From: Pseudoflavonifractor sp. 60
GTDB lineage: Bacteria > Bacillota > Clostridia > Oscillospirales > Oscillospiraceae
Direction: 5' to 3'
Length of the DNA stretch: 64,000 bases
NCBI RefSeq assembly: GCF_009911645.1
Contig: NZ_QWKI01000001.1
Location: forward strand, 62,001-126,000
Of the stretch, positions 1 through 64,000 are shown piece after piece. Under the pieces are notes generated by a model. That model was not told the DNA's origin and did no database searches. It was given only the letters and a program-made list of their open reading frames with translations. The position numbers and the translations under genes were made by a program. The first letter of the stretch is position 1. The number at the start of each line of letters is the position of its first letter.

Positions 1-456
1 GTTCAGTTGTTTTACCTCCCCCAAACCGCCAGTCAGGTGGACTTGTCCCAATACGACTACGTGGTGGACTGCATCGACACAGTAACCGCGAAATTGGAAC
101 TGGTGACAAGGTGTAACGCCTTACAGGCAAAAATCATCAGCGCCATGGGGACAGGCAACAAATTTGACCCCTCTGCTCTAGTGGTCACCGACATCTCCAA
201 GACTCAGGGCTGTCCTCTGGCCCGCACCATGCGCAAGGAACTGCGCAGGCGGGGAATCAACCACCTGAAAGTGGTCTACTCCACTGAGCTGCCAACTCAT
301 CCTCTGCGGCCCGCTGAATCGGAGACCCCAGAGACTTCCAAGACGCGCCCTGGCTCCACCGCCCGCCGGGATACGCCGGGCTCTACCCCCTTTGTTCCCG
401 CCGCCGCCGGTCTGCTGCTGGCTGCCGAGGTGACCCGAGAAATTGGCTTAGCTTAA
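1..456 (+). CDS. tcdA: tRNA threonylcarbamoyladenosine dehydratase, 3' part only
   Basis: C-terminal ~150 residues of a ThiF/HesA-type E1-like enzyme of the TcdA/YgdL family. Members use ATP to cyclise t6A37 of tRNAs to ct6A. The reading frame is open from the first base, so the N-terminal nucleotide-binding half lies outside the window. Visible family marks are YDYVVDCIDTVTAK, the segment SAMGTGNKFDP, a Cys in GCPLARTMRKELRRRG, and the closing FVPAAAGLLLAAEV. The gene ends just before a strong terminator, so it closes its transcription unit. The alternative is another ThiF-family member; the CPLAR..RKELRR segment favours TcdA. Confidence 0.85.
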   Translation, partial: VQLFYLPQTASQVDLSQYDYVVDCIDTVTAKLELVTRCNALQAKIISAMGTGNKFDPSALVVTDISKTQGCPLARTMRKELRRRGINHLKVVYSTELPTHPLRPAESETPETSKTRPGSTARRDTPGSTPFVPAAAGLLLAAEVTREIGLA

Positions 457-462
457 AAAATG

Positions 463-491
463 ATACCGTGCCTGCTGGCACGGTATTTTTT
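463..491 (+). terminator. Rho-independent terminator of tcdA
   Basis: A 10-bp perfect stem (ATACCGTGCC / GGCACGGTAT) with a TGCT loop is followed by a run of T, seven bases after the tcdA stop codon. Confidence 0.9.
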
Positions 492-536
492 CGCATTTCC
501 AGGAGACACTAGCGTTTTGAGAGGAGAGATATTACA

Positions 537-716
537 ATGAGCCTCATTGCCTGCACTGATCCATGTGTGTATCAAAAGGACGGCTACTGCTCTCTGTCCC
601 GGGCCGCCTCCTCCGGTGAGTTGGGACACTCCGGGTGTGTCAACTTTGTTCCGGTGCGCGGTTCACAGCAAAGCGGCCATAGCTTCCCGGATGTTGGTGA
701 CCCGGATCAGCTCTAG
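537..716 (+). CDS. Small Cys-rich conserved protein, 59 aa
   Basis: ATG start with a GAGGAGAG ribosome binding site 8 nt upstream, placed between the tcdA terminator and the tail of radA. The product starts MSLIACTDPCVYQKDGYC and has four cysteines, including a C-x3-C-x7-C pattern and one more Cys in SGCVNF. The CxYQKDGxC style of short protein recurs in Clostridia, where it is sometimes annotated, doubtfully, as hydroxymyristoyl-ACP dehydratase; that is recollection, not a search. A small metal-binding role is inference. Its last 54 bases lie antisense to the end of radA, so the two genes converge and overlap. Confidence 0.62.
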   Translation: MSLIACTDPCVYQKDGYCSLSRAASSGELGHSGCVNFVPVRGSQQSGHSFPDVGDPDQL

Positions 717-2033
717 CCCATCAGGAACGGTCAGTTTTCCCTGGCTTCTCCTTGGAATCATACACTTTGTAAAGCCTAAACGCTTTACCTCTGCCAGCCT
801 CTGTCCCAGTGCGCTGGCCGCCCGCAGTTCACCGGTGAGACCCACTTCACCGATGGCTGCCAAGTCGTGGGGAACGGGTTTATCACGGAAACTGGAGGCC
901 AGCGCCAAAATAGCAGCTAAATCGGCGGCCGGCTCCTCCAGATACAGTCCGCCAATCACGTTAATGTAGGCGTCGCAGTTCCCCACCATCAGACCGCCCC
1001 GCTTCTCCAGCACCGCCAGCAGCAGCATAGAGCGGCTGTAGTCAAAGCCGTTGCTAACCCGCCGGGGATTTCCCAGACTGGAGGGCACCACCAGCGCCTG
1101 GATTTCCGCCAGTACCGGCCTGGCGCCCTCCATCACACAGGTGACACAGGTCCCCGGCGTTCCAGTGGGGCGTCCGGCCAGCATAGCTTCGGAGGGATTG
1201 GGTACCTCAGTGAGACCGCCATCCTCCATCTCGAAGACGCCGATTTCATTGGTGGCCCCAAACCGGTTCTTGGCCGCCCGGAGAATGCGGTAGGCCATAT
1301 GCCGCTCCCCCTCAAAGTAGAGAACACAGTCCACCATATGCTCCAGCACCTTGGGGCCGGCTATAGACCCCTCCTTATTCACATGGCCAATGACAAAAAC
1401 AGTTATATTTTCCCCTTTGGCAAGTTGCATTAGTGTCAAGGTGCATTCCTTTACTTGGCTTACGCTGCCTGGGGCGGAAGCCACATCCCCGTGATAGAGG
1501 GTCTGAATGGAGTCCACAATGAGTACGTCGGGCTGGAGCTGGTGGACCGCATCTGTCATATTTTCCAGATTGGTCTCCGCCAGCAGATACAGCCCCTCAC
1601 CACGCACCCTCAGCCGCTCTGCCCGCAGCTTGATCTGCCGCTCCGACTCTTCCCCGGATACATACAGAACCTTGGCAAAACGGCACAGATTGTCGCAAAT
1701 TTGCAGCATGAGGGTTGATTTGCCAATACCCGGCGCACCGCCTACCAGCACCAGGGACCCCTTCACTGCGCCGCCGCCCAGTACCCGGTCCAGCTCCCCC
1801 ATACCGGTGGCAAATCGCAGTTCGTCGGTGGTCTCTACCTCCTTCATGGGCTTAGGACGGTTTACCGCAATCCCCAGGGCAGAACCTCCCTTCGCCGGCG
1901 CAGTCCGCTTGGGCGCTTTCTCCGCCGGACGCTCTTCGATGGTGTTCCACGCCCGGCACATGGGACACTGCCCCTGCCACTTGGGAAACTCATTGCCGCA
2001 CTGGGTACAGTAAAACAGAGTTTTCGATTTCAT
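663..2033 (-). CDS. radA: DNA repair protein RadA (Sms)
   Basis: Branch-migration ATPase of homologous recombination. The 456-aa length is normal for the family. In order: an N-terminal C4 zinc finger (Cys 9, 12, 23, 26), a RecA-like ATPase with Walker A GGAPGIGKST (98-107) and Walker B LIVDSIQ (~171-177), the diagnostic KNRFG motif (255-259), and a C-terminal Lon-protease-like domain from about 280. It has its own promoter upstream. The 3' end overlaps a small plus-strand gene. RadA is cytosolic and acts with RecA on recombination intermediates. Confidence 0.97.
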   Translation of the reverse strand: MKSKTLFYCTQCGNEFPKWQGQCPMCRAWNTIEERPAEKAPKRTAPAKGGSALGIAVNRPKPMKEVETTDELRFATGMGELDRVLGGGAVKGSLVLVGGAPGIGKSTLMLQICDNLCRFAKVLYVSGEESERQIKLRAERLRVRGEGLYLLAETNLENMTDAVHQLQPDVLIVDSIQTLYHGDVASAPGSVSQVKECTLTLMQLAKGENITVFVIGHVNKEGSIAGPKVLEHMVDCVLYFEGERHMAYRILRAAKNRFGATNEIGVFEMEDGGLTEVPNPSEAMLAGRPTGTPGTCVTCVMEGARPVLAEIQALVVPSSLGNPRRVSNGFDYSRSMLLLAVLEKRGGLMVGNCDAYINVIGGLYLEEPAADLAAILALASSFRDKPVPHDLAAIGEVGLTGELRAASALGQRLAEVKRLGFTKCMIPRRSQGKLTVPDGLELIRVTNIREAMAALL

Positions 2034-2072
2034 CTTTTTTCCTCTATCTTATGTAATTTGGTTCTCCTGCAT

Positions 2073-2101
2073 ATTGTACCAGCACTGACGAAAAATGTAA
2101 A
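2073..2101 (-). promoter_or_regulatory. Sigma-A-type promoter of radA
   Basis: On the minus strand, TTTACA, a 17-bp spacer and TACAAT lie about 40 bp before the radA start codon, between radA and the preceding amidase gene. Confidence 0.6.
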
Positions 2102-2104
2102 GAA

Positions 2105-2815
2105 CTAGCTTGCAGTTTCCCCCGCAGTCAGCCAGGCGGCGGCAATGACGGCGGCCAATTGACGCTGATAGCTGTCGTCCCGCAGAAGGGCCTCCTCCTC
2201 TGGATTGGTGAGAAATCCGCACTCAATGAGGATAGCCGGACAGGTAACATGGTTCATAATGTAGACTGTATCCGGGATTTGTTTGACCGCCCTCTCGTTA
2301 TCTTGCTGGAGGGCGGCTTTAATGCTGCTCTGAACATGCTCCGCCAGTTCCCTGGAGTGCTCAGTGGGGGCGTAAAAGACATGAGCGCCGTGGTATTTGC
2401 CGCTGGGATAGGTGTTCTGGTGGATGCTCAGCAGGGTGCCTCCCTCAACCCCCTCCACAGCCGCCACACGATTTTTCAGGTCGGACCGCTTCTTCTCCCG
2501 GAGGGTCTCCGCGCTGCTGTCGTGAAGGGAGATATCCTCCTCCCGGAGCAGGATGGGGTCCACTCCATACAGCCCCAGCACATCCCGCAGCTTCAGTACA
2601 ATGGCCAGGTTGATCTGGCTCTCTGGTGTGCCGGTGAGGGAAACTGCGCCTCCGTCCTCTCCCCCGTGGCCCGCGTCCAGCACCAGCGGTCTGGTCTGCC
2701 GGACCGCCGCCGGTTCCATGGCCGTCTCCATCAGATGGTTCAGCCTGCCCAAAGCCAGAGCCAGCAAAATCATCGTTCCCAGCAGCGCCCCGGCAAGCAG
2801 GACTCCTTTTTTCAT
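2105..2815 (-). CDS. cwlD: N-acetylmuramoyl-L-alanine amidase, CwlD-like
   Basis: Zinc amidase (Amidase_3 fold) cutting the amide bond between muramic acid and L-Ala. In spore formers CwlD helps make muramic-delta-lactam in the spore cortex, which germination enzymes need. Seen: an N-terminal membrane anchor or signal (hydrophobic residues 4-23), VLDAGHGGEDGG with zinc ligand His50, Glu65, His132 in SIHQN and catalytic Glu198 in LIECGFLTNPEEE. The 236-aa length fits CwlD and excludes longer multi-domain amidases. Start ATG follows AAGGAGGTGG. It lies back to back with the cotJ spore coat operon, which supports a sporulation role; vegetative amidase is the alternative. Confidence 0.82.
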   Translation of the reverse strand: MKKGVLLAGALLGTMILLALALGRLNHLMETAMEPAAVRQTRPLVLDAGHGGEDGGAVSLTGTPESQINLAIVLKLRDVLGLYGVDPILLREEDISLHDSSAETLREKKRSDLKNRVAAVEGVEGGTLLSIHQNTYPSGKYHGAHVFYAPTEHSRELAEHVQSSIKAALQQDNERAVKQIPDTVYIMNHVTCPAILIECGFLTNPEEEALLRDDSYQRQLAAVIAAAWLTAGETAS

Positions 2816-2961
2816 ATGACCACCTCCTCCTTATCCTATGGAGGCGGCGGATTTGGTATGCGTGTACCCATTGGGCGGCAGGCTCATAGAATGGACTGAG
2901 GGGGACTCTGTGCGCTCCCCGCGCCCGTCCTCCTTTTATTGAATGAAGGAGGGAATTTCCC
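2816..2961. promoter_or_regulatory. Divergent cwlD / cotJ promoter region
   Basis: 146-bp spacer between two divergent sporulation genes. On the plus strand CATAGAAT (2885-2892) matches the sigma-E -10 consensus CATACANT at seven of eight places, but no convincing -35 is seen. On the minus strand CATACCAA is a weaker match. Known cotJ genes are sigma-E dependent, so mother-cell promoters are expected here; these assignments are tentative. Confidence 0.3.
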
Positions 2962-3495
2962 TTGTTGATTGAAGGTAACGGCTCCCGACCCGTGAGCGGA
3001 ACTCTGAACGGAACCGCAAACGGGACTATGAACGGGACCAATAATGGGTCACAAACTACACAGGCCAGCTGTCCAGACGCCAACGGTACGCTTCCGTGCT
3101 GTGCGGGCCTGGCGGTGCCCTATGTGCCCTTCCAGCAGAACAACCCCCAAAAATATTCCCAGTCCGAGGCGCTGAGCAACGGAACCCTCTTCCCCGGGTT
3201 GAATCTGCCCTTCCGCCTGGCTGTGGATGGCTCCACCCTGCCCTCCACCCCACTGGCTGAGCTCCAGGCTTTGGAGTTTGTGGTGCTGGAGCTGAACCTC
3301 TACCTGGACACCCACAAGGATGATACCGAGGCGTTCCGTCTGTTCCAGCAGTTTTCCGCCATGGAAAAAGCGGCCAGAGCAGCCTATGAGGCAAAATACG
3401 GTCCCATAACTCAGCAGACCGCCGCCACTGGCGACAGCTATCAGTGGCTGTCCGACCCATGGCCCTGGAATTACGGGCAGAATGAGGTGAATTAG
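2962..3495 (+). CDS. Fused spore coat proteins CotJA-CotJB
   Basis: A single 177-aa frame carries two proteins that are separate genes in Bacillus. Residues 1-48 are a low-complexity head with NGT/NGS repeats. Residues 50-85 match CotJA (AVPYVPFQQ ... NGTLFPGLNLPF). A short STLPSTP linker follows. Residues 98-173 match CotJB (LQALEFVVLELNLYLDTH ... WPWNYG). No internal ribosome binding site or stop separates the parts. The start is TTG, 8 nt after AAGGAGGG; a second TTG follows at once. The next gene, cotJC, starts 1 nt after the stop, so the products probably assemble together in the inner coat. Confidence 0.85.
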   Translation: MLIEGNGSRPVSGTLNGTANGTMNGTNNGSQTTQASCPDANGTLPCCAGLAVPYVPFQQNNPQKYSQSEALSNGTLFPGLNLPFRLAVDGSTLPSTPLAELQALEFVVLELNLYLDTHKDDTEAFRLFQQFSAMEKAARAAYEAKYGPITQQTAATGDSYQWLSDPWPWNYGQNEVN

Positions 3496-3496
3496 A

Positions 3497-4126
3497 ATGT
3501 TTCATTATGAAAAAAAACTGCAATTCCCGGTGAAAATTACCACCCCAAACCCAAAGCTGGCCGCCTTTATCATTAGCCAGTACGGTGGACCTGACGGCGA
3601 GCTGGGGGCCTCCATGCGCTACCTCTCCCAGCGTTACTCTATGCCCTTTGCCGAGGCCAAGGGATTGCTTACCGACATCGGTACAGAAGAACTGGGCCAT
3701 ATGGAAATGGTGGCCGCCATTGTCCATCAGCTGACCCGGGACCTCTCCGATGAGGAAGTCCGTGCCAACCCCACCTTCGCCCCCTACTTTGTGGACCACA
3801 CCACCGGTGTCTACCCCACCGCAGCCTCCGGCTTCCCCTGGACCGCTGCCTCTATTCAGTCTACCGGCGATGTCATCGCTGATTTGACTGAGGACTTGGC
3901 GGCAGAACAGAAAGCTCGACTTACCTATGACAATATTTTGCGGCTGTCCGATGACCCAGATGTAAACAATGTGATCCGTTTCCTGCGTGAGCGGGAGATT
4001 GTTCACTTCCAGCGCTTTGGCGAATGTATCCGCCTGTGCAAGGAGAAGATGGACGCCCCCAACATTTATCTTTCCAATCCGGCCTTTGACAAGACTCAGC
4101 CCGCCAACACCAGATCCCGGGGCTGA
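3497..4126 (+). CDS. cotJC: Spore coat protein CotJC, manganese-catalase family
   Basis: 209-aa ferritin-like protein of the Mn-catalase superfamily that sits in the spore coat. Metal-ligand motifs are present: ELGASMRY (Glu35), the EELGH pair (Glu65, His68), a Glu in LAAEQKAR and REREIVHFQRF. A dinuclear Mn site and catalase-like activity are therefore possible; whether this member is active is unknown. GAGGTGA precedes the ATG and overlaps the end of the fused cotJA-cotJB gene, indicating translational coupling. The gene ends the cotJ operon. Confidence 0.93.
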   Translation: MFHYEKKLQFPVKITTPNPKLAAFIISQYGGPDGELGASMRYLSQRYSMPFAEAKGLLTDIGTEELGHMEMVAAIVHQLTRDLSDEEVRANPTFAPYFVDHTTGVYPTAASGFPWTAASIQSTGDVIADLTEDLAAEQKARLTYDNILRLSDDPDVNNVIRFLREREIVHFQRFGECIRLCKEKMDAPNIYLSNPAFDKTQPANTRSRG

Positions 4127-4154
4127 ACACAAAAAGGAACTGCAAAAACAAGCT

Positions 4155-4182
4155 CAGGGCCGCTCCAATGAGAGCGGCCCTG
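4155..4182 (+). terminator. Hairpin downstream of cotJC
   Basis: 11-bp perfect stem (CAGGGCCGCTC / GAGCGGCCCTG) with a 6-nt loop, 28 bp after the cotJC stop. No T-run follows, so it may stabilise the mRNA or work with the next hairpin. Confidence 0.5.
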
Positions 4183-4199
4183 GGTTGATGCAGTTCATC

Positions 4200-4246
4200 C
4201 AAAAAATATGGGGCGATCTCTTTTGGAGGCTGCCCCATATATTTTC
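4200..4246. terminator. Bidirectional terminator between cotJC and livF
   Basis: Inverted repeat ATATGGGGC / GCCCCATAT with an A-run on the left and T-rich sequence on the right, between convergent genes. It can stop the cotJ transcript and the liv operon transcript. Confidence 0.7.
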
Positions 4247-4263
4247 TGTGGGCTTTCCCCCAC

Positions 4264-4977
4264 TCATTTTTTGTGCTTGCCCAGATAGGCCTCTTTGACC
4301 TTCTCGTCAGCCAGCAGCTCTGCGCCGGTCCCGGACAGCGTGATATTCCCTGTTTCCAGCACGTAAGCCAAGTCTGCAATCTTCAGCGCCATATTGGCGT
4401 TCTGCTCAATCAAAAGAATGGTGACCCCCTGCTTGTTGATTTCTCTTATGATGGAAAAGATATCCTGAACCACCAGGGGAGCCAGTCCCAGAGAAGGCTC
4501 ATCCAGCATCATCAGCTTAGGACGGGACATAAGAGCCCGTCCCACCGCCAGCATCTGCTGTTCTCCGCCGGACAGAGTGCCCGCCAGCTGCCAGCTGCGT
4601 TCCTCCAGCCGTGGAAAGAGGGAGTATACCCACTGAATATCCTTTTCGATCTCCCCCTTATCCTTGCGGAGATAGGCGCCGATTTTTAAATTCTCCAGCA
4701 CCGACATATCAGGAAATACCCGCCGTCCCTCCGGACTCATGGCAATGCCAGCACTGATGATTCGGTCGATGGGTTTGCCCAGCAGCTCCTCTCCATTCCA
4801 TTGGATGGAGCCCGACTGAGCTTTCACCAGGCCGGTGATGGTGCGCAGCGTGGTAGATTTGCCCGCCCCGTTGGCGCCAATCAGGGTTACAATCTTGCCG
4901 TCGGGGACCTCCAGAGAGATGCCCCGCAGGGCCTGAATGCCGCCGTAGGCCACATGGAGATTTTCAATTTTAAGCAT
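4264..4977 (-). CDS. livF: Branched-chain amino acid ABC transporter ATPase LivF
   Basis: Second ATPase of the LIV-I type importer, 237 aa. Walker A GANGAGKST, Q-loop, signature LSGGEQQ and Walker B LMMLDEPSLGL are intact, as is the switch His region (LLIEQN, the usual LivF variant). Start chosen at the ATG of MLKIENLHVAYGG, which overlaps the livG stop by 8 nt; an upstream in-frame start would add nine residues of non-family sequence. It is the last gene of the liv operon and acts at the inner face of the membrane with LivG, M and H. Confidence 0.95.
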   Translation of the reverse strand: MLKIENLHVAYGGIQALRGISLEVPDGKIVTLIGANGAGKSTTLRTITGLVKAQSGSIQWNGEELLGKPIDRIISAGIAMSPEGRRVFPDMSVLENLKIGAYLRKDKGEIEKDIQWVYSLFPRLEERSWQLAGTLSGGEQQMLAVGRALMSRPKLMMLDEPSLGLAPLVVQDIFSIIREINKQGVTILLIEQNANMALKIADLAYVLETGNITLSGTGAELLADEKVKEAYLGKHKK

Positions 4978-5812
4978 CTTCTGCAACCCCCAAATAGGCG
5001 TCAATGACGCGCTGATTATTCTGAATTTCCTCCGGTGTACCTTTGGCGATCAGCTTGCCGAAGTCCAGCACATAGATACGGTCGGAAATGTCCATCACCA
5101 AGTCCATGTGGTGCTCAATGAGGAATACGGTCAGGTGGAAGCTGTCCCGAATTTCCCCGATGAAGGCGGTCAGCTCGTTGGTCTCCTGGGGGTTCATGCC
5201 GGCGGCGGGCTCGTCCAGCAGCAGCAGCTTGGGGTCGGTGGCCAGGGCCCGGGCGATCTCTAGCCGGCGCTGCTTGCCGTAGGGCAGCGAGGTGGCCAGC
5301 TCGTCCTTCACGTCGTACAGCCCCACCGTCTCCAAAAGCTCCGCAACCCGCTCCCGCTGCTCCTGCTCCTCCTTGTGGTTCATGCGGAGGGATGCGGCCA
5401 AAAAATTGGTATGGGTACGGCAGTGCATGGCGATAAGCACATTTTCGAACACCGACTGGCTCTTCCACAGCCGGATATTCTGGAAGGTGCGGGCCATCCC
5501 CATCTGCGTAATCTTGTCAGGAGTGGGGGCCAGCACCTGGGTGTACTCCCCTCCGTGCTCCCCTTTGTAGAGCTTCTTCATTCTGCCCTGGGGGTGGTTC
5601 TCCACAATCTTCTTCCCCTGAAACCACACCGCCCCGTTGGTGGGCTGGTATACGCCGGTGACCACATTGAAGGCGGTGGTCTTGCCCGCGCCGTTGGGGC
5701 CGATAAGGGCCACAATCTCCCCCTCGTTGATCTCAAGGTTCAGATTGTCCACGGCCACCACACCGCCAAACTGCATAGTGGCGTTTTCCACCTTTAAAAT
5801 GTTCTCGCTCAT
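4970..5812 (-). CDS. livG: Branched-chain amino acid ABC transporter ATPase LivG
   Basis: First ATPase of the importer, 280 aa. GPNGAGKTT (Walker A), the LivG-type signature LPYGKQRRLEIARAL, LLLDEPAAGMN (Walker B) and switch region FLIEHHMDLVM are all visible. There is an extra basic stretch (about residues 72-95, HPQGRMKKLYKGEHGG) between the two catalytic halves that is common in LivG. The ATG overlaps the livM stop by 4 nt, and its own stop overlaps livF. Confidence 0.96.
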   Translation of the reverse strand: MSENILKVENATMQFGGVVAVDNLNLEINEGEIVALIGPNGAGKTTAFNVVTGVYQPTNGAVWFQGKKIVENHPQGRMKKLYKGEHGGEYTQVLAPTPDKITQMGMARTFQNIRLWKSQSVFENVLIAMHCRTHTNFLAASLRMNHKEEQEQRERVAELLETVGLYDVKDELATSLPYGKQRRLEIARALATDPKLLLLDEPAAGMNPQETNELTAFIGEIRDSFHLTVFLIEHHMDLVMDISDRIYVLDFGKLIAKGTPEEIQNNQRVIDAYLGVAEDA

Positions 5813-7011
5813 TTGGCTGCCTCCTTCCTGGTACGCCTTTTCAGCAGGTCGGGCAGCTCCTTGTCGCCCATAATGCCCTTACGGAAGAAGAGCACGATAA
5901 TCATAATGATAATGGAGAATACCACCATCCGGAAGCCGGCCCGCAGGAAGGGCAGCTTGACTCCGCCAATGACGGTCTCACTGTCCAGAAAGCGCAGCCA
6001 CCATTCGGAACAGGCCACATAGAGGAAGGTGGCCAGGACGCTGCCGGAGATGGAGCCGATGCCGCCGATGACCACAATCAGCAAAATCTCATAGGTCATA
6101 GTGGTGGTGTACACCTTGGCCTGGGCGTTGGTGACAAACATGGCGAACATGGCCCCGCTGACCCCGGCGAAGAAGGCGGAGGTGCAGAAGGAGAGCATTT
6201 TGTGCTTGGCCAGATTGATGCCCATGGCCTCGGCGGCGGTCTCATCCTCCCGAATCGCCTTGAAGGCCCGGCCATAGGTGGAGTTGATCAGCAGGCAGAT
6301 CATGGCGATACAGATGGTCGAGATCAGGAACGGGAAGAAGGTGGCCAGCCGCAGAACCACCTTGCCGCTGGCGTCGGTGATGTTGAAGCTGGAAAAGGTG
6401 GGAAAGCTCTTTATCATGTTCGCGCCGTTGGTGACGGGGCCCAGAGCCTGCCACTGGAACACGGCCTTAATGATCTCTGCGAAGCCCAGGGTTGCAATGG
6501 CCAGGTAGTCGCTCTTCAGGCGGAGAACCGGCAAGCCAATGAAATAGGCAAACATGGCGGCCACACAACCGGCCAGTATCATGGCAATCATTACGCCCAG
6601 CCCCATGCTGACCGCTCCCCCGACCCCCTCGGTGCCGAAGATGGAGCCAAACATATCCTGGAAGGAGAAGTTGACAGCGGAGCCGCCGTAGAGGTAGTAC
6701 ACTGCCGCCCGGTCAGCCACAGGAACGGACAGGATGGCGTAGGTATAGGCGCCCAGCAGCATGAAGCCCGCCTGCCCCAGGGAAAACAGGCCGGTAAAGC
6801 CGTTAAGCAGGTTCATGGACACTGCCGCCAGTGAGTAGACCGCCCCCTTCTTCAGCACGGCAAAGAGCTGGCTGGTGGGCTTCAGCACATTGGGCACGCT
6901 GTCCTGAGGAAGCATCACGCAGATATTTTCCAGCAGGATGATGCCGCACAACATGACCACGCAGGCCAGCAGGGCCATATATGCGCCCTTTTTATTCTTC
7001 TGTTGTACCAT
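5809..7011 (-). CDS. livM: Branched-chain amino acid ABC transporter permease LivM
   Basis: Polytopic membrane permease of 400 aa with eight to ten hydrophobic spans. Typical LivM sequence is visible: NLLNGFTGLFSLGQAGFMLLGAYTYA near residues 65-90 and the cytoplasmic coupling helix AFKAIREDETAAEAMGIN near 275. A ~45-residue periplasmic insertion after VPVADRAAVYYLYGG is longer than in E. coli. It overlaps livG by 4 nt. Confidence 0.95.
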   Translation of the reverse strand: MVQQKNKKGAYMALLACVVMLCGIILLENICVMLPQDSVPNVLKPTSQLFAVLKKGAVYSLAAVSMNLLNGFTGLFSLGQAGFMLLGAYTYAILSVPVADRAAVYYLYGGSAVNFSFQDMFGSIFGTEGVGGAVSMGLGVMIAMILAGCVAAMFAYFIGLPVLRLKSDYLAIATLGFAEIIKAVFQWQALGPVTNGANMIKSFPTFSSFNITDASGKVVLRLATFFPFLISTICIAMICLLINSTYGRAFKAIREDETAAEAMGINLAKHKMLSFCTSAFFAGVSGAMFAMFVTNAQAKVYTTTMTYEILLIVVIGGIGSISGSVLATFLYVACSEWWLRFLDSETVIGGVKLPFLRAGFRMVVFSIIIMIIVLFFRKGIMGDKELPDLLKRRTRKEAAK

Positions 7012-7026
7012 AAAAACGCCCCTCCC

Positions 7027-7902
7027 TTACACTTTGTCGGTGACTTTTTCACCGAAGAGTCCGGTGGGTTTCAGCACCAGAATGAGAATCAGCAGCGCAA
7101 AGGTACCGGCGTCGGAGAAAACGGTAAACTCTGTGCTTTTGATGACATTTTCACAGATGCCAATGATGAAAGCGCCCACCACCGCCCCAGGGATGGAGCC
7201 AATACCGCCCACCACTGCCGCCACAAAGGCCCGCAGTCCGGGCAGTGCGCCGGCGGTGGGGGTGATGGCCTGGAAGTTGGTGAAGTAGAGCATGGAGCCC
7301 ACTGCCGCCAGGGCGGAGCCGATGATAAAGGTAATGGAGATGATGGTATTGATGCGGATACCCATAAGCTGAGCGGTTTCAAAGTCCTTGGCCACAGCCC
7401 GCATAGCCATTCCTGTCTTGGTGTGGTTAATCAGCTGGGTCAGGGCAACCACCAAAAGCAGCACCAGGAACGGTGTGAGAATGGTAACCCACTTGGTAGA
7501 GGTACCGGCGATTTTCACCGTATCCGACAGGAAGGGAATCACCGGGTAGGTCATAGGCTGTCCGCCGGTGATATAGGTGGCGGTATTTTGGATTAAATAG
7601 CTGACACCGATGGCGGAGATCATTACCGACATTCTGGGGGCGGAGCGCAGAGGCTTGTAGGCGGCGCGTTCGATACAGAAGCCCAGCAGCACAGTGAACA
7701 CCAGCACCAGGGGCATGGACAGGTAGAGGGGCATACTGGCGGTCAGGTAGATGCCCAGCAGACCCGCCACCATAAACACATCGCCGTGGGCGAAGTTAAT
7801 CAGCCGCAGGATACCGTACACCATGGTATAGCCGATGGCGATCAGCGCATACTGCCCGCCCACGGAGATTCCGGAGATCAACACGGAAATGGCAAATTCC
7901 AA
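7027..7902 (-). CDS. livH: Branched-chain amino acid ABC transporter permease LivH
   Basis: Second permease, 292 aa, mostly hydrophobic. LINFAHGDVFMVAGLLG and GGIGSIPGAVVGAFIIG are LivH-type motifs, and AMRAVAKDFETAQLMGI is the ATPase coupling helix. I chose TTG as start (LEFAISVLISG) because GGGAGG lies 8 nt upstream; longer versions run into the intercistronic hairpin and lack family similarity. It lies 15 nt before livM and is separated from the binding-protein gene by two hairpins. Confidence 0.93.
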   Translation of the reverse strand: MEFAISVLISGISVGGQYALIAIGYTMVYGILRLINFAHGDVFMVAGLLGIYLTASMPLYLSMPLVLVFTVLLGFCIERAAYKPLRSAPRMSVMISAIGVSYLIQNTATYITGGQPMTYPVIPFLSDTVKIAGTSTKWVTILTPFLVLLLVVALTQLINHTKTGMAMRAVAKDFETAQLMGIRINTIISITFIIGSALAAVGSMLYFTNFQAITPTAGALPGLRAFVAAVVGGIGSIPGAVVGAFIIGICENVIKSTEFTVFSDAGTFALLILILVLKPTGLFGEKVTDKV

Positions 7903-7939
7903 AGCGGGGTCCTCCCTTGCATAGTTTTTTAAACAAATT

Positions 7940-7985
7940 GGGCTGTCTTGAAAAGGGCCGGGTGCGACCCCTTTCAAGGCAGCCC
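7940..7985 (-). terminator. Leaky terminator or attenuator between livK and livH
   Basis: 18-bp imperfect stem (GGGCTGTCTTGAAAAGGG against CCCCTTTCAAGGCAGCCC), followed on the minus strand by T-rich sequence and then the livH ribosome binding site. Such a partial terminator would leave more mRNA for the binding protein than for the membrane parts. Confidence 0.55.
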
Positions 7986-7992
7986 ATCCGGT

Positions 7993-8027
7993 TTTCCCCG
8001 GCGGAGTACAATGCTCCGCCGGGGAAA
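7993..8027 (-). other. Stable intercistronic hairpin downstream of livK
   Basis: 14-bp perfect stem (TTTCCCCGGCGGAG / CTCCGCCGGGGAAA) with a 7-nt loop, 19 bp after the livK stop. No T-run follows. A 3' stabiliser of the livK mRNA is the likeliest role. Confidence 0.6.
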
Positions 8028-8046
8028 TATGGGGGTGATTGTTTGC

Positions 8047-9267
8047 TTAGCCGGCCTGCTGAACGGTCTCCAACTCCCAGGCCCCGGTGTTGGTGGAGTG
8101 CTTGATATAGGCAGTGTCGCGGACGGCGTCGCCGCCGTCGTCAAAGGCGATGTCGCCAGACACGCCGGTGTAAGTGACGCTGCCCAGCGCGGCCTTGATG
8201 GCGGCGGGGTCGGCGGAACCAGCGGCCTTAATTGCCTCCAGAGCCACATAGTAGGCATCGTAGCCCATAGCGGTCACAGCGGCGATGGTGTCATTGCCGC
8301 CGTTGGCGTCCTTGGCAGTGGAGTTGCTGTTGATATAGTTCTTGATGCCCTCGTCAAAGGCGGGAGCGCCGCCCTCCTGATAGAAGGTGGAGACGTACAG
8401 CTGAATACTGGTGCCGTTGGCGGCATCCAGAACCATGTTGTCATCCAGGGTGTCGGAGCCCAGGAAGGGAGCGGTGATGCCCAGGGACTCGGCCTGGGTT
8501 ATGATCTGGGTTGCGTAGGCGATGGACACAGGGGTAAAAATGACGTCTACGTTCTCAGCCTTGGCCTTGTTCAGGTAGGAGTTGAAGTCGGAGTTGTTGG
8601 TGGGGAAGGAGTCCTTGATGACCTTGCCGCCGTTGGCGGTAAAGATCTGCTCAAAGAAGGCAATAAGGCCCTGGTCATACTCGTTGCCCGTCTCGCCCAG
8701 GCAGTAGGCGGTCTTTGCCCGGAACTTGTCCATGGCGAAATTGGCCAGCACCTGAGCCTGGAAGTTGTCCAGGAAGCAGATACGGAAGTAGTGGTCGTTG
8801 CCGGCGGTGACATTGGGGTTGGTGCAGGTCACACCCATAGCGGCGATCCCGGCCTCTTTAAAGGTGTCGCTGGCGGCCATGGACACGCCGGAGCCGTAGG
8901 AGCCCAGGACGATGGCCACATTCTGCGCCACCAGATCAGCGGCGGCGGAGGGGGCCTTGTCGGTGGTGGAGCCGTTGTCGGAGAGGACCAGCTGGACGGT
9001 ATAGGTCTCGCCGCCTACCTCTACCGTGGGAGTCTCGGAGTTGGCGAACTGCATACCCAGAGTCTCCTTCTTGCCGCCGGAAGCGGAGTCGCCGGAGGCG
9101 GGCTCAAAGACGCCGATCTTAATCACCTTGTCACCGGCGGGAGCGGGATTGCTGGCACCGGAGGCGTTGCTGCCGCCTCCATTGCTTGAAGCGCCGTTGC
9201 CGCCACCGCAGGCGGCCAGGCTCAGGACCATTGCAGAGGCCAGAGCCAGGGAAAGAAGTTTTTTCAT
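8047..9267 (-). CDS. livK: Branched-chain amino acid-binding lipoprotein
   Basis: 406-aa periplasmic-binding-fold protein (Leu/Ile/Val type, Peripla_BP_6). The N-terminus is a lipoprotein signal with lipobox LAACGGG (Cys at about 20), then a Gly/Ser/Asn-rich linker to about residue 45. It is followed by VIKIGVFEPASGDSASGGKKE, the ligand-binding opening typical of the family, and the later YDAYYVALEAIKAAG. It is tethered outside the membrane and delivers substrate to LivHM. AGGAGG precedes the ATG. It is first in the operon, so the promoter should lie in the gap upstream. Confidence 0.94.
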   Translation of the reverse strand: MKKLLSLALASAMVLSLAACGGGNGASSNGGGSNASGASNPAPAGDKVIKIGVFEPASGDSASGGKKETLGMQFANSETPTVEVGGETYTVQLVLSDNGSTTDKAPSAAADLVAQNVAIVLGSYGSGVSMAASDTFKEAGIAAMGVTCTNPNVTAGNDHYFRICFLDNFQAQVLANFAMDKFRAKTAYCLGETGNEYDQGLIAFFEQIFTANGGKVIKDSFPTNNSDFNSYLNKAKAENVDVIFTPVSIAYATQIITQAESLGITAPFLGSDTLDDNMVLDAANGTSIQLYVSTFYQEGGAPAFDEGIKNYINSNSTAKDANGGNDTIAAVTAMGYDAYYVALEAIKAAGSADPAAIKAALGSVTYTGVSGDIAFDDGGDAVRDTAYIKHSTNTGAWELETVQQAG

Positions 9268-9587
9268 TTTATTCCTCCTAATCTTACGAGGACCTTCCGG
9301 TCCAGGGTAATATGAAGATTTTACGGGATTTTTCTCTGCTTTTCAAGGCTCATAATTCACAGAAAGTTTTCCTATCCGCCCCGGCTTCAGCCCATTTCAG
9401 ACCATTTCACTGTTACAAGTGTCCACTGTATATGGACGCGTCCAAAATTATCTCCTATTATTGCGGTCACTTGTCCACTAGACAAGGACATCCCTCTTGG
9501 TTATTTTGCCGAAGTCCCCCCGACTCTATTTCGCCTTTTTACTCCTTTTTTGCATAAATTTTCCACTTCCAGCCGGCCGCCTACCCG
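9268..9587 (-). promoter_or_regulatory. liv operon upstream region with two inverted repeats
   Basis: 320-bp gene-free stretch, AT-richer than its neighbours. Two spaced palindromes share the core GTCCACT: GTCCA-N7-TGGAC (9421-9437) and CTTGTC-N5-GACAAG (9470-9486). A possible minus-strand promoter TTGTCT-N17-AATAAT overlaps the second. They could be operators for an amino acid-responsive repressor of the liv operon. This is inference from position and symmetry only. Confidence 0.35.
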
Positions 9588-10442
9588 CTATCTCTGAAAA
9601 CGCCTGGCAAATCCACACCGGCGGCACAGCTTCTCTTGTGCCCTGCCCTGGGAAAAGCCGTCGTAGATGGCTCGGGCTCGGGGACTGTTCAAGATTTCCT
9701 CCAAAGTCTGTTCTTGCAGATTGCCCAGAGGAATGTCTCCCTCGTGGTCCAGACAGCAGGGTACCACTGTCCCGTCACACAATACCCCCACCTGGTCCCG
9801 CAGGCCATAACAAAAGGTGGGGCTGTCCTCCTCCGGCGTGGACAAGTCGGGCCAGTCGAATTTCTCCCCCCACTCCAGAAATACGTTGGGAGCCAGCGTT
9901 GTGCCCCGGCGGCCCTCCTTCCAGGGTTTGGGAAAAGATGCCTCCAAAGCCGCCAGGATAACTTCATTCTGAGCATTGGCCCCCCAAGTGTCTGCTCCGT
10001 CCAGGTTCCACAGCCGCAGAGCGCACTTCTTTCCGGCAGCAGAGGCGTTTCTTCCAAAGCAGATACATTGCTTTAGATAGTCCTCCAACCCCTCTCCCTC
10101 GTTGCCCTCGAAGGAGTGGAGGGAAATGCTGACCTTCTCCACCGCCGGGCTGGCATAGAGCAGTTCTCCCCGCCGGGAAAGCAGGGTACCGTTGGTGGTG
10201 ACCATAACCCGAAATCGGAGCTCCCCTGCCAGGTCCAGCAGCCCGGCCAGTTCAGGGTGCAGCAGGGGTTCCCCCATAAGATGGAGGTACAAATATTCTG
10301 TGTGGGGCCGCAGTTTTTCCCCATAACGCTTAAAATCCATGACCGAGAGCAGACCTGCCGGACGCCGGGTCCCAGGGCAAAATGCGCAATTCAGATTACA
10401 TTGGTTGGTAATCTCCAAATAGGCCTTTTTCAGTTGCCGCAC
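9588..10442 (-). CDS. Radical SAM / SPASM-domain protein
   Basis: 284-aa radical SAM enzyme. The 4Fe-4S/SAM motif CNLNCAFC is at the N-terminus, followed by YLHLMGEPLLHPE (GGE-like motif) and VTTNGTLL. The C-terminal SPASM-like region has VLCDGTVVPCC and a final CRRCGF, enough cysteines for one auxiliary cluster. I chose a GTG start (VRQLKKAYLEITNQ) because AGGGAGGGG lies just upstream; the longer frame adds unrelated residues. It follows the amidase-domain gene by 50 bp on the same strand. No peptide precursor gene is visible nearby, so the substrate is unknown. Confidence 0.8.
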   Translation of the reverse strand: MRQLKKAYLEITNQCNLNCAFCPGTRRPAGLLSVMDFKRYGEKLRPHTEYLYLHLMGEPLLHPELAGLLDLAGELRFRVMVTTNGTLLSRRGELLYASPAVEKVSISLHSFEGNEGEGLEDYLKQCICFGRNASAAGKKCALRLWNLDGADTWGANAQNEVILAALEASFPKPWKEGRRGTTLAPNVFLEWGEKFDWPDLSTPEEDSPTFCYGLRDQVGVLCDGTVVPCCLDHEGDIPLGNLQEQTLEEILNSPRARAIYDGFSQGRAQEKLCRRCGFARRFQR

Positions 10443-10492
10443 TGGCTTCCCCTCCCTTTTGTACCACATCCTACCACATAAGCTCCCCCCGG

Positions 10493-10990
10493 TCAATGAT
10501 TAGCCCCCAGGATGTGGAGAAACCGGGCCTGTGCGATGGGGTAAGTAGACAGGGGCCGGTAGTCGGCGTCCTCCGTGTGTGCGGCTACTAGGATATTGTC
10601 CAGAGAGATGGGACTGCCCACCGCCACAATCACTGGGTTGTGGGCGAAGGGACCTGGCACAAAGCGCAATTGGACAAAATCGCCGGGCTGGACCTCCTCC
10701 ATGGAGGTCTCCACGCCCACCGGACCGGGCCCCTCCTTCTTGCGGGTCAGGAAATTGTAGAAAAAAGGGACCCCTGTCCAGGCGGGGGCGCGGCTGTACT
10801 GGCTGTTGTAGTACCAGCCAAAGGTGGGGGTGTAGTTCATCACGCCGGTACCGGCATAGAGACACTGGGAGGCGAAGTTGGTACAGTCGCCCCCCAGTTC
10901 ATCAAAGTTGTAAAAATCAGGATTCCGATGGTAGGCCCAGCGGTGCGCGTAGGACACCGCCGCCTGGCGGTCGTAGGGCTGAAGTGTCAT
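10493..10990 (-). CDS. Putative amidase-domain protein (Amidase_6-like)
   Basis: 165-aa protein matching the small papain-like Amidase_6 domain. Seen: YDRQAAVSYAHRWA at the N-terminus, then GGDCTNFASQCLYAG holding the presumed catalytic Cys, and AAHTEDADYRPLS holding the presumed His. There is no signal peptide, so it is probably cytoplasmic, or a domain freed from the cell-wall proteins it usually belongs to. Substrate unknown. ATG start follows AAGGAGG. It sits between an XRE gene and a radical SAM gene on one strand. Confidence 0.78.
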   Translation of the reverse strand: MTLQPYDRQAAVSYAHRWAYHRNPDFYNFDELGGDCTNFASQCLYAGTGVMNYTPTFGWYYNSQYSRAPAWTGVPFFYNFLTRKKEGPGPVGVETSMEEVQPGDFVQLRFVPGPFAHNPVIVAVGSPISLDNILVAAHTEDADYRPLSTYPIAQARFLHILGANH

Positions 10991-11046
10991 AGGGAAAACC
11001 TCCTTGTTTCCCCTATTCTATGCGGTTTGACAAGGGAAAGTGCTTG

Positions 11047-11820
11047 TCAGCCTAACACCCACTGGATCAGGTTCCGGACCCACCCCCACATGTGGGGAAA
11101 CTCCTGTTTCACCAGACCCCAGGTCTCCTCTACCGTATAGCCGCTCCCCGGCAGGATGGAAAACCAACCCGACGCCTCATTCGTTCCAACCCCAATATGT
11201 CCGTAGGCAGAGCCGCCAATGGCAAGACCGCCGGACCATGCGCCCCCGCCTACGGCCAGATAGTTGGAGAAGGCGCCGCCGCCCATGGCAAGCCACTGTC
11301 CCACAGCGCATCCGCCTACTGCAAAGCCGCCTATAGCCAGACCGCCCAGAGCCGCCAGCCCTACACTGACGCCGCCAACGGCCAAGAGCACTCCCGCGCT
11401 GACTCCACCCAGAGAGATCAGTCCTAGGGAACTACCGCCAATGGCCACCGCTCCTACAGCGAAGTTTCCAATCGCAATGACGCCTCTGGCCAGCTGGGGA
11501 CCAACACCCAGACGGATGTGGATCAGCGGCAGGCCAAATACCTTTACAGGACTGATATACTCATAATACACGCCCAGGAACCGGATGCCGGAGCTTTGAT
11601 AAGAGACAGTCTGAAAGTTCTCCTCCTCCAGCCCCACCAGCTGGTCGATGGACATTTGGAACAGCCTGGACAGCTCCATCAGCTTCCCCAGCTCTGGTGT
11701 ACTCTGACCCATTTCCCACTTGGACACCGTCTGCCGGGTCACACCAATTTTACTGCCCAGCTCCTCCTGAGACCAACCCCGCTGCTTGCGCAGGGTCATT
11801 AAGTGTTCCGCAAAATTCAT
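11047..11820 (-). CDS. XRE-family HTH regulator with Gly/Ala-rich repetitive C-terminus
   Basis: 257 aa. Residues 1-62 are a Cro/CI helix-turn-helix (LRKQRGWSQEELGSKIGVTRQTVSKWE). After a linker holding SSGIRFLGVYYEYISP, residues ~105-220 are a run of short repeats close to (A/S)(I/V/L)GG(x)(A/S)xG, for example AIGGFAVGGCAVG. The end has aromatic residues (WGWVRNLIQWVLG). The repeat region is too glycine-rich for a standard sensor domain and may form a beta-helix or a membrane-associated oligomer; that is inference. The gene is coupled to an upstream microprotein by ATGA overlap. Confidence 0.85.
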   Translation of the reverse strand: MNFAEHLMTLRKQRGWSQEELGSKIGVTRQTVSKWEMGQSTPELGKLMELSRLFQMSIDQLVGLEEENFQTVSYQSSGIRFLGVYYEYISPVKVFGLPLIHIRLGVGPQLARGVIAIGNFAVGAVAIGGSSLGLISLGGVSAGVLLAVGGVSVGLAALGGLAIGGFAVGGCAVGQWLAMGGGAFSNYLAVGGGAWSGGLAIGGSAYGHIGVGTNEASGWFSILPGSGYTVEETWGLVKQEFPHMWGWVRNLIQWVLG

Positions 11821-11942
11821 GGGATATCCCCCTTAAAATTGATATTATGATTTTCTCTTTTTTGCCCAGCAGCTTTGTTGATCCACAGGTCAAGAAAGAT
11901 GTCTGCAATATCTGCAAGCATATCAATTATAAAGTCAAACAT
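11817..11942 (-). CDS. 41-aa acidic/hydrophobic microprotein upstream of XRE gene
   Basis: Encodes MFDFIIDMLADIADIFLDLW followed by a basic/polar tail (KRENHNIN). The first 20 residues form a strongly amphipathic or membrane-seeking helix. TAGGAGGTAATCAT gives an ideal ribosome binding site, and the stop overlaps the XRE start (ATGA), so the two are translationally coupled. A palindrome-containing promoter lies just upstream. Similar F/I/D-rich short proteins occur beside XRE genes in other Clostridia as far as I recall; no function is known. It could be a membrane anchor or modulator for the regulator. Confidence 0.72.
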   Translation of the reverse strand: MFDFIIDMLADIADIFLDLWINKAAGQKRENHNINFKGDIP

Positions 11943-11970
11943 ATGATTACCTCCTAAGGGTCCACCCCCT

Positions 11971-12010
11971 CTATGCTTCTAACATAGCAGATTTTTCTCC
12001 CTGGCGTCAA
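11971..12010 (-). promoter_or_regulatory. Promoter and operator of the microprotein-XRE operon
   Basis: Minus-strand TTGACG, 18-bp spacer, TATGTT. An inverted repeat CTATG-N7-CATAG (11971-11987) covers the -10 and expected start site, as for an autorepressed XRE promoter. Confidence 0.55.
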
Positions 12011-12053
12011 CCCAATGCCCTTGGAAATTTGTCAACTAAAATTAACATAGACG

Positions 12054-12085
12054 AAAAAGCCCCAGCGGACAAGTCCGCCAGGGCC
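12054..12085 (-). terminator. Terminator of the AraC-type gene
   Basis: Minus-strand imperfect hairpin (GGCCCTGGCGGAC / GTCCGCTGGGGCT) followed by TTTTTC, about 30 bp after the stop of the AraC-type gene. Confidence 0.6.
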
Positions 12086-12116
12086 ATTAGGTCAACAAAA
12101 ACTAGATTTTATTTAC

Positions 12117-12968
12117 CTATTTCTTCTGAATGGGCAGCCAAACTTGAAATGCGGCTTTTTCTGCTCCAGGCTGCGATAGATAGACCTCAATATCCGGCGC
12201 CTGGGCCCACTCGTAGCCTGAGTCGGGCAGCCACTCGGTCACAATACGCCGCTCCAACTCCTGAATCGCCATGGGCGCAGGGCCCTCCCCGGAAAACACC
12301 GCCCATAGCGCGGCGGGGACGGTCCACTCGCTCATCCCCTCGGAAACCGGCGCGTCAGAAGCCACTGAAATAAAGTAAAAATTCTCCTCCAGATGACAAG
12401 TGGAAACACCTAACACCCCTTGCAACTGAGGGCCCATCAGGGGAATCAGTTCTCCCAGCCGGGGGCCCGTCTCCGCCCAAAACTTCGGAACCACCTGAAA
12501 GCTCTCCTCCTGCTCCGCAGGAATCGGGACCCGGAACCCGATAATCCGAAAGGCGTCCCGCTGCACAATTTGATACTCCATTTCAACATCTCCTTTGAGC
12601 ACAAATTTGAAGCGAATACGCGGAAAGACTTTTAGATTTACACCATCTTGTTTTGCAAGGGATGGCGCCACTCCGTGAACTGCTTGAAAGGCCCGGTTGA
12701 ATGCGGTGGGAGAGTCGTAGCCATAGCGCAGGGCCACATCCAGGACCCTCTCCCCTCCCCGCAGTTCTGCGGCAGCCCAGGTCATGCGGCGGCGGCGGAT
12801 GTACTCCTTCAGCGGAACCCCGGCCAGATAGGAGAACATCCTCTGAAAGTGGTAGGCGGAGCACCCGGCAAGCCGCCCCAGTTCCTCCGTCCGAATATCC
12901 CCATCCAGATTCGCCTCCAGATAGTCCAACGCCTCATTCCAGTTTTGTAACCCATCCATGGTACTCAC
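12117..12968 (-). CDS. AraC-family regulator with GyrI-like effector domain
   Basis: 283 aa. Residues 1-110 hold the two AraC helix-turn-helix motifs (GRLAGCSAYHFQRMFSYLAG and VALRYGYDSPTAFNRAFQ). Residues ~125-283 form an AraC_E_bind/GyrI-like small-molecule domain (YQIVQRDAFRIIGFRVPIP ... WLPDSGYEWAQAPDIEVYL). This layout resembles regulators such as Rob and multidrug-responsive activators. It probably binds a drug-like or lipophilic ligand; no obvious target efflux gene is adjacent. GGAGTGAG precedes the ATG. Confidence 0.92.
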   Translation of the reverse strand: MSTMDGLQNWNEALDYLEANLDGDIRTEELGRLAGCSAYHFQRMFSYLAGVPLKEYIRRRRMTWAAAELRGGERVLDVALRYGYDSPTAFNRAFQAVHGVAPSLAKQDGVNLKVFPRIRFKFVLKGDVEMEYQIVQRDAFRIIGFRVPIPAEQEESFQVVPKFWAETGPRLGELIPLMGPQLQGVLGVSTCHLEENFYFISVASDAPVSEGMSEWTVPAALWAVFSGEGPAPMAIQELERRIVTEWLPDSGYEWAQAPDIEVYLSQPGAEKAAFQVWLPIQKK

Positions 12969-13065
12969 TCCTTTTCCTCAGGATACCCGATGTTGGTTCC
13001 ATTGTCCTCTCATTTTCCAGACGGCTTTAACGAGCTTGAAAATCGCGGAACAGCTGCCGCAATCT

Positions 13066-14478
13066 TCAAAATTCCCCATAGGGCACAAATTGGAAGCTCA
13101 CATCCCAGGGCTCCTCCCGATAAACCAGATAGCAGATATCCCCCTTCACTGCCTGCTCATTGACCGCCCAGCCAGGAAAGGGCACCAGCGGAAGGGTCAT
13201 CTCCTTCACTCCCTGGGCCGCTTGAGCCCGGGCGCTGTCCAGCCGCTGGTGGTACACCGCAAAATTGGCGCCATAGACTCCGATCAGCACCACACAGGCC
13301 AGCAATCCAGGGACCCAGGCCAGCCGCAGAAACGAAACGCCTCCCACCTCCCGCCACAGCAGGGCGGCGATCACCACCAGTATCACGTAGCTGGGAAAGA
13401 GGTTTCGGGACTCCACCGGGGAGACCACCAGCAGCGGCCCGTTGAGGGCACACAGAGCCAGTACCCCGGCGACCACCTGGAACCGGGTCCGCCCGCCCTG
13501 CCACAGCGCCAGCATGACGACCCAGAGCCCTGCCAGGAGGCAGGCCAGCAGCAGGCGTTTTGTCGTATAGCTCCCATAGCCCCGGACGCAGTCCCGCAGG
13601 GTGTCGGCGATGCACACCAGATGGATGGGGGCCAGCACTGCCGCCCAGGGCTTCCAGGCACTCCCCTGCCGCCGCAGCAGCAACACCAGCAGTACGCTGA
13701 TAAGTGCTGTCACCGCCGCCGGGCGGATTAGGGCGTCGGTCATAATGACGGTAAGGTTGCGCTGAATCAGCTCCAGCCCCATGGTCCGGGTGTCGCTGTT
13801 CACTTGGGCGTAGCCGGGGCTGGTAAACATCACCAAGGTCCCCAGAACCGCCCCCAGCCCAGCGGCCAGGGCGGCTGTCCGGCGGCTCTGGTCCCGGAGA
13901 AGTATGCAAAGGAAAAATACTATACAGCTTAGGCACAACAGGATGGTCACCGGCTCCAGAAAGAGACAGCAGCACAGCGTGAGCAAAAAACAGGCCCAGG
14001 GCGCGGGCCGCTCTCGGTTCAGCAGCTCCAGCAGAATCAAAATACCAATCATAGGCAAAAGGTAATTCACAAACCCCGCCCCCCAGGAGTAGACCTGCTG
14101 CCAGATACCTCTGGGGGCCAGGACCACCAGGGAGAAGGCCAGGGCGACGCCCCCCTCCCCCCTGTCCGAGAACCGGCGTCCCAGCAGCAGGGTCAGCCCC
14201 GCCAGCGCCCCTCCAAACAGCAGTCCCCGCAGGAAGCCGAAGGGAGTAAAGTACAGCTTGCCCTGGAGTACGCCCAAAAAATTACCTAGATACCGTCCAT
14301 TGGCGGGTACCCCTACCACGGGCATTCCCTCTGTAATAGGCCGTGTGAGCAGCATATCCCGCAGGGAGGCGAAGTGCCAGTAAACAAAATAGCAGTCGTC
14401 ACATTCAGGAACAAAGAGCAGCCCCAGCAAGAAAAAGAATCCCAGCAGCAAAACCGGACGCAGGCGGCAGCGTTTCAT
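13066..14478 (-). CDS. Polytopic membrane protein, DUF6056-like
   Basis: 470 aa, about eleven hydrophobic spans, with a basic N-terminus (MKRCRLRP). The luminal loop near residues 24-60 holds CDDCYF and GRYLGN, resembling the first loop of GT-C glycosyltransferase-like proteins, where acidic residues bind a lipid-linked donor. I associate it with the DUF6056 family from memory. A role in surface glycosylation is inference; no glycan cluster is adjacent. It is separated from the aldolase gene upstream by a terminator. Confidence 0.6.
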   Translation of the reverse strand: MKRCRLRPVLLLGFFFLLGLLFVPECDDCYFVYWHFASLRDMLLTRPITEGMPVVGVPANGRYLGNFLGVLQGKLYFTPFGFLRGLLFGGALAGLTLLLGRRFSDRGEGGVALAFSLVVLAPRGIWQQVYSWGAGFVNYLLPMIGILILLELLNRERPAPWACFLLTLCCCLFLEPVTILLCLSCIVFFLCILLRDQSRRTAALAAGLGAVLGTLVMFTSPGYAQVNSDTRTMGLELIQRNLTVIMTDALIRPAAVTALISVLLVLLLRRQGSAWKPWAAVLAPIHLVCIADTLRDCVRGYGSYTTKRLLLACLLAGLWVVMLALWQGGRTRFQVVAGVLALCALNGPLLVVSPVESRNLFPSYVILVVIAALLWREVGGVSFLRLAWVPGLLACVVLIGVYGANFAVYHQRLDSARAQAAQGVKEMTLPLVPFPGWAVNEQAVKGDICYLVYREEPWDVSFQFVPYGEF

Positions 14479-14497
14479 ATGCCTTTCCTCCTATTAG

Positions 14498-14529
14498 AAA
14501 AAGGTTCCCGCCCCTTGCGGAGCGGGAAT
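14498..14529 (-). terminator. Terminator of fba
   Basis: Minus-strand hairpin TTCCCGC / GCGGGAA with a 10-nt loop followed by CCTTTTT, 15 bp after the aldolase stop codon. Confidence 0.8.
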
Positions 14530-14543
14530 CAAAAGTTTTAAAA

Positions 14544-15509
14544 TCAGGCCTTGCCGTCGCAGCCCAACACGTTGATGAGCTTGTGCTTGACCAGCTCCTT
14601 GATGTTGGCGCGGGCGGGCTTGAGATACTCGCGGGGGTCGAACTTGTCGGGGTGCTCGTTGAAGAACTGGCGGATGGTGCCAGTCATGGCCAGACGCAGG
14701 TCGGAGTCGATGTTGATCTTACACACGGCGCTGCGGGCGGCCTGGCGCAGCTGCTCCTCGGGGATGCCAACGGCGTCGGGCATCTTGCCGCCGTTCTCGT
14801 TAATCATCTTCACGAAGTTCTGAGGCACGGAGGAGGAGCCATGGAGCACGATGGGGAAGCCGGGCAGACGCTTGACCACCTCGTCCAGGATGTCGAAGCG
14901 CAAGGGCGGGGGAACCAGCTCGCCCTTCTCGTTGCGGGTACACTGGGCGGCGGTGAACTTGTAAGCGCCGTGGCTGGTGCCGATGGCAATGGCCAGAGAG
15001 TCGCAGCCGGTCTTGGAGACGAACTCCTCCACCTCTTCCGGACGGGTATAGGAGGAATCCTCAGCGGAGACCTGGACCTCGTCCTCCACGCCGGCCAGGC
15101 TGCCCAGCTCGGCCTCTACCACCACGCCGTGGTCGTGAGCGTACTCAACCACCTTCTTGGTGATTTCGATGTTCTCAGCGAAGGGCTTGGAGGAAGCGTC
15201 GATCATGACGGAAGTAAAGCCGCCGTCTACGCAGGACTTACAGGTCTCAAAGCTGTCGCCGTGGTCCAGGTGAAGGCAGATGGGCAGGCCGGTCTCAATG
15301 ATGGCGGACTCCACCAGCTTCACCAAGTAGGTGTGGTTGGCATAGGCGCGGGCACCCTTGGAAACCTGAAGAATCAGGGGGGCGTTGACCTCCTTGGCAG
15401 CCTCGGTAATGCCCTGGACGATCTCCATGTTGTTGACGTTGAAAGCGCCGATGGCGTAACCGCCGTTATAGGCCTTCTTAAACATCTCGGTAGTAGTAAC
15501 AAGGGGCAT
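14544..15509 (-). CDS. fba: Class II fructose-1,6-bisphosphate aldolase
   Basis: Zinc-dependent glycolytic/gluconeogenic aldolase, 321 aa. Motifs: NVNNMEIVQGI near the N-terminus, the zinc-binding LHLDHGDS (His ~84), a later His in IAIGTSHGAYKF, and the substrate loop VLHGSSSVP. I start it at the ATG of MPLVTTTEMF, which has AAGGAGG 8 nt upstream; the longer frame adds 20 non-family residues. It is monocistronic with its own promoter and terminator. Together with the PPi-phosphofructokinase 2.3 kb away it covers the two central hexose steps. Confidence 0.96.
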   Translation of the reverse strand: MPLVTTTEMFKKAYNGGYAIGAFNVNNMEIVQGITEAAKEVNAPLILQVSKGARAYANHTYLVKLVESAIIETGLPICLHLDHGDSFETCKSCVDGGFTSVMIDASSKPFAENIEITKKVVEYAHDHGVVVEAELGSLAGVEDEVQVSAEDSSYTRPEEVEEFVSKTGCDSLAIAIGTSHGAYKFTAAQCTRNEKGELVPPPLRFDILDEVVKRLPGFPIVLHGSSSVPQNFVKMINENGGKMPDAVGIPEEQLRQAARSAVCKINIDSDLRLAMTGTIRQFFNEHPDKFDPREYLKPARANIKELVKHKLINVLGCDGKA

Positions 15510-15541
15510 GGGAATAACCTCCTTATAATTAAGTCTCTTAT

Positions 15542-15569
15542 ATTCTACCACATTTTCTTCAAATTGCAA
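15542..15569 (-). promoter_or_regulatory. Promoter of fba
   Basis: Minus-strand TTGCAA, 16-bp spacer, TAGAAT, about 30 bp before the start codon. Confidence 0.6.
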
Positions 15570-15580
15570 CTGCCCAGCGG

Positions 15581-15605
15581 AAAAAATCTCCAGCCGGACG
15601 GGCTG
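15581..15605 (-). terminator. Terminator of the SUKH/Imm22 operon
   Basis: Minus-strand CAGCC-N5-GGCTG hairpin followed after GAGA by six T, about 40 bp beyond the SUKH stop. Confidence 0.5.
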
Positions 15606-15641
15606 TGCTTTTGTGGAATCTGTGAGGGAAGGGATATATCG

Positions 15642-16349
15642 TCAGGCGAAATATTCCGCCTCCAGCTCTTCTTTTGTTGGAAATCTGGCCTCGTCCTCGT
15701 CCAAATAGTCCCCGGTACACACAAAGCGGAGGAAATCATAGAAATTGTTGCAGATATAGAGCTCGTTCGACTCCATATACCTGCGCACCTCCTCCCTGCT
15801 GTTCCAGGTCACCCCGCCAACGATCATCATATCGTAGACGCCCTCCTCGTGGATGGTGACGATGCCGCCGGAGACCAGGTCCAAATAGGTCCAATAGCCA
15901 TATACCTCCCCCAGCCGGATAAAACCGGCCTCTAAAAAGCAGGGGCACTCCTCCCGGGCCGCCTGCTCCCGTTTGAGCGTCTTTAAAAACTCTGCCCCGG
16001 TATTTCCCTGGATCATGTGCCATTCGAACTCCACGGTGGGGCCGATATCCTGGTCGGGCCGGTCCACATAGCCGCTGTATTCCCGGGAATAGGTCTTGGG
16101 CCAGGAGCAGGCAAAGGAGTCCCCGCAGAAGGAGACCAGCACAATGAGGTCACCGGGAATTTTGCAGCTCTGCAAAAAATCACGGTAGGGTGCGGGCAGG
16201 GCGTAACCCAGTCCCGCCTCAATGTCCGCCAGATCCTGTTCTGTGAGGGAGGAGTTTTCCAGCGGCTCCCTCCAGAGCTGCGGCTCCCGCTCCTTTAAGA
16301 TGTCCAAATACTGCTTTGCCACGGTCATATGTCCCTCCAGCCTTTCCAT
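15642..16349 (-). CDS. SMI1/KNR4 (SUKH) family immunity-type protein
   Basis: 235 aa. The core LTEQDLADIEAGLGYALPAPYRDFLQSC is the SUKH signature: a helix, then LP..YR.FL. It continues to FIRLGEVYGYWTYLDLVSGGIVTIHEEG and ends with an acidic tail. SUKH proteins commonly serve as immunity factors against secreted polymorphic toxins, though some have other roles. No toxin is encoded nearby, so this is an orphan. The start overlaps the last base of the Imm22-like gene upstream. Confidence 0.82.
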   Translation of the reverse strand: MERLEGHMTVAKQYLDILKEREPQLWREPLENSSLTEQDLADIEAGLGYALPAPYRDFLQSCKIPGDLIVLVSFCGDSFACSWPKTYSREYSGYVDRPDQDIGPTVEFEWHMIQGNTGAEFLKTLKREQAAREECPCFLEAGFIRLGEVYGYWTYLDLVSGGIVTIHEEGVYDMMIVGGVTWNSREEVRRYMESNELYICNNFYDFLRFVCTGDYLDEDEARFPTKEELEAEYFA

Positions 16350-16750
16350 CAGTCTTCCTCGTAGGGAACCACACCTAAAAAGGTCACCGGGGCGTTGGGA
16401 TTGTAAGCCCCTTCTTCCGCCTCATATTCAAAATTATAGACCAGAATCACTCCATTGCAGGGTTTTTCCAGCCCCTTGGGGAGGAGCTCTTTCAGCCCCT
16501 CCCCTATGGTCAGCCCCTCAGAAAAGGGAAAAACCAGCGCCTCCACATCGGTGGTGGGGGCCACCATGCCCCGCTCCCAAAAATCGGGGTCGAAGGGCCA
16601 GACGTCCTCCCCGCCGAAAAAATCGTGATTAAAGGCGGAAATTTGGGGCTCTCGCTCATCGTCATACCCCTCTTCCGCGGCATAGGCCATCAGGGCCTCC
16701 TCATCTTCAAAAACGCCGGCCCACACAGAGACCATACCTTCCTGTTCCAT
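16349..16750 (-). CDS. Imm22-like immunity protein
   Basis: 133-aa acidic protein. It opens VSVWAGVFEDEEALMAYA and continues YDDE ... FNHDFFG, the pattern I associate with immunity protein 22 of polymorphic toxin systems (recognition from memory). It is soluble with no signal peptide. It is cotranscribed with the SUKH gene (1-nt overlap) and follows a large unknown protein gene by 22 bp. An orphan immunity role is inference. Confidence 0.68.
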   Translation of the reverse strand: MEQEGMVSVWAGVFEDEEALMAYAAEEGYDDEREPQISAFNHDFFGGEDVWPFDPDFWERGMVAPTTDVEALVFPFSEGLTIGEGLKELLPKGLEKPCNGVILVYNFEYEAEEGAYNPNAPVTFLGVVPYEED

Positions 16751-16772
16751 TTTCTGGCACCTCCATCAAATT

Positions 16773-17645
16773 TTAATCAACCGTCCAGGGCCTTTCTTCC
16801 AAAATATTCGGCCACCGCTCCCGCTGCATATCATTAAAAAGGTAGAGCAGGGCGGTTACAGCAAATTTCCGGGCGTAGGTTTCGTCATACCCCTTCTTCC
16901 CTCTCTGGAGCGCGGCGGCCAGCTCCTCAATCCAGGCGTTGAGGACGGGCGGCAGCGTTCCATAGCAGAAGTCGTGAAAAAACACCGTCTGAGAGGGGGC
17001 GGAAAAGACGTGCTTCTGTCCCCCATACTTCGCCTTGTACTCCTCCGCCAGCTGGTCCACACAGCGGTACACCTCCCAGACGTCCTCCTGGCTCAGCTCG
17101 CCCATGTGCTCCCCCAGGAAGCGCCGGACAGGCCGCAGCTCCCGGCACTCCCGGTCCAGAAAGCCCTGCTGCTTGTCCCAGGACTGCTGAATCTCCCCAA
17201 GGTGCTCCCGGTACCACTCCTCCAGCTGCTCCAGCGCCCCGCGCAGGCTGTCTGGATTGTTGTCCGCCAGGAACCAGGGGGACTCCACCTGGAACTTGGG
17301 CGACAGCTGGGCCAGCTGGCCGTAACGGATGTTGTTCAGCACCTTTCCGGTACACTGGGCCGCGCCCCAGTCGTATTTGAGGTAGCTGACTAAAATGCCG
17401 CCCAACTGCAAGTAAATCTTCTCCTGCGCAAAGGCCCGGCGCACCTCCAGACGGCAGAAGCTCCCCTCAGGGCGCTCCTTGACAAAGCGGTAGACCGAAC
17501 CCTTCAGCTCGCCATACTTGGGGTCAAAGGCGATGTAGTAGTTATCCTGCTTCAGTCCAGGCAGGGGCAGGGTCACCTGAAATCCCTCAAACCGCACCTG
17601 GACAAAGTCAATGATGTCCTTTCGGCAGCTGATACAGCGTATCAT
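16773..17645 (-). CDS. Unknown protein, first gene of the SUKH/Imm22 operon
   Basis: 290 aa, soluble, not recognised. It begins MIRCISCRKDIIDFVQV with a CxxC near the N-terminus. It has a predicted beta-rich first half and a helical second half rich in aromatic and charged residues (ALEQLEEWYREHLGEIQQ ... LNAWIEELAAALQRGKKG). It lies directly behind a promoter with a palindromic spacer and just ahead of two immunity-type genes. It could be a third immunity protein or a regulator; no catalytic motif is visible. Confidence 0.6.
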   Translation of the reverse strand: MIRCISCRKDIIDFVQVRFEGFQVTLPLPGLKQDNYYIAFDPKYGELKGSVYRFVKERPEGSFCRLEVRRAFAQEKIYLQLGGILVSYLKYDWGAAQCTGKVLNNIRYGQLAQLSPKFQVESPWFLADNNPDSLRGALEQLEEWYREHLGEIQQSWDKQQGFLDRECRELRPVRRFLGEHMGELSQEDVWEVYRCVDQLAEEYKAKYGGQKHVFSAPSQTVFFHDFCYGTLPPVLNAWIEELAAALQRGKKGYDETYARKFAVTALLYLFNDMQRERWPNILEERPWTVD

Positions 17646-17672
17646 ACCGGAAGTCCTCCTCTTTTTTCCTCA

Positions 17673-17701
17673 ATTATATCACGTCAGTTCGACTGATACA
17701 A
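17673..17701 (-). promoter_or_regulatory. Promoter with operator-like palindrome for the SUKH/Imm22 operon
   Basis: Minus-strand TTGTAT, 17-bp spacer, TATAAT. The spacer holds a TCAGT-N3-ACTGA inverted repeat (17684-17696), placed where a repressor would block RNA polymerase. Confidence 0.6.
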
Positions 17702-17736
17702 GCCATTTTCCCCACCGCGACTCGTCGATTTCCCCG

Positions 17737-17765
17737 TTTACAACAGGGGAATTTTTTGGTATAAT
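17737..17765 (+). promoter_or_regulatory. Promoter of pfp
   Basis: TTTACA, 17-bp spacer, TATAAT, about 60 bp before the pfp start codon. Confidence 0.7.
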
Positions 17766-17824
17766 ACTTCCGTTACGAGCAATTACCCTTTTGCAAAGGA
17801 TATTTTGAATTGGAGGTAATCAAC

Positions 17825-19066
17825 ATGAGCAACACACTGAAGGGCGCCCTCATCATCGGCCAGTCCGGCGGCCCCACTTCCGTCATCAACGCCAGCGCCT
17901 ATGGCGTCATCCGCACCGCGCTGGACAATCCGGACATTACCGCCGTCTACGGCGCGGCCCACGGCATCAAGGGCGTGCTCAATGACAAGCTTTACGACAT
18001 GGGCCAGGAGGACGCCAAGGAGCTGGAGCTGCTGCTCAACACCCCCTCCTCCGAGCTGGGCTCCTGCCGCTACAAGATCGCCGACCCCGACGCCGACGAC
18101 ACCGACTACAAGCGCATTCTGGAGATCTTTAAGAAGTACGATGTGCGCTACTTCTTCTACAACGGCGGCAACGACTCCATGGACACCTGCAACAAAATCT
18201 CCAAGTATATGCAGAAGGTGGGCTATGAGTGCCGCATCATGGGCGTGCCCAAGACCATCGACAACGACCTGTTCGGCACCGACCACTGCCCCGGCTTCGC
18301 CTCCGCCGCCAAATATATCGCCACCTCCTGCGCCGAGGTGTACAAGGACGCCCGGGTGTACGACACCGGCATGGTGACCGTCATTGAGATCATGGGCCGT
18401 CACGCCGGCTGGCTGGCCGGAGCCGCCGCTCTGGCCGGTGTGGTGGGCTGCGCCCCCGACCTGGTCTACCTGCCCGAGGTGGACTTCGATATGGACAAGT
18501 TCCTGGCCGATGTGGACCGCATCTACAAGGAGAAGGGCAACTGTATCGCCGCCGTCTCCGAGGGCATCCACTACGCCAACGGCACCTTCGTCTCCGAGGC
18601 CAAGACCTCCGCCACTGACGGCTTCGGCCACGCTCAGTTGGGCGGCCTGGCGGCTCTGCTGGCCAACGTGGTCAAGGAGCGCACCGGCGCCAAGGTCCGG
18701 GGCATCGAGCTGTCCCTGCTCCAGCGCTGCGGCGCCCACGTGGCCTCCCGCACCGACATCGACGAGTCCTTCCTGGCCGGCAAGACCGCTGTGGAGACCG
18801 CCGTGGCCGGCGAGACCGACAAGATGGTGGGCTTCGTCTGCACCCGCGAAGGCGGTCAGTACAAGTGCGAGACCAAGCTGTTCAACCTATCTGAAGTGGC
18901 CAACTTCGAGAAGAAGGTCCCCCTGGAGTGGATCAACGCTGAGCACAACGGCGTGACTCAGGCCTTCATCGACTACGCTCTGCCCCTGATTCAGGGCGAC
19001 GCTCAGGCTCCCACCGAGAACTCCCTCCCCCGCTTCGCCCGTCTGAAAAAGGTCCTGGCCAAGTAA
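17825..19066 (+). CDS. pfp: PPi-dependent 6-phosphofructokinase
   Basis: 413-aa phosphofructokinase of the long clade, interconverting fructose 6-phosphate and fructose 1,6-bisphosphate. The donor-site motif reads YNGGNDSMDT rather than the GGDGS of ATP enzymes, and is followed by PKTIDNDL and IEIMGRHAGWLA; Asp in GGNDS marks pyrophosphate use. The reaction is reversible, so it serves both glycolysis and gluconeogenesis. ATG start follows GGAGG by 8 nt. Monocistronic. Codon use is strongly biased to C-ending codons, which suggests high expression. Confidence 0.9.
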   Translation: MSNTLKGALIIGQSGGPTSVINASAYGVIRTALDNPDITAVYGAAHGIKGVLNDKLYDMGQEDAKELELLLNTPSSELGSCRYKIADPDADDTDYKRILEIFKKYDVRYFFYNGGNDSMDTCNKISKYMQKVGYECRIMGVPKTIDNDLFGTDHCPGFASAAKYIATSCAEVYKDARVYDTGMVTVIEIMGRHAGWLAGAAALAGVVGCAPDLVYLPEVDFDMDKFLADVDRIYKEKGNCIAAVSEGIHYANGTFVSEAKTSATDGFGHAQLGGLAALLANVVKERTGAKVRGIELSLLQRCGAHVASRTDIDESFLAGKTAVETAVAGETDKMVGFVCTREGGQYKCETKLFNLSEVANFEKKVPLEWINAEHNGVTQAFIDYALPLIQGDAQAPTENSLPRFARLKKVLAK

Positions 19067-19080
19067 GCTCCAAATTCGAT

Positions 19081-19112
19081 GCCCACCTCAGCCGAGGTGG
19101 GCACTTTTTTTG
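19081..19112 (+). terminator. Terminator of pfp
   Basis: GCCCACCTC / GAGGTGGGC stem with an AGCC loop, followed by a run of T. Confidence 0.92.
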
Positions 19113-19193
19113 TATCGGGAAAAATATTTTCGTCTAACCGTCTTTTATCACAAATAAATTAAAAATTTTCCTTTTATTTTGTAAGAAATGCCA

Positions 19194-19222
19194 TTCACTT
19201 TTTCCGGGTAAAGTGGTATCCT
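19194..19222 (+). promoter_or_regulatory. Promoter of the aro/tyr/phe operon
   Basis: TTCACT, 17-bp spacer, TATCCT in an AT-rich stretch; the expected transcript starts near 19229, giving a leader of about 220 nt before aroF. Confidence 0.4.
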
Positions 19223-19254
19223 GTATACATCAATCATACAAGAGGGATTTTACA

Positions 19255-19359
19255 ATGTCCAACAAGAACCGCAGCTTCAGCTTTGCATACCGTTACTTTA
19301 GCTTTACCTATTTTATGGGCAAGGCTTATTTCGGTTTGGCTGAATCTGTGGGGAAGTGA
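19255..19359 (+). CDS. Phe/Tyr-rich leader peptide of the aromatic operon, 34 aa
   Basis: ATG start 8 nt after AGAGGG. Ten of 34 codons are Phe or Tyr: F at 8, 10, 15, 17, 20, 26 and Y at 12, 14, 19, 25. The densest part reads RSFSFAYRYFSFTYF. The stop lies 27 nt before the terminator stem. Composition and position are those of an attenuation leader peptide such as PheL: ribosome stalling at Phe/Tyr codons would sense shortage of charged tRNA. The peptide itself probably has no function. Confidence 0.85.
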   Translation: MSNKNRSFSFAYRYFSFTYFMGKAYFGLAESVGK

Positions 19360-19414
19360 ATTGGGTTTGGGAGAACCCTTTGACGGACCGCAGCCGAACC
19401 GGCTGCGGTTTTTT
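19332..19414 (+). promoter_or_regulatory. Transcription attenuator (antiterminator/terminator) before aroF
   Basis: Terminator: ACCGCAGCCG (19387-19396) pairs with CGGCTGCGGT (19400-19409) and is followed by T6. Antiterminator: CGGTTTGGCTG (19332-19342), inside the end of the leader-peptide gene, can pair with CAGCCGAACCG (19391-19401) over 11 bp with one G-U pair, which removes the 5' arm of the terminator. A small GGGTT/AACCC hairpin lies between. With Phe/Tyr scarce, a ribosome stalled upstream leaves 19332-19342 free and the antiterminator forms; with plentiful supply it is covered and transcription stops. Confidence 0.8.
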
Positions 19415-19448
19415 GTATGCTTTTTCAAGATTTTAGGAGGAATTTATT

Positions 19449-20462
19449 ATGATTGTCATTCTCAAGCGCGACCACAATCCTGACCAGCTGGAGGGATTGG
19501 TCTCCTGGCTCCAGGAGAAAGGAATCACCATCCACACCAGTATCGGCGAGGCCAACACCATCCTGGGCCTGGTGGGCGACACCTCCAAGCTGGACATTGA
19601 CCTGATCGCCGCCCTGGACATTGTGGAGGATGTGAAGCGGGTCCAGGAGCCCTACAAAAACGCCAATCGGAAGTTCCACCCCGAGGACACCGTGATCCAG
19701 GTGCGGGACACCCAGATTGGCGGAGGAAATCTGACCATTATGGCCGGGCCCTGCTCTGTGGAGTCGGAGGAGCAGGTGGTGGCCATTGCCAAGGCGGTGA
19801 AGGCCAGCGGTGCAACCATGCTCCGGGGCGGCGCTTTCAAGCCCCGCACCTCCCCCTACGCCTTCCAGGGGCTGGGCCAGAACGGTCTGGAGTTTTTGAA
19901 GACCGCCCGGGCAGAGACCGGCCTGCCCATCGTCACAGAGGTGATGGACGTGGCCCAACTGTCCCTGTTTCTGGATGTGGACGTCATCCAGGTGGGGGCC
20001 CGGAATATGCAGAACTTCGACCTGCTCAGGGCGCTGGGCCACCAGGAGAAGCCTGTGATGATTAAGCGGGGGATGTCCGCCACCTATGAGGAGTGGCTGA
20101 TGAGCGCCGAATATGTAATGGCTGGTGGCAACGAGAATGTGATCCTCTGCGAGCGGGGCATCCGCACCTTTGAGAGCTATACCCGCAACACCCTGGACCT
20201 GGCCGCCATCCCCGTTTTGAAGAAGCTGACCCACCTGCCCGTCATTGTGGACCCCAGCCACGCCACTGGAAAGTACTGGCTGGTGGACTCCCTGGCGATG
20301 GGGGCGGTGGCCGCCGGGACGGACGGCTTGCAGATTGAGGTCCACAACGACCCCGCCCACGCCCTGTGCGACGGGCCCCAGTCCCTGAAGCCGGAGGCTT
20401 TCGACCTGCTGGCCAGGAAGCTGCTGGCCCTGCACACCGCTGTGAAAGCACTGGAGGAATAA
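19449..20462 (+). CDS. aroF: DAHP synthase, type I-beta with N-terminal regulatory domain
   Basis: 3-deoxy-7-phosphoheptulonate synthase, the entry step of the shikimate pathway (PEP + erythrose 4-phosphate). 337 aa. Residues 1-70 form a ferredoxin-like/ACT-type domain (MIVILKRDHNPDQLEGLV) of the Thermotoga kind, usually the site of Tyr/Phe feedback. The barrel holds MAGPCSVES, GGAFKPRTSPYAFQGLG, MIKRGMSATYEEW and VDPSHATGK. ATG follows AGGAGG. It is the first structural gene behind the attenuator. Confidence 0.96.
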   Translation: MIVILKRDHNPDQLEGLVSWLQEKGITIHTSIGEANTILGLVGDTSKLDIDLIAALDIVEDVKRVQEPYKNANRKFHPEDTVIQVRDTQIGGGNLTIMAGPCSVESEEQVVAIAKAVKASGATMLRGGAFKPRTSPYAFQGLGQNGLEFLKTARAETGLPIVTEVMDVAQLSLFLDVDVIQVGARNMQNFDLLRALGHQEKPVMIKRGMSATYEEWLMSAEYVMAGGNENVILCERGIRTFESYTRNTLDLAAIPVLKKLTHLPVIVDPSHATGKYWLVDSLAMGAVAAGTDGLQIEVHNDPAHALCDGPQSLKPEAFDLLARKLLALHTAVKALEE

Positions 20463-20465
20463 GCG

Positions 20466-21302
20466 ATGAAAGTTGGAATTGTAGGTCTGGGCCTGATGGG
20501 CGGTTCCATGGCCAAAAGTGTAAAAAACCGCACCAGCCACACCGTCTACGGCATTGATTTGGACCAGGAGACCATGCTGCTGGCCCGCCTGTGCGGAGCT
20601 ATTGACGCCCCCCTCACGGAGGAGACCCTGCCCCAGTGCGATCTGGTGCTGGTGGCCATCCGCCCCCAGGCTGCCGTGGACTGGGTACGCGCCCACGCCG
20701 CTCAGATTGGAAAATCTGCCATCCTGGTGGATTTGTGCGGGGTGAAGCGGGTTGTGGTGGAGCAGATCACCCCCATTGCGGAGGAACAGGGCTTCGCCTA
20801 CATCGGCGGACACCCCATGGCGGGCCGGGAACGGGGAGGCTTCACCTCCTCCTCCGACGACCTGTATGTGGGGGCCTCCATGATCCTCACCCCGGACAAG
20901 CGCACCGATATGAAGCTGCTGGAGACCCTTCAGACCTTCTTCCTGGATGTGGGCTTCGCCAAGCTCACCTTCTCCCAGCCGGAGGAGCACGACCGGATCA
21001 TCGCTTTCACCTCCCAGTTGGCCCACATCGTGTCCAGCGCCTATGTGAAATCCCCTGAGGCTCAGCGCCGCCGGGGCTTCTCCGCCGGGAGCTTCCGGGA
21101 TATGACCCGTGTGGCCCGACTGGACGAGGATATGTGGACTGAGCTGTTTCTGGACGACGCCGACTATCTGACCAAGGAGCTGGGTATCCTCATCGGCCAC
21201 CTGGAGGACTACCGCGCCGCCCTGGAGGCCCGAGACGCCCAGCAGCTCCACGACCTGCTGAAAGAGGGCCGGGAGCTGAAAGCCACCGCTGGCGGCAACT
21301 AA
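20466..21302 (+). CDS. tyrA: Prephenate dehydrogenase
   Basis: NAD(P)-dependent oxidative decarboxylation of prephenate (or arogenate) towards tyrosine. 278 aa: Rossmann start VGIVGLGLMGGSMAKS, then GGHPMAGRERGGF, the substrate-site segment of the family, and an all-helical C-terminal dimerisation domain. There is no C-terminal ACT domain, so direct Tyr feedback through that domain is absent. It starts 3 nt after the aroF stop, with the SD-like GGAGGAATAAGCG before the ATG. Confidence 0.93.
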   Translation: MKVGIVGLGLMGGSMAKSVKNRTSHTVYGIDLDQETMLLARLCGAIDAPLTEETLPQCDLVLVAIRPQAAVDWVRAHAAQIGKSAILVDLCGVKRVVVEQITPIAEEQGFAYIGGHPMAGRERGGFTSSSDDLYVGASMILTPDKRTDMKLLETLQTFFLDVGFAKLTFSQPEEHDRIIAFTSQLAHIVSSAYVKSPEAQRRRGFSAGSFRDMTRVARLDEDMWTELFLDDADYLTKELGILIGHLEDYRAALEARDAQQLHDLLKEGRELKATAGGN

Positions 21303-21346
21303 ACCCAGTTCTGTACGGGGTGCGCCCCGCGAAAGGAGCATTTTCT

Positions 21347-22429
21347 ATGTCCATTCAAACCCTCCGGGTCCACACCGCTCCGGAGTACACGGTCACCATT
21401 GGGCCCGGCCTGTTAAAGGAGTGCGGCCCCCGGCTGAGAGAGGCGGTGCCCCTGTGTCACATGGCGGTGGTCACCGACAGCACTGTGGCCCCGCTGTACC
21501 TGGAAACGGTGAAGACCAGCCTCCAGGAGGCGGGCTACCAGGTCAGCGCCTATATCTTCCCCGCCGGGGAGGCTCACAAAAATCTCGACACCCTGTCCAG
21601 CATTCTGGAGTTTCTGGCAGAAGAGCACCTCACCCGCACCGACTGCGTGGCCGCACTGGGAGGCGGCGTCACCGGGGATATGGCAGGGCTGGCCGCCGCC
21701 CTCTACCTGCGGGGGATAAAATATGTCCAGCTGCCCACCACCCTGCTGTCCGCCGTGGACTCCTCGGTGGGGGGCAAGACCGCCATCGACCTGTCCGCCG
21801 GGAAGAACCTGGCTGGGGCCTTCCTTCAGCCCGCAGCCGTCCTCTGCGACACCGACTGCCTGGAGACCCTCCCCTCTGCCGTCTTCGCCGACGGTGCTGC
21901 TGAGGCCATTAAAACCGCTGTGCTGGCAGACCCGGGGCTATTCAACAGTCTGGAGGATGGGATGATTCCGGCGCTGGACCCGGCGGCCTTGATTGCGGGC
22001 TGCGTTTCCTACAAGGCCGGCGTGGTGGAGCGGGACGAGAAGGAGCAGGGGGAGCGGAAGCTGCTCAACCTGGGCCACACCGTGGGCCACGCTATTGAGA
22101 AATGCAGCAATTTCACCATCCCCCACGGCCACGCCGTGGCGGCGGGACTGGCCATCATAGCCCGGGCTTCCAAGCGGCTGGGCTGGACACTGGAGGACGG
22201 GATCAATGCCTGGACAGCGGACCGCATATGCTCCACCCTGAGTCTCACGGGCCTGCCCATCTCCACCGAATACTCCGCCGGCGCCCTGGCCCAAGCCGCT
22301 CTTTCCGACAAAAAGCGGGCGGGGGACTCTATCACCATTGTGGTCCCCAGGACAATCGGGGACTGCGTGCTGAAAAAAATCCACGTCACGGAGTTGGAAG
22401 CAATAATCCGGACGGGGCTGGAGGTCTGA
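21347..22429 (+). CDS. aroB: 3-dehydroquinate synthase
   Basis: Cyclises DAHP to 3-dehydroquinate using NAD+ and a divalent metal. 360 aa. Diagnostic segments: GGGVTGDMAGLAAALYLRGI, QLPTTLLSAVDSSVGGKTAIDL, NLGHTVGHAIE and IPHGHAVAAGL (metal ligands Glu/His/His). The start is the ATG of MSIQTLRVHT after AAAGGAG; an upstream in-frame start lacks a site. The 44-bp gap to tyrA holds only this ribosome binding site. Confidence 0.96.
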   Translation: MSIQTLRVHTAPEYTVTIGPGLLKECGPRLREAVPLCHMAVVTDSTVAPLYLETVKTSLQEAGYQVSAYIFPAGEAHKNLDTLSSILEFLAEEHLTRTDCVAALGGGVTGDMAGLAAALYLRGIKYVQLPTTLLSAVDSSVGGKTAIDLSAGKNLAGAFLQPAAVLCDTDCLETLPSAVFADGAAEAIKTAVLADPGLFNSLEDGMIPALDPAALIAGCVSYKAGVVERDEKEQGERKLLNLGHTVGHAIEKCSNFTIPHGHAVAAGLAIIARASKRLGWTLEDGINAWTADRICSTLSLTGLPISTEYSAGALAQAALSDKKRAGDSITIVVPRTIGDCVLKKIHVTELEAIIRTGLEV

Positions 22430-22431
22430 GT

Positions 22432-23601
22432 ATGGATATCCGCATCACCCCCGGACCCCTGGAGGGGACGGTCACCCCGCCCCCCAGCAAGTCGATAGCC
22501 CACCGGGCCATTCTGGCCCAGCTGCTGGCGGGCGGCGGTACTATCTCCACCCTGGAGACATCCCAGGATATTGAGGCCACCCAACGCTGTGCCGCCGCAC
22601 TGAACGCACAGGGGCCGGAGCTGCCTCTGCTGGACTGCGGCGAGTCCGGCTCCACCCTCCGGTTTCTCATTCCCATTGCGCTGGTCCTCCGGGGGAGAGG
22701 CCGCTTTACCGGCCGAGGCCGTCTGATGGAGCGGCCTCAGAAGCCCTATTTCGACATCTTCGACGAGAGGGGCATCTTTTACGAACAGAAGGACGGCGTC
22801 CTCACCGTTCAGGGCAAGCTAACGCCGGGAGAATACCGTCTCCCTGGCAACGTGTCCAGCCAGTTTATCACCGGACTGCTCTATGCCCTGCCTCTGCTGG
22901 ACGGGGACAGCGAGATTGTTCTCACTTCCAGGCTGGAGTCCAAAGGGTATGTGAACATGACGCTGGCGGTGCTGAAGGATTTTGGAATCAAGGCGGAGAA
23001 CTGGGAGTATCAGCGGCTCCTGGTTCCGGGTGGCCAGCGGTTCCAGGCCAGAGACACCACCATTGAGGCCGACTGGTCCCAGGCGGCGTTCTGGATGGCG
23101 GCGGGCTCGCTGGGCAATCCGGTATTGACGGACGGAGTAAATGTGCGCTCTGTCCAGGGGGACCGGGTGATGGATGAACACTTTGCCAGTTTTGCCTGGG
23201 GAACGGGACAAAGGGTGGAGATTGACGTCTCCGACTGTCCCGACCTGCTCCCACCCCTGGCGGTGATGGCGGCCTTCCACGACGGGACCACCTGCCTGAC
23301 CAACGCCGCCCGCCTGCGGCTGAAGGAGAGCGACCGGCTGACCGCCGTGACCTGTATGCTCCGCGCCCTGGGGGGACAGGCGGAGGAGGGGCCCGACTGG
23401 CTGACCATCCCCGGAACCCAGTTTTTGAAGGGCGGCACGGTGGATGGGGCCAACGACCATCGAATTGTCATGGCGGCGGCCATTGCCGCTACCCGCTGTA
23501 CCGGCCCGGTTACTATCCTGGGTGCGGAGGCGGTGAACAAATCTTACCCCACATTCTGGGAGGAATATAAACGGTTGGGAGGGGAATTTGATGTCCTCTG
23601 A
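22432..23601 (+). CDS. aroA: EPSP synthase (3-phosphoshikimate 1-carboxyvinyltransferase)
   Basis: Transfers enolpyruvyl from PEP to shikimate 3-phosphate; glyphosate target. 389 aa with PPPSKSIAHRAI, RPQKPYFDIF and LKESDRL. The loop equivalent to E. coli GNAGTAMRP reads GESGSTLRF, so the Pro101 position is Phe, a variant seen in clostridial enzymes as I recall. Start ATG is 2 nt after the aroB stop. It overlaps aroC by 11 nt. Confidence 0.95.
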   Translation: MDIRITPGPLEGTVTPPPSKSIAHRAILAQLLAGGGTISTLETSQDIEATQRCAAALNAQGPELPLLDCGESGSTLRFLIPIALVLRGRGRFTGRGRLMERPQKPYFDIFDERGIFYEQKDGVLTVQGKLTPGEYRLPGNVSSQFITGLLYALPLLDGDSEIVLTSRLESKGYVNMTLAVLKDFGIKAENWEYQRLLVPGGQRFQARDTTIEADWSQAAFWMAAGSLGNPVLTDGVNVRSVQGDRVMDEHFASFAWGTGQRVEIDVSDCPDLLPPLAVMAAFHDGTTCLTNAARLRLKESDRLTAVTCMLRALGGQAEEGPDWLTIPGTQFLKGGTVDGANDHRIVMAAAIAATRCTGPVTILGAEAVNKSYPTFWEEYKRLGGEFDVL

Positions 23602-24682
23602 ATTTGGAAAACTGTTAAAGGTCTCCGTCTTCGGCCAGTCCCATGGGAAGGCCATCGGCGTCAACATCGACGGCCTGCCCGCCGGGGAGGAGATCGACCT
23701 GAAGGAGCTCCAGCGCTTTCTGGACCGCCGCCGTCCGGGGAAAAGCCCCCTGTCTACCGCCCGGAGTGAGGCCGATGTGCCGGAAATTTTGTCCGGGCTG
23801 GAGGGCGGCGTGACCTGCGGCGCCCCCCTGTGCGCCGTCATCCGCAACAGCGACCAGCACTCCAAGGATTACGCAGAGCTGGCCGACGCCCCCCGCCCCG
23901 GCCACGCCGACTACACCGCTTGGGTCAAGTGGAAGGGGCACGCCGATATGCGGGGGGGCGGACACTTTTCCGGCAGGCTCACTGCTCCCCTGTGCATTGC
24001 CGGGGGGATCGCCAAGCAGATTTTGGTCCGGCGGGGGGTCTATGTGGGGGCCCACCTGTATTCGGTGGGGAATTATCTGGACGCGCCTCTTCCGGAGTAT
24101 CCCACTCCGAAGCTGTTTGAGTCCGTCGCCGCAAAGCCCTTCCCGGTTTTGAACGACAAGAACGGGGAACTCATGCAGAATCTCATTGAGAGGGCCAGAC
24201 AGGAACTGGACTCGGTGGGGGGCATCGTTGAGTGCGCCGCCATTGGCCTGCCTGCCGGACTGGGCGACCCCATGTTTGATGGAATCGAAAACCGGCTGGC
24301 GGCGGCGCTGTTCGGCATCCCGGCGGTGAAAGGCGTGGAGTTTGGCAAGGGCTTTACCGCCGCCTATCTCCACGGCTCACAGAATAACGATCCCTTTGCT
24401 GTGAGGGACGGCAGGATCGTGACCGAAACCAACCATGCCGGGGGAATTTTGGGGGGCATCACCACCGGAATGCCTATTGTCCTGCGGGCTGCCATAAAGC
24501 CCACACCGTCCATCGCCAGGGAGCAGCAGACGGTCAGCCTGTCCAGGCAGGAAAACACCGAACTGCAAATTCACGGCCGCCACGACCCCTGTATCGCCCC
24601 CCGGGCCGTTCCGGTGGTGGAAGCCGTCACAGCCTGTGTGCTGTTAGATTTACTGTTGGAGGGAAACCATGGAACTTTCTGA
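23591..24682 (+). CDS. aroC: Chorismate synthase
   Basis: FMN-dependent 1,4-elimination of phosphate from EPSP giving chorismate. 363 aa. FGQSHGKAIGVNIDGLPAG at the start, RPGHADYTAWVKW, RGGGHFSGRLTAPLCIAGG in the flavin site and the C-terminal GRHDPCIAPRAVPVVEA are all typical. It begins inside the end of aroA and its end overlaps pheA by 14 nt, so translation is tightly coupled. Confidence 0.97.
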   Translation: MSSEFGKLLKVSVFGQSHGKAIGVNIDGLPAGEEIDLKELQRFLDRRRPGKSPLSTARSEADVPEILSGLEGGVTCGAPLCAVIRNSDQHSKDYAELADAPRPGHADYTAWVKWKGHADMRGGGHFSGRLTAPLCIAGGIAKQILVRRGVYVGAHLYSVGNYLDAPLPEYPTPKLFESVAAKPFPVLNDKNGELMQNLIERARQELDSVGGIVECAAIGLPAGLGDPMFDGIENRLAAALFGIPAVKGVEFGKGFTAAYLHGSQNNDPFAVRDGRIVTETNHAGGILGGITTGMPIVLRAAIKPTPSIAREQQTVSLSRQENTELQIHGRHDPCIAPRAVPVVEAVTACVLLDLLLEGNHGTF

Positions 24683-25805
24683 AATTCGTACTAAGATCGA
24701 CGCGGTAGATGACCAGCTCTTGACCCTCTTCCTGGAGCGCATGGCCCTGAGCGAGGAGGTGGCGTCCTACAAGCTCCAGCGCGGTCAGCCCATCCTCAAC
24801 AAGCAGCGGGAGCGGGAGATTTTAGCAAAAGTCACCCAGCGCACCGGAGACAAGGAGCGCTACGCCTACCACCTGTTCTCGACCCTCTTCGAGCTGTCCC
24901 GTTCACGCCAGGCGGAGCTGATCTCCTCCCCCACCAAGGTGGGAGCCCGGGTGAAGGCCGCCCTGGCCTCCAACAGCGAGGTCTTCCCCCAGACCGGCAC
25001 GGTGGCCTGTCAGGGCGTGGAGGGGGCCAACTCCCAGGTGGCCTGCGACCGGCTGTTCCCCCGTGGCAACCTGGTCTACGTAAAGAGCTTTGACGCGGTG
25101 GTGGCCGCCGTGGAGTCCGGCCTGTGTAAATTCGGTGTGCTGCCCATTGAGAACAGCTCCAACGGCTCCGTGCGCAAGGTGTACCAGTTGCTCCTGGAGC
25201 ATGACCTGTCGGTGGTCCGGGCAACCCGCCTGTGCATCCGCCACGAGCTGCTGGCCCTGCCTGGCGTGAAGCTGGAGGAGATCACCGAAATCCATTCCCA
25301 CGAGCAGGCCATTGGACAGTGCTCCCAGTTCCTGGGCGGACTGAAGGACGTGAAGGTGGTCCCCTGCGCCAACACCGCAATGGCCGCCAAGATGGTAGCG
25401 GAGCGGGGCAGCCGGAACGTGGCCGCTATCTCCTCCCACCCCTGCGCCACGCTGTACGGCCTGGAGTGCATCAACGACCACATTCAGGACAGCGACAACA
25501 ACTACACCCGCTTCCTCTGTGTGGCCAAGGAGCCGGTGATCTATGCCGGAGCAAATAAAATCAGTCTGACCCTGGCCTTTGAGAACAGGCCCGGCGCGCT
25601 GTATGAGATCGTATCCAAGCTGGCCGCTATGGATATCAACATGACCAAGCTGGAATCCTGCCCGGTGGCGGGAAGCGACTTTGAGTTCATCTTTTTCCTG
25701 GAGCTGGAGGCCTCCGTTAAGGCGTCCGGCGTGCTGTCCATGCTGGAGGAGATGGAACGCTGCTGCGCCCAGTTCCAATTTTTGGGCAACTACGCGGAGG
25801 TGTGA
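24669..25805 (+). CDS. pheA: Bifunctional chorismate mutase / prephenate dehydratase
   Basis: P-protein, 378 aa: chorismate to prephenate to phenylpyruvate. Residues 1-85 are AroQ-type chorismate mutase (EIRTKIDAVDDQLLTLFLERM). Residues ~108-285 are prephenate dehydratase (VACQGVEGANSQVA, GVLPIENSSNGSV, NNYTRFLCVAKE). Residues ~295-378 are an ACT domain (ENRPGALYEIVSKLA). The Phe-binding motif usually written ESRP reads ESCP here, so feedback affinity may differ. It overlaps aroC. Confidence 0.95.
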   Translation: MELSEIRTKIDAVDDQLLTLFLERMALSEEVASYKLQRGQPILNKQREREILAKVTQRTGDKERYAYHLFSTLFELSRSRQAELISSPTKVGARVKAALASNSEVFPQTGTVACQGVEGANSQVACDRLFPRGNLVYVKSFDAVVAAVESGLCKFGVLPIENSSNGSVRKVYQLLLEHDLSVVRATRLCIRHELLALPGVKLEEITEIHSHEQAIGQCSQFLGGLKDVKVVPCANTAMAAKMVAERGSRNVAAISSHPCATLYGLECINDHIQDSDNNYTRFLCVAKEPVIYAGANKISLTLAFENRPGALYEIVSKLAAMDINMTKLESCPVAGSDFEFIFFLELEASVKASGVLSMLEEMERCCAQFQFLGNYAEV

Positions 25806-25808
25806 CAA

Positions 25809-27071
25809 ATGGAAGAGAAAATTTACGGCCTTCTGGGCCGCAAGCTGGGACACAGCTGGTCCGTCCCCATCCACAAGTCCCTGGGATGTGACAGCTACCG
25901 CCTGATCGAGCTGGAGCCCGACGAGCTAGGGCCGTTCCTGGCTCAAAAGAACATCGGCGGTTTGAACGTCACCATCCCCTACAAGCGGGATGTGATGCCC
26001 TACTGCGACGTCATCGACGAGGGAGCCCAGGCCATCGGCAGTGTGAACACTCTGGTCCGGAAAGAGGACGGCAAGCTGTACGGCTACAACACCGACATCT
26101 ATGGCTTTTTGTACATGGCACAGCGGGCCGGAATTTCCTTCGACAAGAAAAAGGTAATGGTGCTGGGCAGCGGCGGCGCCTCCCTCACCGTCCAGGCCGC
26201 CGCCCGGCAGGGGGGCGGCCGGGAGGTGGTGGTGGTCTCCCGAACCGGCCCCACCAACTATGGCAACCTGGAGCGCCACGACGATGCGGAGATTCTGGTC
26301 AACGCAACTCCGGTGGGGATGTGGCCCGACCTGGGCAGTCAGCCGGTGGACCTGAAGCGCCTGCCCGAGCTGGAGGCGGTCATGGACCTGATCTATAACC
26401 CGCCCCGCACCGACCTGCTGCTCCAGGCGGAAAAGCTGGGGCTGCGCCGGGCCGGAGGTCTGTCCATGCTGGTGAACCAAGCGGTGGTGGCGGAGGAGCG
26501 GTTTTTCAACCGGGAAATCTCCGACAGCGAGACCGAGCGTATCCTCAACGACTTACAGCAGGAACGGGCCAATCTGGTTCTGGTGGGGATGCCGGGCTGC
26601 GGCAAGACCACTGTGGGCATGGAGCTGGCTCGCCTGTCCCATCGGCCCTTCGTGGATCTGGACGACGAGATCGTTCGCCTGGCTGGCAAGTCCATTCCGG
26701 AAATCTTCCGGCGGCACGGCGAGCCCGCTTTCCGGGCCCTGGAGCGCAAGGTGCTGGCTGACGTGTGCAGCAAGAGCGGGCAAATCATCGCCACCGGCGG
26801 CGGTGCAATTCTTCGGAAAGACAACCGCATTGTGATGCGCCGCACCGGACGGGTCTACTTCATGCGCCGGGACCTGGACCAGCTGGCCGTCATCGGACGT
26901 CCTCTGTCAGTAAAGGGCACCATGAAGGAGATGTACCACTTCCGTCTGCCCCTGTACACCGAGGTGGGCGATATCGCGGTGGACAACAACACCACGCCGG
27001 AGGAAACCGCCCAAAAAATCTGGGGAGATTTTTGCAAAAACTCCGGCAACGACTACTTGATCCGGTTGTGA
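25809..27071 (+). CDS. Fused shikimate dehydrogenase-shikimate kinase
   Basis: 420 aa combining two consecutive steps. Residues 1-240 are AroE-like: GHSWSVPIHKSLG, NVTIPYKRDVMP with the catalytic Lys, NTDIYGF, GSGGAS for NADP and NATPVGMWPD. Residues ~255-420 are AroK-like: P-loop GMPGCGKTT, DLDDEI, TGGGAI and a C-terminal lid region. Both active sites look complete, so the protein should turn 3-dehydroshikimate into shikimate 3-phosphate. No separate aroE or aroK is present in the operon. It lies 3 nt after pheA. Confidence 0.93.
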   Translation: MEEKIYGLLGRKLGHSWSVPIHKSLGCDSYRLIELEPDELGPFLAQKNIGGLNVTIPYKRDVMPYCDVIDEGAQAIGSVNTLVRKEDGKLYGYNTDIYGFLYMAQRAGISFDKKKVMVLGSGGASLTVQAAARQGGGREVVVVSRTGPTNYGNLERHDDAEILVNATPVGMWPDLGSQPVDLKRLPELEAVMDLIYNPPRTDLLLQAEKLGLRRAGGLSMLVNQAVVAEERFFNREISDSETERILNDLQQERANLVLVGMPGCGKTTVGMELARLSHRPFVDLDDEIVRLAGKSIPEIFRRHGEPAFRALERKVLADVCSKSGQIIATGGGAILRKDNRIVMRRTGRVYFMRRDLDQLAVIGRPLSVKGTMKEMYHFRLPLYTEVGDIAVDNNTTPEETAQKIWGDFCKNSGNDYLIRL

Positions 27072-27107
27072 CCCGGACCGACAAAACGAAAAAGGAGATT
27101 ACCGACT

Positions 27108-27887
27108 ATGGGAACGATCCGGACTGTAACGCTGCGTAATTTAGAGATTGGGGCTGGGGTGCCCAAAATCATTGTGCCCATTGTGGCAGAAACCGCCGAG
27201 GGAATTTTGGACAAGGCCCGTGAGATTATGGGCTACACCTTTGACTTCGTGGAGTGGCGGGTTGACTTCTACGAGGACGCGCTGGATACGCCCAAGCTGC
27301 TGTCAACCCTGAAAGCCCTGCGCACCATTTTGGGAGAAAAGCCCATTTTGGTCACCGCCCGGACCAAGGCGGAGGGCGGCGCGCTGGACATTGACATGGA
27401 CGTCTACACCGCCCTGAACACCGCCGTTGCCCAGTCCGGCGAAGCGGACATCATTGATGTGCAGATCTTTTCCGGCGACGAGACGGTGCGCAAAAACATC
27501 GACGCCATCCACGCCGCCGGCTGCCGGGTCGTTGGCTCCTACCACAGCTTCGAAGGCACTCCAGACAAGGCCGACCTGATCCAACGGATGTGCAAGGCTC
27601 AGGATATGGGGGCGGATATCCCCAAGGTGGCTGTCATGCCCCACACCCCCGCCGATATTATAACCCTGCTGGACGCAACCCAGGAGATGCACAACAAATA
27701 CGCAGACCGGCCCATCATCACCATGAGCATGGGCAGCGGGGTCATCAGCCGCCTCTGCGGAGAGTGCTTCGGCTCCGCCGCCACCTTCGGCATGATCGGC
27801 CAGGCCTCCGCCCCCGGACAAATCCCCACACAGCAGCTGACTGAGGTGCTGTCCATCCTCCACCAGGCCCTGGTCCCCCAGGCCTGA
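27108..27887 (+). CDS. aroD: Type I 3-dehydroquinate dehydratase
   Basis: Dehydrates 3-dehydroquinate to 3-dehydroshikimate through a Schiff base. 259 aa TIM barrel: EWRVDFYED, VTARTKAEGG, GSYHSFEGTP with the catalytic His and DIPKVAVMPHT with the Schiff-base Lys. Type I marks it as the biosynthetic AroD form rather than AroQ. AAAGGAG precedes the ATG. It closes the operon before a strong terminator, completing all seven steps to chorismate in one transcript. Confidence 0.96.
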   Translation: MGTIRTVTLRNLEIGAGVPKIIVPIVAETAEGILDKAREIMGYTFDFVEWRVDFYEDALDTPKLLSTLKALRTILGEKPILVTARTKAEGGALDIDMDVYTALNTAVAQSGEADIIDVQIFSGDETVRKNIDAIHAAGCRVVGSYHSFEGTPDKADLIQRMCKAQDMGADIPKVAVMPHTPADIITLLDATQEMHNKYADRPIITMSMGSGVISRLCGECFGSAATFGMIGQASAPGQIPTQQLTEVLSILHQALVPQA

Positions 27888-27892
27888 GCGGC

Positions 27893-27950
27893 AAAAAACG
27901 GAGTCAAAGTGGAAGAAAACGCCCCTTCCTCTTTGACTCCGCAATTTTTT
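27893..27950. terminator. Bidirectional terminator between aroD and gltX
   Basis: 11-bp perfect stem (CGGAGTCAAAG / CTTTGACTCCG) with a 21-nt loop, an A-run on the left and a T-run on the right, between convergent genes. Confidence 0.88.
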
Positions 27951-27954
27951 GTCC

Positions 27955-29439
27955 TTACAGCTTGTCCAGCCCCAGCTTCAGCCGGCGCAAGGTCTCCTCC
28001 CTGCCCAGGATACGGCAGATCTCCACTGCGCCGCCGGGGGTCACCGCCTGACCGGCTGCGGCGATTCGTACCGGCCACATGAGGGTTGCATTCTTGACCT
28101 CCAACTGCTCCGCCAGGGCCACCAGCCCGCCGTGAATGGCATCCTGGGTCCACTCCGTCACACCCTCCAGCATGGGAATGGCCGCCTCCAGCATGGCCTT
28201 GGACACCTCCGGATTGGTTTTGGACTTCTTGTTGGTAAACAATTCCGTGCTGTACTCGGGCAGCTCCTGGAAGAAGGCCACCTTCTCCGGGATGTCGGTG
28301 AGCTTCTCGCACCGGGCCTGGAGGAGGGCAGCAATCTCAAAAGCCGACAGGCGTTTATCCTTTACAGTGCTTCTGATATAGGGCTCCGCTGCCCTGGCAA
28401 ACTCCTCAGGGGACATAGCACGAAGGTAAATTGCATTAAAGTGAATCAGCTTGTCAAGGTCAAAGATGGCGGGAGACTTGGACATACCCGCCAGGTCGAA
28501 AGCCTTTGCCAGCTCCTCCAGGGAAAAAACCTCTTGCTCAGCGATGTCCCCTCGGGGGGACCAGCCCAGCAGGGCCACATAGTTCAAGATGGCATCGGTG
28601 AGGAAGCCTTGGTCCTTCAAATCCTCATAGGAGGGGTCGCCGTGGCGTTTGGACATTTTATTTTGGGCGTCCCGCATGACCGGGGAGCAGTGGACATAGG
28701 TGGGCACCTCCCAGCCAAAGCCCTGGTACAGCAGATTGTATTTGGGGGCGGAGGACAGGTACTCGCTGCCCCGGACCACGTGGGTGATCCCCATCAGATG
28801 GTCGTCAATCACGTTGGCAAAGTTGTAGGTGGGCATTCCGTCCCGCTTGATGAGCACCTGGTCGTCCAGGGTCTTGTTCTCCACAGTGATATCGCCGAAA
28901 ATAGCGTCATGGAAGGTGGTGGTCCCCTCCCGGGGGATCTTCTGACGGATGACGTAGGGCTCTCCCCTGTCCACACGGGCCTGGGCCTCCTCCAGAGGAA
29001 GGGCACGGCAGGGGTCCTCTGCCCGGTTGAAGTCGCCAGCGTCCTCCTCGTTCTCTGTCTTCTCGCAGAAGCAGTAGTAGGCCTGGCCCTTCTCCACCAG
29101 CAGCCGGGCGTATTTTCCATAGGTGTCCCGCCGCTCCGACTGAATGTAGGGCGCCACAGGCCCACCCACGTCGGGGCCCTCGTCGTGGTCCAGGCGGCAC
29201 TCGGCCAGGGTTCGGTAGATGACCTCGGTGGCCCCTTCAATCAGACGGCCCTGGTCGGTGTCCTCAATGCGCAAAATGAAGGTCCCCCCGGCGTTCCGGG
29301 CAATCAGCCAGGTGTACAGCGCCGTGCGCAGATTGCCCACGTGCATATAGCCGGTGGGGGACGGTGCAAACCGGGTGCGCACCTTACCCCGGGGAATTTT
29401 GGCCTCCATCTCCTCAAAATACTTCATGTCTAAAGCCAT
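27955..29439 (-). CDS. gltX: Glutamate-tRNA ligase
   Basis: Class I aminoacyl-tRNA synthetase, 494 aa. HIGH-type motif PSPTGYMHVGNLRTALY, KMSKRHGDPS (KMSKS loop), Rossmann fold and the helical anticodon-binding domain after ~330. The start chosen, MALDMKYFEEM, has GGAGGAG upstream; the longer frame lacks a site. The leader is short (about 25 nt from the promoter), leaving no room for a T-box. Whether it is discriminating or also charges tRNA-Gln cannot be told from sequence. Confidence 0.96.
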   Translation of the reverse strand: MALDMKYFEEMEAKIPRGKVRTRFAPSPTGYMHVGNLRTALYTWLIARNAGGTFILRIEDTDQGRLIEGATEVIYRTLAECRLDHDEGPDVGGPVAPYIQSERRDTYGKYARLLVEKGQAYYCFCEKTENEEDAGDFNRAEDPCRALPLEEAQARVDRGEPYVIRQKIPREGTTTFHDAIFGDITVENKTLDDQVLIKRDGMPTYNFANVIDDHLMGITHVVRGSEYLSSAPKYNLLYQGFGWEVPTYVHCSPVMRDAQNKMSKRHGDPSYEDLKDQGFLTDAILNYVALLGWSPRGDIAEQEVFSLEELAKAFDLAGMSKSPAIFDLDKLIHFNAIYLRAMSPEEFARAAEPYIRSTVKDKRLSAFEIAALLQARCEKLTDIPEKVAFFQELPEYSTELFTNKKSKTNPEVSKAMLEAAIPMLEGVTEWTQDAIHGGLVALAEQLEVKNATLMWPVRIAAAGQAVTPGGAVEICRILGREETLRRLKLGLDKL

Positions 29440-29470
29440 GCTTCTCTCCTCCAGTACAAAGGTTTTTATT

Positions 29471-29499
29471 ATTATAGTGAATTTTACGCCGTTTGGCAA
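29471..29499 (-). promoter_or_regulatory. Promoter of gltX
   Basis: Minus-strand TTGCCA, 17-bp spacer, TATAAT, a near-consensus sigma-A promoter 32 bp before the start codon. Confidence 0.78.
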
Positions 29500-29506
29500 G
29501 TGCGGG

Positions 29507-29535
29507 TTGTCAAAATCTTCTCAATGTGGTATCAT
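29507..29535 (+). promoter_or_regulatory. Promoter of the unknown gene at 29571
   Basis: TTGTCA, 17-bp spacer, TATCAT, back to back with the gltX promoter; the -35 boxes are 7 bp apart. Confidence 0.7.
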
Positions 29536-29570
29536 TGAACTACAGTTCTATTTGAGGGGAGGCGCCTCCC

Positions 29571-30245
29571 TTGCTTCTGATTCAAGAGATCGACCTCACT
29601 TGGGCCAAAAATGAGCGGGGCGGCAGCGGCGCTCAGGCACGCCGGCAATTCCCGGAAGCCTATCCAATGGACCCGCTGCCGGCGCAGACTGATGTGGCGG
29701 TGCAATACCTCGGCTTCTATCAGAAGGGAGAACATTTTTTGGACGCCGCGCAGGAGGCGCGCTGGTCTCTGGAGCGGTTCCTGCCCAAAATCGGCTTTAC
29801 TCCGGCGCAAGTTCAACGGGAAATTCAGCAGCGGCTGTCCTGGATCAGGAATAACCGGCTCCGAATCCTTCCCCGTATCAAGGATTTAAATCTGACCAAC
29901 CTGTCCATCCGCCCTGTCCTGGAGGGCATTTCCGTCTCCTTCTTTTACGACAGCCAGCGCAGCGGAATGCCCTATCGCCGGGGACACAACCAGGACTTTC
30001 ATAATCCGAACGCGCCTCTGTACGGCAAAGACTGCCTGAACGAGACCGCCTTTGTGCTGGCTCCAGGGCAGTATGGACGGATCATCTGGAACGAGCGCAA
30101 AACCGATTACGATGACAGAACATGGTATTATCAGCTGCACATCTGCAATTTGCTGCATCTCTCTGGGGAGACCCCGCTCCAGGAGGACATTTTTCTCTCC
30201 AGCGGGCCGGATTTTATATACAAGCAGCTTGCTGTTTTATATTAG
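29571..30245 (+). CDS. Unknown soluble protein, 224 aa
   Basis: Not recognised. No signal peptide or membrane span. The N-terminal third is rich in Gln/Arg (ERGGSGAQARRQFPEAYPMD), and the middle has a helical stretch (QVQREIQQRLSWIRNNRLRILPRI). The C-terminal half is beta-rich with many Tyr/Trp. TTG start 8 nt after GAGGGGAGG; the GGAGGCGCCTCC around the site is self-complementary and could limit translation. It follows a good promoter and may be cotranscribed with the membrane protein gene downstream. Confidence 0.6.
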   Translation: MLLIQEIDLTWAKNERGGSGAQARRQFPEAYPMDPLPAQTDVAVQYLGFYQKGEHFLDAAQEARWSLERFLPKIGFTPAQVQREIQQRLSWIRNNRLRILPRIKDLNLTNLSIRPVLEGISVSFFYDSQRSGMPYRRGHNQDFHNPNAPLYGKDCLNETAFVLAPGQYGRIIWNERKTDYDDRTWYYQLHICNLLHLSGETPLQEDIFLSSGPDFIYKQLAVLY

Positions 30246-30364
30246 GCCCGATGCGGACATTGGCAAAATTTAATCTTCCATTCATTGCTTTTTGAGGCAA
30301 AAGCGTATAAACTAACAGCTACACTTTGGCATCCATCCATATGGAAAAGAGAGGAGACCTTATT

Positions 30365-32164
30365 TTGAAAAAACAACGGACTCGAAAACCCATGGGCCGC
30401 GCCGGCAGTCTGCTGGTCAGTCTGCTGATTACGGCGGCGGTGGGCTTTGCGTATTTCTATGTGTCCCTGCCCGCCATCAATCCCCAGTCCGGCGACTTCT
30501 ACAGATTCCTGCTGCTGCTGTGCGTGGTGTACACCGTCTGTGTCTTTGTGCTGTCCGCAAAGCCCTTGGACCAGGGGGAATACTCCGTGGTACGCACCCC
30601 AAGGGAGAGGATTATGGAGTGGTTCCGGTTCGTCAAAAAGAGCTGCCTGCCAGTGCTGCTCCTCTTCGCAGCCATTGTTGCTGTGGCGGTTGTGGGCCAG
30701 ATCATCTCCATGCCCATCTTCCGGGCCGCCGCCTACCGGGACCTGCTCACCGTCCAGACCGGCGACTTCGCCACCGACATCGCCGAAATCTCCTTCAGCG
30801 AAATCCCCACCCTGGACCGGGCCTCCGCCGAGTATCTGGGCGACCGGCAGATGGGTACTCTCAGCGACATGGTCAGCCAGTTTGAATATTCCGGCGACTC
30901 CACCCAGATCAACTACCAGGGTCGGCCGGTGCGGGTGGCCCCCATCGCCTACGCCGACCTGATTAAGTGGTTCACCAACCGGGCCAACGGCCTGCCCGCC
31001 TACGTGGTGGTGGACATGGTCACCCAGCAAGCCACCGTGACCCGGCTGAGCGAGGGGATGAAGTACTCCTTCTCCGAGCCGCTGAACCGGAACATTATGC
31101 GCCACCTCCGCTTCCAGTACCCCACCATGATGTTCGCAACCCCGGAGTTTGAAATTGACGAAACGGGCCGTCCCTGGTGGATCGCCCCCCGGGTTGTGAA
31201 GCGCATCGGTCTCTTCGGCGGCACCGACATCCAGGGCGCGGTACTGGTGGACGCCATTACCGGCGAGAGCACCTACCATGAGGAGGTCCCCAACTGGGTT
31301 GACACCCTCTATGTCCCTGAGCTCATCATGCAGCAGTACGACTTCCACGGCACCCTGGTCAACGGCTTTATCAACTCCATCCTGGGCCAGCGGGACGTGA
31401 CCCAGACCACCAGCGGCTACAACTATATCGCCATGAACGACGACGTGTATATGTATACCGGCGTCACCTCAGCCAACGCCGACCAGTCCAACCTGGGCTT
31501 CCTCCTCACCAACCAGCGCACCAAGGAGACTCACTTCTACACCGCCCCCGGAGCCACCGAGGAGGCCGCCAAGCTCTCCGCCCAGGGCGTGGTCCAGGAC
31601 CTGGGCTATATCGCCACTTTCCCCCTGCTGCTGAACATCGCCGGGGAACCCACCTACTTCATCCCTCTGAAGGACGCCACCAATCTGGTGAAGACCTACG
31701 CTATGGTCAACGTGGCCCAGTATCAAATCGTGGCCACCGGCGATACCGTCTCTGCCTGTGAGCAGAAATATATCCAGATGCTGGCCGATAAGGGGGTCAC
31801 CGTGGAAGAGCAGTTGCCTTATGAGCAGGTCAACGGAACCATCACCGAGATCCGCTCCGCTGTCATTGAGGGTACCACCAACTACTATGTCCGTCTGGAG
31901 GGCGACACATCAGAGGACGGATACTATGGATTCAGCGCCAGTGAAGTACCTTGGGCTATCCTGCTGAACGTGGGCGACAAGGTGACGATCAGCTACTACC
32001 CTGCGGCAGGCGGTATCTGTCAGCCCGCTTTTGAGGTGGAACGCCTCACCGCCGCCCCAGGTCAGGGAACCGCTCCTTTCCTCCCCAACAACGATTTCCA
32101 GGCCTCCCTGGACGCTCTCAACGGCCCTCCGGTGACCACCGGTACCGGCCTCCCCAATCCCTGA
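30365..32164 (+). CDS. Large membrane-anchored protein of unknown function, 599 aa
   Basis: Three hydrophobic spans in the first ~115 residues (SLLVSLLITAAVGFAYFYV; FLLLLCVVYTVCVFVL; LPVLLLFAAIVAVAVVGQII) precede a ~480-residue hydrophilic domain predicted outside the cell. That domain has no motif I recognise. It contains a paired APIAYADLIKWF / YVVVDMVTQQATV region reminiscent of beta-propeller or PepSY-like folds, which is only an impression. The TTG start has GAGGAG 8 nt upstream. The start of the C-terminal ~100 residues may form an OB-like barrel (VNGTITEIRSAVIEGTTNYYV). A terminator follows. Confidence 0.65.
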   Translation: MKKQRTRKPMGRAGSLLVSLLITAAVGFAYFYVSLPAINPQSGDFYRFLLLLCVVYTVCVFVLSAKPLDQGEYSVVRTPRERIMEWFRFVKKSCLPVLLLFAAIVAVAVVGQIISMPIFRAAAYRDLLTVQTGDFATDIAEISFSEIPTLDRASAEYLGDRQMGTLSDMVSQFEYSGDSTQINYQGRPVRVAPIAYADLIKWFTNRANGLPAYVVVDMVTQQATVTRLSEGMKYSFSEPLNRNIMRHLRFQYPTMMFATPEFEIDETGRPWWIAPRVVKRIGLFGGTDIQGAVLVDAITGESTYHEEVPNWVDTLYVPELIMQQYDFHGTLVNGFINSILGQRDVTQTTSGYNYIAMNDDVYMYTGVTSANADQSNLGFLLTNQRTKETHFYTAPGATEEAAKLSAQGVVQDLGYIATFPLLLNIAGEPTYFIPLKDATNLVKTYAMVNVAQYQIVATGDTVSACEQKYIQMLADKGVTVEEQLPYEQVNGTITEIRSAVIEGTTNYYVRLEGDTSEDGYYGFSASEVPWAILLNVGDKVTISYYPAAGGICQPAFEVERLTAAPGQGTAPFLPNNDFQASLDALNGPPVTTGTGLPNP

Positions 32165-32171
32165 TAAACAC

Positions 32172-32206
32172 AGCAGGACCCTCCACCAAGCACGGAGGGT
32201 CCTGCT
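32172..32206. terminator. Terminator after the membrane protein gene
   Basis: 13-bp perfect stem (AGCAGGACCCTCC / GGAGGGTCCTGCT) with a 9-nt loop, then TATATTTG. It lies between convergent genes and overlaps the last bases of the GIY-YIG gene. Confidence 0.75.
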
Positions 32207-32453
32207 ATATTTGTTCCAGAATCAAACGCTCCTTCTGCTGCTTTGTCAGCTTTTTGAGGGCGTTCTCCCGTTTCAGAGCGGCAGACTTGTCGGGGACCGC
32301 CTCCTGATAGACCAGCTCCAGCGGCCCCCTCCCCCGGGTGTACTTGGCCCCCTTCCCTGCCCGGTGGGCGGCCAGACGGCGGGAAACATTGTCGGTGATT
32401 CCGGTATACAGGGTTCCGTCCCCACAGCGAAGGATGTAGACGTACCAAATCAT
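32205..32453 (-). CDS. GIY-YIG nuclease superfamily protein (UPF0213-like)
   Basis: 82-aa single-domain protein. WYVYILRCGDGTLYTGIT holds the GIY-YIG motif as VYI...YTG, followed by the conserved Arg (RRLAAH) and KGAKYTRGRGPLELVY. The final helix has NALKKLT and a Glu-bearing end. It matches the stand-alone YhbQ/YazA type, thought to act on nucleic acid; the biological role is unclear. No strong ribosome binding site: GGGGAGGACATAGGAATTTG precedes the ATG, with GGGGAGG ~14 nt away. Confidence 0.88.
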   Translation of the reverse strand: MIWYVYILRCGDGTLYTGITDNVSRRLAAHRAGKGAKYTRGRGPLELVYQEAVPDKSAALKRENALKKLTKQQKERLILEQI

Positions 32454-32742
32454 ATCAAATTCCTATGTCCTCCCCACCGCTGAGATGAAAACGCAGCCCG
32501 TCCAAATCTCTGTAGGAAGTGTACTCTGCTGCACAAAGCTTGGGATAATCGCCGTTTAGTTCTCACTAGAGGTGTCAATTCCTCGTCCATCAAGATGCGG
32601 CAGCAGCCGACGATGGAAAGGTGTTGGACCCTGCTCCTCTATCGGGCCAAGGCGCTCTCTCTGCCCTGCTTTTACAGAAAGCATTGTACTACCACCGCTG
32701 TCCAAAATCAACCCAAATAAATGGCGACAGGGCCCCTCCGCG
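32454..32742 (-). promoter_or_regulatory. Long gene-free leader of the GIY-YIG gene
   Basis: 289 bp with no supported gene. A good minus-strand promoter, TTGATT-N17-TACAAT (32683-32711), sits at the far end, which gives a leader of about 220 nt for an 82-codon gene. The leader can fold partially (TCCATC with GATGGA near 32584-32617). No known riboswitch core was recognised. There is no clear terminator for the M28 gene that ends at 32743. Confidence 0.4.
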
Positions 32743-34440
32743 CTACGACAGCATACGCTCCATCTCCTCCGCCAGCTCCGCCATCTGGCCCTTGATTCGG
32801 TTGCAGGCCCGCCGGAACTGGGTCATCTCAAACACATACAGCTCCTCCGGGGTGTTCTCCCATCGCTTCCCCTGAGCCCCGGCCAGAACGCCGAAGGGCT
32901 GATAGGGTGTTGAGCGGTCATGCTGGTAGGGGCTTCCACTGGTGTAGACCAGGCGGACCAGTTCACCGGCAACCCGCTTGATAATCCGGTCGCTCTCCCG
33001 CGCCGTCATGCTACTCAGCTTCTCCTCCAGGCGGCCGCACAGGGGGACCAGCGCCCGCACTCGGTCAATGGTGCTGGACAGCTCAAAATCCTCACTCAAA
33101 CCGGCCTGGATATCCCTCAGGAATTCCTCCATCTGTTCCAGAAATTGTCCCATCCGCACCGGCAGGATTTGGGCGTTCAAAATGAGACAGGCCAGCTTTC
33201 CGTTGAGGCGGGCGTCCCGCAGGAGGATGTCCCGGTCCAGCTTGTCAATGGTGTCCTGGTCGGTGTGCCACCAGGGACCACCACTGGGGCAGGGCGACAC
33301 CCGGTCCTCGTCCCGGGGCTCATATTTGAACATGATGTCGATGGGGATGCGAACCCCCCAAAAACTCTGGTCTCCGCCCCGGATCATGGGGATGTAAGGC
33401 TTCGCCTGGGCGTCTGTAAACTCCTGAATCAGCCCGGCAGTCAGTTCCTCCCCCTCCATGCAGGTGGTTCTGGCCCTGATCTGTTTGGCCAGCTTGCAGC
33501 CGGTCAGGTCCAGATTGATGTTGGCCACACAGTTTCGGTTCAGCTCCTCCCAGTGGCGGTCGCAGTACCAGGCCGAACCGGCGTACCGGGCGTCGGAGTG
33601 ACCCGACCACCAGGCAATGCGCACCCCTCGCTTCAGGTGCTCCCGGTGGTTCCAAAAGGCCCGGGCCAGCTCCAGCAGAATGGCATCACTGCCAGCGTTG
33701 TCGGTAATCCCCTCGTACCAGGAGTCGTAGTGGCCATTCAGCAGCACAAAGCTCTCGCTCGCCCCAGGAATGTGGACCACCGGCATCCGGCTCCTCCGTA
33801 CCCGTGTATCCATTTTTACCGTCAGTCTTCCGCGGACCCTCCCCTGATCCAGCCAGCGGATCAGCACCTCCCCGTCCTCCAGAGAGATGCCCGCCGAGGG
33901 AATACACCCTAAAAACCGGTGTTCCCCGCTGCACGGCGTCCCCCAGGAGGCGCTGATATTGTCATGGTGGATATAGCCCCCCGGACTCCTGCTGATGTGG
34001 AGGACACCTCTTCCTCCCGCTCTGCTCACCCGCTCCGCAAAGGCCCCCCCGCTGGAACGGGTGAGTACAATCTTATCCCGAAAGGCAGCGAAGCGCACCT
34101 CGTTCTCCTTGTCAGAGCTCCCTTCCGGCCACCTGTCGTAAATCAGTTCCCCCTCCATCCTCTCCGCCTCTCCGCTGAACACGTCGCCGATCAGGCGGAT
34201 GGGGGTCTCCCCTGGCAGGACCAACTCCGCCGCCAGGGGGAGGCTGGTGTAAGCACAGTACTCCTCTGTGGTATAGGGAATCCCCGATTGGTCCAGTTCC
34301 CCGGTGAGATAGTCCACAAACCGCTCTCCCTGGGGAGTCCCCGTATACCGGTGCCAGCCGCCGATGGTTTGTACGCTGGCCTCCATCCGGTCCAGGTCCA
34401 GTTCCCCCTCGATTCTCTGATATAATGTTATACTGTCCAT
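32743..34440 (-). CDS. M28-like zinc peptidase, paralogue 1
   Basis: 565 aa, cytoplasmic (no signal). The core resembles M28 aminopeptidases with an inserted PA-like domain at ~100-220. Candidate zinc ligands: His/Asp in LNGHYDSWYEGITDNAGSD, Asp in NINLDLTG and a late His in PWWHTDQDTIDKLD. The conserved Glu usually after the second Asp is less obvious (a Ser/His GHSDARYAG segment lies there). MDSITLYQR chosen as start because AAGGAGG is 9 nt upstream. It is the last gene of the peptide operon and closely resembles the gene two positions upstream. Confidence 0.8.
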   Translation of the reverse strand: MDSITLYQRIEGELDLDRMEASVQTIGGWHRYTGTPQGERFVDYLTGELDQSGIPYTTEEYCAYTSLPLAAELVLPGETPIRLIGDVFSGEAERMEGELIYDRWPEGSSDKENEVRFAAFRDKIVLTRSSGGAFAERVSRAGGRGVLHISRSPGGYIHHDNISASWGTPCSGEHRFLGCIPSAGISLEDGEVLIRWLDQGRVRGRLTVKMDTRVRRSRMPVVHIPGASESFVLLNGHYDSWYEGITDNAGSDAILLELARAFWNHREHLKRGVRIAWWSGHSDARYAGSAWYCDRHWEELNRNCVANINLDLTGCKLAKQIRARTTCMEGEELTAGLIQEFTDAQAKPYIPMIRGGDQSFWGVRIPIDIMFKYEPRDEDRVSPCPSGGPWWHTDQDTIDKLDRDILLRDARLNGKLACLILNAQILPVRMGQFLEQMEEFLRDIQAGLSEDFELSSTIDRVRALVPLCGRLEEKLSSMTARESDRIIKRVAGELVRLVYTSGSPYQHDRSTPYQPFGVLAGAQGKRWENTPEELYVFEMTQFRRACNRIKGQMAELAEEMERMLS

Positions 34441-34454
34441 TTCTGTGTTCCTCC

Positions 34455-35552
34455 TTACCGCTGTACCTCCATCGAGTAGTCGCACATTCCCCAAACACCA
34501 ATGCCCGGTTCACCGCCAGCACGCAGATACATCCCCTCCAGCTCGTGGCAGGTCTGCCCCTGGTCCGGCTGGGTTGCGAAGGTGGTCAGGTCACAGGCCG
34601 CCTGGACGTTGGGGAGGGCGCTGGCCAGATGCAGGCAGGCGGAACAGCCAACATGGGTATCGTAGGTGCTGGCCACCACCACCTGCATCCCCGCCGCCTC
34701 TGCAGCCCCGGCAATGCGCATAGCGGGGTAGAGACCCCCGCATTTGCACAGTTTGATGGTCACCGCGTCCGCCGCGCCGTACAGGGCGTACTCCATTGCC
34801 TCTCGCACCGAGTTCACCGCCTCGTCCGCCAGAATGGGAACACCGAACTCCTTTCGCAGCCTGCCCATTCCCTCCAGGTCCCACCGGGGCAGCAGCTGCT
34901 CGTAAAATTCCAGTCCGCAGTCCTCTGTCTTCCGGATCAGACGGACCGCCTCCTGGTAGGAGAAACCGCAGTTTCCATCAATCCGTATCTTGGCCTCCGG
35001 CCCCGCCCTGCGGCGAACCGCTGAAATGCGCTCCGCGCAGGCGTCCACATCGCCGCCCACCTTCAGCTTCAGGTTTAGAAAGCCCTGGGCCACATAGTTT
35101 TGGGTCATCTCCTCCGCCTCCCGAGTTGAGACAATCCCGATGTGCCGGTTGATGGGGACCCTGTCCCAGCACTTTCCCCCCAGCAGGGTACTGAGGGGCG
35201 TTTGCAGCGTCTTGGCCGCCAGGTCATACATGGCGCAGTCCACCGCCGACTTGGCCCCACAGTTGGCCGCGATGGTCTCATCCATCTTCCGGTGGGCGGC
35301 GGCAATGTCGAAGCAGTCCACCCCCACCAGAGCCGGCAGCAGGACCTCCTCCAGAATGAGGCGGACCGTTTCAGCGGTCTCTCCGGTAAACTGGCTCAGG
35401 GGGGTCGCCTCGCCATAGCCAACCCACCCCTCCTCGTCCCGCAGCGCCACCAGGGCATGGGTGCGCTCTTGCTTCGCTTTGCCGTAGGACGTGGTGAGCA
35501 CTACATGGGGACGGGTCACGCAGGTCACCGTATAACTTACGATTTTCGCCAT
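34455..35552 (-). CDS. Enolase-superfamily dipeptide epimerase-like protein
   Basis: 365 aa of the muconate-lactonising subgroup. The capping domain comes first, then KLKVGGDVDAC (catalytic Lys of KxK), RIDGNCGF (Asp ligand), YEQLLPRWD (Glu), ILADEAVNS (Asp/Glu) and TIKLCKCGG (second Lys). This arrangement fits L-Ala-D/L-Glu or related dipeptide epimerases, which invert one residue of a dipeptide. Its place between two peptidase genes behind an oligopeptide importer supports a dipeptide substrate; the exact dipeptide is unknown. GGGAGGAAT precedes the ATG. Confidence 0.82.
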   Translation of the reverse strand: MAKIVSYTVTCVTRPHVVLTTSYGKAKQERTHALVALRDEEGWVGYGEATPLSQFTGETAETVRLILEEVLLPALVGVDCFDIAAAHRKMDETIAANCGAKSAVDCAMYDLAAKTLQTPLSTLLGGKCWDRVPINRHIGIVSTREAEEMTQNYVAQGFLNLKLKVGGDVDACAERISAVRRRAGPEAKIRIDGNCGFSYQEAVRLIRKTEDCGLEFYEQLLPRWDLEGMGRLRKEFGVPILADEAVNSVREAMEYALYGAADAVTIKLCKCGGLYPAMRIAGAAEAAGMQVVVASTYDTHVGCSACLHLASALPNVQAACDLTTFATQPDQGQTCHELEGMYLRAGGEPGIGVWGMCDYSMEVQR

Positions 35553-35581
35553 TTCAGATTCCTCCCAACCGGCAGAGCCGG

Positions 35582-37255
35582 TCACAGCGCCCGCTGGAGC
35601 AGCCGGATGGCTTGGAGCAGGCTGTGGTTGATATAGTTGACCGCCCGCACCAGGGACAGACGGATGGCCATTTTCTCCCGCTGCTCCGTCCCCTCCGCCG
35701 TCAGCGCCCGGATGGGCGACAGGGAAGGCATGGGGTCCACCGGCATAGCAGGCTCCGTCCCATAGAGGTTGCCCCGGGTGAAGTCCAGGGGGACCAGAAT
35801 GCGGCCCAGGCGCAGCATGGTCTCGTTGCGGGCCTCGTCGTCCAGCTCCGTCCCGTCAAACTGCCGGCAGAGCGCCAGCAGCTGTCTGGCACGCTGGAGC
35901 GGCTTGGTCAAATCGAACTCCTCCCCGGCCAGCTCCGCCCAGTCCTCCAGCCGCTGGACAATGTCCTCCGCTGTGCGGGTATAGTAAAGCGGCAGCCGGT
36001 CTTCCGTCAGGAAGGTCATCACATATTCACACAAAATTTTCGCGTCCCGCAGCAGGTTTTCCGGGTCGATTTTGTCCACGGTGTCCTGGGGCGTGTGCCA
36101 GCCGGGACCCAGCTCCGCGTTCCCCCGGGGGTAGCCCATGCGGCCATCGGGCAGCAGCACCTTTTTCTGCCGGGAGAAGGAGGCAAAGGCATTGGAAAGC
36201 CCCACGTTCCAGAAGCTCTGGTCCCCCAGACGGCCGCAGCGAACCCCCTCGAAGGTCTGCCCCGTCTGCTCCCTGACAATCTCCACCGCCAGGTCCCTGG
36301 TCTCCGGCATGACGATGGAGTGGGCAATATCGTCCGCTCCCACTCCGCCTGCACTGTCAGTGTTGATGTTGATGACGCAGTTCTCGTGCAGGTCCTCCCA
36401 GAAGTGGTCAGCATACCAGGCGGACCCGGCGTAGCGCCCGTGGGAGTGACCGGAGAAGTACACAACCCGGAAGTTCCGCTTCAGCTCCCCCTGATGCTCC
36501 CGGACCAGCCGGGCCGCCTCCAGCTGTATGGCGTTGCTGGTGCCGTTGTCAATGGCCCCGAAGTACCAGGAATCCAGGTGTCCCGTGAACTGAACGAAAC
36601 GCTCCATCTCCGCCGGAGCCCTCAGCTCGCCGATCAGGAGGGGAATCTTCCGCCAGGAGGTGTCCGTCACCGTGGTCAGCTCCCCCAGCATCTGCTGACC
36701 CTCCAGCAGCTTCTCCACAATGGGATCCGCGTCGCTGTCCACCACCGAGGCCACCGGAATTTGGGGGAACAGGTCCCAGTCTGCGGGGGTTGGACTGCCC
36801 CAGCAGCCGGAGGGGATACACTCCCGAATCACCGCCTCCTGGATAAAAATGACGCCCACCGCCCCCGCCTTCTGGGCGGCAGCCACCGGCCCGAACACCG
36901 CCCGGCCCCGGGTCAGAACAATCTTTCCTGCGCAGTCTGTCCTCCCCATATCCCCCTCCCCGGGGCAGTAGACCAGAGAGGCCGCCGCATGGGCGCTGGG
37001 GACCATGGAGTGGGTCTGGGCCTGGACCTCCTCCCCGTTGACGCGCAGCCGGCAGCGCACCGGCAGGCTGATGTAGGTGTCGCAGGAGAGCAGTTGGGTC
37101 GCATAGCCGTAGTCCTCCAGCCGCTGTTTCAGATAGCGGAAAGCCTCCAGCTCCTCCTCCGAGCCGGACAGCCGTTCCCAGGACGCAATCTTTTGGACCG
37201 TCTCCAGCATATTTTCCGTGGAAATCTCCTCCCGGACCACCGAAAAGGTATTCAT
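35582..37255 (-). CDS. M28-like zinc peptidase, paralogue 2
   Basis: 557 aa, similar along its whole length to the paralogue at the operon end. PA-like insertion near 110-210 (YCPGEGDMGRTDCAGKIVLTRG), then FTGHLDSWYFGAIDNGTSNA (His, Asp ligands), SGHSHGRYAGSAWYADH, INTDSAGG and PGWHTPQDTVDKID (late His). No signal peptide, so a cytosolic aminopeptidase or dipeptidase acting on imported peptides is likely. AAAGGAGG lies upstream of the ATG at MNTFSVV. It starts the post-transport part of the operon. Confidence 0.82.
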   Translation of the reverse strand: MNTFSVVREEISTENMLETVQKIASWERLSGSEEELEAFRYLKQRLEDYGYATQLLSCDTYISLPVRCRLRVNGEEVQAQTHSMVPSAHAAASLVYCPGEGDMGRTDCAGKIVLTRGRAVFGPVAAAQKAGAVGVIFIQEAVIRECIPSGCWGSPTPADWDLFPQIPVASVVDSDADPIVEKLLEGQQMLGELTTVTDTSWRKIPLLIGELRAPAEMERFVQFTGHLDSWYFGAIDNGTSNAIQLEAARLVREHQGELKRNFRVVYFSGHSHGRYAGSAWYADHFWEDLHENCVININTDSAGGVGADDIAHSIVMPETRDLAVEIVREQTGQTFEGVRCGRLGDQSFWNVGLSNAFASFSRQKKVLLPDGRMGYPRGNAELGPGWHTPQDTVDKIDPENLLRDAKILCEYVMTFLTEDRLPLYYTRTAEDIVQRLEDWAELAGEEFDLTKPLQRARQLLALCRQFDGTELDDEARNETMLRLGRILVPLDFTRGNLYGTEPAMPVDPMPSLSPIRALTAEGTEQREKMAIRLSLVRAVNYINHSLLQAIRLLQRAL

Positions 37256-37328
37256 CACAAACGCGCCTCCTTTAAAAATGGCGCGGACGCCCACCTCCGG
37301 GGCAGGCGTCCGGCAAGGTCACTCTGCT

Positions 37329-38909
37329 TTACTGATAGACAGCCACACTGGCGTACTGGTGGGCGCCCAGGGGATTGAGATGGAAGCCCTCCACATTGCT
37401 GTTCAGACCCATAAGGATCTCCTCATAGAAGAAGGCAACCTGGGGGACGTCCTCCGCCATCAGGTCGTAGAACTCATCATAGACCAGCTGGCGCTTGGCC
37501 ACGTCGGTCTCCGCCCGGGCCCGGGAAATCAGATCATTCATCTTATCATTGAAATAGATCTGTCCGTAGGTGTCGGGCAGCAGCTTCTGCATGATGAAGT
37601 CCACGTCGCCGCAGATATTGTTGTAGAAGGAGAAGCGGATGGGTACCTCCTGGCCGCTGTAGACCATCTCGTCAATGGCGTTGGAGTCCAGGGAGATCAG
37701 ATTGACATTGATGTTGATGGCTTTCATCTGGTCCTGGAAGATGGTGGCAAGCTCCTCGTAGGGCTGGCCGGTGCGGACATAGACGTCCAGGTCAAAGCCG
37801 TTGGGGTAGCCGGCCTGGGCCAGCAGGTCCTTGGCGGTGTCCGGATTATACAGATTACCCCGGTCCTTGGACGCGTTGTATCCGGCAGTGGGAGGCGTAC
37901 TGTACAGGGAGCCCACCTGGCCGTAGCCAGACATAGCGGCGTCCACCATGGCCTGCTTGTCAATGGCATACTCCATCGCCTGACGCACCAGCTTGTTGCT
38001 GGTGGGGCCCTGGGAGTCGCACTTAAAATACAGGCCGTAGTACTTATAGCCTGTCTCATGGATCAGGGTCAAATTGGGGGCCTCATCAACCCGGACGGCG
38101 TCGTTGGACAGCACGTCGCAGATGATGTCCACCTCGCCGTTTTCCAGCATAATGGTCCGCTGAGTCCCTTCGGGAATAACCTTGAAGATCAGGTTCTCCG
38201 TCTTGGCCTTCTCACCCCAGTAGTCCCCAAAGGCCTTCAGGGTTATGGAGTCGGCAATCATGCGGGAGTCAAAGGCGTAGGGGCCGGTACCCACCGGGTG
38301 CTGGGCAAAGTCCTCTCCGTACTGCTCCACTGCCGCCTTGGAAACTACCACTGCCGCAGGGTAGGTCAAAGCCTGGATGATCTGGGCGTAGGGCATTTTG
38401 ATGTGCATGGTGACAGCGTAGTCGCCGTCGGCCTCAACGCTCTCGATATAGTCCACATAGCTGGAGGCAATACCTGTCATAATCCGCTCAAAAGAGCACA
38501 CTACATCGGCGGAAGTCATAGTATTTCCGTCGTGGAATTTTACGCCCTCCCGCAGAGTGAAGTGCCAGGTGGTCTCATCCAACTGCTCCCACTGGGTAGC
38601 CAGACAGGGAACTACCTCTCCCGTCTCAGGGTCCAGACGGACCAGGCCCTCAAAAATCTGGCCGTAGACGGTGAAGGACTTCTGATTGATGGCCAGAGAG
38701 GGATCCAGAGAGGCCACGTCCTCGTTCTTAGCCACGATCAGAGTGTCCTTCTGGACGCGGCTGCCCCCTCCGCTGCCGCCGGCATTGCCGCCGCCGCCGT
38801 TGTTCCCGCCGTTTCCGCAGCCCGCCAGGGCACAGGTTAACAGCATAGCCGCCGCGAGAATTGCATATTTCAGGCGCTTCACCTTCAGATACTTCGGATG
38901 CCTTTTCAT
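37329..38909 (-). CDS. Oligopeptide-binding lipoprotein (SBP_bac_5)
   Basis: 526-aa extracytoplasmic binding protein. Lipoprotein signal to CALAGCGN (Cys ~31), Gly/Asn-rich linker, then the family pattern (DTLIVAKNEDVASLDPSLAI ... VPCLATQWEQLDETTWHFTLREGVKFHDG). DppA/OppA-like; peptides are the default ligand. Unusually, the gene follows the permease and ATPase genes rather than leading. GGAGG precedes the ATG by 6-7 nt. Confidence 0.93.
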   Translation of the reverse strand: MKRHPKYLKVKRLKYAILAAAMLLTCALAGCGNGGNNGGGGNAGGSGGGSRVQKDTLIVAKNEDVASLDPSLAINQKSFTVYGQIFEGLVRLDPETGEVVPCLATQWEQLDETTWHFTLREGVKFHDGNTMTSADVVCSFERIMTGIASSYVDYIESVEADGDYAVTMHIKMPYAQIIQALTYPAAVVVSKAAVEQYGEDFAQHPVGTGPYAFDSRMIADSITLKAFGDYWGEKAKTENLIFKVIPEGTQRTIMLENGEVDIICDVLSNDAVRVDEAPNLTLIHETGYKYYGLYFKCDSQGPTSNKLVRQAMEYAIDKQAMVDAAMSGYGQVGSLYSTPPTAGYNASKDRGNLYNPDTAKDLLAQAGYPNGFDLDVYVRTGQPYEELATIFQDQMKAININVNLISLDSNAIDEMVYSGQEVPIRFSFYNNICGDVDFIMQKLLPDTYGQIYFNDKMNDLISRARAETDVAKRQLVYDEFYDLMAEDVPQVAFFYEEILMGLNSNVEGFHLNPLGAHQYASVAVYQ

Positions 38910-38950
38910 AATAAACCTCCATCTAATTGTATTTTGACAAGCCTTCCGGC

Positions 38951-39928
38951 CTAATCAACGGCTTCTCCCACCATATGGCAGGCCACCACATGGCCCGGCT
39001 CCACCTCTCGCAGTGCGCACCCCGTCTGGCTGCACTCCGGTGTGGCGTACACACAGCGCTTGGCGAAGCGGCACCCCGGGCCCACATTAATGGGAGAGGT
39101 GAGCTCCCCTTTCAGCTGAATGCGGTCCATCCGCTGGTCTGGATCGGGAATGGGGATGGCGGACAGCAGGGCCTTTGTGTAGGGGTGGCAGGGATGTTTA
39201 AAAATCTGCGCGGGGGTCCCCATCTCCACCATCTGGCCCAGATACATGACCATAATGTTGGTGGACAGGTGCTTTACCACCGACAAATCATGGGTTATGA
39301 ACATATAAGTCAGGCCAAGATGCTCCTGGAGGTCCTGCATCAGGTTGAGGACCTGGGCCTGAATGGACACGTCCAGGGCGGACACCGGCTCGTCGCACAC
39401 AATAAACCGGGGGTTCAGCGCCAGGGCTCGGGCGATGCCGATACGCTGGCGGCGGCCTCCGTCCAACTCGTGGGGATAGGTGTTGACCAGCCGACGGGCC
39501 AGTCCCACCAGGTCCATCATCTCCAACGTCTTCTTCTCCAGCCCAGCCCGGTCACTGGCCTTGTACATCCCCTGGATAATCAGCGGGGCCTGGATGGCCT
39601 GGCTCACTGTCAGCCGGGGGTTCAGCGATTCGTAGGGGTCCTGGAAGATGATCTGCATATCCTTGCGCTTGTCCTTCATCTGACGCCTGTTCAGCTTCAG
39701 GATGTCCTCCCCATCGAAGAAGACCGTGCCGTCCGTGGGTTCGTGGAGGCGGAGAATAGCCCGTCCCAGAGTTGACTTGCCGCAGCCCGACTCACCCACC
39801 ACCCCCAGGGTATCCCCCTCCAGAATGGAGAAGTTGATGTCGTCCACCGCGTAGAGCAGTCCCCGGGGCGTGGGGAAGTACTTTTTCAGGTGCTCCGTCC
39901 GGATCAGCTCTTTCTTTTCACCCTTCAT
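38951..39928 (-). CDS. oppF: Oligopeptide ABC transporter ATPase, OppF/DppF type
   Basis: 325 aa. Walker [11 protein letters not shown]-loop [14 protein letters not shown], signature [17 protein letters not shown] (a common OppF variant of LSGGQ), Walker [13 protein letters not shown] and the C-terminal extension with FAKRC...C residues typical of the OppD/F family. The start is the ATG at [13 protein letters not shown] after GGGAGGAAG; it overlaps oppD by 4 nt. Confidence 0.95.
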
Positions 39929-40899
39929 GTCAGACTTCCTCCCTTCTCCAACCGGAAGCAGCGGGCCGTGTGAATGCCCTCCACCGGGTAAAGCCCCGGG
40001 TGTTCCCTCCGGCACCGGTCATCTGCAAACTGACAGCGCGTACAAAACTTACATCCCGCCGGGAGCTGGGTGGGGTCTGGCATCATACCGGGGATGGGGA
40101 TCAACCGCTTCACATCCGCATTGACCTGGGGAATGGAGGTGAACAGTCCCCTGGTATAGGGGTGGGACATACGTTTAAAAACGTCTCGCACCGTGCCGTA
40201 CTCCACAATTTCCCCAGCGTAAATCACCGCCACATGGTCGCAGTTCTGGGCCACAACCCCCAGGTCGTGGGTTATCAGCAGCATAGAGGTGTTCAGCTTC
40301 TCCTTCAGCGCCTGCATCATCTCCAGCACCTGGGCCTGAATGGTCACGTCCAGGGCGGTGGTGGGCTCGTCGGCGATGAGCAGCTTGGGGTCGCAGGCCA
40401 GGGCAATGGCAATCACAACCCGCTGCTTCATGCCGCCGGAGAACTGGTGGGGATACTCCCCTACCCGCTGGGCCGGAATGCCCACCAGCTCCAGCATCTC
40501 CTCCGCCCGGCGCATGGCCTCCGCCTTGGAGCAGTGCCGGTGGTTCTCCACCGCCTCGGCAATCTGTTCCCCCACCGTCAGCACCGGATTCAGTGAGGTC
40601 ATGGGATCCTGGAAGATCATGGCGATATGGGCGCCCCGGATCTTGCGCATCTCCTGGTCACTGGCCTGGAGCAGGTCCTGGTCCTGGTAGATAATTTTTC
40701 CGGAATGAATCCGGCCGGTACGCTGGGGCAGCAGGCGCATGATGCACTTGGCCATGGTGGTCTTGCTGGCCCCTGTCTCCCCCACCAGTCCCAGGGTCTC
40801 CCCCTGATGGAGCTCCAAATCCACGTGGTTCAGCGCGTGGACCACACCCTCGTCGGTGGCATAGTCCACCTGGAGGTCCTTAATCTCTAAAAAAGCCAT
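39925..40899 (-). CDS. oppD: Oligopeptide ABC transporter ATPase, OppD/DppD type
   Basis: 324 aa. The P-loop reads GETGASKTT: the Gly normally just before the Lys is Ser (codon AGC). Q-loop FQDPMTSLNPVLTV, signature FSGGMKQRVVIAIAL, Walker B LLIADEPTTALD and switch His (LITHDLGVV) are normal, as is the C-terminal Cys cluster (FCTRCQFADDRC). The altered P-loop might weaken ATP use at this site; the partner OppF is canonical. It overlaps oppF by 4 nt. Confidence 0.95.
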   Translation of the reverse strand: MAFLEIKDLQVDYATDEGVVHALNHVDLELHQGETLGLVGETGASKTTMAKCIMRLLPQRTGRIHSGKIIYQDQDLLQASDQEMRKIRGAHIAMIFQDPMTSLNPVLTVGEQIAEAVENHRHCSKAEAMRRAEEMLELVGIPAQRVGEYPHQFSGGMKQRVVIAIALACDPKLLIADEPTTALDVTIQAQVLEMMQALKEKLNTSMLLITHDLGVVAQNCDHVAVIYAGEIVEYGTVRDVFKRMSHPYTRGLFTSIPQVNADVKRLIPIPGMMPDPTQLPAGCKFCTRCQFADDRCRREHPGLYPVEGIHTARCFRLEKGGSLT

Positions 40900-40912
40900 A
40901 GTTCAACCCCCC

Positions 40913-41848
40913 TCAGTTCTTCAGCTTGGGGTCCAGCGCGTCGCGCAGACCGTCGCCCACCAGGTTCAGGGACAGCACGGTAAGCATGATGACCAGACCG
41001 GGGATGATGGAGATGTGCCAGGCGTCCCGCATATAGGTACGGGCGGCGTTGAGGATGGAGCCCCACTCCGGTGCGGGCGCCTCCACGCCAATTCCCAGAA
41101 AGCTCAGGCCGGCGATGTTCAAAATCGCAGTGCCCACGTTGAGAGAGGCCTGGACAATGATGGGAGCCAAGCAGTTGGGAATCACATATTTAAAGATAAT
41201 GAGGGCATCGCCGGCCCCCACCGCCCGGGCCGCTTCCACAAACTCCCGGTCCTTCACCGACATAACCGAGGCCCGCACAATCCGCGCCAGCCGGGGAATC
41301 TGGGGCACCGAGATGGACAGCAGCAGGTTGAAGGTTCCCGTCCCCAGGGCAGAGACGATGGCAATGGCCATAACCATGGAGGGAATGGAGAGGAATATGT
41401 CCATCACACGCATAATCAGGTTGTCAATCCAGCCGCTGTAGAAGCCGGCCACAGCCCCCAGCACACCGCCGCAGATCAGGGCGAAGAGGATGGAGACAAT
41501 GCCGATAAACAGGGAGTACCGCGTCCCCCAGATCAGGCGGAACAGGATATCCCGCCCGTACTCGTCGCAGCCGAAGATGTGCTCCAGACTGGGACCAGCC
41601 AGCTTCATGGACAGGTTCTGCTTGATGACATACTGGTCATAAATGGCGTTGTGGGTTGCCCAGTCAATAATCAGCGTGGCAATGGCCACCGCCACCAAAA
41701 ACAGAATGACTACCAGCCCTACCGTGGCCAGCCGGTCCTTGCGGAACCTCCGCCACGCGTCCGCCCACAGCCCGCGGCTCTGGACACCGGTTACAATCGC
41801 GTCCACCGGCTTTTCACACATCGCCGCGCTTGTCTTTTTTTCGCTCAT
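40913..41848 (-). CDS. oppC: Oligopeptide ABC transporter permease, OppC/DppC type
   Basis: 311 aa with about six membrane spans, an N-terminal cytoplasmic tail of ~35 residues (RFRKDRLATVGLVV) and the EAA-loop region EAARAVGAGDALIIFKYVIPN. LGIGVEAPAPEWGSILNAARTYM is the C-terminal OppC mark. Start overlaps oppB by 4 nt. Confidence 0.95.
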   Translation of the reverse strand: MSEKKTSAAMCEKPVDAIVTGVQSRGLWADAWRRFRKDRLATVGLVVILFLVAVAIATLIIDWATHNAIYDQYVIKQNLSMKLAGPSLEHIFGCDEYGRDILFRLIWGTRYSLFIGIVSILFALICGGVLGAVAGFYSGWIDNLIMRVMDIFLSIPSMVMAIAIVSALGTGTFNLLLSISVPQIPRLARIVRASVMSVKDREFVEAARAVGAGDALIIFKYVIPNCLAPIIVQASLNVGTAILNIAGLSFLGIGVEAPAPEWGSILNAARTYMRDAWHISIIPGLVIMLTVLSLNLVGDGLRDALDPKLKN

Positions 41849-42807
41849 TTTGCGCGCCCCCTTCCCTGTTTATACTGCGCCTTAATCCGCGGGTCCACAA
41901 AGGCATAGAGCAGGTCCACCAGCAGGTTGACCACCGTGAACATGACGGACAGTGTAACCACGCAGCCCAGCACACTGGGAATGTCCTTCAACTTGATGGC
42001 CTCAATCACATAGCGGCCGATGCCGGGCCAGGCAAACACCGTCTCGGTGAGCACGGAGCCCCCCAGCAGCACGCCGAAGTTCAGCCCCACCGCAGTAATC
42101 ACGGGAATCAGGGCGTTGCGCAGCATATGGCGCACAGTAATGGTGGATTCCGACACCCCCTTGGCTCTGGCTGTGTCCACATAGTCCTGACGGATGGTCT
42201 CCAGCATGGAGGAGCGGGTGGTGCGGGCCGCCATAGCCGTGCTGTGCAGGCTGAGGGTTATGGCAGGCAGGACCAGAGAACGGAGGACGCCGAAGAAACC
42301 GCGCCCCATGCCGGATGCGGGGAAAATCCCCAGGTGCAGGCTGAACACCAGCACCAGCACCAGGCCAATCCAGAAAGCGGGAGAGGCCGCACCAAACAGA
42401 CACAGCACCATGGACACATTGTCAAACAGGCTGTACTGCTTTTTGGCCGCCAGCACTCCAATAGGGATTCCGATGATGACCGACAGAAGAATTCCCGTCC
42501 CCGCCAGCAGGAAGGTGTTGGGCAGCCGCTGCATGATTTGGTCGGATACGGCAGTATGGTAGGTGTAGGACTGGCCCATGTCTCCGTGGAGCAGGTCCCA
42601 GATATAGCGCCCATAGCGCACCAGGAAGGGGTCGTCCAATCCCAGCTCCTCGTGGAGCTGGGCCACCGTCTCCTCTGTCGCCGCGTCCCCCAGAATGACC
42701 CGGGCCGGGTCCACATCGGACAGGTCCATGATGAAATACACCACCAGAATGGTGCCCAGCATCACCGGGATCAGCATGACCAGACGTTTTAAAATGTATC
42801 TCCACAT
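41845..42807 (-). CDS. oppB: Oligopeptide ABC transporter permease, OppB/DppB type
   Basis: 320 aa. MWRYILKRLVMLIPVMLGTILVVY start, GDMGQSY loop, EAA-loop DTARAKGVSESTITVRHMLRNAL and GGSVLTETVFAWPGIGRYV are typical. The ATG at MWRY has AGGAGG 7 nt upstream, which itself lies in the end of the M20 gene; the two genes overlap functionally at the stop (TGA two bases before the ATG). Confidence 0.95.
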   Translation of the reverse strand: MWRYILKRLVMLIPVMLGTILVVYFIMDLSDVDPARVILGDAATEETVAQLHEELGLDDPFLVRYGRYIWDLLHGDMGQSYTYHTAVSDQIMQRLPNTFLLAGTGILLSVIIGIPIGVLAAKKQYSLFDNVSMVLCLFGAASPAFWIGLVLVLVFSLHLGIFPASGMGRGFFGVLRSLVLPAITLSLHSTAMAARTTRSSMLETIRQDYVDTARAKGVSESTITVRHMLRNALIPVITAVGLNFGVLLGGSVLTETVFAWPGIGRYVIEAIKLKDIPSVLGCVVTLSVMFTVVNLLVDLLYAFVDPRIKAQYKQGRGRAK

Positions 42808-42809
42808 AC

Positions 42810-44003
42810 TCAAGCCTCCTGTTCCAGCTGCGCTTTTCGCTCCTTAAACTCTTTCTGAATCGCCTCCATCAGCTCCGGCTTCTCAATCAGCTCACAACAG
42901 GTCCCTGCCAGCACCTTCGCCCCTACGATAATCGCGTTGTGTCCGGTCTCCGCTTTCCCGTTGTCCAAAAACTGCTGGGAGTGGGAGGCGGCATCTTTGG
43001 GAACAAAGCACACCCGAATGCAGGACCCAGGCATCATTTGCATGACGTTTCCCAAATCAGTGGAGCCGGTTTTCTCCCTGGGCGCCTCACTGAAGCCGGG
43101 GGCATTGATCTCCTTGGCGCACCGAAGCAGCACCTGATTGAGTTGGAGCACAGGAATCTTGCTGGCCATCCGGGAACGGACTATAATCTCTGCCTCTGTG
43201 TCCGTCATCAGCGCCGCGCCCCGGACAATGTTTTCAAAACGCTTAAAAATTTTCTCCAGGGTGTATGTATTGTAGGAGCGGAGAATAAAGGAACCCTGTG
43301 CCCGGTCAGGCACCACGTTGGCAGGCAGACCATAGGTGTCTGTGACGGTGTAGTGCATCCTGGTATCCTCCCGCACGTGCTCCCGGAGAAACTCGACCCC
43401 CTGGAAGGTGAGCAGCAGGGCGTCCAGCGCACTGCGCCCCAGGTCCGGATTGATGGCCGCATGGGCGCTGGTCCCTTTGAAGTGGACGTCCACATGGTAG
43501 TTGGCCATGGATTTCACATCGCAGGTGGTGGTGGGACTGCCGTGCATCATCAGCGCCACGTCAATATCCTGGAAGCAGCCATCCTGAATCATGGTGATTT
43601 TTCCGGAGAGATTTTCCTCCGCCGGGGTCCCGTAGACCACCAATTTGAAGGGCGCCCGGAGGCCTGCCTCTTTCACCGCGTTAGCGGCAGCAATGATACA
43701 GGGCCCCTGAAGATGGTGGCCGCAGGCGTGTCCAATACCGGGGAGGGCGTCGTACTCGCACAGCAGACCGATGGAGGGACCGCCTGTCCCCTGCTCATAG
43801 ACCGCCCGGAAGGCGGTAGGCAGGCTGCCCAGACCACGTTCCACTGCAAAGCCGTACTCCTCCAGCCAATCCTCCAGCAGTGCGCTGGCGTACACCTCCT
43901 TTGTCCCCACCTCAGGGTGGTCGAAAATGTCATCTCCCATCCGCCAGAGCTCCTGCTTCATAGCGTCAATTGTCTCATACATGGTCTGCTTGTCCCCATC
44001 CAT
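42810..44003 (-). CDS. M20-family amidohydrolase / peptidase
   Basis: 397-aa cytosolic zinc hydrolase of the M20D/AbgB-like group. GHACGHHLQG (His, presumed metal ligands), YGTPAEENLSGK with the catalytic Glu pair, FKGTSAHAAINPDLGRSALDALLL (dimerisation domain) and ETGHNAIIVGAKVLA are characteristic. It could deacylate amino acid conjugates or split small peptides brought in by the downstream transporter. First gene of the operon; the start MDGDKQTMYETI follows GAGGAGAAACAGTTGCC. Confidence 0.9.
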   Translation of the reverse strand: MDGDKQTMYETIDAMKQELWRMGDDIFDHPEVGTKEVYASALLEDWLEEYGFAVERGLGSLPTAFRAVYEQGTGGPSIGLLCEYDALPGIGHACGHHLQGPCIIAAANAVKEAGLRAPFKLVVYGTPAEENLSGKITMIQDGCFQDIDVALMMHGSPTTTCDVKSMANYHVDVHFKGTSAHAAINPDLGRSALDALLLTFQGVEFLREHVREDTRMHYTVTDTYGLPANVVPDRAQGSFILRSYNTYTLEKIFKRFENIVRGAALMTDTEAEIIVRSRMASKIPVLQLNQVLLRCAKEINAPGFSEAPREKTGSTDLGNVMQMMPGSCIRVCFVPKDAASHSQQFLDNGKAETGHNAIIVGAKVLAGTCCELIEKPELMEAIQKEFKERKAQLEQEA

Positions 44004-44413
44004 GGCAACTGTTTCTCCTCTCTGTATTTGTCACAGGGATATTTGTCTGTGACTTGTTTTACCGTACTGCTGTATAAAATTTTACTCCAGAATCGGAGCT
44101 TTTCCAACTATTTATAACTTATACCAGGTATAAATTGAATTTGTTATATCCTCTTTTTTCATAATCGCCCCAAACATTCTCCAAAACCCGTGAATTTCGC
44201 CGGAGGAGTATCTTTTCTTCCACATCTATAAAGAGTCCTATTTTCGTCAAAATTATCTATTAGCCCTTTGTTCTCAGCTTTTTTCGAGTCGAACCGCACA
44301 GAAAGTACTGCTGTTGTTGATTCAGACCCGCTATATATAAGAAATACTTATGAAGTCCATTAGATTTATATATGAATTTTCTGCTCTAAAATCCTTCATA
44401 TTTGTGTTCCAGC
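44004..44413 (-). promoter_or_regulatory. Control region of the peptide operon
   Basis: AT-rich gene-free stretch. Minus-strand promoter TTGGAA-N17-TAAAAT (44079-44107). A perfect 15-base palindrome TTATACC-A-GGTATAA (44119-44133) lies ~54 bp before the expected start and contains the T-N11-A LysR motif. A GTCACAG / CTGTGAC hairpin (44030-44053) lies in the leader. Beyond 44160 I see no gene or further defined element. The LysR gene next door is the obvious regulator; that link is inference. Confidence 0.62.
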
Positions 44414-44461
44414 CAAAAAATCAGAGCGGGACCTGTCCGCTCTCCCATGCGAACAGGCCCC
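44414..44461 (-). terminator. Terminator of the LysR gene
   Basis: 13-bp stem with two G-U/mismatch positions (GGGGCCTGTTCGC / GCGGACAGGTCCC) and, on the minus strand, a T-run after GCTCTGA. Confidence 0.8.
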
Positions 44462-44479
44462 ACTCCAATTGATATTGTC

Positions 44480-45415
44480 TTACAGCATTCGTTTCTCAAA
44501 AATCTCCTTCACCACATCCCGAACGATTCCCACCACACAGGATATCTGCCGGCTGTCCGCCATGTCCTCGTGGTAGATTGCGTAGAGCGGCCGCTCCTCG
44601 ATTGGCATACCCACCGCAAAAAATTCGGGCTGTTTCAGATACTGGAACTGCACGGCAAAGCTCTCCCGAGTAAATCCAATCCCGAAGCCCTCTGCCGCCA
44701 ACTGGGTCGCTGTATCAATATGCCCTATTTCTACCACTTTCTTGGGCACAATTCCCGCTTTTTTCAGAATGTGATCGCAGTCTATCCGCAGACTCTGGCC
44801 AACCTTGGGCAGGACGACCGTCCGCTCCTCCAGACACTTCATGTCCATCCAGCGGTAAGGACAGTCCGGCAGATAGGTCCCCTTCTCTACCAGCGCGTCC
44901 CGCTTACTCATCACCAGCAACACCTTTTCGTTAATCAGGGTGTCCCGCACCGCGTCTCGAATCCCAAGGTACTCATTGTGAATCAGCAGGTCCAGCTTCC
45001 GGCGCTGAAACAGATTTTTCAGCTCCTCATCAATGCCCACCTCGAACTCCAAATCAACCTTTGGGTACGCCTCCTGAAACTGGCGGGTGATCTCCACCAC
45101 CAGGTAGGGAGCCCGACGGCGCTGCAATCCAATGCGCAGCCGGCCCTGAACCCCTTGAAGGATGTCCTCCACCTCCTGGAGGTACTCCTTTTTCATGGCG
45201 AGCATCCGTCTCGCTTTTTCCACATAGAGCTCTCCTGCGTAGGTGAGCTGTAAATTTTTCCCCTTCCGGTCAAATAACTCGACACCTAAAGACCGCTCCA
45301 CGCCGCTGATGTAGGAGCTCAGCGCAGGCTGTGTGATAAAAAGCTGTTTTGCTGCCTTGGTAATCGAGCCAAACTGCGCCAAGGTGCAAATATATTCCTG
45401 TTCTTTCAAATTCAA
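44480..45415 (-). CDS. LysR-type transcriptional regulator
   Basis: 311 aa. N-terminal winged HTH (FGSITKAAKQLFITQPALSSYISGVERSLGVELFDR) and a C-terminal periplasmic-binding-like effector domain. Placed immediately upstream of, and in the same direction as, the peptide operon, with the LysR box of that operon between them. TTG start after GGGGGAGAGAGC. It probably senses a peptide or amino acid and activates the operon; the ligand cannot be told. It has a long leader of about 218 nt. Confidence 0.93.
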   Translation of the reverse strand: MNLKEQEYICTLAQFGSITKAAKQLFITQPALSSYISGVERSLGVELFDRKGKNLQLTYAGELYVEKARRMLAMKKEYLQEVEDILQGVQGRLRIGLQRRRAPYLVVEITRQFQEAYPKVDLEFEVGIDEELKNLFQRRKLDLLIHNEYLGIRDAVRDTLINEKVLLVMSKRDALVEKGTYLPDCPYRWMDMKCLEERTVVLPKVGQSLRIDCDHILKKAGIVPKKVVEIGHIDTATQLAAEGFGIGFTRESFAVQFQYLKQPEFFAVGMPIEERPLYAIYHEDMADSRQISCVVGIVRDVVKEIFEKRML

Positions 45416-45725
45416 GCTCTCTCCCCCTTTTTCCCGAAACTCACAAGAAGCAAACGCTGCTTCGGGATCTTAATAGCTTGTGGACGGGATTGGACCCACA
45501 ACTGCATACGGTTCTCAGGAAAACGACTTGATAAACCCCTGCTGAGCGCATTCTAATTTCGCGCTGTGGGCCATCATTGGGGGACGCCCTTCACTTACAG
45601 CCTCTTTGTGGGAAAGCCCTTATAATTCACATGTGAATTATTATACAGACCGTCTCCTGGGATTGCAAGCACTATTTTCGAATTGCATCTTAGCACAAGC
45701 CACTGATAAATCAATCAATTTTCTC
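45416..45725 (-). promoter_or_regulatory. Promoter, palindrome and long leader of the LysR gene
   Basis: Minus-strand promoter TTGCAA-N17-TATAAT (45640-45668) is followed at once by a perfect 20-bp palindrome centred on CACATGTG (45622-45641), so it covers the start site. About 218 nt of leader follow before the coding start, with a nested hairpin (GAAGCA / TGCTTC, 45448-45464) inside a CCCGAA / TTCGGG pair. A 20-codon open frame at 45515-45577 has no ribosome binding site and is not called. Confidence 0.65.
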
Positions 45726-46310
45726 CTAATTCCAGGAAATCTGATCTGTGATATCCGCACCGCTTCGGTTGAACAATGTAAATGTCTCCCAGTCTATGTA
45801 GGTATTCTCGCCCAAGGATGTCAACTCCGTATAGACCAGAAAATGATCTCCCTCCGGAACCGCCAGGGTATATTCCTGGCCGCCTACCTCCACCTTCAGG
45901 CTGCTAATTCCAAAATAAGTATTCCGCCCGCCTATTACAAAATAGTCCTGTTGGTCAGATGACACCACTGTATCCCGGAAATTGCCGTCTCCCCAGCCCA
46001 CATGGTCGATCTTATATCGCTCATTGGGCCCCTGCTCCAAAAAAATCATGCCCAAACTGGGTTCTCCTGCCTGTAACAGCTCCATCAGCACATATCTTTC
46101 CTTCCCCAGGCTGACCGAGTCATAGATCCTGATCTCCTCCGCTGTGGGGCTGGCTGTTTTGTGCTGCAAAAACCGCGCCGTCTGCTCTGCCAGGTTGCTG
46201 TTGTCCGGCTGGACTGTGTAATTGGTCTGAATGCTAATGAAACCCACGCACAAAATCACACCAGCCAGAGCCGCACACAATATGACAGCCCTCACTACGC
46301 TTTTTTTCAT
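45726..46310 (-). CDS. Unknown exported or membrane-anchored protein, 194 aa
   Basis: MKKSVVRAVILCAALAGVIL is a signal anchor. The rest is an extracytoplasmic beta-rich domain (QNYFVIGG-like segments, YKIDHVGWGDGNF, YFGISSLKVEVGG). Not recognised. AGGAGGG before the ATG at MKKSVV decides this start. It has its own promoter, divergent from trpS. Confidence 0.65.
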   Translation of the reverse strand: MKKSVVRAVILCAALAGVILCVGFISIQTNYTVQPDNSNLAEQTARFLQHKTASPTAEEIRIYDSVSLGKERYVLMELLQAGEPSLGMIFLEQGPNERYKIDHVGWGDGNFRDTVVSSDQQDYFVIGGRNTYFGISSLKVEVGGQEYTLAVPEGDHFLVYTELTSLGENTYIDWETFTLFNRSGADITDQISWN

Positions 46311-46346
46311 GTTCTTCCCTCCTAAATCCATCTAATTCTATATTAT

Positions 46347-46375
46347 ATTGTATCACACATTCTTTTGTGTTACAA
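46347..46375 (-). promoter_or_regulatory. Promoter of the unknown gene at 46310
   Basis: Minus-strand TTGTAA, 17-bp spacer, TACAAT. The spacer carries an ACACA-N6-TGTGT inverted repeat that could be an operator. Confidence 0.6.
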
Positions 46376-46387
46376 GCGCAATTTTTG

Positions 46388-46416
46388 TTGCCTTTCTCTT
46401 CTTTTGGTGGTACAAT
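46388..46416 (+). promoter_or_regulatory. Promoter of trpS
   Basis: TTGCCT, 17-bp spacer, TACAAT, 57 bp before the start codon and divergent from the promoter to its left. Confidence 0.65.
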
Positions 46417-46472
46417 GTAGTGATATTATATCGGCGTTGAAAGCAACGCCTGAAACAAAGGAGCAAACGCAC

Positions 46473-47471
46473 ATGGATGAAAAGAAGGTAATGCTCTCCG
46501 GCATTCAGCCCAGCGGCGACCTGCACCTGGGCAACTACCTGGGCGCCATCAAAAACTGGGCGGCCCGAGCCGAGGAGTTTGACTGCTACTACTTCATGGC
46601 GGACATGCACACCATCACCGTCCGCCAGACCCCCGCTGATCTGCGCCGCCGCACCCTGGAGCAGCTGGCCCAGTACATCGCCTGCGGCTTGGACCCGGAG
46701 AAAAACACCCTGTTTATCCAATCCCACGTCCCTCAGCACGCCGAGCTGGGCTGGGTTCTCAACTGCTATACCATGTTCGGTGAGCTGTCCCGCATGACCC
46801 AGTTTAAGGACAAGTCCGCCAAGCACAAGGACAATATAAACGGCGGTCTGTTTACCTACCCTGCCCTGATGGCGGCAGATATCCTTCTCTATCAACCAGA
46901 CTTTGTTCCCGTGGGCGAGGACCAGAAGCAGCACGTGGAGTTGACACGGAACATTGTTCAGCGGTTCAACGGCATCTATGACGACGTATTCAAAATGCCG
47001 GAGCCCTACATTCCCAAGGCGGGGGCCCGGGTTATGGGACTGACTGCGCCTGACAGCAAAATGTCCAAATCCATTCCCGAGGGCTGTGTCTTCCTGATGG
47101 AGAAGCCGGAGGACATTCAGCGCAAGTTTAAACGGGCCATCACCGACAGCGACACCGAACATCCAGTCCGCTACGACCCGGCCAACAAGCCAGGCGTAGC
47201 CAATCTGATGAACATCTACTCTGCTATCACTGGAAAGAGCTTCCAGGAGATTGAGACGGAGTTTGCCGGTCAGGGCTACGGCAAGTTTAAGCCCGCTGTG
47301 GGCGAGGCGGTTATTGAAACCCTGCGGCCCATCCGCGAGGAGGCCTCCCGCATTCTGGCGGACAAGGCCTATCTGGAAAGTGTGTACAAGGCCGGCGCGG
47401 AGAAGGCCTCCTACGTGGCCAACAAGACCCTGCGCAAAGTATATAAAAAAGTGGGTTTCGTCCCCCGGTAA
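46473..47471 (+). CDS. trpS: Tryptophan-tRNA ligase
   Basis: Class I synthetase, 332 aa. GIQPSGDLHLGNYLGAIKNW carries the HIGH-type motif, DSKMSKSIPEG the KMSKS loop, and the middle has DQKQHVELTRNI for tRNA/adenylate binding. ATG after AAAGGAG. No T-box lies in the 57-bp leader. The envelope gene downstream starts 30 nt later and is probably cotranscribed. Confidence 0.97.
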   Translation: MDEKKVMLSGIQPSGDLHLGNYLGAIKNWAARAEEFDCYYFMADMHTITVRQTPADLRRRTLEQLAQYIACGLDPEKNTLFIQSHVPQHAELGWVLNCYTMFGELSRMTQFKDKSAKHKDNINGGLFTYPALMAADILLYQPDFVPVGEDQKQHVELTRNIVQRFNGIYDDVFKMPEPYIPKAGARVMGLTAPDSKMSKSIPEGCVFLMEKPEDIQRKFKRAITDSDTEHPVRYDPANKPGVANLMNIYSAITGKSFQEIETEFAGQGYGKFKPAVGEAVIETLRPIREEASRILADKAYLESVYKAGAEKASYVANKTLRKVYKKVGFVPR

Positions 47472-47501
47472 TCCTCCAGAGACAAAAAGGGGTTTAAAAC
47501 T

Positions 47502-48656
47502 ATGCCGATCCAACTTCCTTCTGTAGGGCTGGCGCTGGCCGCCCTGCTCACCGCCGCCCTGGTGGCCGTCATCTCCACCCCGGTGGTCCGCTCTCTGGCC
47601 TTCCGTGTGGGCGCAGTGGACGTCCCCCGGGATACCCGCCGGATGCACGACCACCCAATCCCCCGCATGGGCGGACTGGCCATCTTCTTTGGCTTTATCC
47701 TCAGTGTGCTGATCTTCCTCCCCCTTACCTCCGAGCTGCGGGGAATGCTGCTGGGCGGCGTGATTATTGTCATCCTGGGAATCTTTGACGACATTTTCGC
47801 CCTGCCCGCCCTGCCTAAGCTTCTGGTTCAGATTGGGGCGGCCCTCATCGCTGTACTGGAGGGCAACCGCATCGAGTTTTTATCCAACCCCAACATTTTC
47901 AGCAGCAGCCCTTACTGGGAGCTGGGCTGGCTGTCCGTCCCCATTACGGTGCTGTGGATTGTGGCTATCACCAATTCGGTGAACCTGATTGACGGCCTGG
48001 ACGGTCTGGCCTGCGGCGTGTCCACCATCAGCTCTATGACGCTGCTGGTCATTGCCCTGATTGTGGCGGAGCCCGATGTAGCAATCCTGATGGCCGCCCT
48101 CTCGGGGGCCTGTATCGGATTTTTGCCTTACAATCTGAATCCAGCCAAGATTTTTATGGGCGATACTGGCTCTACCTTCCTGGGCTTTATCTTGGCCGCA
48201 GTGTCCATCCAGGGCTTGTTCAAGTTCTATGCCATTATCTCCTTCGCCGTCCCCTTCCTGATGCTGGGCCTGCCCATCTTCGACACCTGCTTTGCCATTC
48301 TGCGCCGAGTGTCCCATGGTCAGTCCCCCATGCAGCCCGACCGGGGACACATCCATCACCGGCTCATTGACATGGGCTTTACCCAGAAGCAGGCGGTGGC
48401 GGTACTCTATATTATCAGTGCCATTCTGGGCCTGTCCGCCGTGGTGCTGACCACCATCGGCGTGGTGCGGGCCATGCTTTTCATGCTGGCCCTGTTTGTG
48501 GCCGGCGCGGTGGCGGGCAAGCTGTATTTGGACCACAATAATGGGGACGGCAGCCCTCCCCCATCCATCGGCGGCAGCCGGGTGGCCAAGCCCCGGCACA
48601 CACAGCCCACCAATTCCGAAAACTTTTTTGGCGAGGAGGACCAGTCCGACAAATGA
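47502..48656 (+). CDS. Undecaprenyl-phosphate N-acetylglucosaminyl 1-phosphate transferase (TagO/WecA family)
   Basis: 384-aa polyprenyl-phosphate sugar transferase with ~11 membrane spans. RRMHDHPIPRMGG, LGIFDDIFALP, NSVNLIDGLDGLACG, FMGDTGSTFLGF and the cytoplasmic DRGHIHHRLID (HIHH) motifs are present. It loads the first sugar onto the lipid carrier for wall teichoic acid or a surface glycan. A short hydrophilic tail (~35 aa) ends the protein. It overlaps wecB by 4 nt. Confidence 0.93.
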   Translation: MPIQLPSVGLALAALLTAALVAVISTPVVRSLAFRVGAVDVPRDTRRMHDHPIPRMGGLAIFFGFILSVLIFLPLTSELRGMLLGGVIIVILGIFDDIFALPALPKLLVQIGAALIAVLEGNRIEFLSNPNIFSSSPYWELGWLSVPITVLWIVAITNSVNLIDGLDGLACGVSTISSMTLLVIALIVAEPDVAILMAALSGACIGFLPYNLNPAKIFMGDTGSTFLGFILAAVSIQGLFKFYAIISFAVPFLMLGLPIFDTCFAILRRVSHGQSPMQPDRGHIHHRLIDMGFTQKQAVAVLYIISAILGLSAVVLTTIGVVRAMLFMLALFVAGAVAGKLYLDHNNGDGSPPPSIGGSRVAKPRHTQPTNSENFFGEEDQSDK

Positions 48657-49801
48657 GTAAAATTAGGGTTATGACTGTATTTGGAACCCGCCCGGAGGCC
48701 ATCAAAATGGCGCCTCTGGCGCTGGAGTTGGCAAACCGCCCCCAGTTCCAGGCTCTGTGCTGTGTTACTGCCCAGCACCGGGAGATGCTGGACTCGGTGC
48801 TGAACATCTTCTCTCTGACTCCCGACTACGACCTGAACATTATGGAGCCCCGGCAAACCCTGTCCACCATTACCTCCAAGTGCCTCACCGGCATGGACAG
48901 GGTACTGGAGGAGGCCAAGCCCGACCTGGTACTGGTCCACGGGGACACCTCCACCACCTTCGCCGGAGCCCTGGCCGCCTTCTACCACAAGATCCCTGTG
49001 GGGCATGTGGAGGCCGGCCTGCGCACCTATGACAAGTGGTCCCCCTACCCTGAGGAGATCAACCGAAAGCTGGTGGGGGCTATTGCCGACCTCCATTTCT
49101 GCCCCACTGCCAGCAACCGGGACAACCTGGCCCGAGAGGCCATCACTCAGAACGTATTTGTGACAGGCAATACTGTTATTGACGCCCTCCACACAACGGT
49201 AATCAAGGACTCCACCTTTCTTGAACCCGTTCTCAACGAGCTGGATTATGGAAGTCGAAAGGTGATCCTGGTCACTTGTCACCGGCGGGAGAACTATGGC
49301 CAGCCCATGACAAATATTATGACCGCACTGCGCCGTGTTGCAGACGCATTCCCGGAAACGGAGCTGGTCTATCCCGTCCATCTGTCCCCGGTGGTGCAGG
49401 AGGCGGCCCACAAGTATCTGGACGGCCACCCCCGCATCCATCTCATCGCCCCTCTGGACGTGCGGGAGATGCACAATCTGATGGCCCGGTGCTGCCTGGT
49501 AATGACCGACTCGGGCGGTCTTCAGGAGGAAGCCCCCGCCCTGGACAAGCCGGTGCTTGTCCTGCGGAAGGAGACGGAACGCCCCGAGGCGGTTCAGGCC
49601 GGCACGGTGCGTCTGGCGGGGATCGAGGAGGAGACCATCTTCCAAATGGCCTCCCAGCTGCTGTCCGACCGGTCTGAATATGAAAAAATGGCTCACGCCG
49701 CCAACCCCTACGGGGACGGTCAGGCCTGCCGCCGCATCACCGACGCCATTGCCTGGCACTTTGGGGTGCGCACCGCTCCACCGGATGAGTTTCAGGGCTA
49801 A
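48653..49801 (+). CDS. wecB: Non-hydrolysing UDP-N-acetylglucosamine 2-epimerase
   Basis: 382 aa of the WecB/MnaA family, giving UDP-ManNAc for teichoic acid linkage units or surface glycans. Two Rossmann halves: VFGTRPEAIKMAPL, VHGDTSTTFAGALAAF, GHVEAGLRTYDKWSPYPEE, TCHRRENYG and DSGGLQEEAPALDKPVLVLR. Start ATG overlaps the previous stop, so it is coupled to the TagO/WecA-type gene; together they make the two-sugar linkage precursor plausible. Confidence 0.96.
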   Translation: MSKIRVMTVFGTRPEAIKMAPLALELANRPQFQALCCVTAQHREMLDSVLNIFSLTPDYDLNIMEPRQTLSTITSKCLTGMDRVLEEAKPDLVLVHGDTSTTFAGALAAFYHKIPVGHVEAGLRTYDKWSPYPEEINRKLVGAIADLHFCPTASNRDNLAREAITQNVFVTGNTVIDALHTTVIKDSTFLEPVLNELDYGSRKVILVTCHRRENYGQPMTNIMTALRRVADAFPETELVYPVHLSPVVQEAAHKYLDGHPRIHLIAPLDVREMHNLMARCCLVMTDSGGLQEEAPALDKPVLVLRKETERPEAVQAGTVRLAGIEEETIFQMASQLLSDRSEYEKMAHAANPYGDGQACRRITDAIAWHFGVRTAPPDEFQG

Positions 49802-49828
49802 GCACAGAACAGGTAAGGGGGAACATCT

Positions 49829-50590
49829 TTGGAACAAAAGAACCGGCTGCTGATTGCCGCTGCCATTGTGATCCTCATTGCAGGGGCCATGCTCACCAGC
49901 TTTGGCCGCAGTTTGTTTGTACGCAACACCCCTCAGGTAGTGCTCCCCTCCTCCAGCTCCAGTCCGGCCAAGCCCTCCGACTCCAGCGGCCCGGAGCAGA
50001 CTTACCAGCGGGTTGAAGTAGCCCCTCAGACTGTCACTGGCGTGGTGGCAACCCTGTCCCGCCCCACCAGCTACTATCGGGAGCTGATGGTGGAGACCTT
50101 CTGGGAGGGGGGCTCCTCCTCCTCCCAGGTCCAGGTCTGGGCAGACGGCGGCTGGTCCCACAGCCGTCAGGCTCTCCCATCCGGCGTGGTCCGCCACGAC
50201 CTCACCGACGGCGGAGAGCTGTACTACTGGTATGAGGGGTCCCAGCAGTATGAGCGCGCTCCCGCAGACGAAAAATCCTCCGACCTGGCCCAGCACATCC
50301 CCACCTACGAGACAGTTCTGGAACTGGATCCCGACGAGATCCTCGCCGCCGGCTACGAAAACCGTGGGGACCTGCCCTGCGTACTGATCGAGGTTCAGCG
50401 CAGTCACTCCCAACAGCTCCAGCGCTTCTGGGTCAGCGTGGACAACGGCCTGCTGGTCTCCGCCGAGACAGAGGTGAATGGCAGCCTGATCTACCGCATG
50501 ACTGCCTACTCCCCCATCCAGACCCCCTGTCCCAGCGACGGCTCCTTTGCCCTGCCCGACGGTGAGCGGCTGCACACCGTGGGGGACTAG
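49829..50590 (+). CDS. Unknown membrane-anchored protein, 253 aa
   Basis: A single N-terminal span (LLIAAAIVILIAGAMLTSF) and a Ser/Pro-rich linker (SSSSSPAKPSDSSGPEQ) lead to a ~190-aa beta-rich extracytoplasmic domain of unknown function. TTG start after AAGGGGG. Follows wecB by 27 bp in the same orientation, so an envelope role is likely but unproven. Confidence 0.68.
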   Translation: MEQKNRLLIAAAIVILIAGAMLTSFGRSLFVRNTPQVVLPSSSSSPAKPSDSSGPEQTYQRVEVAPQTVTGVVATLSRPTSYYRELMVETFWEGGSSSSQVQVWADGGWSHSRQALPSGVVRHDLTDGGELYYWYEGSQQYERAPADEKSSDLAQHIPTYETVLELDPDEILAAGYENRGDLPCVLIEVQRSHSQQLQRFWVSVDNGLLVSAETEVNGSLIYRMTAYSPIQTPCPSDGSFALPDGERLHTVGD

Positions 50591-50596
50591 CCTCTG

Positions 50597-50914
50597 CTAC
50601 TCCTCCCCCAGCCCCATAAGGAGGGTCAGCCCCAGGGCAATGGCCAAGTCGATATCCTCCCCCTCTACCAGCAGATACAGCATAATCAGCAGCAGCAGGA
50701 TATCTCCGCTGTCCAGATGAAGATTTTTCAGCGCCCCGGACAGGCCCCCCTCCTCCTTGCCGCCCAACAGACTGGCCAATCCATCCTTTCCTGTGAGGAA
50801 ATCCGGCAGACGCAGGGGCTGTCCCCGCTGGGGTGCTCTGGGCGGCGGACTGGGGGTGGGCGGTCTCTCCACCGGAGTGTAGGACACATCTTCCGGTATG
50901 TAACGGTTATACAC
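50597..50914 (-). CDS. Unknown protein with hydrophobic C-terminus, 105 aa
   Basis: Proline-rich N-terminal half (PPTPSPPPRAPQRGQP) and a C-terminal pair of hydrophobic helices (GDILLLLIMLYLLVEGEDID; LAIALGLTLLMGL). I choose the GTG start (VYNRYIPEDVSYT) overlapping the previous gene by 8 nt, with GAGGAGGGGG upstream. Third gene of a cluster of unknowns in this order on the minus strand. A membrane-seeking partner of its neighbours is possible. Confidence 0.6.
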   Translation of the reverse strand: MYNRYIPEDVSYTPVERPPTPSPPPRAPQRGQPLRLPDFLTGKDGLASLLGGKEEGGLSGALKNLHLDSGDILLLLIMLYLLVEGEDIDLAIALGLTLLMGLGEE

Positions 50915-51305
50915 GCTCCCCCTCCTCTCCCCCCATGGCACTCATGGCGGCCCGGAGCAGCTTGACCATCCGGGTCATCTGAAGGGCCCGGTCCAGGCGG
51001 GCGCGCCGCGTCTCTCGCAGAAAGGGCTTGAGCGCATTGAGCAGGGCGGCACTGCGGTCCTCGGTACCCTGTACCTGGCGCAGAACATCCATCCCCACCT
51101 GGAGCATCTTGGGGTCAATCTGCCCCATGAGCGCGGACAAGTCGGTGGCGGGCGGTTCGGACGGTTCCGGCTGCGGGCCATCCAGTCCCTCCAGCGCGGA
51201 TGCCGCCGGCTGGTCCCCGGACAGCGAGCGGGCCAAAGCCATAATCTGACTCATAGCCTCCTGATTGCCCAGTATGGAATTCAGCTTGTCTTCAAACTCC
51301 GCCAC
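50907..51305 (-). CDS. Unknown helical protein, 132 aa
   Basis: Starts MAEFEDKLNSILGNQEAMSQI and is predicted mostly helical, with a Pro/Ala/Ser linker at ~55-75 and a basic C-terminal helix (RETRRARLDRALQMTRMVK). The opening NQEAMSQIMALARSL resembles the NREAVSQLAQ part of the gene just upstream, suggesting a shared small module. It overlaps the next gene. No function recognised; conserved in relatives as I recall. Confidence 0.65.
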   Translation of the reverse strand: MAEFEDKLNSILGNQEAMSQIMALARSLSGDQPAASALEGLDGPQPEPSEPPATDLSALMGQIDPKMLQVGMDVLRQVQGTEDRSAALLNALKPFLRETRRARLDRALQMTRMVKLLRAAMSAMGGEEGERV

Positions 51306-51345
51306 GGGTCTCCCCCCTGTCCCTTGCCGCCCTTCGGAATGTGTG

Positions 51346-51618
51346 CTAGTTCAGCCCCGCCTGCCTGGCCTGGGCCCCAATGCGGTCCACCAGCTCGGCC
51401 CCCTCCTTGCTGTGCATCAGCTGGTCCATAATGGCCATCAGCGCGCTGGGGTCTCCCGCCGCCGCCTGCTGCGCCGCCTGCTGTACTCCGCCGCCCTGGC
51501 GCTGGAGCAGCTCCCGCAGCTTTTGGGCGTCGCTGGATTGGGCCAGCTGAGAGACTGCCTCCCGGTTTTTCATCAGCTCCGCCGCGGCCGCTCCCATCCT
51601 GTTCTCCTTGGATTCCAT
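51346..51618 (-). CDS. Unknown helical protein, 90 aa
   Basis: First gene of the three-gene cluster. MESKENRMGAAAAELMKNRE is followed by a Gln/Ala-rich helix (QGGGVQQAAQQAAAG) and ends RIGAQARQAGLN. Soluble, no signal. Start chosen at ATG within GTGGATATG; a GTG three codons upstream is the alternative. Lies 40 bp before the second gene of the cluster. Confidence 0.6.
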   Translation of the reverse strand: MESKENRMGAAAAELMKNREAVSQLAQSSDAQKLRELLQRQGGGVQQAAQQAAAGDPSALMAIMDQLMHSKEGAELVDRIGAQARQAGLN

Positions 51619-51719
51619 ATCCACCACTCCCTATTGATGTTTCTCCCCATATGGAGAGCCGTTGATTTTAACTGCGCTAACTATTCCAGTATATGCAAAG
51701 AAAGGGCAAGGTGACACTT

Positions 51720-52181
51720 TTGAATATTTTAGTCTTTTCCGACTCCCACCGCTCCCTGTCCGGTATGTACGCCGCCATTGACCGCCATAAGCCCCAGCAA
51801 GTCATTCACCTGGGGGACATGATGGACGACGCCGAGGAGGTGTCCCAGCACTACCCCAAGCTGCCCTTCTGCTTGGTCCCCGGCAACTGCGACGGCTGGG
51901 GAGTTGCCACTCCGGTCAAAAAGCAGATCACCCTGGAGGGAAAATCCATCCTCCTGTCCCACGGCCACCGCTGGGGCGTCAAAAGCGGCTACGATACGGC
52001 AATTGCCGACGCCCGGGCCGTGGGGGCGGATATCCTCCTCTTCGGCCACACCCACCGCGCCGTCTGCGAGCAGCTGGAGGACGGCCTGTGGATGCTGAAT
52101 CCCGGCGCCAGCCGGTCCAGCTACGGTTTGATTACCATCGAAAACAACGCCATCAGCTGCACCGTCCTTCCCCAGCAATAG
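51720..52181 (+). CDS. YfcE/MJ0936-type metallophosphoesterase
   Basis: 153-aa calcineurin-like phosphoesterase: NILVFSDSHRS (Asp/His), HLGDMMDD, PGNCDGWG, LLSHGHRWGV and LFGHTHRAV form a complete dinuclear metal site. Stand-alone enzymes of this type cleave phosphodiesters such as cyclic nucleotides, but the natural substrate is unsettled. TTG start (LNILVFSDSH) with AAGGTGA 5 nt upstream; longer starts would add nine residues. Confidence 0.9.
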   Translation: MNILVFSDSHRSLSGMYAAIDRHKPQQVIHLGDMMDDAEEVSQHYPKLPFCLVPGNCDGWGVATPVKKQITLEGKSILLSHGHRWGVKSGYDTAIADARAVGADILLFGHTHRAVCEQLEDGLWMLNPGASRSSYGLITIENNAISCTVLPQQ

Positions 52182-52228
52182 GGTCCAATGGCAGAGGGGC
52201 GCGTCCCGCCCTCCTGCGGAGGTTTGCC

Positions 52229-53755
52229 ATGAAAAAACTGCTCTATATTCTCTTCCACCGCTCTGTGTTTATGTCTCTGGCTCTGGCGGTACAGCTGGCC
52301 ACCCTGTTTTTCATGGTGTCCATCTTCTCTGAATATCTGGAAATCTTCTACTGGTGCTGCATCGCAGCCAGTGTCATCGCCGCTGTGGCCATTGTAGGCA
52401 GCCGAATGGAGCCGGGGTATAAAATCGCCTGGCTCCTGCTTATTTTGCCCTTCCCTGTTTTCGGCGGTATCTTCTACCTGCTGGTTGGGGGCGGCTACGT
52501 CCCCGAACGTACCCAAAAGCGGATGCGGGGAATGCTGAAGAAGTCCGCTCAGGCGCTGAGAGAGGACTTTAAGGCGGACGACCTTCTCCCGCTGGGGGGC
52601 GATGCCGCCGGACAGGCCAGCTATCTGGAGCGCAGGGCCGCCTGCCCCGCCTACACCAATACCGAGACGGAGTACTTCCCCCTGGGGGACGCCGCCTTCC
52701 CCCGTATGCTGGAGGAGCTGGAAAAAGCGGAAAAATATATCTTCCTGGAGTACTTTATTATTCAGCCTGGCGTCTTTTGGGACAGCATCCTGACAATCCT
52801 GGAGCGAAAGGCCGCCCAGGGCGTGGAGGTCCGAGTACTGTACGACGACTTCGGCTGTATGTTCACCCTCCCCCGGGACTACAACGAGACGCTGACTAAA
52901 AAGGGCATCCAGTGCCGGGTGTTCAACCGCTTTCTGCCGGTGATGTCCCTGCGGCTGAACAACCGGGACCATCGAAAGCTGCTGATTATTGACGGAAAAG
53001 TGGGTTTCACTGGCGGTATCAACCTGGCAGACGAGTATATCAACGTCAAGGAGCGCTTCGGCCACTGGAAGGACAGCGCCGTTCTGCTGGAGGGGGACGC
53101 GGTCTGGTCCATGACCGTGATGTTCCTCACCATGTGGGACAATATTGCCGATTGGGACGAGGATTTTGAGCGATTTCACCCCCCTGCCGCTCCGGTGCGG
53201 CCCTGGACCGGGTACGTCCAGCCCTACACCGACACCCCTCTGGACCGGGAAACGGTAGGTCAGGCGGTCTACCTCAACATGATTGCCAAGGCCAAGAACT
53301 ATATCTATATCACTACTCCCTATCTGATTATCGATGTGGCCACTAATACCGCCCTGTGCAACGCCGCCAAGTCTGGGGTTGATGTACGCATCATCACCCC
53401 TCATATCCCCGACAAGCGGTATGTTTTTGAGGTCACCCGCGCCCACTATCCCCCTCTGCTGGAGTCGGGGGTGAAAATTTATGAATACACTCCCGGTTTT
53501 ATTCACGCCAAAAACTTTGTGATTGACGACCGCTTTGCTACCGTGGGCACCGTCAATCTGGACTACCGCAGCCTGTTCCTGCACTTCGAGGACGGCGTGT
53601 GGCTGTGCGAAGCCCCCTGCATCCGAGATATTCGGACGGACTTCCTGAAGACGCTGGAGCTCTCTCAGCCCTGCTCTCTGCGGCAGTTCCGACACCTGAA
53701 TATCCTCCTCCAACTCTACCGCAATATCCTGCGTGTATTCGCGCCGTTGATGTAA
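52229..53755 (+). CDS. cls: Cardiolipin synthase, phospholipase D family
   Basis: 508 aa: two N-terminal membrane spans (MKKLLYILFHRSVFMSLAL; IFYWCCIAASVIAAVAIVG), then two PLD domains with HKD motifs in NRDHRKLLIIDGKVGFTGGIN (HxKxxxxD) and FIHAKNFVIDDRFATVG. Condenses two phosphatidylglycerol molecules into cardiolipin. ATG after GGAGGTTTGCC. 47 bp after the phosphoesterase gene in the same direction. Confidence 0.95.
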   Translation: MKKLLYILFHRSVFMSLALAVQLATLFFMVSIFSEYLEIFYWCCIAASVIAAVAIVGSRMEPGYKIAWLLLILPFPVFGGIFYLLVGGGYVPERTQKRMRGMLKKSAQALREDFKADDLLPLGGDAAGQASYLERRAACPAYTNTETEYFPLGDAAFPRMLEELEKAEKYIFLEYFIIQPGVFWDSILTILERKAAQGVEVRVLYDDFGCMFTLPRDYNETLTKKGIQCRVFNRFLPVMSLRLNNRDHRKLLIIDGKVGFTGGINLADEYINVKERFGHWKDSAVLLEGDAVWSMTVMFLTMWDNIADWDEDFERFHPPAAPVRPWTGYVQPYTDTPLDRETVGQAVYLNMIAKAKNYIYITTPYLIIDVATNTALCNAAKSGVDVRIITPHIPDKRYVFEVTRAHYPPLLESGVKIYEYTPGFIHAKNFVIDDRFATVGTVNLDYRSLFLHFEDGVWLCEAPCIRDIRTDFLKTLELSQPCSLRQFRHLNILLQLYRNILRVFAPLM

Positions 53756-53760
53756 GCAGA

Positions 53761-53783
53761 GGGGCCGCCCATTGAGCGGCCCC
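53761..53783. terminator. Hairpin between cls and the Cys-rich gene
   Basis: GGGGCCGC / GCGGCCCC with a 7-nt loop between converging genes; no T-run. Confidence 0.4.
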
Positions 53784-53788
53784 CTGTG

Positions 53789-54625
53789 TTACCGGCAGCA
53801 GCTTCCGCAAACGTTGCTGGAAGCACTGCTGGTGGTAGTAATGGTATTGGGCGGGAAGAACTCGTCCACGGGGAACTGGACCTGGCGGAAGAGGTCACAG
53901 GGGTCCTCCTGGCATCTGTCATTGTCGCAGCTGCAGTCCTTGGTTGGGATGCAGTAGTCATAGGCGGGGATGAGCAGCTGGGTATCCCGTTCCATGCGGA
54001 TGATGGAGAACTGGCCCAGGGTTACGAAGACGCGGTGCTGGTCGCCGCCAGTCACCAGCTCGTCACCGAAGCAGGCGGCCACCGCCATGGGAATATCCAC
54101 ACAGCCGCAATCGCAGGGACGGCACTCGCATACGTCCACCAGCTTCAGGTTGAGGATCAGCGGATCCACCGCCTCCACCACCGCCGTCGGCAGATTAGAC
54201 TGGGGTACGCACTGGACCTGGTTCTCGCCGCCCTCCGAGGTAAAGCTCTTGGAGCCGCTCTCACTGCCGAAGAGCACCGCCCGCTTGCAGAACACCGCCA
54301 GCCCGCACACCTGCACCGGTCGGGCAGCCCCTACAAAGGCGTCGGCAGTAATCCGATAGAAATACCGCACGTCCACGGTATAGAACCCCCGGTTAAAGGT
54401 GATCGGTTCCACATCAATGTACGCATAGAGCAGCTCGGCAGTCCCTGCCTTGATAGACTGGGCCCGGTCAATCACTTCCTGGGAGCAGCGGGTCGGGTAG
54501 ACCCGAAGGTCTTCAACACAATCTTTGTCCCGGCATGAGTCAAAAATCTTTCTCGTGTGTATGCATACGGCCTCCCGGATACTGCGGTCCTCGCTGATGG
54601 GGCCGGGTACGACCTTTTCTGGCAT
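53789..54625 (-). CDS. Cys-rich protein, probable late sporulation product
   Basis: 278 aa with many Cys, mostly in C-x-C and CC arrangements (VCECRPCDCGCVDIP; SCDNDRC; CGSCCR end). Opens PGPISEDRSIREAVCIHTRKIF and holds YIDVEPITFNRGFYTVDVRYFY. No signal peptide. I know no named function; similar uncharacterised proteins occur in clostridia as I recall. The candidate sigma-K promoter upstream and the Cys content favour a disulphide-crosslinked spore coat component; that is inference. Confidence 0.7.
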   Translation of the reverse strand: MPEKVVPGPISEDRSIREAVCIHTRKIFDSCRDKDCVEDLRVYPTRCSQEVIDRAQSIKAGTAELLYAYIDVEPITFNRGFYTVDVRYFYRITADAFVGAARPVQVCGLAVFCKRAVLFGSESGSKSFTSEGGENQVQCVPQSNLPTAVVEAVDPLILNLKLVDVCECRPCDCGCVDIPMAVAACFGDELVTGGDQHRVFVTLGQFSIIRMERDTQLLIPAYDYCIPTKDCSCDNDRCQEDPCDLFRQVQFPVDEFFPPNTITTTSSASSNVCGSCCR

Positions 54626-54692
54626 AAAATTCCCTCCTAGATTTGGATGGTCACAGGCGTTGGAACGCCCGGTAAGGGTTTGGCTTACAACC

Positions 54693-54719
54693 TATCTTAT
54701 GTGCCAGATGGGTTTTGGT
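54693..54719 (-). promoter_or_regulatory. Sigma-K-like promoter of the Cys-rich gene
   Basis: Minus-strand AC, 16 nt, CATAAGATA matching AC-N16-CATANNNTA, the sigma-K consensus, ~70 bp before the start codon. Confidence 0.45.
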
Positions 54720-54740
54720 GCGGGGCAGAGCGTTTTTCTC

Positions 54741-54769
54741 TTGCCCTTTTTCTTTTTTCCCGTTATAAT
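54741..54769 (+). promoter_or_regulatory. Promoter of the DUF4364 gene
   Basis: TTGCCC, 17-bp T-rich spacer, TATAAT, 35 bp before the start codon. Confidence 0.75.
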
Positions 54770-54803
54770 AAAAGCAACAAAGACCTACAGGGAGGCACCT
54801 GCC

Positions 54804-55349
54804 ATGCCGCGCATTGGATTTATTCAAGATGATTTGGATTTGAAACTGCTGATTCTCTATATTATGGATCGTACCGCCGGCCCTATCACTTTTTTGCAGC
54901 TGTTTGAGCTGGCCCTGTTTGATGCCGGGGTTGACTACTTCTCCCTCCGCCAGGCCGTGGACCATATGGTAGCCACCGGCCAGCTGGCGCTGGAGGAGGA
55001 GCGCTACGCTATTACTGAAAAGGGCCGGCGCAACAGTCAGATCTGTCAAAGCAGCCTGCCCCGCTCAGTACGGCTTCACTGTGACGACAATCTGATTAAG
55101 GTGAACGACGCCCTACGCAAAGAGGCCCAGGTCCGCTCTCAGCTCATAGATAACACAGATGGTACAGTCACCCTCTGTCTCGCCTTGGAGGACAACAGCT
55201 CTCCCCTGCTCCACCTGTCCCTGCTCTCTCCCAGCCGGGAACAGGCTCTGCGTTGGGAAGAAGCCTTTCACTCCGACCCCTCTGCCCTCTATCTGAACAT
55301 CACCAGACTGCTGGATCAGTCCAAGGAGGAACAAGATGAGAAGAATTGA
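54804..55349 (+). CDS. DUF4364 family protein
   Basis: 181 aa. N-terminal winged-helix-like region (DDLDLKLLILYIMDRTAGPITFLQ ... VDHMVATGQLALEEERYAITEKGR) and a helical/beta C-terminal part. The fold suggests a DNA-binding or regulator protein; its targets are unknown. ATG start after GGGAGGCACCTGCC. It overlaps the flavin-fold gene by 14 nt, so the two are coupled. Confidence 0.85.
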   Translation: MPRIGFIQDDLDLKLLILYIMDRTAGPITFLQLFELALFDAGVDYFSLRQAVDHMVATGQLALEEERYAITEKGRRNSQICQSSLPRSVRLHCDDNLIKVNDALRKEAQVRSQLIDNTDGTVTLCLALEDNSSPLLHLSLLSPSREQALRWEEAFHSDPSALYLNITRLLDQSKEEQDEKN

Positions 55350-55806
55350 CCGCGCACAGAATCGAGATTTTTCCCTGGCTCTGATTGACCGCTGCACCCA
55401 TGGCGTTATGGCCCTGTCTACCGGCGAGCCCTGCCCTTATTGCCTGCCCCTGTCCTTTGTTCGTCTGGATGACTGCCTCTATTTCCACTGCGCCCAACAG
55501 GGACGGAAAGTGGATCTGCTGCGCCAGTTTCCTCAAGTGTGTGTCACCTTCGTGGGAGACGACCGTCCCATCTTCGTCCCCCCGGCCATGTACTCCACCT
55601 ACTTTCAGTCCGTCATTGTTACCGGCACCGCCAGCGAGGTGAAGGACCCGGAGGAGAAGATTGCCGCCCTCCAGGCACTGTGCCAAAAGATGACGCCGGA
55701 GCATATGGACGGCTTTTCACCCGCCGTGGAGAAAAGCTTGACTGTCACCGCCGTCTGGAAAATCCGTATGGAGGATATCTCCGGAAAGGCAAAACTCCCA
55801 TCATAA
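55336..55806 (+). CDS. Pyridoxamine 5'-phosphate oxidase-fold protein
   Basis: 156 aa split-barrel flavin-binding type, similar to NimA/5-nitroimidazole resistance-like families. HGVMALSTGEPCPYCLPLSF and LYFHCAQQGRKVDLL are the flavin-site segments; a C-terminal helix with VEKSLTVTAVWKIRMEDISGKA follows. True substrate unknown; resistance function should not be assumed. Start overlaps the DUF4364 gene. Confidence 0.85.
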   Translation: MRRIDRAQNRDFSLALIDRCTHGVMALSTGEPCPYCLPLSFVRLDDCLYFHCAQQGRKVDLLRQFPQVCVTFVGDDRPIFVPPAMYSTYFQSVIVTGTASEVKDPEEKIAALQALCQKMTPEHMDGFSPAVEKSLTVTAVWKIRMEDISGKAKLPS

Positions 55807-55810
55807 AATG

Positions 55811-55847
55811 CGCCTCCACTGTTTCACGCAGTGGAGGCGGTATTTTT
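55811..55847. terminator. Bidirectional terminator after the flavin-fold gene
   Basis: 11-bp perfect stem (CGCCTCCACTG / CAGTGGAGGCG), 7-nt loop, then TATTTTTA; overlaps the end of the coiled-coil gene on the opposite strand. Confidence 0.85.
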
Positions 55848-56199
55848 ATTGTGCTTTTTTTAGTTCGGCTACATCTTGAGACAACATCCTAACCGCAGTT
55901 TTCAGGACGCTGACATCGGCCTCCAGCTCCTCTACCCGGCTCTGCGGGACCATCGTCTCTCGGATAATCTGCTGTCCCTCGGCAAGCAAGTCGAACTGCT
56001 GCTTCACCTCAACATCCAGCCGGACCTTAATGCCGGAGACGTCGATTTGGATCCTATCCACAGTTGCCGTCAGCTTCTCCAGCATTTCCCCATGCTTCTC
56101 CAGCATTTCTCCATGCTTTTCCAGCATCTCTCCATGCTTCTCCAGCGTCTTTTCCTGTCTCTCCAGGATTTGCAGGATCCTCTCTTCGTTGTTCATCAT
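55846..56199 (-). CDS. Small coiled-coil protein with heptad repeats
   Basis: 117 aa, almost wholly coiled coil: LEKHGEM repeated three times in register, then VDRIQIDVSGIKVRLDVEVK. Two adjacent ATGs; the first overlaps the AI-2E gene stop (ATGA), which points to coupling, while spacing to AGGAG favours the second. It probably makes a trimer or dimer and may act as scaffold for the transporter protein made just before. Confidence 0.78.
   Translation of the reverse strand: MMNNEERILQILERQEKTLEKHGEMLEKHGEMLEKHGEMLEKLTATVDRIQIDVSGIKVRLDVEVKQQFDLLAEGQQIIRETMVPQSRVEELEADVSVLKTAVRMLSQDVAELKKAQ
56074..56157 (-). repeat. 21-bp tandem repeat inside the coiled-coil gene
   Basis: Four in-register 21-bp units beginning near CTTCTCCAGCATTTC, the last one degenerate, encoding the LEKHGEM heptads. 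In-frame copy changes would lengthen or shorten the coil. Confidence 0.85.
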
Positions 56200-57509
56200 G
56201 TTCTCCTTTCTCTTTCTTCATTTTCAGAGGCTCTTACGTGAAAATGGTCCATAGGTCCAGTTTTTCCCATGTAGTCTTCGGTGTCCACCGGCAGTCCATG
56301 GGAACGCAGCCTATAGGCCACCACCCGGCTGATGATGCCATAAATCATAGCGAAGACGGGCACCCCCAGCACCATTCCAGCAAAACCGAACAGACCGCCA
56401 AAAAGGAGAATGGAAAACAGTACCCAAAAGGAGGCCAGGCCGGTGGACTCCCCCAGGATTTTGGGGCCGAGAATATTGCCATCAAATTGCTGGAGGACCA
56501 AAATAAAGATGGCAAAATAGACAGCCTGGAGCGGATTAACCAGAAAAATCAGCAGCCCACAGGGAATGGCCCCAATAAATGGCCCGAAGAAAGGGATAAT
56601 GTTGGTCACTCCGATGATGGTGGACACCAAGGCGGGATAAGGGAATTTCAGGAGGTTGCAGCAAATCAGACAGAGGATACCGATAATCAGGGAGTCCAGC
56701 AATTTTCCATTGATAAAACCGCTCATAATCTTGTAGGCGTTGCGAACCTCCCCCACAATCAAATCGCCAATGTCGGTGCGAAACAGGCTGTAGACAATTT
56801 TCTTGCTCTGGGCGGCGAAGATATCTTTCCGCGCCAGGAGGTAGACCGATACGATCAGGGCAATGAGCAAATCTTTTACCAACACCAGGAAGCCCACCAC
56901 CACTCCGGACACTCCCGCCACCACTCCGGTAAGGTTGGGAATAATGTCTTTCCGCAGCCATTCCAGTGTGGTGGACATGGACTCTAGATTGGGCAGGATA
57001 TCAGAGTTCAGCCACTGCTCCAGGGAGACGGCGGCGGAGGTATAGATGGACATCACCGTGGACTGGATCTCTGGATTGTCCTCAAAGAAAATCTGAAGCC
57101 ACTCCTGGACCACCTCCATGTAGTCCGGGATGGACTGAACCAACCCTACCACGCTGTCATAAACCTGGGGCAGGACCATGGCCAGCAGCAGATAAATGAG
57201 CAGCATGGCCAGCAGCAGGCTGAGCACAATGGCAGTCAGGTTCAGGAAGGCCATATCCCGCTGATTTTTGGTGCGCTTTTCCGAGGTCATGGCCGTCAGG
57301 CATTTCAAAATGGTCCGGTGGACGGGCAGCAGCAGGAAGGCAATCACCGCCCCCATGAAGACTGGCCGAAGAATCGCCCCCAATGTATTAAAAAACTGAG
57401 CCACCTCTTGAAAGTGGAACAGGGCAAAAAAGAGACACAGTGACGCCGCAATTACTGCAAAGGCGGTCAATCCCGCCGAAAGATATGGATGCCTGTCGTT
57501 GCGATTCAT
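56196..57509 (-). CDS. AI-2E family transporter
   Basis: 437 aa with eight hydrophobic spans and the large extracytoplasmic or cytoplasmic insertion (EWLQIFFEDNPEIQSTVMS) typical of the AI-2E/PerM family. GPFIGAIPCGLLIFLVNPLQ and GPKILGESTGLASFWVLFSILLFG are family segments. Members have been linked to export of small molecules and to Na+/H+ antiport; which applies here is unknown. It starts 21 nt after purB on the same strand. Confidence 0.9.
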   Translation of the reverse strand: MNRNDRHPYLSAGLTAFAVIAASLCLFFALFHFQEVAQFFNTLGAILRPVFMGAVIAFLLLPVHRTILKCLTAMTSEKRTKNQRDMAFLNLTAIVLSLLLAMLLIYLLLAMVLPQVYDSVVGLVQSIPDYMEVVQEWLQIFFEDNPEIQSTVMSIYTSAAVSLEQWLNSDILPNLESMSTTLEWLRKDIIPNLTGVVAGVSGVVVGFLVLVKDLLIALIVSVYLLARKDIFAAQSKKIVYSLFRTDIGDLIVGEVRNAYKIMSGFINGKLLDSLIIGILCLICCNLLKFPYPALVSTIIGVTNIIPFFGPFIGAIPCGLLIFLVNPLQAVYFAIFILVLQQFDGNILGPKILGESTGLASFWVLFSILLFGGLFGFAGMVLGVPVFAMIYGIISRVVAYRLRSHGLPVDTEDYMGKTGPMDHFHVRASENEERERRT

Positions 57510-57530
57510 ACTCCCACCGCCTGCCTTTCC

Positions 57531-58967
57531 TTAGACCTTCAGTTCTGTCTCTTCGCCCTCCAGCGCCTGAGCATACTTCTCCAGCACAGGGCCAACACAC
57601 TGACGTAAAAATTCCTCCACCTGTTCCGGACACCGGCCAATATAGGCGCCAGGGTCCAGATGGGCGGACAGCTCCTCTTTGGTCATACCAAAAACAGGGT
57701 CCGCCGCCATCAGGTCAATCAGGTTATTGGACAGCCCCAGCTCTTTCACGTTATAGCCAGCTTCCTGGGACAAAACCCGGATGCGCTCGTGAATTTCCTG
57801 CCGGTCGCCGCCCCGCTTCACCGCGTCCATCATAATATTCTCGCTGGCCATAAAGGGCAGCTCCTCCAGGATGTGCTTCTCGATGACCTTGGGGTGGACC
57901 ACCAGTCCAGCGGCCACGTTGGCCCAGATGTTCAGGATTGCGTCCACCGCAAGGAAAGCCTCGGGGACGGACAGGCGCTTGTTGGCGGAGTCGTCCAGCG
58001 TACGCTCGAACCACTGGGTCGCAGTGGTGACGGCGGGGTTGCCCACATCCACGATGACGTACCGGGCCAGGGAACAGATCCGCTCGCACCGCATGGGGTT
58101 GCGCTTGTAGGGCATGGCCGAGGAACCGATCTGGTTCTTCTCAAAAGGCTCCTCCACCTCCTTCAGGTGGCACAGCAGACGCAGGTCGGTGGCGAACTTG
58201 CTGGCCGACTGGGCAATCCCGGCCAGGGTAGACACCACGTTGTAGTCCATCTTCCGGGAATAGGTCTGCCCGCTCACGGGGACAACGGCTGTAAAGCCCA
58301 TCTCCTTTGCAATCTTCTCCTCCAGCAGCTTCACCTTTTTGTGGTCTCCCTCGAACAGCTCCAGGAAGGAGGCCTGGGTCCCAGTGGTGCCCTTGGAGCC
58401 CAGCAAAGCCAGGGTGGAAATGCGGTGGTCGATCTCCTCCAGGTCCATAAGCAGCTCGTTCATCCACAGGGTTGCCCGCTTGCCCACGGTCACCAGCTGA
58501 GCGGCCTGAAAGTGCGTAAATCCAAGGGTTGGCAAGGCTTTATGCTTGTCAGCAAAGTCCGCCAGATGGGCCAGCACCCGGACGATTTTCTCCCGGACCA
58601 GCTCCAATCCCTCCCGCATAAGAATCACATCGGTATTGTCCCCCACATAGCAGCTGGTGGCCCCCAGGTGGATGATGGGCATGGCCTTGGGGCACAGCTC
58701 GCCATAAGTGTGGACGTGGGCCATCACATCGTGGCGCAGCTTCTTCTCCCACTGGGCGGCCTTGTCGTAGTCAATGTCGGTGATGTGGGCCTCCAGTTCG
58801 TCCACCTGCTCCTGGGTCACCGGCAGGCCCAGCTCCATCTCCGCCCGGGCCAGGGCTACCCACAGCCGGCGCCAGGTGGAAAATTTCTTGTCCGGGGAGA
58901 AAATGTACTGCATCTCGTCGCTGGCGTAGCGGGAGGACAGGGGGCTTTCATAGCGGCTAGTTGACAT
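57531..58967 (-). CDS. purB: Adenylosuccinate lyase
   Basis: 478 aa of the fumarase/aspartase superfamily, acting twice in purine synthesis. HLGATSCYVGDNTD, the catalytic His region GFTHFQAAQLVTVGKRATLW, TYSRKMDYNVVSTLAGIAQSA and the signature GSSAMPYKRNPMRCE are clear. Typical of the longer clostridial/eukaryote-like PurB type. ATG after AAGAGGTCG. Confidence 0.96.
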   Translation of the reverse strand: MSTSRYESPLSSRYASDEMQYIFSPDKKFSTWRRLWVALARAEMELGLPVTQEQVDELEAHITDIDYDKAAQWEKKLRHDVMAHVHTYGELCPKAMPIIHLGATSCYVGDNTDVILMREGLELVREKIVRVLAHLADFADKHKALPTLGFTHFQAAQLVTVGKRATLWMNELLMDLEEIDHRISTLALLGSKGTTGTQASFLELFEGDHKKVKLLEEKIAKEMGFTAVVPVSGQTYSRKMDYNVVSTLAGIAQSASKFATDLRLLCHLKEVEEPFEKNQIGSSAMPYKRNPMRCERICSLARYVIVDVGNPAVTTATQWFERTLDDSANKRLSVPEAFLAVDAILNIWANVAAGLVVHPKVIEKHILEELPFMASENIMMDAVKRGGDRQEIHERIRVLSQEAGYNVKELGLSNNLIDLMAADPVFGMTKEELSAHLDPGAYIGRCPEQVEEFLRQCVGPVLEKYAQALEGEETELKV

Positions 58968-59002
58968 AATATCGACCTCTTATCCTTTTGTATTTCTGCT
59001 TC

Positions 59003-59008
59003 ATTATA
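59003..59008 (-). promoter_or_regulatory. Probable -10 of the purB promoter
   Basis: Minus-strand TATAAT ~36 bp before the purB start; the -35 (TAGCAA) is weak. Confidence 0.4.
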
Positions 59009-59069
59009 GCGCATTTTTTCCCTGTTTGCTACCCTTGGGGGAAATTTTCACAGAACTTTAAAGAATGTT

Positions 59070-59483
59070 TTATAAAATCTCTTTCACCTTCTGCTGATCC
59101 GCTTCGTCGCAGAATACAATGAACGCTTTTTCTCCCCCGCTCAAATACGCATCCCAGGAAACCACCTCCCGTTTCACGAAGTCACCACCACAGCATGGGC
59201 ACTTCGATCTATAGTTTAAATAGACAAAACGGCCCCCAAAAATCTGTTCCATCCGTCCAGGCAGACGGCCTTCACACCCATGATAATATTCGTCGCTGGT
59301 CCGTTCCGCAACTGCAAGCACTTTGTTCTCCGGATTATAGGCGCTTCCGCAATAAATCGGAACCATATCAGTATCAGCGGTGGTCACCGTATATGCAAAC
59401 TGTAAACCACATTGTCCGCACTTCGCACGGTAGACACGCTCCAGCTTTTTGACGGCGTCTGCAACCCATTCGCTCTTGTTCAC
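59070..59483 (-). CDS. Unknown protein with zinc-ribbon-like CxxC pairs, 137 aa
   Basis: CGQCGLQF and KCPCCGGDFVKRE form two CxxC pairs ~70 residues apart; YCGSAYNPE and HGCEGRLPG lie between. Soluble. GTG start after AAGGAGGGACTGC. It and its upstream neighbour lie in a visibly AT-richer patch, suggesting acquisition. No function recognised. Confidence 0.6.
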   Translation of the reverse strand: MNKSEWVADAVKKLERVYRAKCGQCGLQFAYTVTTADTDMVPIYCGSAYNPENKVLAVAERTSDEYYHGCEGRLPGRMEQIFGGRFVYLNYRSKCPCCGGDFVKREVVSWDAYLSGGEKAFIVFCDEADQQKVKEIL

Positions 59484-59496
59484 GCAGTCCCTCCTT

Positions 59497-60048
59497 CTAT
59501 TTACAGAAGATACCGTCGGAATCCTTGGGATATGTATACAAAACCTCTACCGGAAATCCAATGCAGTCAAATAAGCCCCGAAAAAACGCCTCCCGCTTTT
59601 TTCGCGCGTCATCAGAATCGGCGCACACCATTCTGCCATTTTCTTCATAATACCAGTAATATTTAACCAAAATAAAGTAGTACAGCACATCTTTACGTTC
59701 GGGAAATTCGTAAACCCTCTCTGATATATTTTGCTCTATATGATAATGCCGATTTGACATTAACTCAAAATACCACAACCGGCCTTGCTCATTGCTTAAA
59801 CATCCCTCTTTTGAGTATGAAATACCAATGCTCCACTCATACCAGTTTTCACCGCCATTCACAAGATGGCTGCGCCCAATATATTTGTTCAGCCCTGCTC
59901 CACGCACTTTTGTCTTTTTTATATATTTATCCAACCGTTCAGCAATTCCCTGTAAGTCCTGTGCGCCGCAGATAATTCCATATTCCTCCGCCTCTGCGTA
60001 TACCTTTCGCTCCTCTTCTCCAGGGTGCATTCGCAGTTTCCAAAACAT
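59497..60048 (-). CDS. Unknown protein, 183 aa, AT-rich gene
   Basis: Soluble, rich in Tyr/Lys/Glu (KDVLYYFILVKYYWYYEENGR). No motif recognised. GGAGGTATTATT precedes the ATG, and TATAAT at 60092-60097 could be its -10. Base composition differs from the leu genes on its right. An orphan immunity or defence-related role is only a guess from context. Confidence 0.6.
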   Translation of the reverse strand: MFWKLRMHPGEEERKVYAEAEEYGIICGAQDLQGIAERLDKYIKKTKVRGAGLNKYIGRSHLVNGGENWYEWSIGISYSKEGCLSNEQGRLWYFELMSNRHYHIEQNISERVYEFPERKDVLYYFILVKYYWYYEENGRMVCADSDDARKKREAFFRGLFDCIGFPVEVLYTYPKDSDGIFCK

Positions 60049-60105
60049 AATAATACCTCCAGCTTCTGTAATCGGTTTTTATGATGGGTTCATTATATCA
60101 TAAAT

Positions 60106-60142
60106 TGACAGTGCTGGCTTCTTTTTGAGACCAGCACTGTCA
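60106..60142 (-). terminator. Terminator after leuB
   Basis: 12-bp perfect stem (TGACAGTGCTGG / CCAGCACTGTCA), 13-nt loop, T-rich sequence on the minus strand after it. Separates leuB from the AT-rich pair. Confidence 0.6.
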
Positions 60143-60191
60143 TCTTTAAAGCTCTTTTTTACCATCCCCGATCAGGGGCCTGGTACACAGC

Positions 60192-61268
60192 TTACAGCTT
60201 TGCCCGAATCAGCTCGCCCATTTTCAGGGTTCCGATCACTTCCTCGCCGGGCTTGGCGATGTCGGCGGTGCGCCAACCCTCGTTGAGCACGGCGTCCACT
60301 GCGTCTTCAATGGCCTTGGCCTCGGCGGGCAGGTCAAAGGAGTAGCGGAACATCATGGCCACCGATAAAATCGTGGCGATGGGGTTGGCCTTATCCTGGC
60401 CGGCGATGTCGGGGGCGGAGCCGTGGATGGGCTCATACAGCCCCGGCGCGGTATCGCCGATGGAGGCGGAGGGCAGCAGGCCGATGGATCCGGTAATCAT
60501 GGAGGCCTCGTCGGAGAGGATATCCCCGAACATATTCTCGGTGACCACCACGTCAAACTGGCCCGGGTCCTTCACCAGCTGCATCGCCATGTTGTCCACC
60601 AGCACGTCCTCGTACTGCACATCGGAGTACTCCTCTGCCAGCCTGTGCATCACCTGCCGCCACAGCCGGGAGGTCTCCAGCACGTTGGCCTTGTCCACGC
60701 TGGCCAGCTTTTTCTCCCGCAGACGGGCCAACTCAAAGCCCCGGCGGCCGATACGCTCAATCTCTTTCTCCGAGTAGGCCATCCGGTCGGCGGCCTCCTC
60801 CCCTCTGTCCTCAGTGGCGTATCGCTCCCGCTTGCCGAAGTAGATGCCGCCGGTGAGCTCCCGGACGATCATCAGGTCGATGCCCCGGTCGGCGGTCTCC
60901 TTCTTCAACGGGCAGGCCTCCGCCAGAGCGGGACGCAGAGCGGCGGGACGCAGGTTGGCATACAGCCCCAGGTCCTTGCGGATGGACAGCAGGGCAGTCT
61001 CTGGACGCTTGTCCGCCTCGGTAGAGTGGCCCCACTTGGGTCCTCCCACCGCGCCCAGCAGCACGGCGTTACAGGCCCTGCACTGCTCGGCGGTGCCGTC
61101 GGGGTAGCTCTTGCCCACCGCATCGATGGCACAGCCCCCCATCAGCACATCGGTGTATTCAAAGGTATGGCCGAATTTTTCACCGATGGCGTCCATCACC
61201 TTGACGGCCTCCCCCACCACCTCGGGGCCGATGCCGTCGCCCTTGATGAGAGCAATTTTATAGTTCAT
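60192..61268 (-). CDS. leuB: 3-isopropylmalate dehydrogenase
   Basis: NAD-dependent oxidative decarboxylation in leucine synthesis. 358 aa: IALIKGDGIGPEVVGEAVKV, RELTGGIYFGKRE, ENMFGDILSDEASMITGSIG and LLPSASIGD are typical. Located last of the leu genes seen, 3 nt after a small unknown gene, so read-through from leuC is plausible. ATG after GGAGAATAAACG. Confidence 0.97.
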   Translation of the reverse strand: MNYKIALIKGDGIGPEVVGEAVKVMDAIGEKFGHTFEYTDVLMGGCAIDAVGKSYPDGTAEQCRACNAVLLGAVGGPKWGHSTEADKRPETALLSIRKDLGLYANLRPAALRPALAEACPLKKETADRGIDLMIVRELTGGIYFGKRERYATEDRGEEAADRMAYSEKEIERIGRRGFELARLREKKLASVDKANVLETSRLWRQVMHRLAEEYSDVQYEDVLVDNMAMQLVKDPGQFDVVVTENMFGDILSDEASMITGSIGLLPSASIGDTAPGLYEPIHGSAPDIAGQDKANPIATILSVAMMFRYSFDLPAEAKAIEDAVDAVLNEGWRTADIAKPGEEVIGTLKMGELIRAKL

Positions 61269-61271
61269 CGT

Positions 61272-61802
61272 TTATTCTCCTGTTCGTCTAAAAATGTGTA
61301 AATCGCTGGAGGTCCCAATGGCGAGATAATCTCCGCACCGGCTGAAACCCCAGGCCAGGACTCCATAATCGTCAAAGATCACGGTACACCGCTCCGGGTT
61401 CTGATACCACCAGGAGACGTACTGGGGCATGAATATGATCTGCTCCCTGGGCCAGAAGGGGGCGGCCAGGTACAGACCGTCTCCCGCCGGTGAGGACCGC
61501 CGCAGTCCTCCGCCCTCCAGACCAGCGATGGGAATCAGCTCGTCTCCCAGGGGCTCGGCGCAGGCAATCAGGTCCTGCTCGTCATAGTTTTCCTCACAGC
61601 AGGTCTTCTCCCCCGTCCCGCAGTCAATGACGCTCTGCCTCTGAGAGGAAATAACCACCAGCTTCTCGGTTTGGAGGTTGGAAAAACCCAGGTACATCAG
61701 CCCGCCCACCGCAAGGGTTTCCTTCTCCCACCCGGCGGGCACTCCTGTGGGGATCTGATCCAACAGGTCCAGCAGACGTTTTCGATGTTCCGCCTCTGTC
61801 AC
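61272..61802 (-). CDS. Unknown protein, 176 aa, inserted in the leu operon
   Basis: Soluble; GTG start after GGAGG. Has a Cys pair (EKTCCEENYDEQD) and a second half with WWYQNPERCTVIFDDYGVLAWGF, weakly like SUKH-type or WD-like immunity proteins. Not recognised. Unrelated to leucine synthesis by any visible motif. 3 nt before leuB, so it is certainly on the same transcript. Confidence 0.6.
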   Translation of the reverse strand: MTEAEHRKRLLDLLDQIPTGVPAGWEKETLAVGGLMYLGFSNLQTEKLVVISSQRQSVIDCGTGEKTCCEENYDEQDLIACAEPLGDELIPIAGLEGGGLRRSSPAGDGLYLAAPFWPREQIIFMPQYVSWWYQNPERCTVIFDDYGVLAWGFSRCGDYLAIGTSSDLHIFRRTGE

Positions 61803-61822
61803 GTTTTACGGCCTCCAGTCTG

Positions 61823-62239
61823 TTAAAAATTTCCGTACAGCCACCCATAGACAATTTCTCTGCCGATGGAGTGGTAACGCTGTTTGAAGCTGTCAATACG
61901 CCATACGCCGCTGCGGCACACCAGACTGAAACGAAAATCCCTTGTCACTTCCTCAATCAGCACCTCCACAACCCAACGGCTTTTGACCTGTTCCACTGTA
62001 AACCGTGCGCTGTCCGTCACGCCCTGGAAAAATGGAGGATAGCTGATGCCATAGTAATAATTTCGCTTCTTCCGGGTCAGGTAACGGGTGTAAAGCCCGT
62101 CCGCCTGGACCTGGTACTGTGCGAATACCTGAGCGGTATTTGCTCTGTCCTGCCTGAGCTTGGGATAAAATACGGCCTGGAGATCGTTCATTTCCCGGGT
62201 AAAGTCCAGCACCAGCTGGATCAGTTCCTGCTCCTCCAC
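61823..62239 (-). CDS. NTF2-like protein, possible immunity protein, 138 aa
   Basis: Begins VEEQELIQLVLDFTREMND, then helical parts and a beta-rich end (RFTVEQVKSRWVVEVLIEEVTRDF ... VWRIDSFKQRYHSIG). The size, the helix-then-sheet order and the closing WRIDSFKQR are NTF2-like and fit orphan Rhs-type immunity proteins as I know them; confirmation needs a profile search. GTG start 3 nt after the previous gene. Confidence 0.55.
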   Translation of the reverse strand: MEEQELIQLVLDFTREMNDLQAVFYPKLRQDRANTAQVFAQYQVQADGLYTRYLTRKKRNYYYGISYPPFFQGVTDSARFTVEQVKSRWVVEVLIEEVTRDFRFSLVCRSGVWRIDSFKQRYHSIGREIVYGWLYGNF

Positions 62240-62242
62240 GGC

Positions 62243-62563
62243 TTACTCCGGCCAGACCTGGCAGCACTTCATAATTTCCGCCCCGGACTCCTCCGCAATC
62301 AGCACCAGGGCAGACTGGGACAGGTCGTTATCACAGAACTGCTCCGTTTTCAGCAGCTCCACCACCTTGGGCCACCAGCCCTCCGGGTCCCCCGTCTCCA
62401 GCCAGACCGCCAAAATGTGGCCGTCCTGGTCCACATAGTCGTAGCCGTCGTCGGTAAGTGCCCCCTGCGACCACTCCTCAATGCGGTCAGGCAGGAGGTA
62501 GCGGATGTCCAAATCGGGGTTGGTCATTTTCCGGGAATCCATACTGATGACGATAGCCGCCAT
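62243..62563 (-). CDS. Unknown small protein, 106 aa, coupled to leuD
   Basis: Soluble, acidic (DDGYDYVDQDGHIL ... EESGAEIMKCCQVWPE). ATG shares its first base with the leuD stop (TAATG), so it is translated by coupling. Looks like a small immunity-type protein; no family recognised. Confidence 0.58.
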   Translation of the reverse strand: MAAIVISMDSRKMTNPDLDIRYLLPDRIEEWSQGALTDDGYDYVDQDGHILAVWLETGDPEGWWPKVVELLKTEQFCDNDLSQSALVLIAEESGAEIMKCCQVWPE

Positions 62564-63048
62564 TACTTCGCCGCTCCTCTCTCCTTCAGAGAGTTGAGCA
62601 GACCGCCGCTCTGGATGATACCCTCGATAAAGGCAGGGAAGGGCGCGGCCTGGTAGGTCTTGCCGGTGGTCACGTCGGTAATAACGCCGGTGGCAAAGTC
62701 CACCTCCACCTGGTCCCCAGCCTGGATCTCCTCCGCCGCCTGGGGGCACTCCACGATGGGCATCCCGATGTTAATAGCGTTGCGGTAGAAAATGCGGGCA
62801 AAGGAAGGCGCGATGACGCACTTCACCCCGCAGGACTTGATGGCCAGGGGGGCGTGCTCCCGGCTGGAGCCGCAGCCGAAGTTGGGCCCGGCCACAATGA
62901 TATCCCCCGCCTCCACGGTAGAGGCAAAGTCTGCGTCGATGTCCTCCATGCAGTGGCTGGCCAGGGCCGCCGGAGAGGGATCGTTCAGGTGTCGCGCCGG
63001 GATGATAACGTCGGTATCCACATTGGCGCCGTATTTATAAACCTTCAT
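62563..63048 (-). CDS. leuD: 3-isopropylmalate dehydratase small subunit
   Basis: 161-aa swivel-domain subunit that completes the LeuC active site: VYKYGANVDTDVIIPARHLN, FGCGSSREHAPLAIK and FARIFYRNAINIGMPIVE are typical. Works with the 4Fe-4S LeuC subunit to isomerise 2- to 3-isopropylmalate. AAGGACGGAACCAAT precedes the ATG. It is separated from leuC by an unrelated gene and a palindromic AT-rich patch. Confidence 0.96.
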   Translation of the reverse strand: MKVYKYGANVDTDVIIPARHLNDPSPAALASHCMEDIDADFASTVEAGDIIVAGPNFGCGSSREHAPLAIKSCGVKCVIAPSFARIFYRNAINIGMPIVECPQAAEEIQAGDQVEVDFATGVITDVTTGKTYQAAPFPAFIEGIIQSGGLLNSLKERGAAK

Positions 63049-63079
63049 ATTGGTTCCGTCCTTTCTGACTGGTTATTAT

Positions 63080-63139
63080 GTACTTTTTCTTATAAGAAAA
63101 AGTACCAAAAAGAATTTTTCGAAAAAACTTCGTTTTTTC
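63080..63139. repeat. AT-rich palindromes between leuD and the inserted gene
   Basis: A perfect 26-bp palindrome centred on TTATAA (63080-63105) and a GAAAAAAC / GTTTTTTC hairpin (63121-63139) follow each other in an AT-rich stretch unlike the surrounding GC-rich genes. Minus-strand reading gives T-rich sequence after the second hairpin, so partial termination upstream of leuD is possible; a relic of the insertion is the other reading. Confidence 0.6.
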
Positions 63140-63141
63140 TC

Positions 63142-63576
63142 TTAGACGATGGTTACATGGTAGCCCGGTTTTGTTTTGCCGATTTCAATGTGCTCTTTGT
63201 ACCCAGCGATGTAGTAGGGGATGTTGTCCTCCTCCCCCTTAATCAGGCGGCCTTTGACCTTCTCCCAGACCTTGATTACCACCAGGAAGTCGGGGTGTCC
63301 CGCCGCCAGGCCAGGCTGTTGCTCCTCCTGAATCCAGAAGTACTGTCCACCGTAGTTCCGGCGGGCCGTCTCAAAGACATAACAGCCCGTCATGGAGTAG
63401 AGATCAAAGAAAGCATCCTCGGTCATCTCCGTCCGCCGCGCCCCCAGGCCGTCCAGCATCTCGTCGATCTCCTCCAGGCTCTCAATGGAGTAGTCCAGTG
63501 GAGTATCAAAATACTGCTGCATATTCTGGACGAAGTTGTGGGCGGTGTTGACGACATCTTCAGTCAGGTCTCGCAC
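63142..63576 (-). CDS. Unknown protein, 144 aa, inserted between leuC and leuD
   Basis: Soluble: VRDLTEDVVNTAHNFVQNMQ, SLEEIDEMLDGLG, GCYVFETARRNYGGQYFWI and VIKVWEKVKGRLIKG. Composition resembles DUF3806-type or immunity-like proteins (weak recollection). GTG start with AAAGTGAG upstream, next to the leuC stop. No link to leucine synthesis is visible. Confidence 0.55.
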   Translation of the reverse strand: MRDLTEDVVNTAHNFVQNMQQYFDTPLDYSIESLEEIDEMLDGLGARRTEMTEDAFFDLYSMTGCYVFETARRNYGGQYFWIQEEQQPGLAAGHPDFLVVIKVWEKVKGRLIKGEEDNIPYYIAGYKEHIEIGKTKPGYHVTIV

Positions 63577-63583
63577 AACAGTC

Positions 63584-64000
63584 TCACTTTCTCGGGTCGG
63601 CCACACAGCCGGCGATGGCGGAGGCGGCTGCCACGGCGGGAGAGGCCAGGATGATCTCAGAGGTGGTGTGGCCCATGCGGCCCACAAAGTTGCGGTTGGT
63701 GGTGGAGACGGTGCGCTCCCCCTCGGCCATTACGCCCATGTGGCCGCCCAGACAGGGGCCGCAGGTGGGGGTGGACACCGCCGCGCCAGCCTGGATAAAG
63801 GTCTCAATAAGCCCCTCTTTCATAGCCTGGAGGGTGATCTCCTGGGTAGCGGGAATGACCACACAGCGCACGTTGGAGGCCACCTTTTTCCCCTTCATCA
63901 CGGCGGCGGCGATGCGCAGGTCACTGATCCGGCCGTTGGTGCAGGAGCCGATAACCACCTGATTGATGGGGGTACCGGCCACTTCGGACACCGTTTTGGT
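63584..64000 (-). CDS. leuC: 3-isopropylmalate dehydratase large subunit, C-terminal part
   Basis: The frame is open to the last base, so the N-terminal part lies beyond the window. 4Fe-4S ligand motifs are visible: [15 protein letters not shown] and [14 protein letters not shown] (two Cys in CGPC). [16 protein letters not shown] is typical of the bacterial LeuC of the aconitase superfamily. It heads the visible leu cluster. Confidence 0.96.

What the first reader, a model, noticed from the sequence alone, without database searches (positions are those of the whole stretch)
11817..12010. 41-aa microprotein translationally coupled to a Gly-rich XRE regulator
A strong ribosome binding site, ATGA overlap, and an amphipathic helix of F/I/D residues point to a real gene too short for standard calling. 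It may form a membrane-linked sensor with the XRE protein. The -10 is covered by CTATG-N7-CATAG, consistent with autorepression.
Basis: partly seen in the sequence, partly recalled or inferred. Interest (0 to 1): 0.6.

Follow-up and report, generated by a model that had tools for sequence, protein, structure and literature searches.

The report
Wandering gene for a tiny protein
A gene for a tiny, probably membrane-hugging protein appears to have been acquired from another bacterium and sits in the leader of an unrelated regulator gene; relatives of it sit in front of other genes or stand alone, so it looks like a very small gene that travels on its own rather than a partner of the regulator.

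Summary
The short frame is a real gene, but not a dedicated partner of the XRE regulator. Relatives (24-53 aa apart from fusions) occur in contigs titled Oscillospiraceae, Lachnospiraceae, Roseburia and others. They show purifying selection (window vs G002: 7 synonymous changes on 12.5 sites, 5 nonsynonymous on 59.5) and convincingly match no family in five libraries. Of 21 XRE orthologues examined, only the window's and G002's carry the frame, as an insert between the promoter and the XRE's own ribosome-binding site. The ATGA overlap is absent in G002: by alignment, an indel in the window removed the frame's earlier stop. A second insertion of the same geometry occurs in the same genus before a TPR-like gene (1 intact and 1 decayed copy in 21 loci). 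Between most contexts compared, DNA similarity is confined to the frame, in one subgroup also 20 nt of leader. GC3 of the core is 0.42 against 0.72 expected from neighbouring genes. Best reading: a horizontally acquired microgene for an amphipathic, membrane-surface helix, lodged in host 5' leaders. The CTATG-N7-CATAG site is in 1 of 21 promoters; other upstream blocks are in all 21. What the peptide does, and how the unit moves, are unknown.

The parts
11817..11942 (-). Microprotein ORF, 41 codons plus TGA; residues 1-24 are the conserved family core, the last 11-12 residues read through the old XRE leader
11950..11955 (-). Shine-Dalgarno AGGAGG of the microprotein, 7 nt before ATG
   Evidence: SD-like word before 32 of 32 members
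11835..11970 (-). Approximate extent of the insert relative to orthologues without it (-10 to XRE ATG is 160 nt here, 156 in G002, 23-26 in the 13 others measured)
11828..11834 (-). XRE gene's own Shine-Dalgarno (AAGGGGG), now inside the microprotein frame
11047..11820 (-). XRE regulator, 257 aa: HTH_3 plus C-terminal AxGxx pentad-repeat region, predicted beta-solenoid
11981..12010 (-). Promoter TTGACG-18-TATGTT with extended TG; aligns with the XRE promoter of orthologues, here upstream of the microprotein too
11971..11987 (-).
12023..12046 (-). Conserved block GTTAAN..GTTGACARATYTCC upstream of the -35, in 21 of 21 orthologous promoters; candidate operator
12090..12117 (-). 28-bp imperfect palindrome GGTAAATAAAATCTAGTTTTTGTTGACC; a site of this kind (8 or more of 14 arm matches, similar place) in 17 of 21 upstream regions; second candidate operator
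12058..12085 (-). Terminator-like hairpin behind the upstream AraC/GyrI gene; lies between it and the XRE promoter

Best explanation
This is a member of a microprotein family that I find described nowhere in the libraries searched, acquired horizontally from an AT-richer donor and inserted into the 5' leader of an XRE gene, between its promoter and its own ribosome-binding site. Shown by comparison: family conservation and purifying selection, an insert relative to 19 orthologues, a codon usage unlike its neighbours, and a second insertion of the same geometry before a TPR-like gene. Inferred: it is transcribed from the XRE promoter and translated from its own SD; the helix (acids on one face, bulky hydrophobics on the other, usually a basic tail) lies flat on the cytoplasmic membrane; the peptide acts there on its own account, independently of the XRE. 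I commit to a membrane-surface accessory peptide acting on the membrane or a membrane protein; whether it benefits the host, harms competitors or is selfish is open.
For: Relatives: in the genus, 3 of 64 genomes with strong matches (all three are rows of the profile) plus one decayed copy, the other 12 matching genomes at E 0.06-0.74 being taken as chance; 18 loci in genome contigs; 11 of 397 genomes of the family of G857, two of them already known. Selection: window vs G002 omega about 0.09; pooled over 30 distinct sequences pS 0.61, pN 0.24, against 0.31/0.25 and 0.16/0.31 in the two shifted frames. Empty sites: 19 of 21 XRE orthologues and 19 of 21 TPR-gene loci. DNA identity in two hand-picked groups (9 and 8 members) falls to about 0.3 outside leader and frame. 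Codon usage: GC3 of the 24-codon core 0.42 vs 0.72 expected, 4 of 10000 simulations as low; whole frame 0.37, 0 of 10000. Transfer: 80% nt identity over 118 nt to L078, whose EngB is only 45% identical to the window genome's. Stand-alone gene: in L100 the frame lies between two terminator-like hairpins. Helix.
Against: No expression or translation data. Membrane binding rests on composition and a predicted helix. The low GC3 could partly reflect selection on a short gene. The XRE tree does not resolve whether G000 and G002 inherited one insertion (one origin in 23% of 200 bootstrap trees). 18 of 32 members do have a gene starting within 60 nt downstream, 7 of these 18 in one homologous context, so a link to downstream genes is not excluded. 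Many genomes are metagenome assemblies; L087 may be chimeric.
Confidence: 0.75

Rival explanations
1. Dedicated partner or antirepressor of the XRE protein (SinI- or AimX-like), translationally coupled to set stoichiometry, possibly membrane-tethered.
For: Shared promoter and ATGA overlap in the window; same position in G002; a relative elsewhere reads in frame into an XRE-type protein (L095).
Against: 19 of 21 XRE orthologues lack it; no overlap in G002; most contexts listed have no XRE gene behind the frame.
Confidence: 0.08
2. Leader ORF whose only job is to raise or regulate translation of the next gene.
For: 18 of 32 members have a gene of 90 aa or more starting within 60 nt.
Against: Amino-acid sequence is conserved across unrelated contexts; 14 of 32 lack such a gene; in L100 a terminator-like hairpin follows the frame; the XRE and TPR-like genes keep their own SD.
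Confidence: 0.07
3. Membrane-active peptide toxin or bacteriocin-like surfactant, comparable in shape to staphylococcal delta-lysin or PSM peptides (recalled), spread by horizontal transfer.
For: Amphipathic helix, acidic helix with basic tail; patchy distribution; decayed copies (L064, L123).
Against: No convincing Pfam, NCBIfam, PHROG or PADLOC match; no recurrent transporter or immunity gene noticed by eye in the contexts listed; export was not examined.
Confidence: 0.25
4. Type I toxin with an antisense RNA antitoxin.
For: Short hydrophobic peptide, several copies in some genomes.
Against: No conserved sequence beyond leader and frame that could carry a shared antisense gene; five acids on the helix are unusual for such toxins (recalled).
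Confidence: 0.07

Closest known systems
Conserved bacterial small-protein families in catalogues (GMSC, PMC11364881, and Enterobacteriaceae ismORFs, PMC11188072; matching passages read, not the whole texts)
   Same: Very short, hydrophobic, many under purifying selection and without functional annotation; ismORFs often next to hypothetical genes, transporters or regulators
   Different: Here one family recurs in unrelated 5' leaders with homology limited to leader and frame; whether it is listed in those catalogues could not be checked
SpoVM-type amphipathic membrane-surface microproteins (recalled; search listing only)
   Same: Single short amphipathic helix
   Different: No Pfam match; acidic polar face; changing gene neighbours; a sporulation link was not tested
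Staphylococcal delta-lysin and PSM peptides (recalled; no letters used in any call)
   Same: Short amphipathic helix with acidic residues and a basic end
   Different: No profile match; export and lysis untested
SinR/SinI and AimX antirepressor pairs (1b0n and 9sf2 are among the fold matches to the XRE's HTH part)
   Same: XRE repressor next to a small protein
   Different: The pairing is not conserved: 2 of 21 orthologues

Membership tests
Conserved microprotein gene | Purifying selection on the amino-acid sequence | tested here: met
   Window vs G002: 7 synonymous/12.5 sites, 5 nonsynonymous/59.5 sites; 12 other pairs listed, omega 0.05-0.41 in the 11 where computable
Conserved microprotein gene | Ribosome-binding site before the start | tested here: met
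   AGGAGG, 7 nt spacing in window; an SD-like four-base word upstream in 32 of 32 members
Conserved microprotein gene | Translation detected | not testable with these tools
   No ribosome profiling or proteomics at hand
XRE-small-protein regulatory pair | Co-occurrence with the XRE orthologue | tested here: not met
   2 of 21 orthologues examined; 9 more distant homologues also lack it; 8 further matches had no locus and were not examined
XRE-small-protein regulatory pair | Physical interaction | not testable with these tools
   No complex prediction offered
Delta-lysin/PSM peptides | Amphipathic helix | tested here: met
Delta-lysin/PSM peptides | Sequence membership in a described family | tested here: not met
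   NCBIfam: no match for 18 members up to E 10; Pfam: two single-member matches, E 0.14 and 0.28, to unrelated families
Delta-lysin/PSM peptides | Export and membrane lysis | not testable with these tools
   Needs experiment
Transposable element | Terminal repeats and target-site duplication | tested here: inconclusive
   No shared sequence beyond leader and frame; a 12-bp repeat flanks the G002 insert (27 of 2000 shuffles score as high), none clear in the window (311 of 2000) or the TPR case (1931 of 2000)
Type I toxin | Antisense RNA antitoxin | not tested
   No transcript data; no conserved flanking DNA
Known RNA leader family | Rfam match at the locus | tested here: not met
   Window 11500-12500: one match below its gathering score, E 0.2, at 12051-12118 upstream of the promoter
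Known anti-phage defence family | PADLOC match | tested here: not met
   0 families for 18 members

The most novel reading that the evidence does not exclude
The roughly 100-120 bp unit of ribosome-binding site plus frame is itself a mobile gene: it inserts repeatedly into 5' leaders of unrelated genes, between host promoter and host Shine-Dalgarno, and passes between bacterial families without recognisable ends, perhaps by templated or cDNA-like insertion. It would be among the smallest travelling genes.
Probability: 0.25. Interest if true: 0.85.

Novelty: new variant of a known kind. Interest (0 to 1): 0.6.

Why it matters
Genes this short are often not called. A conserved family that sits in the leaders of unrelated genes would change how 5' leaders and 'conserved neighbours' of regulators are read, and raises the testable question of how a gene of about 100 bp spreads without visible mobility functions.

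Tried and rejected
Weak matches at about 39% identity in many genus genomes (35 of 64 genomes have some match at E <= 1) fall mostly in one other gene (YlxM by recall); in the three such loci whose neighbours were printed it lies beside an ffh-like gene: rejected as chance. Two weak class hits (L101, L102) overlap longer frames on the opposite strand: rejected. Left out of the selection counts: L101 and L102, L087 (same DNA as L003), L064, L122 and L123 (decayed or partial), L124 and L125 (repeats), L131 and L132 (one-residue insertion), and L081 and L085, which were never put into the set. A single-sequence search of 400 family genomes found only the window. Viral contigs, plasmids and phages gave no convincing relative (one phage match at E 7). 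PHROGs gave six families at E 0.066-0.59, one or two members each, taken as chance. Following L087's upstream gene through 397 genomes gave 23 with a homologue; the microprotein profile finds nothing in the 23 fetched loci, so the L087 junction (identical to G002 up to 17 bases before the ATG, then different) is unresolved. Fold searches of the XRE model returned the HTH part in the rows shown; the solenoid part was not searched alone. Five helix fragments as text strings occur in no held paper. A terminator-like hairpin behind L094, suspected by eye, was not found by the scan.

Weak points kept in view: omega values rest on 24 codons; the flanking repeat is notable in one of three cases; tallies include genomes used to build the profile; the groups were picked by hand and include two members (L001, L003) of the same context.

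Full report
Observation. The ORF, SD, ATGA overlap, promoter and CTATG-N7-CATAG repeat are all present. The upstream AraC/GyrI gene is followed by a terminator-like hairpin, so the frame and the XRE gene probably share the promoter at 12010-11981.

Is the frame a gene? A profile built from the window frame, its G002 counterpart and one more genus relative found 18 loci in named genomes, with record titles naming Lachnospiraceae, Parablautia, Petralouisia, Roseburia, Eubacteriaceae, Oscillospiraceae or unnamed bacteria. More came from the class (7 of 391 genomes at E <= 0.01 including the window; 2 of the 7 look like chance) and from the family of G857 (11 of 397, two already known). Some genomes have more than one copy: G858 two, G859 three with one interrupted by TGA, G868 two, G864 one plus a fragment. 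Members share a core like M-x-D-F-[IV]-[IV]-x-x-x-A-[DE]-I-A-[DE]-x-F-x-[DT]-[LF]-W with a variable, mostly basic tail. 31 of 32 members used have 24-53 residues, the 32nd is the L116 fusion, and an SD-like word precedes 32 of 32. On 30 distinct 72-nt sequences, mismatches by codon position are 0.33, 0.11 and 0.48, pS is 0.61 and pN 0.24; in the two shifted frames the values are 0.31/0.25 and 0.16/0.31. Window versus G002 gives omega about 0.09 (all). That is the signature of a protein-coding gene. No Pfam, NCBIfam, PHROG, PADLOC or PDB-sequence family matches convincingly.

Is it tied to the XRE gene? XRE matches exist in 38 of 64 genus genomes; 30 loci were fetched, 21 of them close orthologues (66-100% identical). 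Only the window and G002 have the frame. The -10 to XRE start distance is 160 and 156 nt in these two and 23-26 in the 13 others where the search pattern matched; in the remaining six the pattern did not match, but their aligned leaders also lack the insert. The insert sits between the promoter and the XRE's own SD, which is kept in both. In G002 the frame has 31 codons and stops 25 nt before the XRE start; in the window, by alignment, an indel removes that stop and the frame runs through the old leader and SD to the ATGA. I take the coupling to be secondary. The XRE tree is too weak to show whether the two carriers are sisters.

A second insertion. In G048 a relative precedes a TPR-like gene. 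Among 21 loci of that gene and its relatives, 1 has an intact frame, 1 a decayed one (G032, stop after 20 codons) and 19 none, including one copy in the window's own genome (several matches had no locus and were not examined). The nearest empty site, L162, has a similar promoter stretch and the same leader up to the gene's SD; the frame's stop codon abuts that SD. The geometry equals the XRE case.

The unit and its origin. In one hand-picked group of nine members, mean pairwise DNA identity is 0.54-0.89 from -20 to +99 and 0.24-0.35 outside; in a second group of eight it is 0.61-0.87 over the first 70 nt of the frame, 0.34-0.46 over the next 30 and the 20 nt of leader, and about 0.3 outside. 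The window frame is 80% identical over 118 nt to L078 and 20 of 24 core residues agree (counted by eye), whereas the EngB proteins of the two genomes are 45% identical. GC3 is 0.42 for the 24-codon core and 0.37 for the whole frame, against 0.72 expected from seven neighbouring genes (4 and 0 of 10000 simulations as low); seven relatives checked in other genomes have GC3 0.25-0.33. Together these favour horizontal acquisition from an AT-richer source. In L091 and L120 a similar GNAT gene lies on opposite sides of the frame, and by eye the same holds for another gene in L086 and L128. A 12-bp direct repeat flanks the G002 insert (27 of 2000 shuffles score as high), but none is clear in the window or in G048, so no mechanism of movement is shown.

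Alone or in operons. 18 of 32 members have a gene of at least 90 aa starting within 60 nt behind the frame, 7 of these 18 in one homologous context; 14 do not, one of these being the L116 fusion. In L100 the frame stands between two terminator-like hairpins, so it looks like a one-gene transcript. Nine proteins behind the frame were scanned (L095 with the fused frame itself): CAT, GNAT, another acyltransferase, aconitase (in L099 the frame opens 15 nt behind the microprotein but the domain begins 71 residues in), HTH_3, weak TPR, and three without a match. I see no common theme and infer that the peptide acts by itself, but a link to downstream genes is not excluded.

What the product may do. 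The first 22 residues have a hydrophobic moment of 0.40-0.48 in eight members, reached by at most 18 of 5000 shuffles each; in the window all five acids fall within an 80-degree arc; in five other members tallied the helix carries -4 or -5 and the tail +3 to +6, and the whole window peptide has net -3. AlphaFold2 gives one helix. I infer a helix lying on the membrane surface.

The regulator. The XRE protein has an HTH_3 domain and a C-terminal pentad-repeat region predicted as a beta-solenoid with pLDDT above 90 over most of it, which suggests a soluble domain rather than a membrane one. Conserved promoter blocks (GTTAAN..GTTGACARATYTCC, 21 of 21) and a 28-bp palindrome (17 of 21 by the scan) are better operator candidates than the CTATG-N7-CATAG repeat (1 of 21). 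Autoregulation itself is inferred.

Literature. Passages of PMC11188072 and PMC11364881 describe large sets of unannotated small proteins; other papers were seen only as search listings; one search returned nothing; no held paper contains five helix strings of this family. Supplementary catalogues could not be searched, so the family may be listed there as an uncharacterised cluster.

Noticed in passing
L131:266-544; L125 and L086 downstream ORFs: A relative is fused in frame to a peptide with a GQSDGPTSIFFAGK-type motif, and a similar GGADGPTSIFIAGK motif begins an ORF two genes behind the frame in other loci; another short recurring N-terminal module.
   Followed up: no
L091 and L120; L086 and L128: Similar neighbour genes (GNAT acetyltransferase; a roughly 110-aa unknown protein, by eye) lie on opposite sides of the microprotein in different genomes.
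   Followed up: partly
L119:1501-3075 (oriented): A serine-recombinase-like gene (by eye) begins shortly behind the microprotein where relatives have another gene, suggesting an integration at that point.
   Followed up: no
window 11047-11490 (C-terminal part of the XRE gene): AxGxx pentad-repeat beta-solenoid region on an XRE regulator with no Pfam match of its own; more distant homologues at 40-48% identity occur in the genus with different promoter sequences.
   Followed up: partly
L095:99-1115: Microprotein core read in frame into an XRE protein with hydrophobic C-terminal segments (by eye); true fusion, readthrough or assembly error not decided.
   Followed up: partly
L087:1868-1884: Same microprotein and XRE DNA as G002 but different sequence starting 18 bases upstream of the ATG; rearrangement or assembly chimera.
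   Followed up: partly
L098:1501-2240: A relative lies a few bases before a chloramphenicol acetyltransferase-family gene (PF00302, context rows and 72).
   Followed up: no
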